Shown here: piece after piece, positions 1 to 34,217 of the stretch | How the letters are laid out: each line of letters opens with the position of its first letter | How positions within the stretch are numbered: position 1 is the first letter of the stretch | Assembly: GCA_002401725.1 (NCBI GenBank) | Contig: NVTW01000007.1 | Coordinates: 11,875 to 46,091, forward strand | Direction: 5' to 3' | DNA: 34,217 nt | Origin: Gammaproteobacteria bacterium | GTDB taxonomy: Bacteria > Pseudomonadota > Gammaproteobacteria > Enterobacterales > Alteromonadaceae | The notes under the pieces: generated by a model | Databases searched by the model: none | The model's input: the letters and a program-made list of their open reading frames with translations, nothing else | Told to the model about the DNA's origin: nothing | Made by a program: the position numbers and the translations under genes

Positions 1-162
1 TATTATTTGTATCATTTTGTAAAAAAATATTTCACTTAAAATACAATGATATAACTGGTAAAACAGTTGTTTTAATAAAAAAAACACAAATTTGCTCTTG
101 CTCATTTTGTAAAGATAGGTAAAGTATTGACCAGTTGCTCAGCAAGCAAAAATAATAACAGC

Positions 163-506
163 AGCAAAAATAATAATAAAATGGACAAATTAGCTACGGA
201 AGGTTTCGACATTTCACTTGAAATGCACTACTTATTTAATATGGATGATTTCCTTTATATCAGGAAGATATAACAATAATATAATAGTCCAGAGGGCGTT
301 ACGGATAGCCAATAAGGCGTCAGGAAGACCGAGAACAATAAACAATGTATGGAAACGTAAATAATAATTAGGAATATGTCACTGTAAACAGGGAATGTGT
401 AAATTGGTCAGGATACCAAATTAGAATTGGAAATATAGGTTTGCTGGTTTTTACCGCAAATTCCTCCGGAAGCGATAACTGCAAGGTTATCGCTTTTTTA
501 TTTTTT
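163..506 (+). ncRNA. csrC: CsrB/CsrC-family regulatory RNA (CsrA/RsmA-sequestering sRNA); 5' end estimated
   Basis: No ORF. GGA at 183, 198, 243, 263, 303, 323, 351, 371, 392, 411, 429 and 468 within ~290 nt of AT-rich DNA (12 listed; 13 counting the GGG/GGA at 391-394 context loosely). GGA in hairpin loops: TATATC-AGGAA-GATATA (256-272), GTC-AGGAA-GAC (319-329), TTGGT-CAGGAT-ACCAA (404-419). Ends in a strong intrinsic terminator. Located immediately upstream of yihI, as csrC is in E. coli. 5' end inferred from TTGACC (127-132) and AATAAT (151-156). Confidence 0.85.
471..506 (+). terminator. Rho-independent terminator of the Csr-type RNA
   Basis: AGCGATAAC-TGCAAG-GTTATCGCT (perfect 9-bp stem) followed by TTTTTATTTTTT. 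Confidence 0.92.
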
Positions 507-578
507 GCATTAGTTCTTTCCCCAGCTTATTTTTGCTAAAATAGCGGTATTATTGTTAAATTTCTTAAGTAGCTTCAC

Positions 579-1193
579 ATGTCACGCTCAAAAAAATCTA
601 GAAAACCTAGCTCTGGCCCAACAGCCAAGCCTAAATTAAGTAAAAAAGAATTGGCGAACGTTGAAAAACGTATTCGTAAAACTAAAGGTAAGCAAGCGGG
701 TAATCGTCAGCAAGAAGCCATTCCTCAAAAAGAGCAGCAGCAAGCTAAGCAAAATAGAGATCCCCGCCTTGGTAGTAAAAAACCCATAGTGTTGATCAAA
801 GAAACACTAAAAGTTGAAAGTAAGCAAAACTCTAATAAGAAAAAATCAGCTAAAATTGCCACGGTAACATTTGTTGAAACAGCAACAGCAATGAATGTTG
901 ATGCTGATATTGATCATAGTGCTTTAGAAAAAGAAATAGAGGTTATTGAGCAAGATCAGAACTTGCAAGCTATTTTAGCTAAGCAAGAGCAAAATATTGA
1001 ACTGTCTGAGCACGAAGTTGATTATTACAATGAGCAAATGGAACGACATCAAGAAATTTGCAGCCTTTTAGGTTGGGATGAAGAAGATGATCAAGAAGCG
1101 GAACAAGACGCTGTTCAAGGCAAGTTACAAGGAACTAAAGATGAGGCTGATCTTTGGGACAAACTTGATAATAGTGATTTGTCCCAATTTTAA
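579..1193 (+). CDS. yihI: Der GTPase-activating protein YihI
   Basis: N-terminus MSRSKKSRKP... with basic KKELANVEKRIRKTKGKQAGNRQ and acidic C-terminus, typical of YihI; followed by a DUF2489 gene and hemN. Confidence 0.88.
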   Translation: MSRSKKSRKPSSGPTAKPKLSKKELANVEKRIRKTKGKQAGNRQQEAIPQKEQQQAKQNRDPRLGSKKPIVLIKETLKVESKQNSNKKKSAKIATVTFVETATAMNVDADIDHSALEKEIEVIEQDQNLQAILAKQEQNIELSEHEVDYYNEQMERHQEICSLLGWDEEDDQEAEQDAVQGKLQGTKDEADLWDKLDNSDLSQF

Positions 1194-1248
1194 ATGTTAA
1201 CTTTAAATATTAGCTTTTAATGTTTAGTTTTATAGGCAAACTACTAGC

Positions 1249-1725
1249 ATGATCCTTTTTATTATTGCAGCAATCATTATTATTTTTGCACTAGCATTTT
1301 ATGCTGGGAAATTATTGCGGCAATTAAAACACCAAACCCACGACCAAAAACGAGCAAAACAAAAACAGCAACTCGCGCTACAAGTTCACGATTCTAATGT
1401 GTTAGAGAGTGTAGCAATAATAGTAAAAGCGCTGCAAGAGCAGCAATGCGATTTATCAGAAGGTTGCTGGCGGCTAAGTGTATTATTAGATTCATTAAAA
1501 ACAACGTCAGGTTTGGCGGCTAAATTTCCAGCTATTTATGGTTTATATAATGAAATAAAAGAGATGGCAATTTTAGATGGTCGTAAAAAGCTAGCAAAAA
1601 AACAGCGTATGCGTGACGACTATAATCGTCTTAAATATGAAGCACAATACCAAGATGCCATAATGCAAGATCTAGCCTTGCTCGCCGAATTTACCGATGA
1701 CCAAATTGTGAATAAACTGCATTAG
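1249..1725 (+). CDS. DUF2489-family membrane-anchored protein
   Basis: N-terminal TM segment; position between yihI and hemN and sequence character match DUF2489 proteins. Confidence 0.75.
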   Translation: MILFIIAAIIIIFALAFYAGKLLRQLKHQTHDQKRAKQKQQLALQVHDSNVLESVAIIVKALQEQQCDLSEGCWRLSVLLDSLKTTSGLAAKFPAIYGLYNEIKEMAILDGRKKLAKKQRMRDDYNRLKYEAQYQDAIMQDLALLAEFTDDQIVNKLH

Positions 1726-1811
1726 CTTTGCGTTTGATCAAGTCTTAACTGTAGTGGCTTTGTTATCATCATCGCATTAATCTTTTGAACATAAAGCCTC
1801 TGGTGATCCAA

Positions 1812-3224
1812 ATGCGCACACTTTCAGTTTTAGATGATACTCAGGTTAAGCATAATTTCTTTGATAAAGAATTACTTAACAAATATAACATTAGTGGACC
1901 TCGTTATACCTCATATCCAACAGCACTAGAATTTCATGATCAATTTACAGACAGCGATTTAAAAACGGCCATTAAAGTTTCGCCGAATCGTGAATTGTCT
2001 CTGTATGTACATATCCCTTTTTGTCATAGCCTTTGCTATTACTGCGGTTGTAATAAAGTTATCACGCGTCATCGCGATAAAGCTGATACTTATTTAGAAT
2101 TTTTAGCACAAGAAATTACTTCGCGTGCTGAATTTTTTAGTGATTACACCGTAAAACAATTGCATTGGGGTGGTGGCACACCAAGCTTCTTAACTCATCA
2201 ACAAATCACTAAATTAGTCGAGTTGCTTAAAAATAGCTTTAACTTTGCTGAACAAGTGGAAATGAGTATAGAGATTGATCCTCGTGAAATTGAATTAGGT
2301 TTAGCGCAGCATTTATTTGACTTAGGGTTTAATCGGTTAAGTTTAGGTGTACAAGATATCGATTTAAAGGTACAGCAAACTATCAACCGGGTGCAGTCTA
2401 CCCAATTTATTAGTGATTTTATTGCACAGGCCAAAAAAGTTGGTTTTAAATCTATCAATGTCGATTTAATTTATGGTTTGCCCCACCAAAATACTGAGAC
2501 TTTTAGCAAAACTCTAGCGAAAGTGCATGAGTGGGATGTCGAGCGCATTTCTTTATTTAGCTACGCTCATTTACCGAGTCGTTTTGCTGCACAGCGTAAA
2601 TTACGTGACGAATGGTTGCCAAGTGTTGATGAAAAGTTTGCTTTAATGAAATTAGCAATAGAAACATTATGTGGTTACGGCTATGAATTTATTGGTATGG
2701 ATCACTTTGCTAAGCCTAACGACGAATTAGCTATTGCACAACGTAATGGCGAGTTACATCGTAACTTTCAAGGTTATACCACTAAAGGTGACTGCGACTT
2801 GTTGGGTTTAGGGGTTTCGTCAATTAGTGCTATTGGTAATAGTTACAGTCAAAATATAAAAGATTTAAAGGCTTATTATCAAGCAATAGAAGATCATCAA
2901 CATGCGGTAGAAAAAGGGTTAACGTTAACGCAAGACGATGTTATTCGCGGTGAAGTTATTCGTGAGTTAATGTGTAATTTAACGGTGAGTAAAGCAGCAA
3001 TTAACGAAAAATTTAGTCATATCAACGGCTTTAATTTTGATGATTATTTTAGTAACGATTTACCGTCATTAAAAACCTTTCAAGATGATGACTTACTCAC
3101 CAATAGTGCTGAAGCGATCACCGTGCAACAAAGTGCACGCTTACTTATTCGTAATATTTGTATGTCGTTTGACGCGTACATGAAAAAGAAAGTAAACCAA
3201 CAACGCTTTTCACGGGTAATCTAG
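1812..3224 (+). CDS. hemN: Oxygen-independent coproporphyrinogen III oxidase (radical SAM)
   Basis: GPRYTSYPTA, HIPFCHSLCYYCGCNK radical-SAM motif, HWGGGTPSFL, FQGYTTKGDCDLLGLGVSSIS. The track start at 1785 is TTG; the ATG at 1812 is more likely. Confidence 0.95.
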   Translation: MRTLSVLDDTQVKHNFFDKELLNKYNISGPRYTSYPTALEFHDQFTDSDLKTAIKVSPNRELSLYVHIPFCHSLCYYCGCNKVITRHRDKADTYLEFLAQEITSRAEFFSDYTVKQLHWGGGTPSFLTHQQITKLVELLKNSFNFAEQVEMSIEIDPREIELGLAQHLFDLGFNRLSLGVQDIDLKVQQTINRVQSTQFISDFIAQAKKVGFKSINVDLIYGLPHQNTETFSKTLAKVHEWDVERISLFSYAHLPSRFAAQRKLRDEWLPSVDEKFALMKLAIETLCGYGYEFIGMDHFAKPNDELAIAQRNGELHRNFQGYTTKGDCDLLGLGVSSISAIGNSYSQNIKDLKAYYQAIEDHQHAVEKGLTLTQDDVIRGEVIRELMCNLTVSKAAINEKFSHINGFNFDDYFSNDLPSLKTFQDDDLLTNSAEAITVQQSARLLIRNICMSFDAYMKKKVNQQRFSRVI

Positions 3225-3243
3225 CTATTACATGCTTGAACCT

Positions 3244-3276
3244 AGATCTTCGATTAAAAAGACCTCGAAGATGACG
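3244..3276. repeat. Short hairpin sequence (AGATCTTCGATTAAAAAGACCTCGAAGATGACG) between convergent genes
   Basis: CTTCGA...TCGAAG inverted arms; nearly identical to internal parts of the repeats at 9619 and 21943. Confidence 0.7.
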
Positions 3277-3280
3277 TTAG

Positions 3281-3823
3281 CTAAATCACCCCTAGACTAA
3301 ATTTTTCATTGGCACTGTATACCATCAATTCAGTGCCATTGTTAGTTTGCACTTCTTTGGCAATATCTACCCATTGGTAATACACATTACGATGCACTTT
3401 TGCGAGTAAATTTCGACGCACGGTCACGTATAAATCACCATTTTCAGTCAGTGTTAATGGATGCTTTGCATCTAAAATAAATTCATCATCTAAGTTGGTG
3501 CTTACTATCATTATTTGTTGGTTGTTGTCTTGCCAATGCCAGTTAGTTAACACAAAAGGCACATCATCTACTTGTATGCCAATTTTTTCAACGGGGGTGA
3601 CTAAAAAATATTTATCATCATCTTTTTTTAATACCGAAGCGAAGAGCTTAACCAGAGACAAACGTTTAAATAGTGTGCCATTATAAAACCAATTACCGTT
3701 GGCCTTTATTTGTAAATTGATATCACCACAAAAATCGGGATGCCACTCATCTACAGGAGGAAGTTTCTTTTTGCTGCCACTTAAATGCCCGCTGAGCTGG
3801 CTAGAAAGTTTTTCTAATGACAT
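3281..3823 (-). CDS. DUF1285-family protein
   Basis: HPDFCGDINLQIKANGNWFYNGTLFKRLSLVKLFASVL is typical of DUF1285. Confidence 0.85.
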   Translation of the reverse strand: MSLEKLSSQLSGHLSGSKKKLPPVDEWHPDFCGDINLQIKANGNWFYNGTLFKRLSLVKLFASVLKKDDDKYFLVTPVEKIGIQVDDVPFVLTNWHWQDNNQQIMIVSTNLDDEFILDAKHPLTLTENGDLYVTVRRNLLAKVHRNVYYQWVDIAKEVQTNNGTELMVYSANEKFSLGVI

Positions 3824-3924
3824 AAGTAGTCCGAGAATTAAATAGGTTAACCTAATGATAATACAAATTTTGTCTGATACAATTTTTCATTAACTTGATC
3901 AGGCATTATTTTTCAGAGGGAAAA

Positions 3925-4689
3925 ATGAAATTACTACCAGCAATCACACTTTTACTTATTGGCACTGCTATCGGATATTTTGTGTCATCAGCTCTGCAAT
4001 CTCAACCAACAAAGCAAACACTGATCATTGAACAAGAACAAATTGTTGATAAGGTGCATAAGGATCAGCAGCCTAATGTAGAGATTGATCAAATTGCGCA
4101 AGCACCGAAAGCAATTCAAAAGAAGTTAACAGCTACACTTGTTAAAGCTGTCGAAAACACTTCAATTAATGCCGAAAAATTCAAATCTCTCCAAGAAAAA
4201 AATACTCAGCTTGAAAAACAATATAAAGCATTAACTAACTCATATCGGCAATCAAAACAAAAAGTTATGATGCTTGCAAGAAGGTTAGGTGATTTTGATG
4301 AAAGTAAAGTCACTGACGATCAATTAGCTGCGCTATTTCCGAAAGAATTTGCTCCTTTGGTTAGTAATTTTCACGGTAAAACGCGTGATCAAATTTTCGA
4401 CTTACATCAACAGCCGGAAGATCAAGATTGGGGGTTTATAATGAGTAATCATTTGAGTGATTTTATAACGACTCATCAATATAGCAACGGTGTGGTTTTA
4501 AACTCAATTACTTGTAAAAATCACTATTGTGAAATGTTGATCAATGAAAAAGAACAACCTAGTTGGGAAATCATTTTTAAAGAAATGACGAAGCAGCAGT
4601 GGTGGAAATTCACTTCAACTAATTCGTCATCTTATGATGATAAAGACGGCAATGCTTATATCTATTATTTTATGTCTGCGAGCACTTAG
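3925..4689 (+). CDS. Hypothetical single-pass membrane/periplasmic protein with coiled-coil region
   Basis: ATG at 3925 preceded by AGAGGG (the track start at 3895 is TTG); N-terminal TM helix MKLLPAITLLLIGTAIGYFVSSA; Gln/Lys-rich coiled-coil segment. Confidence 0.65.
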   Translation: MKLLPAITLLLIGTAIGYFVSSALQSQPTKQTLIIEQEQIVDKVHKDQQPNVEIDQIAQAPKAIQKKLTATLVKAVENTSINAEKFKSLQEKNTQLEKQYKALTNSYRQSKQKVMMLARRLGDFDESKVTDDQLAALFPKEFAPLVSNFHGKTRDQIFDLHQQPEDQDWGFIMSNHLSDFITTHQYSNGVVLNSITCKNHYCEMLINEKEQPSWEIIFKEMTKQQWWKFTSTNSSSYDDKDGNAYIYYFMSAST

Positions 4690-4909
4690 TGGTTATTCAG
4701 CTTCAAGGCGGTCAAAAGATTTAATGAACGTAAAAACAGCCCGAAATTCCGCCTACGCAACGCATAGCTCTATTCCTTATATTGTTTTTATAAAGTTTTA
4801 TTTGAAAAATATCAAATATTTAAGTTTTTTTAAGAATATTTAAGTTCCTATTTAATAATCAAAACGGCATAAATGTTTTTTTTAAAACACAAAAATAGGT
4901 AACAAGGTA

Positions 4910-6559
4910 ATGCGTATTACATTATTGATTATATCATTATTAATAATAATAACTTCGTTCAACAATTTTGCTGAACAAACCACATCAACTTTTTGGAAAA
5001 ATGCCACGGTTTATTTTATGTTAACTGACCGCTTTAATAATGGCGATCCGATGAATGATCATAGCTACAAACGCACCGAGAAATCTGCTCTATTACGAGG
5101 GTTTGCTGGTGGTGATATTAAAGGTATTACTGAAAAAATCAAACAGGGGTACTTTACTCAATTGGGCGTGGATGTGATTTGGATGACACCTTTAATAGAA
5201 CAAGTACATGGTTATGATAATTCATCAGGCTTAACTTATGCGTATCATGGTTATTGGCCAAAAGACTGGACAGCTATTGATGCTAACTATGGTAGCGAAG
5301 CAGATTTACAGCAAATGATCGCCACTGCACATAAGCATAATATTAAAGTTTTATTGGATGTTATTATTAATCATACTGGCCCAGTAACTAAGTCTGACTG
5401 GGCATGGCCATCTTCATGGGTACGAACGCGACCCCTGTGTAATTGGACAAGTTATCAACAAAATATTCAATGTGCCTTAGCAACCTCACTCACTGATATT
5501 AAAACAGAAATTGAAACAGATGTTGAACTTCCGCCACAGTTATTAAGTAAATGGAAACGTGAGGGACGCTTAACGCAAGAGCTTGATGAGTTAAATGCTT
5601 TTTTTGAACGCACGGGTTACCCCAAAGCCCCTAAATACTACATTATTAAATGGTTAACAGATTGGGTTAAAGAATATGGTGTAGATGGTTTTAGAGTAGA
5701 TACAGCTAAACATGTTGAAGCAGAGGTTTGGAGAGAATTAAAGACAGAAAGTAACTTTGCTTTTAATATCTGGAAAAATAATCACCCTGAGCTAATACAG
5801 GATGATTTACCATTTTATATGGTCGGTGAGGTATTTAATTGGGGTTTAAGTGGTTTTAAAAATACCGTGATAAATAGTCGTGCTTATGATTATGGTGACA
5901 AACAAGTCGATTTTTTTGATTACGGTTTTGATGCCTTAATAAACATGAGTTTTGTTGCTCATGCGGCACAATCAGCCGAACAGATATTTTCAAAGTATTC
6001 ACAAATATTAAATAGTGGTGAAATGAAAGGAAAAGGTATTCTGAGTTATATTGGCTCGCATGATGATCAAGATTCTTATGACCGAAAACGAGAGCATATT
6101 TTTGATGCCGCTTTTAAACTTATGTTGGCCCCTGGTGGAGTACAAATTTACTATGGTGATGAATTGGCACGGCCAATGTACGTTAAAGGATCATATGGTG
6201 ATGTGAGTATGCGCACTTTTATGAATTGGCAAGACTTACAAAAAAAAGAGACTCAAGAAATTTTAGCTCATTGGCGAAAACTCGGTAAATTTCGTCATGC
6301 ACATGATGCCGTTGGCTCAGGCGAACATCAACAATTGCATAAATCACCATATATATTCAAACGAGTTTTAGGAACAAAAGATCGGGTATTAGTTGCTAAA
6401 GACTTACCTAAAGGAGATAAAACTATTGCCGTTTATTCGTTATTTAAAGAAGGGGATGTAGTGTTTGATTATTACTCTAACCAGCAAGTGGTGGTAAAAA
6501 ATGGGCAAATTACAATCAATAGTGCTTTTTCTTATTTGTTAATAGGCAAAGCCGAGTAG
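4910..6559 (+). CDS. Secreted GH13 alpha-amylase family protein
   Basis: Signal peptide; GH13 motifs DVIINH, GFRVDTAKHV (nucleophile D), VGEVF (acid/base E), SHDDQ. Confidence 0.93.
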   Translation: MRITLLIISLLIIITSFNNFAEQTTSTFWKNATVYFMLTDRFNNGDPMNDHSYKRTEKSALLRGFAGGDIKGITEKIKQGYFTQLGVDVIWMTPLIEQVHGYDNSSGLTYAYHGYWPKDWTAIDANYGSEADLQQMIATAHKHNIKVLLDVIINHTGPVTKSDWAWPSSWVRTRPLCNWTSYQQNIQCALATSLTDIKTEIETDVELPPQLLSKWKREGRLTQELDELNAFFERTGYPKAPKYYIIKWLTDWVKEYGVDGFRVDTAKHVEAEVWRELKTESNFAFNIWKNNHPELIQDDLPFYMVGEVFNWGLSGFKNTVINSRAYDYGDKQVDFFDYGFDALINMSFVAHAAQSAEQIFSKYSQILNSGEMKGKGILSYIGSHDDQDSYDRKREHIFDAAFKLMLAPGGVQIYYGDELARPMYVKGSYGDVSMRTFMNWQDLQKKETQEILAHWRKLGKFRHAHDAVGSGEHQQLHKSPYIFKRVLGTKDRVLVAKDLPKGDKTIAVYSLFKEGDVVFDYYSNQQVVVKNGQITINSAFSYLLIGKAE

Positions 6560-6584
6560 TTAATTGCTACCGGGTGGAATTGAA

Positions 6585-7343
6585 ATGAATAAAATAAAAT
6601 TACTTAAAAATCGATTAAATGAAATTGCAGTAAACATTAAAAACCACCCTGATGGACTTGGATTACTTGGGCTTGGCTCAGCAGGTAAAGATTTAGATCG
6701 TATGGACGAATATTCAGATTTAGATTTTTTTGCCATAGTTAAAGCTGGATGTAAACAACACTTCATCGATAATTTAACTTGGCTTTCAAATCTTCATACT
6801 ATTGCTTGGTGTTTTCAAAACACTGCAGATGGTTATAAATTACTCTTTGTGGATGGTGTATTTTGTGAATTTGCCGTTTTTGAACCACAAGAATTGGCAG
6901 AAATTCCTTATTCTGAAGGGAGTTTTATTTGGAAAGATCCAAGCATTGCAGAGCATTTAAGTAAGCCAGTATTAGCAATACCAGCAGTATCGCATGATGA
7001 GACGTTTTTATTAGGAGAGTTGCTAACAAATTTATATGTTGGTTTATGTCGGTATCAGCGAGGAGAAAAGTGTTCGGCGATGCGCTTTATACAAGTTTAT
7101 GCTGTCGATAGATTAATTAATTTACTCGATTTACATCAGCCGCAAAGTGACAATATTGATAAAGATGAATTTTGTATTGATAGAAGGGTAGAGCAACGTC
7201 ATCCTAATTATCAATATCTGCTTAGACAATGCACACAAGGAGCTGAAAAGTCTACCAATGCCGCTAAAGCAATGTTGGCATTTATAAAACAGCATTACAC
7301 TATTGATAAAACCTTAGAAGACGAAATTAGAGCGCTTATTTAA
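6585..7343 (+). CDS. Nucleotidyltransferase-fold protein
   Basis: GLGSAGKDLDRMDEYSDLDFFAIV matches the NTase GS...DxD pattern; ATG at 6585 with GGGTGGA RBS (track start at 6564 is TTG). Confidence 0.75.
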   Translation: MNKIKLLKNRLNEIAVNIKNHPDGLGLLGLGSAGKDLDRMDEYSDLDFFAIVKAGCKQHFIDNLTWLSNLHTIAWCFQNTADGYKLLFVDGVFCEFAVFEPQELAEIPYSEGSFIWKDPSIAEHLSKPVLAIPAVSHDETFLLGELLTNLYVGLCRYQRGEKCSAMRFIQVYAVDRLINLLDLHQPQSDNIDKDEFCIDRRVEQRHPNYQYLLRQCTQGAEKSTNAAKAMLAFIKQHYTIDKTLEDEIRALI

Positions 7344-7405
7344 ACTGAATATTGATGATAATATTTGTTAATATAAATTTATCTCGCAATTTATATGCTG
7401 TTTTA

Positions 7406-8887
7406 ATGAAATATCAAATTGATGAATTTGTTCTTGATGTGCAAACGCGAACGTTATCAGCTAAAGATAGCTGTCAAAATATTCGTCCAAAAACACTAGA
7501 GGTTCTCTTGTATCTTGCTCAAAGAGCAGGGCAAATTATCAGTAAAAAAGAGTTATTAGAGAATATTTGGGATGATGTAAAAGTAGATGATGGTGTGGTA
7601 TTTCAATCCATTCGAGATATTCGACAGCTATTTTCTAATCCTCAAATTATTCAAAATTATCCACGAAAAGGATATCAGTTTACGGTTCAAATTTACCCTC
7701 TTACTTGGGGTAAAAAACACCTTAACAAAGTACTTTCAGTACCTTACATCAAGTGGTTAAAATGTTTTTTCATCATTGCTTTAATTCTGTTGGTAGTGTG
7801 GCTATTGAAGTCATTTGATGAAACTGATCATAACGATATTAAATATAAGCAGCGAATTGTCGTTTTACCTATAAAAAATAACATTGCTTATACTGAAAAT
7901 AGGTGGCTTTATTTAGGTGGTATGGAACAACTTATCGCTAAGCTCAGTAACCTACCTAGTTCCATTTTTGTCTATCAAGGAATATATATTCCTCGTTTGA
8001 TGCATAATGCAGGACTGAAAAGAACGTTTAATTCTAGTGAAATCAATAAAATATTTAATGTTTCTGGTGCTACATTAATCGTAGAAACTGAAATGCATGG
8101 TAACGTATCTGACTATAAACTGGTTTATAAACTCCACCTAGCAAATGATGTTAAACAAGGCGTTATTCTTGACAGCTCTATTGATGGCGCATTGACTACA
8201 CTAGCTAAAAAAATAATTAGCTTTATTAAGCAACCGCTACCAATTAATGGAAACATTGTGGCAAAAAAGACGTTTAATGATGCTTTACTTGCCGAAGCCA
8301 TGATCAGTTATGAATCAGATTGGAAAACATCTATTAGCTTTTTTGAAAGTTATTTAACCTTAAATCCTGATTCTGTGATCGCTTTGATTTATTTAAGCAA
8401 ATTATATTTATGGAACGAACAAATTGATCGGGCGGCACGGTTAACGGCAAAAGCGATGGTGTTAATTAATGATGATCGACAAGAAATGGCACGTATTAAA
8501 TTATTAAAAGGCAGAATTTCAGCCAAACAAAAACGTTGGTCGCAAGCTATGTAATTTTATGAACAGGCCGCTAAAATGATTAAAAATAAGCCATATTGGC
8601 TACTTAAAGCAAGTATTGCCGAAGAACAAGGATTGGCCTATCTTGAACAAAATCGGTTGTCTGAATCACTACAGATATTTTATTCAGCACTTTCTTTTTA
8701 TCAAATAGTACAAACTCCGATAGGCATTAATACAACAAAGTTGCATTTGGCTGAAGTATTATTTCAACAAGGTAAAAACGAGGAAGCCACCAAAATTTAT
8801 TTGCAGGCTAAACAAAGTATTCAGCAGATACAACTTGAATTTTTATATTCAATGTTAAAAACATTTGAACAACACAAAATTATTTAA
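7406..8887 (+). pseudogene. Winged-helix (OmpR/CadC-type) transmembrane transcriptional regulator with C-terminal TPR-like region, interrupted by an in-frame TAA at 8552-8554
   Basis: N-terminal trans_reg_C-like domain (RPKTLEVLLYLAQRAGQIISKKELLENIWDDVKVDDGVVFQSIRDIRQLF...NYPRKGYQF), TM helix, TPR-like region. The ORFs 7352..8554 and 8576..8887 are in the same frame; the 21 nt between encode FYEQAAK. Confidence 0.75.
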
Positions 8888-8938
8888 ATAACAAAACTTA
8901 AAAAAGTAATGATTGATTTTTTACTTTTTCTCTCTATA

Positions 8939-8954
8939 CTGAACTTATATACAG
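8939..8954. promoter_or_regulatory. LexA (SOS) box upstream of lexA
   Basis: CTGAACTTATATACAG matches CTGT-N8-ACAG with one change, 30 bp upstream of the lexA start. Confidence 0.78.
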
Positions 8955-8983
8955 CTTGTATGAATTGACAGGATAGTTAGAAT

Positions 8984-9610
8984 ATGACCTTGCGCCCTTT
9001 AACCCCACGCCAATCGCAGATATTTGATTTAATTAAAGAAAAAATATCAGATATCGGAATGCCACCAACACGTGCAGAAATTGCCGATTTTTTTGGTTTT
9101 AAATCAGCTAATGCTGCCGAAGAACATTTAAAAGCGTTAGCCAAGAAAGGCTATATTGAAATGTTACCGGGTACATCGCGCGGTATCCGTTTAGCTGAAC
9201 AGTTTCAAGAGCATGAAGATCAAGGCTTGCCTCTTATTGGTCGGGTAGCGGCTGGTGAACCTATTTTGGCAGAAGAGCATATTGAAGATCATTATAAAGT
9301 TGATGGTAATTTATTTCGCCCAGCCGCAGATTATTTGTTGCGTGTTAATGGCGAAAGCATGAAAGATATTGGTATCTTAGACGGTGATTTATTAGCTGTT
9401 CATCAAACTACTGACGTGCAAAACGGGCAGGTAGTAGTAGCTCGTGTTGAAGACGATGTAACCGTTAAACGCTTTAAGCGGGAAGGTAATATTGTTTATT
9501 TACATGCAGAAAATGAAGCGTTTTCTCCAATTAAAATTGATTTAACCACTCAGCAATTTAATATTGAGGGTATCGCTGTCGGTGTTATTCGCAGCGCCGA
9601 TTGGATGTAA
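8984..9610 (+). CDS. lexA: SOS repressor LexA
   Basis: [39 protein letters not shown] cleavage-site region; [18 protein letters not shown]. Confidence 0.98.
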
Positions 9611-9618
9611 TAATAAAA

Positions 9619-9758
9619 CATGCCTATGCACTTGGCTCAGGATCGTCATTCTCGCAGTCTTTTAAGCGAGAATCTAGCTCAAAAAGCATGAGATCTTCGA
9701 TAAAAACGTCTCGAAGATGACGAATATAATAAATACCTGAGTGATCTGCATAGGCATG
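9619..9758. repeat. Intergenic repeat family A, copy 1 (about 140 bp, MITE-like)
   Basis: CATGCCTATGCActtggCTCAGG at the left and CCTGAGtgatcTGCATAGGCATG at the right form imperfect terminal inverted repeats; second copy at 21943-22131. Confidence 0.85.
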
Positions 9759-9818
9759 AAATTTTAAGATAAAATTTCAGCTATAGTTAAATAGTATTGT
9801 TTTTGAGCGAGCGAGCTT

Positions 9819-10721
9819 ATGCGTAATATATATTTTTTACTTTTTGTCGTTATTTTAAATAGTTATAGCCATAATAGTTTTGCAGAAAAAATTAATATTC
9901 TATGGCTGACAAGAAATGGTGACGATAAAGCTAATTTACTTAATTTTCAGCAACATTCAATAAATTCTGACACTACACATTTAGTGCTTGATGCTTTGAC
10001 GAGAGATCAACAAAATCAATACACGATAAAATTTCAGGTTGCACAAATTCCCCGGATGAATCTACTGCTTAAATCAGCTAAGACAACGTGTGTTAGTAAT
10101 CGCATGAAAACACCAGAACGAGAATTAAGCAATGTTTTTAGCACGCCGGTAAACTTATATATGGGCTATCGTCTGTATTATCTAAAATTAAATAATGATA
10201 TTCCTGAGCAATTACTGGCTAAAGACAAGCAATTAAAATCGTTAACGGCTCTTTTTACAATGTTCCCTAAACGTGTTTTGGCAATAACTAAAGGTCGCTC
10301 TTACGGTGACTATTTTGATCAGCAAATAAGTATATTGCCGACTAAAAATATTTATGCTCGACTTGGTTCTTCTCCAGCTAAAGCCATTGCACAAATGCTA
10401 TTGAGAAAACGTGTTGATTATTTGCTTGAATTTCCAGTGACATTTAAAACAGAAATGAGTTTAAATCGACAAGGGGTAAACTTTAAATCAATTGGGGTTG
10501 TTAATAGCCCTCATTATATATTAGGGCATGTTGCTTGTAGTGATACGGTGGCAGGGCATAAAATTATAAAAAGAGTTAATGAAATATTACAGTCGTTATA
10601 TTCAAATAGAGAATTTTACCTCTCGCATACACGCTATTTAGATAAAAATGATGTTCCCGTATTTAACCAATATTACACTGAAGCTTTTAGAACTCAAATC
10701 CCAAGTGAACGCAAAAATTAA
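9819..10721 (+). CDS. Periplasmic solute-binding-like protein (TIGR02285-like)
   Basis: Signal peptide; FQVAQIPRMNLLLKSAKTTCVSNRMKTPERE...FSTPVNLYMGYRLY resembles TIGR02285/SBP_bac_3-like proteins. Confidence 0.6.
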   Translation: MRNIYFLLFVVILNSYSHNSFAEKINILWLTRNGDDKANLLNFQQHSINSDTTHLVLDALTRDQQNQYTIKFQVAQIPRMNLLLKSAKTTCVSNRMKTPERELSNVFSTPVNLYMGYRLYYLKLNNDIPEQLLAKDKQLKSLTALFTMFPKRVLAITKGRSYGDYFDQQISILPTKNIYARLGSSPAKAIAQMLLRKRVDYLLEFPVTFKTEMSLNRQGVNFKSIGVVNSPHYILGHVACSDTVAGHKIIKRVNEILQSLYSNREFYLSHTRYLDKNDVPVFNQYYTEAFRTQIPSERKN

Positions 10722-10758
10722 TTATCATCTGTTAACCATAAAAATAAACTACTTATTA

Positions 10759-10776
10759 ATGATAATCCGTTATCAT
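10759..10776. promoter_or_regulatory. Palindromic candidate operator upstream of the M17 peptidase
   Basis: ATGATAA-TCCG-TTATCAT, perfect 7-bp arms, about 43 bp upstream of the start codon. Confidence 0.35.
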
Positions 10777-10818
10777 CATCACAACTGCTTTAATTAATCA
10801 TCAGAAAAAGAGATAAAA

Positions 10819-12114
10819 ATGATCCAACCTACTAATATTCGGTTAACGCATATTTCAAGCACTCAAAACAATTGGCAAAGTGACAATTTACTACAATTTA
10901 TTGGTAACGATATAGAAATATTTGTTAGTGATAGTGAAGAACATACTTTGCGTAAAATTCAACAAGCGGCACGAAAAATAGAAGGTTTAAAAGTTCAACA
11001 AGCAGTTCTAAGTGGTGATCATTGGAATGAAGCTAAGCAATGGGCATTTGCGTTAGGTTTTACTTGCGTGAATAAGCTCAGTAATGTTGAATTTACCGGC
11101 GATGCTGAACAAATTAAAGGGTTGAAGAATAAGTTAGATGTTTATGCTTGGTCGCGTGATCTCGTTAATCAAACTCCCGCACAATTGTATCCTGAAAAAT
11201 TAGCTCAATTAGCGTCTGAATATATAACGGTGCAAGCACCTGAACATGTCAGTGTGTCGACCATTTATGGTGATGATTTAATGAAATATGGCTGGACGGG
11301 TATTTACCATGTCGGTAAAGCCAGTGTAAATAAACCTTGTATGTTGATTGTTGATTACAATCCAACAGGTGATAACAATGCACCTGTTGCCACCAGTTTA
11401 GTCGGTAAAGGTATTACTTTTGACAGTGGCGGTTACAGTTTAAAAACTAGTGTTGGCATGTTTGATATGAAATGCGACATGGGCGGTGCAGCGGTTGTTG
11501 CTGGCGCATTAGCATTAGCGATCAAAAATGGTTTGCAACAACGAGTTAAATTATTTTTATGTTGTGCTGAAAATTTAGTTAATGGCGATGCCTATAAACT
11601 CGGTGACATTTTAACCTATAAAAATGGTGTCACCATGGAAGTAGCAAATACCGATGCAGAAGGACGTATTGTATTAGCCGATGGTTTGTTGGCGGCAAGT
11701 GAAACGGGTAGTAAACGCATTATTAATGCAGCAACCTTAACGGGTGCTGCGGTTGGTGCTACGGGCGGTGACTATATTGCGCTGTTTTCGTTAGATCAAT
11801 CTTTGGCTGATCACACCAAAACAGTGGCGAGTAATAATAATGAATTATTATGGCAATTACCGTTAGCGACTTGGCATCAAGAAAAATGCCCTTCGGCTTT
11901 TGCCGATACTGCCAATAGTCGTCCACAACCGGGTGGCGGTGCAGGCGGTGCGAGTAATGCCGCTGGTTTCTTATCTCGCTTTGTGCCTAATAATGGTCAA
12001 GGCTGGTTACATTTTGATTTGGCGTCTATTTACCATAGCACTAATAACAATATGTGGGCTGCTGGCGCAACTTGCCAAGGTATCGCGACTATTGCCGAGC
12101 TGTTGGCTGACTAA
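10819..12114 (+). CDS. pepB: M17 family leucyl aminopeptidase (PepB-like)
   Basis: NTDAEGRIVLADGL signature, GKGITFDSGGYSLK, FDMKCDMGGAA. Confidence 0.85.
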   Translation: MIQPTNIRLTHISSTQNNWQSDNLLQFIGNDIEIFVSDSEEHTLRKIQQAARKIEGLKVQQAVLSGDHWNEAKQWAFALGFTCVNKLSNVEFTGDAEQIKGLKNKLDVYAWSRDLVNQTPAQLYPEKLAQLASEYITVQAPEHVSVSTIYGDDLMKYGWTGIYHVGKASVNKPCMLIVDYNPTGDNNAPVATSLVGKGITFDSGGYSLKTSVGMFDMKCDMGGAAVVAGALALAIKNGLQQRVKLFLCCAENLVNGDAYKLGDILTYKNGVTMEVANTDAEGRIVLADGLLAASETGSKRIINAATLTGAAVGATGGDYIALFSLDQSLADHTKTVASNNNELLWQLPLATWHQEKCPSAFADTANSRPQPGGGAGGASNAAGFLSRFVPNNGQGWLHFDLASIYHSTNNNMWAAGATCQGIATIAELLAD

Positions 12115-12200
12115 ATTGATAAACTGATTTTAAGCAAGGTTGATCAGGATATGTTTAAACGAGAAAAATTCCTTTTAAATGCTTTCTTTAAGTTCTTGTT

Positions 12201-12605
12201 TTAAGTTCTTTCTTTAAGGTATTGGGTCAACCAGTTTTTAGCACTTTTTTCTTCACTAAAAAAGTGACTATGAATTTTAGCGGCTTGGTAAACTCGTGTT
12301 AATTGTGTTTGTTGCAAATCAGGATGCACACTTTCTTTTAGCACACTGGCATTAGCGATCATGCCGTTACGCGCTCGATGTTTCATTAATTTTAATAATG
12401 CGTTTTCTGCATCAGGGGTAAATATACCATTGCCTCGATAAGTAACTAAGCTGGCCCATTTTTTAGCGCGATGTTTTTTAATGATTTCATGGGTATCATG
12501 ATGAAATTTTTCTAATACAGTTTCGTTAAATGGTCCTTGTGCTTCTATATGTAAGATATTGTTTTCAAAGTTTAAATGATAACTTCCATGCGCATGTAAT
12601 TCCAT
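12201..12605 (-). CDS. Hypothetical protein (134 aa)
   Basis: Intact ORF with ATG; conserved-looking cytosolic composition; no family recognised with confidence. Confidence 0.6.
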   Translation of the reverse strand: MELHAHGSYHLNFENNILHIEAQGPFNETVLEKFHHDTHEIIKKHRAKKWASLVTYRGNGIFTPDAENALLKLMKHRARNGMIANASVLKESVHPDLQQTQLTRVYQAAKIHSHFFSEEKSAKNWLTQYLKERT

Positions 12606-12756
12606 TTTGTTTATCCTCTATAAAATAACGGGATAATATAAATAACAACCTTTTTAAGGGTTGACAATAAAGCAGATAAATTTATTTTCGCAAGTTTTTA
12701 TTAGATTAAAACAGTATGAATAACTATTTTTTTATATTCACTTTCTCTTTTTGTAC

Positions 12757-15036
12757 TCATTTTTTCAGTAATCTCAAACCATTAGCGACAACCAACAAAC
12801 TTGTGCCAACATCAGCGAAAACAGCCATCCACATTGTTGATGATCCCATCAAGGTTAACGCAAAAAATATCACTTTAATACCTAATGCAAAGGTGATGTT
12901 TTGAATTAAAAGTTGATGAGTTGCTTTTGATAATTTTATAAAGCTGGCGATTTTAGCTAAGTCATCATCCATTAAGGCAACATCTGCTGTTTCAATGGCG
13001 GTGTCAGTACCCATAGCGCCCATCGCAAAACCAATATCTGCTTGTGCTAATGCGGGTGCATCATTAATACCGTCGCCTACCATCGCGACTTTACCTTGAG
13101 TAGATAACGCTTTGATAACCGCTAACTTATCATCGGGTAATTGCTCACCTTTGGCTTGATCAATACCCGCCTGTTGAGCAATAGCTTGAGCGGTAAATTG
13201 ATTGTCGCCAGTTAACATGATGGTTTTTACACCGATGTTATGCAGTTGGCTAATTGCGCTGCGGCTGTTTTCTTTAATGGTATCGGCAACAGCAAATAAA
13301 GCGAGCACTTGGTTATTATCAATTAACACTACGACTGTTTTACCCTGTTGTTCTAGTGTTTTTATTTGAGCTTCAAGATACTCATCTTGAGTGTTTAATG
13401 TTTTTAATAAGCGTTGATTACCTAAACAGTAAGTTTGATCATTAATATTGCCCTGTATGCCTGTACCTATAAGTGCTTTAAATTTGGTTACCGCTTGTAA
13501 AGTAATGTTATCTGTTTGTGCTTGTTGAGCTATTGCTTGCGATACTGGATGATCAGAACGAGCGGCAAGGCTTGCGGCTAATGCTCGAACGCTATCACTT
13601 TTTTTGGTGTTAATTTCGGAGGTTATTTTGGAATTAACTGCAATAAAATTAGTTTGTTTAGGTTTGCCATAAGTAATGGTGCCAGTTTTGTCTAAAGCCA
13701 ACCAATTAATGTTGCGGCCTTGCTCTAAATACACGCCACCTTTAATTAAAATACCTTTACGCGCCGCCGCCGCTAAACCACTAACAATGGTAACAGGTGT
13801 CGAAATAACCAAGGCACAAGGGCAAGCAATAACTAATAACACTAATGCTTTATAGATCCACTCATGCCAACTGCCTTGATAAAATAATGGCGCTATAAGT
13901 GCAACAGCGAGTGAAATAAAAAACACCACGGGGGTGTAAATTTGCGCAAATTTATCGACAAAACGTTGTGTTGGTGCTTTAGCACCTTGGGCTTGTTCTA
14001 CGGCATGAATTATACGGGCAACCGTGGTATTTCTTGCGGTGGCAGTAACTTTATATTCAAATGATCCTGCTTGATTAATAGTGCCAGCAAAAACTTTATC
14101 ACCAATAGTTTTATCAATCGGTAGGCTTTCTCCGGTAATGGGAGCTTGATCAATACTTGAACTGCCAGATAATATTTCACCGTCTAAGCCGATACGTTCA
14201 CCGGGGCTAACTCTAACTATATTAGCTAATGTAACTAATTTTGCTGGTATTTTTAGCCATTCGCCATTGGTCTGTTGCACATTAACTGTTTCAGGTGTGA
14301 GCTTTAATAAACCGGTGATCGCATTGCGAGCACGGTCGAGAGATTTGGCCTCTAAAAGCTCAGAAATGCTAAATAGTACCATCACCATTGCCGCTTCTGG
14401 CCATTGACCAATAATGAATGCTCCGGTTACAGCGACGCTCATCAGCGCATTAATATTTAAATTACCACCTCGAATGGCGAGCCAGCCTTTTTTGTACGTG
14501 CCTACGCCACTAATTACTACCGCTAAAATAGCAAAGGTTGCTGACAACCAGTTAGACAAGCCAAGCCAGTTAACTACTTCAGATGCTATGGCGAGTATTC
14601 CAGCAAAAAGTAATGGCCACCAAGAGAATTTTGGTGTTGAAATGTTTTCAGTGCCGGTTTCATCATTCATAATTTCAGCATCAAAACCTAACTCATGAAT
14701 CGCCTTAATTATATCGGCTAAAGCGTCTTTTTGATGAACAACAGTTAGTGAGCGCTGTAATAAATTAAATCGCAAATCAACTACTTGTAGGCTTTGTTGG
14801 AATTTTTTACGAATAAGCGCTTCTTCGGTAGGGCAATCCATTTGTAAAATGCGTAATTGTGTCGTTGTGCTGTTTGAGTGTTCAAGTGGTTTGGCTCGCT
14901 CATTGTTTAAACTAGCTGCATCGGTAATGGTTTCAGGAGCAGACTCAGTAGAAAGTATGCTTGAGCATGAACCACAGCAGGATGTTTCTTTATTCAATAA
15001 TATTTTTTTGCTCATAGCATTTTCACCTTTATGCAC
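12757..15036 (-). CDS. zntA: Heavy-metal translocating P1B-type ATPase (Zn/Cd/Pb exporter)
   Basis: CPCALVIS, DKTGTITYGKP, TGESLPIDK, GDGINDAPALAQADIGFAMG; N-terminal Cys-rich CCGSCSS and MDCPTEE metal-binding region. Confidence 0.93.
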   Translation of the reverse strand: MHKGENAMSKKILLNKETSCCGSCSSILSTESAPETITDAASLNNERAKPLEHSNSTTTQLRILQMDCPTEEALIRKKFQQSLQVVDLRFNLLQRSLTVVHQKDALADIIKAIHELGFDAEIMNDETGTENISTPKFSWWPLLFAGILAIASEVVNWLGLSNWLSATFAILAVVISGVGTYKKGWLAIRGGNLNINALMSVAVTGAFIIGQWPEAAMVMVLFSISELLEAKSLDRARNAITGLLKLTPETVNVQQTNGEWLKIPAKLVTLANIVRVSPGERIGLDGEILSGSSSIDQAPITGESLPIDKTIGDKVFAGTINQAGSFEYKVTATARNTTVARIIHAVEQAQGAKAPTQRFVDKFAQIYTPVVFFISLAVALIAPLFYQGSWHEWIYKALVLLVIACPCALVISTPVTIVSGLAAAARKGILIKGGVYLEQGRNINWLALDKTGTITYGKPKQTNFIAVNSKITSEINTKKSDSVRALAASLAARSDHPVSQAIAQQAQTDNITLQAVTKFKALIGTGIQGNINDQTYCLGNQRLLKTLNTQDEYLEAQIKTLEQQGKTVVVLIDNNQVLALFAVADTIKENSRSAISQLHNIGVKTIMLTGDNQFTAQAIAQQAGIDQAKGEQLPDDKLAVIKALSTQGKVAMVGDGINDAPALAQADIGFAMGAMGTDTAIETADVALMDDDLAKIASFIKLSKATHQLLIQNITFALGIKVIFFALTLMGSSTMWMAVFADVGTSLLVVANGLRLLKK

Positions 15037-15069
15037 TTGACTTTATTTAACGTTATTGCGTTATTAAAC

Positions 15070-15090
15070 ACCTTGTAGTAACTTTAAGGT
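15070..15090. promoter_or_regulatory. MerR/CadR-type operator between promoter elements of the ATPase gene
   Basis: ACCTTGTAGTAACTTTAAGGT; on the minus strand TTGACC-N19-TTTAAT with the dyad in the long spacer, as in MerR-family promoters. Confidence 0.78.
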
Positions 15091-15121
15091 CAAGCATCTA
15101 ACGTAAGATAAGTGAAAAATA

Positions 15122-15547
15122 ATGAAAATTGGTGAGTTAGCTAAAGTGAGTAAATGCACTACAGAAACTATTCGCTATTATGAAAAATCAGGTCTTTTAC
15201 CGGCTCCTGAACGTAGCGTCAGTAATTATCGTCTTTATAATCAAATACATAAAAGCAGGTTAAACTTTATTCGTAATTGTCGTAGTTTAGCAATGAGTCA
15301 TGATGAAATTAGAAGTTTACTCGCTTTGATGGATAAACCACCAGAAGATTGCAGTGATGTAAATCATTTATTAGACGATCATATCAAGCATGTTGATACT
15401 CGTTTGCACGAATTAATGGAGCTAAAAGCACAGTTAAGCCACTTACAGCAACAATGTCAAAATGAAGATGTTATCGATCACTGTGGAATTTTACGAGGCT
15501 TACAATCAATGGAAAATATTGATGCGAGCCATTCACATTTAAAGTAA
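15122..15547 (+). CDS. cadR: MerR-family Cd(II)/Pb(II)-responsive regulator (CadR-like)
   Basis: MKIGELAKVSKCTTETIRYYEKSGLLPAPERSVSNYRLY; Cys in C-terminal half (PEDCSDVNHLLDDHI...DHCGILRGL), typical of CadR/PbrR. Confidence 0.88.
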   Translation: MKIGELAKVSKCTTETIRYYEKSGLLPAPERSVSNYRLYNQIHKSRLNFIRNCRSLAMSHDEIRSLLALMDKPPEDCSDVNHLLDDHIKHVDTRLHELMELKAQLSHLQQQCQNEDVIDHCGILRGLQSMENIDASHSHLK

Positions 15548-15549
15548 CT

Positions 15550-16077
15550 TTACTTTATTAATGAATAAGTTTTAATTGGCTGATAAATCACACCATGATC
15601 GCTTGGTTTTGACTGATATAAACTGAAACTAGTTATTTGAATGCTAAGATCAATCGCAATGGTTTGGTTAATCGATGTTGCTTTGCGGTAGATGCTTAAA
15701 TGTGGACAATAGCGGCGGTTTTCTTGAGATAAGCCTTGCGCTATGGCCGCTTTACTTAAATTTTGAGCCAGCGTTGTTAACCAACTCGGGCAAGTTGCCA
15801 ATCCTAAATATAACACTTGCGGCTTTTTGAATAAACCGGTGTGGCTCAGTTGTAATGTTTGTTCGTTAATCCCTGATATGTGTTGAGCAAGTTCATTAGC
15901 AACTATCATGAGTTGCTGTTGTTGATCAGTGGTGGTGCTGCCCAAAAAAGCTAAAGTAATGTGAAAATTGTCAGCAACAATAGCCTTAAAAGGCAAAGCT
16001 AGTTGTTTGTCGCGCCAATTGGCAATAGCTTGTTTATCACTGGCTGAAACATCTACAGCAAAAAATAAACGTTTCAT
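15550..16077 (-). CDS. thpR: RNA 2',3'-cyclic phosphodiesterase
   Basis: Two HxT/S motifs, HITLAFLG and HLSIYRK; MKRLFFAVDVS N-terminus. Confidence 0.87.
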   Translation of the reverse strand: MKRLFFAVDVSASDKQAIANWRDKQLALPFKAIVADNFHITLAFLGSTTTDQQQQLMIVANELAQHISGINEQTLQLSHTGLFKKPQVLYLGLATCPSWLTTLAQNLSKAAIAQGLSQENRRYCPHLSIYRKATSINQTIAIDLSIQITSFSLYQSKPSDHGVIYQPIKTYSLIK

Positions 16078-16078
16078 T

Positions 16079-17506
16079 TTATATTTGCTCTTGCCCCTGC
16101 TCTAGTGCTTTTTTATCCGCTGCTAAACGATCAAAATATTCTTTCGCTGCTTGTTTCACTTTCGGCGCTAATAACAAAGTAGAGATCATGGTCGGAATTG
16201 CCATAGTGGCATACATAATATCAATAACATTAATAACGATACTAAACGAGGTTACCGCACCAACTACGATTAAGGTTAAATAAAACCATACATAGACTTT
16301 TTCAAATTTAGGACCAAATAAAAAATGCGCGCATTTACCACCATAATACCAAAAGGTTAATACTGTACTGGTACTTAAAAAGAACACCACCAAAGTAAGT
16401 AAGTAGCCACCCACAACGGGTATGTTTTGATCAAAAGCTTGCGCGGTTAAACTTACGCCAGTTAAACCACTTCCTGGTGAATTTAAGTCTAAAACGCCAG
16501 TCGTTAAAATGGCCAACGCGGTACAAGTACAAACAATAAGTGTATCCACAATAGGGCCGAGTGTCGCCACTAAGCCTTCGCGAATAGGTTCATTGGTTTT
16601 TGCCGCGCCATGTGCCAAAGATTCGGTGCCAATACCGGCTTCATTAGAAAAGGCACCGCGTTGTACACCAATTAAAATAACGGTGCCAACAAAGCCGCCC
16701 GCTACTGAATCTCCGTTAAAAGCGCCGCTAAAAATAGCCAGTAATGAACTAGGAATGTGTTCGATATGGGTTGCTAATACATAAAGAGTCATTACTAAGT
16801 ATAAAGCTACCATAAAAGGTACAACGCGGCTGGTTACCGCAGCAATACGTGATAATTTGCCCATAACAATGGAGGTAATTAAAGCGAATAAAATCAAGCC
16901 AGCGGCTAAATCAAAGGTAAAATGTTCTGATGTTGTCGCTAATCCCTGTGGAATAGCAATGAAATCACGCAATACCTGTACTAGCTGATTAATTTGAAAT
17001 ATTGGTAGCGCACCAAACATCGCACCGATACTAAATAGCCAAGCAAGCGGTAACCATTTTTTACCTAAGCCTTCGCGAATAACATACATAGGGCCACCTT
17101 GGAGATGACCATTGCGATCATAACCGCGATATTTAATGGCTAAACTGGCGGTATAAAATTTAGTCGCAACACCAACTAATGCCGTTACCCACATCCAAAA
17201 AATAGCGCCAGCGCCACCTAAGGTGATCGCCACTGCCACACCTGAAATGTTGCCTAATCCAAGTGTGCCAGAAAGTGCTAACATTAATGCTTGAAAATGT
17301 GAAACATCACCTTGGCTTTTAGCTCGGTCTTCGTCCTGCACTTTGCCTAGGGTTATATCTAACGCATGTTTGAGGTATAAATAGGGCTTAAAGCCAGAAT
17401 GAAAAACAAAAAACAAACCGCCGCCTACTAATAAAATAACCAGCGGTAAGCCCCACATAAAAGCGACCACTTGACTTAATATTATATTGATTGTTTCCAT
17501 TAGCAT
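16079..17506 (-). CDS. AGCS family sodium:alanine/glycine symporter
   Basis: GTLGLGNISGVAVAI, GGPMYVIREGLGKKW, QRGAFSNEAGIGTESLAHGAAKTNEP. Confidence 0.93.
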   Translation of the reverse strand: MLMETINIILSQVVAFMWGLPLVILLVGGGLFFVFHSGFKPYLYLKHALDITLGKVQDEDRAKSQGDVSHFQALMLALSGTLGLGNISGVAVAITLGGAGAIFWMWVTALVGVATKFYTASLAIKYRGYDRNGHLQGGPMYVIREGLGKKWLPLAWLFSIGAMFGALPIFQINQLVQVLRDFIAIPQGLATTSEHFTFDLAAGLILFALITSIVMGKLSRIAAVTSRVVPFMVALYLVMTLYVLATHIEHIPSSLLAIFSGAFNGDSVAGGFVGTVILIGVQRGAFSNEAGIGTESLAHGAAKTNEPIREGLVATLGPIVDTLIVCTCTALAILTTGVLDLNSPGSGLTGVSLTAQAFDQNIPVVGGYLLTLVVFFLSTSTVLTFWYYGGKCAHFLFGPKFEKVYVWFYLTLIVVGAVTSFSIVINVIDIMYATMAIPTMISTLLLAPKVKQAAKEYFDRLAADKKALEQGQEQI

Positions 17507-17564
17507 CTTATTTTAGTGAAGTGCAATAATATTATACTAATTCGAAGTTATTCCCAAGCTAGCT

Positions 17565-18611
17565 TTAATGCGTCATTTTCCATAATTGGGTTGATAGTTG
17601 TTCTATAGGCTGTTCAGGATCGTTTAGGATCCAATTTACTAAAGCTTTTGCAACATCGGGTATTATTTTAGTTACTGTGTTCTCTTGGTTATTTATGGTG
17701 GCTAGCCATGTTTCGGTCGTTTTTTCACAAAGCTCATGCATTATCGTTGCAAATTTTAATTGTGCGAGCGCATGCGCATTCGACAGTTGCTCCATTTGCC
17801 CTTTTATTGGTTTGGTTAATATGGGTAAAGATAAATGCAAACACTCACTAATAAGCTCAAAACCACTATTGCAAATTACCCCTCTGGCTTGACATAAATC
17901 GTTTTTAAAGCCTTGGTAGCAAACTTTTCTTAATGAAACATTAGCTTGGTTTTTATCCTCAACATCAGGTGCATATTGAATAAAATGCCATTGAGGAAAA
18001 TGTTGTAATAACTGAGTAACGGCCGTTTGGCTTTCAAAGGGTAAATATACAACAATAATATTGTTATGCTCTGTTAGTGTTTTTGTTTGTAATTGGGTAT
18101 CAATAATTGGCGGCAAAATATTATTGTCAAAAGCATGCCAGTGCAAGCCAACTGATTTTTTAGCAGGAGCAAAGTTTTTTAGAATGCTTTTAGCAATAAA
18201 ATTAGCGCCGGTAACTGGCGTGTTTTCACCAAAAGCATATTGATGACCAATACCAATAACGGGTTTGTTGTGAAGCTTAGCTGCCCAAGCGGTTACTGGT
18301 TCAAAGTCTGTAATTAACAAATCAAAATTATCAACCGGCAAGTTAATAACATCATAAAGAAACCGAAAAAGGTTATTGTGAAAGGCCGATTTTAAATAAT
18401 CAACTTGCCCATTTTGGGTCACAAAAGTGAGTCCTTGCCGATGCCAAAATTCGCCAAATGCTTCCATATCAAATAATTGCTGAGGATCTCGCCCACTAAA
18501 AAGGTATTGAACCTCAACATCAATTTTATGTTGATTAAAATATTTAGCCAACATTCTACTTCTAGAGATATGTCCATTGCCTGTTGCTTGAATACCATAA
18601 AGAATTTTCAC
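17565..18611 (-). CDS. MJ1255/UDP-glycosyltransferase-like protein
   Basis: MKILYGIQATGNGHISRSRMLAKYF N-terminus and VICNSGFELISECLHLSLPILTKPIKGQMEQLSNA donor-site-like motif. Confidence 0.8.
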   Translation of the reverse strand: MKILYGIQATGNGHISRSRMLAKYFNQHKIDVEVQYLFSGRDPQQLFDMEAFGEFWHRQGLTFVTQNGQVDYLKSAFHNNLFRFLYDVINLPVDNFDLLITDFEPVTAWAAKLHNKPVIGIGHQYAFGENTPVTGANFIAKSILKNFAPAKKSVGLHWHAFDNNILPPIIDTQLQTKTLTEHNNIIVVYLPFESQTAVTQLLQHFPQWHFIQYAPDVEDKNQANVSLRKVCYQGFKNDLCQARGVICNSGFELISECLHLSLPILTKPIKGQMEQLSNAHALAQLKFATIMHELCEKTTETWLATINNQENTVTKIIPDVAKALVNWILNDPEQPIEQLSTQLWKMTH

Positions 18612-19132
18612 TAATAAATTCCACTTGTTAATTGCGCAATGCAGGTACCAAGTAAGGCTCCTGCAATAATATCACTAGGAAAGTGCACACCTAAAATTAC
18701 CCGTGAGCAACTTACTCCCATAGCCCAAATCATTATTGGAAATGCCACTAAACCAAATTCCATCAAAGTTAAGTTTGCCAATAAAAAAGCGGCCATAGTA
18801 TGTCCAGAAGGAAAACTGAATTTATCTGATGCGGTCACAATACTTGAAAAATCTGGCACAATATCAGGAGGTCTTTTTCTTCTAAGACTATTTTTTAAGA
18901 TGAAATATAAACATCGTTCTAAAGCAAAACTCTTTAAAAGCAGCGAAGCAAAAGGGAAGCCTAATTCAGGGAGAATTAAACAATAAATATAGGGTAACAG
19001 CACTTGCAAGTAACCGTCGCCACTTGTTGAAATAGCCCTTACGCAGGTAATAAGCTTGGGGTAAAAACGAGACTTTCTACACCAAAGTAACATGCGTAAA
19101 TCGACTTTATAGATACTATTTAGCATTGTCAT
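18611..19132 (-). CDS. PAP2-family phosphatase
   Basis: KNSLRRKRPPD, FPSGHTMAAF, SRVILGVHFPSDIIAGALLG motifs. Confidence 0.9.
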   Translation of the reverse strand: MTMLNSIYKVDLRMLLWCRKSRFYPKLITCVRAISTSGDGYLQVLLPYIYCLILPELGFPFASLLLKSFALERCLYFILKNSLRRKRPPDIVPDFSSIVTASDKFSFPSGHTMAAFLLANLTLMEFGLVAFPIMIWAMGVSCSRVILGVHFPSDIIAGALLGTCIAQLTSGIY

Positions 19133-19262
19133 GGTGCTAACTTAATCATTAATTATGACTGTTGAGTGACAATTTTTTTTCAATATCGTGATCAATGAAA
19201 TACTCAAGCAATTGCTAATTAGATGGTACTATTAAATAAAGCTTTTACTTGAAAATAGTTTA

Positions 19263-21884
19263 ATGACCTCTGTGCTGCCGATTAACAATATAAAATCGTC
19301 CTTTATTCAGGCCATAGAAAATAATCAAACGGTGATTCTTTCTGCGCCACCGGGGGCGGGCAAATCAACTTGCTTGCCGCTGTGGTTGTTGGATATAGCA
19401 GAATTTTCAGGACAAAAAATATATCTTTTACAACCACGTCGTGTTGCCGTTAAAAATATTGCCCTGTATTTAGCGAGCGAGTTGGGTGAGTCGGTCGGAC
19501 AAACTATCGGTTATCGCTTACGTAATGAAACCAAGGTTTCCCAGCAGACTCAGTTAGAGGTGATCACCGAAGGTATTTTAACGCAAATAATGCAAAATGA
19601 TGCTGAGTTGTCTGATTGCGGCTTAGTTATTTTTGATGAATTTCACGAACGTAGTTTGCATGGTGATTTAGCGTTTGCGCTAGCGCGAGATATTCAGCAA
19701 GGATTACGTGACGATTTAAAATTGTTGTTGATGTCGGCGACACTTGATAGTGATTATATTCTCAAAAAACTCCCTGATGCGGTATCATTAAAAAGTTTGG
19801 GTCGAAGTTTTCCTATTGAAATTCATTACGATGTGCCGAGAGATAATTTACGTTGGCGAGAACATTTATTAGCTGTCATAAAAAATCAAATTCAAGAGCA
19901 AGTTCCAGATCAAACACCTTTTAAAAAAAGCAGCAGAGATTCAATATTAGTATTTTTACCGGGTATCGCGGATATTCACTTTTTAACTGAAAACCTAGTT
20001 AAGTTATTACCTAGCGATGTTGAATTACACCAACTTTATGGTGAATTAACCCTTAAAGCACAACAACAAGTTATTGCTCCCAGCCAGAACGGCAATCGAA
20101 AAATTGTATTAAGTACGAATATTGCCGAAACGTCACTGACCATTGAAGGCATAAATTGTGTGCTTGATTGCGGTTTTGAAAAACGAGCAATATACGACAA
20201 CGCAAGCTTAACGAATAAACTTGTTCAACAAAAAATTTCAAAAGCTTCGGCTATTCAACGTGCAGGACGAGCAGGGCGATTAATGGCGGGTAAGTGTATT
20301 CGTTTGTACGCTAAAGACGATTTTGAACGTCGTCCAGAGCAAAGTATTAGTGAAATTCAACAAGCTGATCTGTTACCCAGTTTTATAGAAGTGGCACGTT
20401 GGGGAGTGACTCAATTAACCGACTTACCCTTTTTAGAGCTGCCCAGCGAAGCCAAACAACAACAAACATGGCAAGAATTAGCCAATCTTAATATTGTTGA
20501 TAAAAAACGCAAACTAACCACTTTAGGTGATAAAATTACCAAGTTAAGCTGCCATCCTCGTTTTGCCAAAATGATTTTAGTGAGCAAGTTAAGCACATTA
20601 TTTCCACAACAAAATTATGCAAGCTTAGCGTGTTTGTTAGCCGCGACGTTAGAAGAGCGAGATCTCTTTCGCAGTGATCAAGCGCGTTTTAATAGCGATA
20701 TTCGCCAGCGTTTGCAGCTTTTAGTACGTAAACCACAGCAATATCAAAACATAATACTGCAAGCACAACGCTTAGCGAAACAAGCAACTATTACTTTTAA
20801 AAGTGTAATAAATTCACTGCCGATAAACGAAACTGGTTTGCTGCTTATTTTGGCCTATCCTGAGCGCATTGCTAAAATGCGTATGGGTAACAACATCAAT
20901 AATATGGTTGAATATTTATCTGCTAATGGCAAAGGTATTGCGCTTGATAGTCAAGATCCTTTGAGTAATGAGCATTTTATTGTTGCTGCACAAGTGACCC
21001 AACATAATACGTTTATTGTTGGAAAAAACACGGGTAAAAGTGGTAACCCAATTAGCAGTAAAAGTTTTGCAAAAATACAATTAGCAGCACCCATTGCACA
21101 AACACAACTAGAGCAATTTTTTAGCGATCAAATCACCACGGTTGAAACGCTTATTTATAATGAAACCAATGGTAAAATTAATGCCCGAAAACACACTAAA
21201 TTTGGTGCGTTAGTACTAACTGAGGTTAATGGGTCGAATAAACTAACCACTGAAAATATTGCCACAATGTGGACAAATATACTCAGCAATAAAGGTTTGT
21301 CGTTTTTAAATTGGCGAGCTGATGACATCGCCTTAAAAACTCGCCTGTTATGGTTAAATAACTTTGTTAACACAGCTCATTTCCCCGATGTATCAGACAA
21401 CACCTTATTGGCCACTTTATCATCTTGGTTTACGCCTTTTGTTGGCGAGATAAAAAATAAAATACAACTTAATAAGTTAAAACTAAGTGAAATGCTGTTA
21501 TCGTTACTTGATTATAATCAACAACAAAATTTCAAAAAACTTGCACCTAATTTTTTTATCGGACCAACAGGGCGGCGTTGTCCGATAACCTATAATACTG
21601 AGCAACAAGCACCTAAAGTGTCATTACCAATGCAAGAAGTGTATGGCTTTGCATTAACACCGCAAGTAGGCGATGTGCAAACAGGTAGAGGAATTCCTTT
21701 AGTTTTAGAATTATTATCGCCTGCGGGTAGACCAATTCAGGTAACTCAAGATTTAGCGCAATTTTGGCAAGGCAGTTATTTTGAGGTGCAAAAAGAGATG
21801 AAAGCAAAATATCCCAAGCACTATTGGCCGGATGATCCCACTAATGCTAAACCCACCAATAAAACCAAACGCCATATTCTTTAA
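19263..21884 (+). CDS. hrpB: ATP-dependent RNA helicase HrpB
   Basis: SAPPGAGKST, DEFHERS, LMSATLD, QRAGRAGR; C-terminal HrpB region. Confidence 0.95.
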   Translation: MTSVLPINNIKSSFIQAIENNQTVILSAPPGAGKSTCLPLWLLDIAEFSGQKIYLLQPRRVAVKNIALYLASELGESVGQTIGYRLRNETKVSQQTQLEVITEGILTQIMQNDAELSDCGLVIFDEFHERSLHGDLAFALARDIQQGLRDDLKLLLMSATLDSDYILKKLPDAVSLKSLGRSFPIEIHYDVPRDNLRWREHLLAVIKNQIQEQVPDQTPFKKSSRDSILVFLPGIADIHFLTENLVKLLPSDVELHQLYGELTLKAQQQVIAPSQNGNRKIVLSTNIAETSLTIEGINCVLDCGFEKRAIYDNASLTNKLVQQKISKASAIQRAGRAGRLMAGKCIRLYAKDDFERRPEQSISEIQQADLLPSFIEVARWGVTQLTDLPFLELPSEAKQQQTWQELANLNIVDKKRKLTTLGDKITKLSCHPRFAKMILVSKLSTLFPQQNYASLACLLAATLEERDLFRSDQARFNSDIRQRLQLLVRKPQQYQNIILQAQRLAKQATITFKSVINSLPINETGLLLILAYPERIAKMRMGNNINNMVEYLSANGKGIALDSQDPLSNEHFIVAAQVTQHNTFIVGKNTGKSGNPISSKSFAKIQLAAPIAQTQLEQFFSDQITTVETLIYNETNGKINARKHTKFGALVLTEVNGSNKLTTENIATMWTNILSNKGLSFLNWRADDIALKTRLLWLNNFVNTAHFPDVSDNTLLATLSSWFTPFVGEIKNKIQLNKLKLSEMLLSLLDYNQQQNFKKLAPNFFIGPTGRRCPITYNTEQQAPKVSLPMQEVYGFALTPQVGDVQTGRGIPLVLELLSPAGRPIQVTQDLAQFWQGSYFEVQKEMKAKYPKHYWPDDPTNAKPTNKTKRHIL

Positions 21885-21942
21885 CTAATACTATAGAATA
21901 AATGTTACCCGTGGCGCATTAAAAACTGTTTTTATTAATTTA

Positions 21943-22131
21943 CGTGCCTATGCACTTGGCTCAGGATCGTCATTCCCGAAGTCTTTTAATCGGACGTGGC
22001 ATGGATGCTACATCTTAGACAATGCATGGAGCATATTGTCCTGAATCTACGTCAAAAAATACAAAATCTTCGATAAAAACGTCTTGAAGATGACGATTTT
22101 AATAAATACCTGAGTGATCTGCAGAGGCATG
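21943..22131. repeat. Intergenic repeat family A, copy 2 (about 189 bp) carrying an extra ~50-bp cassette
   Basis: Shares TGCCTATGCACTTGGCTCAGGATCGTCATTC at the left and AATAAATACCTGAGTGATCTGCAkAGGCATG at the right with copy 1. Confidence 0.85.
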
Positions 22132-22143
22132 TTAATTTATCAC

Positions 22144-22202
22144 CTGTAGGTTGGGCTTTAGCCCATCAAATAACAATTGACAGCATAAATGCCGACCTAC
22201 AG
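22144..22202. repeat. Palindromic intergenic repeat (TGTAGGTTG family), copy 1
   Basis: CTGTAGGTTGGGC...GCCGACCTACAG inverted ends, internal GGGCTTTAGCCC hairpin. Confidence 0.75.
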
Positions 22203-22359
22203 AAATAATACCGGCCAGTTTAACGTAGATAAAATAACCGAAAACTGTATATTGTTCCTAAATGCACCACGGGCAAATGTTATTTTATTGTAAAAAACAT
22301 TAGAAATATTGGGCTAGTTTGCTACACTAGCTGAAATTGTTTTAAAAGGATGTATTCTT

Positions 22360-23310
22360 TTGTTCAGATCTCTAAAAATTATATTAATTTTCTTATTCAC
22401 TATTGTTATTTCTAACAGTGCCTTAGCAACAGACCAAACTGTACGTGAAGTGTTTGATTTTATTAAAAAGAATCAAGCACAAGTCATGTCAACCATTTGG
22501 CAAGAAGACCACCTTATTTGGCGCGCCTATATGCAAAATAGGGCGTGTAAAAATAAAGAGCAAGCTCAACGTTTGTATTCCATTGTTCCTATAGATGCAA
22601 ATAAATTTGTTGCTGCGATGTCTGAAGCTTATCAACAAGCCGGAGGCGATCAAGACGTTATTGATAATGGATTACTTGATGATTTAAGTAGTTTTGCCTA
22701 TTTTGCCTATACCAATGGTTATATAAAAGGATATATCTATCGCGCACACGTTTATCTTAAATATTATGCTGAAATAAAAAACGAATTTTGTGATCTGGCT
22801 GATGTTAATGCGAGTGCAGAGCTTGATCAATTTTATGAAAAACACCAGCGGAAAATGAGTAATGAAACGATAAAATCGCTAAAACTTTATAAAGAATATG
22901 GCAGTATTTATGCAAACTATACCTTTGGCCAAGCAGCGTTCCATCAATTATTTAGAAAAAATGCGCCCTTTATTGATGCTTATGTTTTTGCGATTATTTT
23001 AAATAAAAATGATGACGCGATGTCTTTACTAAACTACATACAAAGTATTGATGTTAAAATTCAGTATTCTGTTGCCCTACTGGCTGAATTTGCTAAACAA
23101 GGAAAACTAAAAACGAGAACAGATTGGGCTCTCGATGCTAAAGCGTATGATTTATATTTAGGTGCCTACACCAGAGGTTTTCTGAGCGTTTATTCTCAAA
23201 TGAAAAACAATTATCCAGAGATAAATGAAAAAATTGAAAATTTTATGCCTAAGTTTCTAGCGACAAGTATGGAAAAACTAGCTCAGCTTCAAAAAGACAC
23301 TACTGAATAA
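22360..23310 (+). CDS. Secreted hypothetical protein
   Basis: TTG start with AAAGGA RBS; signal peptide LKIILIFLFTIVISNSALA; no family recognised. Confidence 0.6.
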   Translation: MFRSLKIILIFLFTIVISNSALATDQTVREVFDFIKKNQAQVMSTIWQEDHLIWRAYMQNRACKNKEQAQRLYSIVPIDANKFVAAMSEAYQQAGGDQDVIDNGLLDDLSSFAYFAYTNGYIKGYIYRAHVYLKYYAEIKNEFCDLADVNASAELDQFYEKHQRKMSNETIKSLKLYKEYGSIYANYTFGQAAFHQLFRKNAPFIDAYVFAIILNKNDDAMSLLNYIQSIDVKIQYSVALLAEFAKQGKLKTRTDWALDAKAYDLYLGAYTRGFLSVYSQMKNNYPEINEKIENFMPKFLATSMEKLAQLQKDTTE

Positions 23311-23330
23311 ATATTACTACTGTACACTTG

Positions 23331-23396
23331 AAACCTTGGTTTGAATAAGTAAGTATGCTGCTTTCAGCTTTACTTTTTCAAGCAAGGTTTTTTATT
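23331..23396 (+). terminator. Long stem-loop followed by T-rich tract, probable terminator
   Basis: AACCTTG...CAAGGTT outer arms with inner partial pairing, then TTTTTATTT. Confidence 0.5.
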
Positions 23397-23539
23397 TCCA
23401 CCGAGGCTTTATCTGTGAGTGGCACTATCGTTGTCAGCTGCTAAATAAAAAACTTTAAAATAAAGAGTTTTATTAGGGAATTTACTTGGGCTGTTTTATC
23501 ATAGTAGTGTTATAAGCTTTATGAGTTATTGTTCAATTT

Positions 23540-25966
23540 ATGTCAGATAAAAATGCAGCTGAGTCGGCTAAAAAAGCTAGTACAAAAGCTAGTACAAAAG
23601 CTAAGCAAAGCCCTGCAGCTAAAAAAAATTTATTGAAAGCTAAACAGCAACAATCTCTGAATTTATCTTCATCCGTGAGCCGCACCAGTAAACTGCTCCG
23701 TTGGTGTTTATATTCCTCTTTAAAATTAACTATTGCCTTGCTATTAGGGCTAGTTATTTACACTATTTATCTTGACGGAAAAGTAAAACAAAAGTTTGAA
23801 GGTCAACGCTGGCATATCCCCATTCAAATTTATGGCCAAATTGAACAATTATCGCTAAATCAGCCAGTTAACCTAAAACACTTAGCCGAAAGCTTGCGTC
23901 TAACGGGTTATAAAAAAGTTCAGTTTGTGAGTCAAGCCGGAGAGTTTGCCCAATCTAAACATCGTTTAATTATTTACCGACGAGCGTTTAATTTTGGTTA
24001 TGGACTTGATCCTGCTATTAATCTTGTTTTAGATGAACGTAATGGAAAAATTAGTTATTTAAGTCTCGAAAATAATGCGGTTGACACAGTGAAATTAGAA
24101 CCCGTGTTACTCGATAGATTGGTGTCGGCAGATAAAGAAGATCGGGTCATAACCTCATTAGAAAATGTGCCTGAAAAATTGCTTGATACTTTGTTGTTGG
24201 TTGAAGATAGAAATTTTTATTTTCATGCCGGCGTATCACCGTTAGGTATTATGCGTGCGTTACTCGCTAACATTAGTGCCGGACACACAGTGCAAGGTGG
24301 TAGCACACTAACTCAGCAGTTAGTTAAAAATATGTTTTTAAATCGCCAACGCACCATTACCCGAAAAATTAATGAAGCATTAATGGCATTAATTTTAGAA
24401 CACCGATACAGCAAAGATCAGTTGCTTGAAGCTTATATAAATGAAGTTTATTTAGGGCAAAATGGCGGCAATGGCATTTACGGTTTTGGCTTAGCGAGTG
24501 AATTTTATTTTGGTAAAAGTTTAGCGCAATTAAATGATGCACAAATGGCATTATTAATTGCACAAATTAAAGGACCCAGCTATTACGATCCGTGGCGTCA
24601 CCCTAAGCGGGCGTTAGATCGCCGTGATTTAGTGTTGCGCTTAATGTTTGAAAAACATTTTATTAATCGTCTTGAATTTGAATTCGCAGCAGAGTCATCA
24701 TTATTAATTCGAAAAAATCGCCGCATGACCCAAAAATCACATCCTGCTTATGTGCAATTAGTTAGGCAAGAATTGCAACAAATATTAGCTGACTTGCCAC
24801 CCGAAGTGGGTAAACAAGCTGGTTTAAGAGTATTCACCGGTTTTTCTGCTTTTAGCCAGCAGTTATTGGAACAAACCGTTACTAAACAATTACCCGCGCT
24901 GGAGAAAAAACATCACACTAAAAAACTAGAAGCCGCAATGATCGTTACCGATATATATAGCGCTGAAATTCGTGCCATCATTGGTGATCGTAAAGTGGGC
25001 TTTGCCGGTTTTAATCGTGCCATTACCGCGAAAAGACCTATTGGTTCTTTGGTTAAGCCAGCGGTTTATTTAGCCGCATTAGAGCGTTATCAGCAATACA
25101 ATTTAGCTACACTGCTGCAAGACAAGCCGTTAACCTTTACCGATGAGTCAGGTAAGGTCTGGCGACCTAAAAATTATGATGGTAAATATCGTGGGCAAGT
25201 GAGTTTATTAATCGCTTTAGTTAAATCTCTTAATGTACCAACGGTAAATTTAGGGCTTGAACTCGGGCTTGATAAAGTAGCCGATGCTTTGTCTATGCTT
25301 GGTTATGCAGAAAATTTAACACTAAGACCATCACTGCTACTTGGCTCGATAAATATGTCACCCTTACAAATAAATCAGCTTTATATTCCTATAGCGGCAC
25401 AAGGAAAATACCGTCAACAACATGCCATAATATCTTTATATTCTGGTGAAAATGAACTTTTATGGCAAAATAATCCGCAAGCAGAGCAGCGACTTTCCGA
25501 TAGTGGTAGTTATTTACTTAATTATGCACTGGCAAAAGTTACTGAGCAGGGCACAGCAAAGTCGTTAATGTGGCGCTTACCAAAGCATCATTTAGCGGGT
25601 AAAACCGGCACCACTAATAAATTACGCGATAGTTGGTTTGTTGGCTTTGATAATAAAAACTTAGTCACCACTTGGGTTGGCAGAGATGACAATAAACCCA
25701 CTAAGCTCACCGGTAGTAGCGGTGCTTTAGTATTATTTGCTGATTTTATGAAAAAGCAGGGCGTGGTTGATCGACATTTAACGATGCCAGAAAGCATTGT
25801 CGTTTTACCTTTTGAATTAGCCAGCGGTAATGCGGTGACTGATAAATGTAGCGATGTGGTGCAGTATCCGGTGGTAAAAGTCGGCGTGGTAATACAAAGT
25901 AAGTGCTTAAAAATATCAACACCTAAAAAAGATAAACGCTCGTGGTTTGAGCGTTTATTTGGTTAG
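23540..25966 (+). CDS. mrcB: Bifunctional penicillin-binding protein 1B
   Basis: GT51 EDRNFYFHAGVSPLGIMRA and GGSTLTQQLVKN; transpeptidase SxxK (GSLVKPAVYLAAL) and KTGTTNKLRDSWFVGFD. Confidence 0.95.
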   Translation: MSDKNAAESAKKASTKASTKAKQSPAAKKNLLKAKQQQSLNLSSSVSRTSKLLRWCLYSSLKLTIALLLGLVIYTIYLDGKVKQKFEGQRWHIPIQIYGQIEQLSLNQPVNLKHLAESLRLTGYKKVQFVSQAGEFAQSKHRLIIYRRAFNFGYGLDPAINLVLDERNGKISYLSLENNAVDTVKLEPVLLDRLVSADKEDRVITSLENVPEKLLDTLLLVEDRNFYFHAGVSPLGIMRALLANISAGHTVQGGSTLTQQLVKNMFLNRQRTITRKINEALMALILEHRYSKDQLLEAYINEVYLGQNGGNGIYGFGLASEFYFGKSLAQLNDAQMALLIAQIKGPSYYDPWRHPKRALDRRDLVLRLMFEKHFINRLEFEFAAESSLLIRKNRRMTQKSHPAYVQLVRQELQQILADLPPEVGKQAGLRVFTGFSAFSQQLLEQTVTKQLPALEKKHHTKKLEAAMIVTDIYSAEIRAIIGDRKVGFAGFNRAITAKRPIGSLVKPAVYLAALERYQQYNLATLLQDKPLTFTDESGKVWRPKNYDGKYRGQVSLLIALVKSLNVPTVNLGLELGLDKVADALSMLGYAENLTLRPSLLLGSINMSPLQINQLYIPIAAQGKYRQQHAIISLYSGENELLWQNNPQAEQRLSDSGSYLLNYALAKVTEQGTAKSLMWRLPKHHLAGKTGTTNKLRDSWFVGFDNKNLVTTWVGRDDNKPTKLTGSSGALVLFADFMKKQGVVDRHLTMPESIVVLPFELASGNAVTDKCSDVVQYPVVKVGVVIQSKCLKISTPKKDKRSWFERLFG

Positions 25967-25986
25967 ATCCCCACCTGCGTGGGGAT
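25967..25986. terminator. Hairpin just after mrcB stop, possible bidirectional terminator
   Basis: ATCCCCA-CCTGCG-TGGGGAT. Confidence 0.5.
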
Positions 25987-26070
25987 GACGGTTTTACCGA
26001 GGGGATGACGGTTTTACCGAGGGGATGACGCTTTTACTGAGGGGATGACGGTTTTACTGAAGGGATGACA
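25981..26070. repeat. 20-bp tandem repeat, about 4.5 units
   Basis: Units at 25981, 26001, 26021, 26041 and a half unit at 26061: GGGGATGACGgTTTTACcGA. Confidence 0.95.
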
Positions 26071-26079
26071 TAGCCAATA

Positions 26080-27369
26080 TTAAACCAATTTAGCAAAACA
26101 CTTATCGGCAGCAATCAAGGTTTTTTCGATAATATCATCGGTGTGCGCAGTAGATAAAAATCCTGTTTCAAACGCAGATGGTGCTAAATAAATGCCCTCT
26201 TCGAGCATTAAATGAAAGAATTTTTTAAATCTTTCACCGTCACATGCCGTTGCTTGTTCAAAAGTAGTGATGTTTTCTTGAACGCTAAAGAAAAAGCCAA
26301 ACATCGCACCCACATAGTTAATACTTAACGAAATGCCATTGCGCTCTGCTGCGGCTTTTAAACCCATGGCTAGTTTTTCGGTTGCAGTGCTTAATTGTTG
26401 ATGTTTATTACCTTGTGCCAATTCAGTTAACGCGGCTAAGCCAGCTGCCATGGCAATAGGGTTACCCGATAAAGTACCCGCTTGGTAAACAGGACCAACG
26501 GGAGCAATATGATCCATAATTTCAGCTTTACCACCAAAAGCGCCTACCGGCATGCCGCCGCCGATAATTTTACCGAGTGTGGTTAAGTCAGGTTTTATAT
26601 TATAAAGCGCTTGTGCGCCGCCTAAAGCAACGCGAAAGCCGGTCATAACTTCATCAAAAATTAATACACTGTGGTGTTCGTCACAGACTTCACGTAAACC
26701 TGCTAAAAACCCCGTAACTGGCGGAATACAATTCATATTGCCAGCAACGGGCTCTACAATGATACAAGCAATTTGATCACGATATTCTGCGAAAATAGCT
26801 TTAACTTCGTCAATGTTGTTATAACTTGTGGTTAAAGTGTGTTTGGCGAAGTCGGCGGGAATGCCGGGCGAATTCGGCACACCAAGGGTTAATGCACCAG
26901 AGCCTGCTTTAACTAATAATGAGTCGGCATGGCCATGATAACAACCTTCAAACTTTAATATTTTATCGCGACCAGTGTAGCCACGCGCTAGGCGAATCGC
27001 ACTCATGGTGGCTTCAGTACCTGAACTTACCATGCGTAGTTTTTCCATTGACGGAACAAGTTCACGTACTTTTTCCGCCATGGTAATTTCAAGTTCAGTG
27101 GGCGCGCCAAAACTCAAACCATTTTGTGCTGTTTCAATAACTGCTGCTAAAATTTTAGGATTATTATGACCTAAAATCATTGGCCCCCAAGAGCCGACGT
27201 AGTCGATATAAGCGTTATCATCGGCGTCATATATATAAGCGCCTTGTGCACGTTTAATAAAACAAGGTGTGCCGCCAACGCTATTAAATGCACGAACCGG
27301 AGAATTAACTCCACCGGGAATAGAGGCTTGTGCTTGGGTAAATAATTGTTGTGATTTTTGTTGAGTCAT
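26080..27369 (-). CDS. hemL: Glutamate-1-semialdehyde 2,1-aminomutase
   Basis: [67 protein letters not shown]. Confidence 0.97.
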
Positions 27370-27408
27370 AATATCTGAAACCTTGTTTTTAAAGCTTTTG
27401 TTAAATTT

Positions 27409-28416
27409 TTACTTATTTGTGTACCAGTTTACTGGTTTTTCGTATTGGCTTAATTGATCTTCAACACCTAAAGTTAAGGCAAATAATGCCATACGCACTA
27501 ACACCCCATTTTGTGCTTGGCGAAATATTGCGAGGTTGTCTAAATCATTTAAATCGGTATCCAGTTCATTGGCTTCTGGCCGTGAATCTCGCGGCAGGGG
27601 GTGCATGATCACTGTATTTTCGCGACAATATTTTTGGTAAATATCACGATTTAAACTGAAATGGCCTCGATATAGTTCAGCTTCATCTTTACTGGCAAAG
27701 CGTTCTTGTTGAATGCGGGTTTGATAGATAACATCACTCGATAAATTACCTGCCATAGTGTCGGTTAATACCACTTCGTGCCCAGCATTGGTTAAGGTAC
27801 TGATCACGCTATCGGGCATTTGTAATGCGTCAGGCGCAACCATAGTTATTTTTATATTGTTATATAAACTCAACAATTTTGATAACGAATGCACAGTACG
27901 ACCATGCTTTAAATCACCCATTAAAACGATATTTAAATTATCTAAACTTTTGCCAAATTGCATCATTTCAGATTGAATGGTGAATAAATCAAGTAATGCT
28001 TGGGTTGGATGCTCGTTAGCACCATCGCCACCATTAATTACTGGCACGCTACTGCCGGTAGCAAATTCTGTTACTGAATGCATTTTAGGGTGGCGCATGG
28101 CAATCACGTCAGAATAACCACTGATCACTTGGGCGGTATCATAAAGTGATTCGCCTTTACTTAACGATGAATTTTCTTCACCAACAGTTTCGCGCACGTA
28201 GCCACCGAGCAGGTTAAACGCAGTGCCAAAGCTAACTCGAGTACGGGTGCTTGGTTCAAAAAATAGGTTGCTTAAAATAGCGCCGTCTAATACACAACAG
28301 CGTTTTTTACGACTTGCATAAGGTGCCATTAAAGCGGATGTTGCAAGAATTGTTGCAATGGCTTGACGATCAAATTGTGAAACTGAAAGAATATGACTAC
28401 CTTGAAATATCATCAT
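27409..28416 (-). CDS. pyrB: Aspartate carbamoyltransferase catalytic subunit
   Basis: FFEPSTRTRVSF, SGYSDVIAMRHP, GDGANEHPTQALLDLFTI, HPLPRDSRPE. Confidence 0.95.
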   Translation of the reverse strand: MMIFQGSHILSVSQFDRQAIATILATSALMAPYASRKKRCCVLDGAILSNLFFEPSTRTRVSFGTAFNLLGGYVRETVGEENSSLSKGESLYDTAQVISGYSDVIAMRHPKMHSVTEFATGSSVPVINGGDGANEHPTQALLDLFTIQSEMMQFGKSLDNLNIVLMGDLKHGRTVHSLSKLLSLYNNIKITMVAPDALQMPDSVISTLTNAGHEVVLTDTMAGNLSSDVIYQTRIQQERFASKDEAELYRGHFSLNRDIYQKYCRENTVIMHPLPRDSRPEANELDTDLNDLDNLAIFRQAQNGVLVRMALFALTLGVEDQLSQYEKPVNWYTNK

Positions 28417-28599
28417 GGGTAATTACCAAGTTGCCAATGAAAAAATTTTGCGAAATATAGCACAAAAGCGATGCTGTGAAAATTAATTATCAATGGTTAG
28501 TTAAAATCTAAATGGGGCGGTTGCTGTTGTAGAATTTTAGAGCATTAAGTTATACTATATTTTATCTTCAAAAATAACTTATTAATGCTAGGAAGATAA

Positions 28600-29460
28600 T
28601 TGAAAATATTACTTTTTTTAATATTTACTTTTTATAATTACCAACTTGTTGCGCAAGATGTGATCCGTTTTGTTGATTCAAAAAAATACCCTGATCCCAA
28701 ACAGAGTTATTTTATTGATTTGTTAACTTTAGCGTTAGAGACCAGCAAAGAAAAATACGGTGATTATACATTACAAGGCGTTGCTATTGAAATGGCGCAA
28801 GCACGCACTTCAATTATGCTTGAGCGCAATGATTTTATCGATCTTACTTGGCGAATGACGTCAAGAAATTTAGAGCAACATTTGCAAGCCATCTATTTTC
28901 CTTTGTTAAGAGGGATGATGGGTAATCGTATTTTTATTATACGAAAAAGCGATCAGCAATTTTTTCATAAAAATATGCCCATTCAAGAACTGAAATTGAT
29001 CCCGCTTGGACAAGGTTATAATTGGCCTGATACAGGGATATTAATATATAACGGTTTTAATGTGGTTAAAGGTTACGATAATTATTTATTGAAAATGTTG
29101 TTAAAAAATCGCTTTGATTATTTTCCGCGCGCATTGCACGAACCTTGGTTAGAAATTGAAAATCATCCTGATTTGATCGTTGAAAAACACTTAATGTTTA
29201 AATATCCTGCACCAATATTTTATTTTGTTAATAAAGATAACAAACGCTTAGCTGAACGTTTAAATTACGGGCTCAAGAGATTGCTCGATTCAGGAAAATT
29301 TGAACAACTATTTTTAACCCATGCAATTACCCAAGGGATCCTGAAAAAAGCTCAAATTAGTGATCGCACTATATACAACCTCAAAAACCCATTATTGTCG
29401 GTAAAAACGCAATCTTTACTCGAAGATCCTCGTTTGTGGATTTCCTTTAATCAACGCTAA
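28600..29460 (+). CDS. Periplasmic solute-binding-like protein (TIGR02285-like)
   Basis: TTG start, short signal peptide; FVDSKKYPDPKQSYFIDLLTLALETSKEKYG and pattern of extracellular solute-binding family 3-like proteins. Confidence 0.55.
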   Translation: MKILLFLIFTFYNYQLVAQDVIRFVDSKKYPDPKQSYFIDLLTLALETSKEKYGDYTLQGVAIEMAQARTSIMLERNDFIDLTWRMTSRNLEQHLQAIYFPLLRGMMGNRIFIIRKSDQQFFHKNMPIQELKLIPLGQGYNWPDTGILIYNGFNVVKGYDNYLLKMLLKNRFDYFPRALHEPWLEIENHPDLIVEKHLMFKYPAPIFYFVNKDNKRLAERLNYGLKRLLDSGKFEQLFLTHAITQGILKKAQISDRTIYNLKNPLLSVKTQSLLEDPRLWISFNQR

Positions 29461-29469
29461 ATAAATTGT

Positions 29470-29901
29470 TTAAAATGGTTTAACATAAACCAAAATAATA
29501 ATGATGAATAGGGCAATAACAGGAACTTCATTAAAAACACGATAGAATTTTCCTGAACGAGTATTTTTGTCTTGTTGAAAAATGTTAACTAATTTAAAAC
29601 AGTAACCGTGGTAAGCCAATAATAAAATGACTAGCGTTAATTTTATATGCAGCCATTTTGCCGCTTTAAACCATTCACTACCGTATTGATAAATTATCGC
29701 AATGCCCAGTGCTACGGTTAAAATAGCAAAGGGAGTAATAAAATAGAGTAAGCGTTTTTCCATACCTTTTAATTGTTCGGCAAATTCTTTTGAAGTGGTT
29801 TCGGCATGATTAACAAATAAGCGTGGTAAATAAAAAATTCCCGCGAACCATGCCACCATAAAAATCACATGAAAAGCTTTTAACCACAATATAGTATTCA
29901 T
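29470..29901 (-). CDS. hemJ: Protoporphyrinogen IX oxidase HemJ-like membrane protein
   Basis: MNTILWLKAFHVIFMVAWFAGIFYLPRLFVNHAE, HIKLTLVILLLAYHGYC, typical HemJ/UPF0093. Confidence 0.88.
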   Translation of the reverse strand: MNTILWLKAFHVIFMVAWFAGIFYLPRLFVNHAETTSKEFAEQLKGMEKRLLYFITPFAILTVALGIAIIYQYGSEWFKAAKWLHIKLTLVILLLAYHGYCFKLVNIFQQDKNTRSGKFYRVFNEVPVIALFIIIILVYVKPF

Positions 29902-31574
29902 ACTTTACCTTGTAATAAATAATTTTTAATTTGATCAAAAGTGATGATCCCTAAAATATCATCACTATCTTTATCGTAAATATAAACGCCACCATTGCGC
30001 TGGTGTAGTAGTAATAAGTAAGCCTCGGCAAGTGTTGCTTGGCTAAATAAAGGCTGTAAATTATGATAGCAATAAGGGGCGTTAATCGCTGAGGATGATT
30101 TATTTTTAACTTCTATCCATTGATAAACAACGTTATTGTTTTCTTCAGTTTTTAATATTAGTGGGTTGTTATTTGAACTACTAAGTAATGCTTCGTGGTT
30201 AGGTTCTTGTGTGTGTAATATGAAATTAGTATTCATTTGACTTAACACACCAACACGTTGCAGTGCGGTTTCAATCGGTGGTTTACGGTAAACTAAATTT
30301 TGAATATCTAATTGCATGGCAAACACTGAGCGAGTTTTAAACAACTGACCTGAAATTAAGCAAGCGGTGGCAATAACGATCATTGCTGGGAGCATAATTT
30401 CTAATTGATTTGACAATTCAACAACCGTTAACAAAGCGGCCAAGGGTGCGTTTAATGTTGCTGCCATAAAGCCCGCCATACCAATTAACGCAAAATCACT
30501 ACCTGCGTAGTTTCCGGGAATAACAAAACCAATGACTAAAGCGCCAAAAATACCACTTACCGCACCGATGCCAATAATAGGTCCAACAAGTCCACCGGGC
30601 ATTCCTAAGCCGATAACTAATACCGTCATCAGTAATTTTGCCGCGAGCAAACTTGCAATAAAAATGATTTGATCATGATTTTCCATCGAAAAAGCAACTG
30701 CACTAATACCGGTGCCCATGGCTTGAGGTACTAAGTACCCTAAAGAACCGGTAATTAATGCCGCTAGCATTAAACGAGTAAAAATATGAAGTTTTTCAGA
30801 ACGTTTGATGGTGAAAACAATAATATGATTAAAGGTTGATGCGAAAACACCCAGTAATAATCCAAGTAATATTAAGATCAAAAAATCATGGTGGGTTAAT
30901 GCAATTTGGCTGATAAATTCATAATCGCGAGTGGCACCAAAAACACTGCTGGTAACAATAGATCCCATTATTGCAGCGAGCATTATCGGAATAAACATTT
31001 GCATGTCGTATTCGCGTAAAATAACTTCCATTACAAAAAGCACCGCTGCTATGGGGGTGTTAAAACTGGCGGCAATACCTGCGGCAATTCCACAAGCACA
31101 TAAGGTACGAATACTATTATTCGGTAAAGCCAGTTTTACCCCAATAAAACTACTGGCGGCGGCGCCCAAATGTACAACTGGACCTTCTTTACCCACTGAA
31201 AAACCGGTAGATAATGATACTACGCCACCAATAAATTGATGGAATGTATTGCGAAAGGGAATAGCGCCATAAGCAACTTTTAAACGATGTAGAACAAAAG
31301 GTATACCGGTACGTTGATATTTATAACCCGTTAGCCAACTAAAAAATAAAATAACTAATGCGCCAATAATTGGTAGATCGAAACGACTTAAGGCATCTAA
31401 ACTGGTATAGTTATCGTAATTGTTTAAATATAATCCTTGAATAGATTTGATAGTAAAGGTAAAAAGAACAATAAACATTGCCGCAGCAAAACCACCGACA
31501 ATAGCTAATAAGCAAAGTTGCCATGATAATTGCGGTGACGCTAGTTGTTTTCGAAATGCAGAAAAAGACACCAT
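29898..31574 (-). CDS. ClC-family chloride channel/antiporter with C-terminal CBS-like region
   Basis: GKEGPVVHLGAAASS (gating Glu retained), GMPGGLVGPIIGIGAVSG, RTGIPF. Confidence 0.9.
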   Translation of the reverse strand: MVSFSAFRKQLASPQLSWQLCLLAIVGGFAAAMFIVLFTFTIKSIQGLYLNNYDNYTSLDALSRFDLPIIGALVILFFSWLTGYKYQRTGIPFVLHRLKVAYGAIPFRNTFHQFIGGVVSLSTGFSVGKEGPVVHLGAAASSFIGVKLALPNNSIRTLCACGIAAGIAASFNTPIAAVLFVMEVILREYDMQMFIPIMLAAIMGSIVTSSVFGATRDYEFISQIALTHHDFLILILLGLLLGVFASTFNHIIVFTIKRSEKLHIFTRLMLAALITGSLGYLVPQAMGTGISAVAFSMENHDQIIFIASLLAAKLLMTVLVIGLGMPGGLVGPIIGIGAVSGIFGALVIGFVIPGNYAGSDFALIGMAGFMAATLNAPLAALLTVVELSNQLEIMLPAMIVIATACLISGQLFKTRSVFAMQLDIQNLVYRKPPIETALQRVGVLSQMNTNFILHTQEPNHEALLSSSNNNPLILKTEENNNVVYQWIEVKNKSSSAINAPYCYHNLQPLFSQATLAEAYLLLLHQRNGGVYIYDKDSDDILGIITFDQIKNYLLQGKV

Positions 31575-31608
31575 AGCTGTTGTATCATAATAATAAAAAA
31601 GAGCTCTA

Positions 31609-31925
31609 ATATACTCATGTTACCTCGAAATACTCGTTTCAGCGAGAATTAAATGGCTTAGAGGCAAGGCATTGATTGAAGAGAATGGTTGTTCAGGACA
31701 ATATGCTCCTGCATTGTCTAAGATGCTACATCCGTGTAGCGACCTTGTCGAAATCAATAACGCGGCATATAAGCCATTTAAACTCGCCCTACGGGGAAGT
31801 CTGAGCAAATCATGTTCGTCGTTGCTTCTTTTTTTAAGGGAACAACCATTAATAAAAATAAGCGCCTTGATCATGAATTGCTCAGGCGTCCTGAAACAGA
31901 TATTTTGAAATATCATGAGTATATA
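31609..31925. repeat. Intergenic repeat family B (about 315 bp, MITE-like, highly foldable)
   Basis: Ends ATATACTCATGttacctcgAAATActcGTTTCAG and inverted CTGAAACagATATTttgaaataTCATGAGTATATA; internal arms 31643-31682 / 31748-31787 and hairpins GACAAT...ATTGTC and GCTACA-TCCG-TGTAGC. Confidence 0.75.
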
Positions 31926-31936
31926 ATACGTTAATA

Positions 31937-32653
31937 ATGAATTGGTTAGCAAAAATTAATCTAAAAACTGTTTTTCTTCGTTTTGGGGCGTTTCGTTCAG
32001 CCTTATTGATACTTGTTGTGATCAGCCTTTGTTTATACATTGGCTATCGTTTTGGCAATTTCTATCACGGTTATCAACTAAAAACACTTGCCGAGCAACA
32101 GCAAAGGTTAGCATTGTTATATGCCGAGAATGAACAAAGCATTAAACACACTAACTCTTTAGAAGTTGAGCTTGAAATTGAGCGTATGGCTAATCAAAAG
32201 TCATTAACTTTATTGAGTAAAGCGGAAGCTGAACATTATCAACTAAAAAAAGAACTCGCCTTTTATGAAAAAGTCATGGCGCCTGAAAAAATAGCTGAAG
32301 GTGTGGTTATTGACAATTTACACATTTCACCTACCTCAAGTAAAAATCATTATCGTTTTCAAGTGGTGTTGGTACAGCAAAATAAGCGTAAACGTTACGC
32401 TAAAGGTTATGTGCAGTTAAAATTTATCGGTAGTTTGAATGATCAACCCAGTAATATAATACTCACTAAAATAACTAACATCACCCGTAAAGAAATGTCA
32501 TTTAATTTTCAATATTTTCAAATGATTGAAGGCGAATTTACTTTGCCTGAACATTATACGCCCGAGCAAATTTTAGTCGCCGCGATTATGCCAAAAAGTC
32601 GGTGGCAAAAATATCATCGTTTAGAACAAACTTATCCGTGGCAAATTGATTGA
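31937..32653 (+). CDS. DUF6776-like single-pass membrane protein with coiled coil
   Basis: TM helix near N-terminus, heptad-like segment, located just upstream of erpA as DUF6776 genes often are. Confidence 0.6.
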   Translation: MNWLAKINLKTVFLRFGAFRSALLILVVISLCLYIGYRFGNFYHGYQLKTLAEQQQRLALLYAENEQSIKHTNSLEVELEIERMANQKSLTLLSKAEAEHYQLKKELAFYEKVMAPEKIAEGVVIDNLHISPTSSKNHYRFQVVLVQQNKRKRYAKGYVQLKFIGSLNDQPSNIILTKITNITRKEMSFNFQYFQMIEGEFTLPEHYTPEQILVAAIMPKSRWQKYHRLEQTYPWQID

Positions 32654-32660
32654 TGTTGGA

Positions 32661-32684
32661 TATATACTCATGACACTTCAAAAT
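32661..32684. repeat. Solo terminal segment of repeat family B
   Basis: TATATACTCATGACACTTCAAAAT is 22/24 identical to the reverse complement of 31902-31925. Confidence 0.7.
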
Positions 32685-32689
32685 GCCGT

Positions 32690-32745
32690 TGTAGGTTGAG
32701 GCTTGCCTCAAATAGCACAAGCCTTTGCAGCAGCTGCAACCTACA
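32690..32745. repeat. Palindromic intergenic repeat (TGTAGGTTG family), copy 2
   Basis: TGTAGGTTG...CAACCTACA inverted ends; internal GAGGCTTGCCTC hairpin. Confidence 0.75.
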
Positions 32746-32864
32746 GTTTGAATGATTGTGGATATAGTGGCTAGCTATTACTTGACTAAAACACTCAGGT
32801 TTAAGATAATTGCGCCTTGTTAGCAATTAGGCTAATTTTCCCGTGTATAAAAAAGTGATATAGA

Positions 32865-33206
32865 ATGTCGAATCCTGAATTACCGATCAAATTTACCGAT
32901 GCTGCGGCAACTAAAGTGCTGTCGTTGATCACCGAAGAAGAAAACCCTAACCTTAAATTACGCGTTTATGTTACTGGCGGCGGTTGTTCAGGATTTCAAT
33001 ACGGTTTTACCTTTGATGAAAAAGTTAACGACGGTGATATGACCATTGAAAAGCAAGGCGTAACTATGGTTGTTGATCCGATGAGCCTACAATATTTAGT
33101 TGATGGCGAAGTCGATTATGTTGAAGGGTTAGAAGGTAGTCGCTTTTTAGTGAACAATCCTAATGCAACTAGTACCTGCGGTTGTGGTTCATCTTTTTCG
33201 ATTTGA
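32865..33206 (+). CDS. erpA: Iron-sulfur cluster insertion protein ErpA
   Basis: [27 protein letters not shown]. Confidence 0.96.
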
Positions 33207-33346
33207 TTATTTTAATCTCTTTATTTACAAAAAATAATATCAGGTAATACCAGTAATATTTTGTTGCATCTTTGTGATTGCAGCTAACCGGTGGTTTTCT
33301 GTTATGATAGTGCGGTTAAAAATCATCATAAAAGTGCAGAAAGATT

Positions 33347-34217
33347 ATGACCGCCGTTGTCAATTCAAACGCTAAAAACACACCTTCCAAACAATATATC
33401 AATAAACGTCAGTGGTTAGCTGAACGTCCTTATATATTAGCTATTACAATTACCTTAGTGCTTATTTTGTGGATGGTTTCTGGTGTGATGCAAGCACAAG
33501 AGGCGCCACCGAGTCATCAAAAACAAAGTGCGCCTATCGCTAAAGTGCAAATTAAGCATATGCAGGCAGAAATTATTCATGATTCTATTGAGTTATATGG
33601 TCGTACAGAGCCTAATAGGGTAGTAACTTTACGTGCAGAAGTGCGTGGAAAAATTATTGAAGTATTAGCGCAACGTGGTGCTAAAGTAGTCCAAAATCAA
33701 ATTATTGCCAAGCTTGATTTAAATGATTTACCAGCACAATTAAAACAAGTTAAAGCATTAATTTCGCAACGCGAAATAGAATATAAAGGCGCTCAATCAC
33801 TTAATAAAAAAGGCTATCAAGGACAAGCGCAATTATCACAAAAATATGCAGCATTAATAGCAGCAAAAGCCGATTTAGTGCGTTTGCAACTAACCCTAAA
33901 AAATACCGTAATTAGAGCACCGTTTAGTGGTATTTTAAATGAGCGTTATATTGAGGTTGGCGATTATGTTAAATCTGGCGATAAAATTGCCCTTATTGCT
34001 GATTTAGATCCCTTAGTCGTGCGTGCTTATGCCACTGAAAATCAAATTAGTCAGTTAGCTGTTGGAGAAATTGCTGACATTAGCTTGCTAAACCAACAGC
34101 GTAAATCAGGTAAAATTCGTTATATTGCTAGCGTTGCTGATCAACTAACTAATACCTTTAAAATTGAAGTGGTGGTGGGTAATCCTAATAGTAAGTTAGT
34201 CGCTGGTTTAAGTAGCG
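33347..34217 (+). CDS. Efflux RND transporter periplasmic adaptor subunit (truncated by window end)
   Basis: Own translation: MTAVVNSNAKNTPSKQYINKRQWLAERPYILAITITLVLILWMVSGVMQAQ...LRAEVRGKIIEVLAQRGAKV...VIRAPFSGILNERYIEVGDYVKSGDKIALIADLDPLVV. Confidence 0.88.
   Translation, partial: MTAVVNSNAKNTPSKQYINKRQWLAERPYILAITITLVLILWMVSGVMQAQEAPPSHQKQSAPIAKVQIKHMQAEIIHDSIELYGRTEPNRVVTLRAEVRGKIIEVLAQRGAKVVQNQIIAKLDLNDLPAQLKQVKALISQREIEYKGAQSLNKKGYQGQAQLSQKYAALIAAKADLVRLQLTLKNTVIRAPFSGILNERYIEVGDYVKSGDKIALIADLDPLVVRAYATENQISQLAVGEIADISLLNQQRKSGKIRYIASVADQLTNTFKIEVVVGNPNSKLVAGLSS

Follow-up and report, generated by a model that had tools for sequence, protein, structure and literature searches.

What is encoded by the GGA-rich stretch just upstream of yihI in this window (the whole 34,217-nt stretch of DNA analyzed here)? 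The first-pass annotation had placed an unannotated CsrB/CsrC-type RNA at positions 163-506, on the grounds that an ORF-free segment held about a dozen GGA motifs in less than 300 nt. Counting agrees with this description, as positions 171-470 of the + strand contain 12 GGA motifs (starting at 183, 198, 243, 263, 303, 323, 351, 371, 392, 411, 429, and 468), the unique maximum of the 34-kb window, whose mean is 1.6 GGA per 300 nt; no second + strand stretch reaches 9 or more, and the - strand maximum is 6. Dinucleotide shuffles of the segment (n = 5000) averaged 6.4 GGA motifs and reached 12 in 0.26% of cases (p = 0.0026). No credible ORF was found in the segment, where only TTG-start frames of 48 aa occur, and six related sequences have stops in all frames.

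From the GGA count, conservation, and the covariance model R1 (see below), a CsrC-type small RNA with 12 GGA motifs is predicted at about 131-500 on the + strand (~370 nt). Its predicted promoter (98-125, +) consists of a -35 element, TTGCTC, at 98-103, a 16-nt spacer, and a -10 element, TAAAGT, at 120-125, and the pattern CTTGC-N16/17-GTAAAGTA is kept in most of 31 aligned loci. Because this conserved promoter lies at 98-125, the RNA is predicted to start near 131, about 30 nt further upstream than the 5' boundary of 163 that was first proposed. The intrinsic terminator at 468-504 (+) was recognized correctly at the outset, with its length given as a perfect 9 bp; it has 13 pairs (468-497) followed by a U tract, five of its pairs are changed on both sides among homologues, and 97% of its cells are paired (helix 8 of the structure described below). 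The unit thus has its own promoter, called by conservation only, and a Rho-independent terminator, with no ORF between them. Overall folding energy was unremarkable (z = -1.7 for 163-506 and -1.1 for 128-500), so that the evidence for structure lies in local hairpins and conservation and not in overall stability.

These hairpins were counted in a hand-made structure of eight helices across 25 aligned homologues, because RNAalifold, applied to the full alignment, recovered only the 319-329 hairpin and the terminator, the small hairpins being shifted by gaps. In this structure 86.7% of cells pair, a percentage biased upward since the alignment was consulted while the helices were drawn, and the compensatory changes are therefore the stronger evidence: changes on both sides occur in 19 of the 37 pairs, and 90 cells carry them, versus 33 +/- 5 after shuffling and 12-28 when the structure was slid by 1-3 columns. 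Among the 282 GGAs of the 25 homologues, 181 lie in loops closed by at least 3 pairs, versus 112 +/- 8 in shuffles around fixed GGAs.

All helices lie on the + strand. Helix 1 (133-147) is a 5' stem-loop of the AGCUAC...GUAGC type in relatives and is short in the window copy; two pairs are changed on both sides, and its 62% of cells paired reflects gaps misplaced in part of the rows. Helix 2 (AAU-AUGGAUG-AUU, 238-252) holds a GGA in its loop and is paired in 100% of cells, the third pair being U-G, U-A, or C-G. Helix 3 (UAUAUC-AGGAA-GAUAUA, 256-272) has changes on both sides in all 4 of the 4 counted pairs, with AGGA in nearly all rows, and is followed by a small hairpin, GUCC-AGA-GGGC (helix 4, 287-297), in which the window row is one column off. 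Helix 5 (GUC-AGGAA-GAC, 319-329) is 100% paired and is the most conserved predicted CsrA-type site; its motif GUCAGGANGACC is near-invariant in the 25 sequences, as is the form GUC-AGGAN-GAC. Helix 6 (ACA-GGGAA-UGU, 388-398) is paired in 84% of cells, and in helix 7 (UUGGU-CAGGAU-ACCAA, 404-419) the forms GGUU/AACC, GGCU/AGCC, and GGU/ACC interchange. The three hairpins originally quoted (TATATC-AGGAA-GATATA, GTC-AGGAA-GAC, and TTGGT-CAGGAT-ACCAA) are accordingly all present, and the check named in the first-pass annotation, whether related yihI-upstream regions keep the GGA loops and their stems, came out positive, with covariation across 25 loci. As in the CsrA-sequestering RNAs of the CsrB/CsrC/Rsm kind, many GGA motifs of the segment lie in hairpin loops or single strands.

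The RNA unit lies immediately upstream of yihI (579-1193, +; Pfam PF04220 YihI, 76 bits), followed by a DUF2489 gene (1249-1725, +; PF10675, 131 bits) and a hemN-like radical SAM gene (1785-3224, +; PF04055). The resemblance of this order to that around E. coli csrC, stated in the first-pass annotation, was confirmed with Pfam and the annotated E. coli record, which reads polA-spf-yihA-csrC-yihI-hemN. In a relative from the same taxonomic order (L045), yihI is preceded by Spot 42, ORFs that by eye are YihA-like (a GTPase) and cytochrome c-like, and a GGA-rich stretch, an arrangement that is between the E. coli and window layouts.

Rfam, the other check proposed at the start, did not detect the RNA in the window: no family reached its threshold in a gathering-score scan, and the CsrC (RF00084) and CsrB (RF00018) families were unmatched even at E 10, while E. 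coli csrC as a positive control scored 278 bits with RF00084. Sub-threshold CsrC matches were obtained at the yihI-linked RNA in five relatives (L164, E = 0.00034; L090, 0.003; L168, 0.011; L175, 0.017; L094, 0.027), at 20-27 bits versus a cut-off of 61, and the two scans concerned gave no CsrC match elsewhere in their marine loci. A stricter whole-genome RF00084 search gave a few weak matches of 20-28 bits elsewhere, short ones that involve the model's terminator portion and some that fall on CsrB-type RNAs, and CsrC exceeded its threshold in 0 of the 41 related genomes searched. RF00018 had no match at the yihI locus in a genome-wide search, nor is the upstream box there of the near-symmetric kind seen at CsrB. 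Formal membership of RF00084 thus fails, and orthology to CsrC rests on other features.

The distribution of the RNA was examined in 41 related genomes, in 30 of which YihI homologues were located, and in 80 named loci fetched from Colwellia, Cognaticolwellia, Thalassotalea, Litorilituus, Pseudoalteromonas, Paraglaciecola, and others. In the genus of the window and in Cognaticolwellia-, Thalassotalea-, and some Colwellia-labeled loci, the unit lies directly upstream of yihI, each locus having a promoter, a 5' hairpin, 8-14 GGA motifs, and a terminator. R1, a covariance model that covers the 137 central positions and was built from 21 sequences with the window's genus left out, matched the window at 287-419 (96.4 bits, E = 6e-14) and gave exactly one match per genome in 14 of the 41 relatives; every match whose position was compared with that of yihI lay upstream of it. 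Fetched loci of Pseudoalteromonas and of Paraglaciecola were matched too; the RNA of most Pseudoalteromonas loci is about 850-1000 nt upstream of yihI, leaving room for a gene between. CsrB-type RNAs went unmatched by R1 (20 bits and E = 0.36 at best), the model's match to E. coli csrC was at the right place and not significant (10 bits, E = 0.43), and in a 274-genome sample of the class, with only 12 candidates scored per genome, it found only two genomes that were already known, a result of little weight. Neither the RNA nor the box described below was found within the 600 nt upstream of yihI in 30 loci of the Colwellia psychrerythraea type (L104-L133), which suggests loss or strong divergence in most loci of Colwellia sensu stricto; two of them (L104 and L108) have a small ORF of ~90-100 codons in the RNA's place. 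Some relatives also have GGA-rich stretches further out, at 900-1600 nt before yihI; these were rejected as candidates, being largely coding (by eye, a cytochrome c-like gene).

Upstream of the promoter, comparison with E. coli csrC revealed an asymmetric element, TGTAAGACATTGMCCATW, which lies 139-153 nt before the -10 element in most loci and 172 nt before it in one, and whose 11-nt left part has 0-1 mismatches in 26 of 31 loci. The predicted box of the window, TGTAAGATATTGCCCATT, lies just outside it (C46:11844-11861, window positions -30 to -13) and has one extra change (TGTAAGATATT). The E. coli csrC box differs from the marine consensus by two mismatches. An earlier reading, that the yihI-linked RNAs were without a UvrY box, came from a search with the symmetric consensus at up to 3 mismatches and was wrong, as the csrC-type box is asymmetric. 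ChIP-exo and DNase I footprinting have shown UvrY bound upstream of both csrB and csrC in E. coli (Zere et al., 2015, PMC4682653); the csrC sites are TGTGAGACATTGCCGATA in E. coli and TGTGAGACATTGACCATT in Salmonella, their symmetry is weak, and a further TGTAAG half-site lies 16 bp upstream (PMC4682653). The Salmonella string is found identically in Thalassotalea litorea (L164) and Thalassomonas sp. M1454 (L170). The RNA of the window is thus preceded, at about 150-170 nt, by a predicted asymmetric UvrY site. In genome G035, asymmetric boxes of the csrC type stand ahead of RNAs that the CsrB model matches (G035:C19:21351 and G035:C55:35540), and the box is therefore not specific to csrC. A degenerate direct repeat of the box, with a period of ~23 nt, was seen in L147 (~2398-2438) and upstream of E. 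coli csrC (L184), for example CGTAGTACATTTGCCATA-AATAC-TGTAAGACATTGACCATA.

The same genome encodes both CsrA, with the RNA-binding residues L4 and R44, and UvrY, 68% identical to the E. coli sequence. A search for BarA gave a best match of 366 bits versus a cut-off of 890, in a genome that is 79% complete. Near a contig start (L072; G000:C28) the genome also has a CsrB-type RNA of about 536 nt with 32 GGA motifs, preceded at 183 nt by a near-symmetric predicted UvrY box, TGTAAGACATATCTCACA; its Rfam CsrB score is only 15 bits. A further RF00018 match (L071; G000:C37:21286-21472, 25 bits) was rejected as false, consisting of tandem DNA repeats of the GTTCAGGATGAACGG type after a terminator. 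The description of the yihI-linked RNA as the CsrC-equivalent regulator of this organism hence stands as regards its type and not as regards its uniqueness, the genome having at least one more RNA of this sort, which is larger. When either CsrB or CsrC is lost in E. coli, the level of the other goes up (PMC7652899); with the larger RNA present here, deletion of the yihI-linked RNA alone may have a mild effect.

We consider it very likely that this segment encodes a divergent orthologue of CsrC, controlled by UvrY and sequestering CsrA, and the RNA is of a known kind rather than part of a new system. Phosphorylated UvrY would bind the element at window positions -30 to -13 and activate the promoter at 98-125, giving an RNA of ~370 nt that would end at the terminator (468-504) and expose about a dozen GGA motifs, most of them in loops of 3-7 bp hairpins; CsrA dimers would bind these loops, and the RNA would draw CsrA away from its target mRNAs, in the way reviewed for CsrA sequestration in general in PMC7652899. 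The larger CsrB-type RNA elsewhere in the genome would act alongside it. The CsrA-sponge function we strongly infer from sequence, and CsrC orthology is supported by genomic place, the box, and weak model matches, synteny, the upstream site, and the sub-threshold matches in five relatives upholding what the first-pass annotation had called a CsrC-equivalent RNA even as Rfam detection in the window itself does not. More broadly, the case draws on sequence, conservation, covariation, synteny, the box, and the presence of csrA and uvrY, from which transcription, activation by UvrY, CsrA binding, and physiology are deduced.

Other readings account for some of these observations. A CsrA-binding RNA that arose independently, or a copy of CsrB, would have the same function with no shared descent with E. 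coli csrC, in keeping with the lack of a significant R1 match to E. coli csrC and with the low Rfam CsrC scores in relatives; we regard this as unlikely, because the RNA occupies the same place beside yihI, with an asymmetric UvrY box that is shared with csrC and about as far away, because the CsrC matches in the five relatives fall at the yihI-linked place, and because the CsrB-type RNA of the genome is unmatched by R1 and has a box of another, near-symmetric form. The segment could instead be a 5' untranslated leader or attenuator of yihI, in which CsrA or the terminator would control translation or read-through; only about 75-80 nt separate the 3' end of the RNA from the start codon of yihI, both are on one strand, and some transcripts may read through. 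Against this, a strong terminator stands ahead of yihI, a dozen sites are far more than leaders usually carry, and relatives including Pseudoalteromonas have the RNA 700-1000 nt upstream, separated from yihI by a gene that by eye is methyltransferase-like, making a leader highly improbable.

A primarily Hfq-binding RNA, with AAnAAnAA-rich spacers like those of CrcZ and with GGA motifs secondary, we judge to have hardly any likelihood. AAnAAnAA occurs 98 times in the 25 homologues (alignment A2, in the linkers between GGA hairpins) versus 28 +/- 6 in mononucleotide shuffles, a procedure that overstates the excess, and CrcZ matches the window at chance level (E = 0.5); covariation, however, centers on the GGA loops, and unstructured A-rich linkers suit a CsrA sponge too. 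It is possible, from sequence, that AAnAAnAA in the linkers is a motif for the distal face of Hfq. Returning to the CsrC orthologue, we offer as a speculative and rather doubtful extension that the asymmetric element TGTRAGACATTGMCCATW, with a second degenerate copy ~23 nt upstream in some loci, may be a second kind of UvrY control site and not a decayed palindrome, kept from Salmonella to Colwelliaceae and giving CsrC a different input from CsrB, and that the A-rich linkers may also bind Hfq, which would make the RNA a double sponge.

Csr RNAs were reportedly predicted by genome scan by Kulkarni in 2006. With CsrC of E. coli and Salmonella (RF00084) the RNA of the window shares the place adjacent to yihI, with hemN downstream and a terminator just before yihI, many GGA motifs (14 in 254 nt in E. 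coli versus 12 in about 370 nt here), and, 150-170 nt upstream, an asymmetric UvrY box, beyond which some relatives carry a partial second one at a distance of about 23 nt. It differs in a sequence too diverged for Rfam, in being longer, with A-rich linkers, in its upstream neighbors (glyoxalase-family and M61 peptidase genes versus yihA and spf), and in the DUF2489 gene between yihI and hemN. CsrB (RF00018), represented by the genome's own copy (G000:C28), shares the presumed titration of CsrA and an upstream UvrY box, but that copy differs in size and GGA number (536 nt, 32 GGA), in its near-symmetric box, in its place in the genome, and in being unmatched by R1. Pf1 of Pseudoalteromonas fuliginea, which has about 21 GGA motifs and a GacA box and affected E. 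coli glycogen synthesis in the manner of Csr RNAs (PMC9927453), is likewise a marine Csr sRNA, described in PMC9927453 with no mention of yihI; compared by description, its GGA number and near-symmetric box suggest a CsrB-type copy. In Shewanella oneidensis, CsrB1 and CsrB2 are UvrY-dependent GGA-rich sRNAs with TGTAAGN6CTTACA boxes, and differ from the RNA described here in being about 420 nt long and present as two copies at a different locus, between SO_1615 and SO_1617, while a csrC predicted near mutM was not UvrY-dependent (PMC3171408).

By analogy with E. coli, from which the idea is carried over, the RNA would have a role in the global regulation of carbon metabolism, motility, and biofilm, as the first-pass annotation had proposed. 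The alignment can be used as the seed for a better Rfam model, and the near-identity of the Salmonella csrC UvrY site to the marine sites makes the role of the asymmetry directly testable, with the apparent loss of the RNA in most Colwellia sensu stricto loci providing natural knock-outs for comparison. The finding extends the range of CsrC to Colwellia- and Thalassotalea-like marine bacteria and suggests that CsrB- and CsrC-type RNAs, differing in their UvrY boxes, were already separate before these groups and the enterics diverged.
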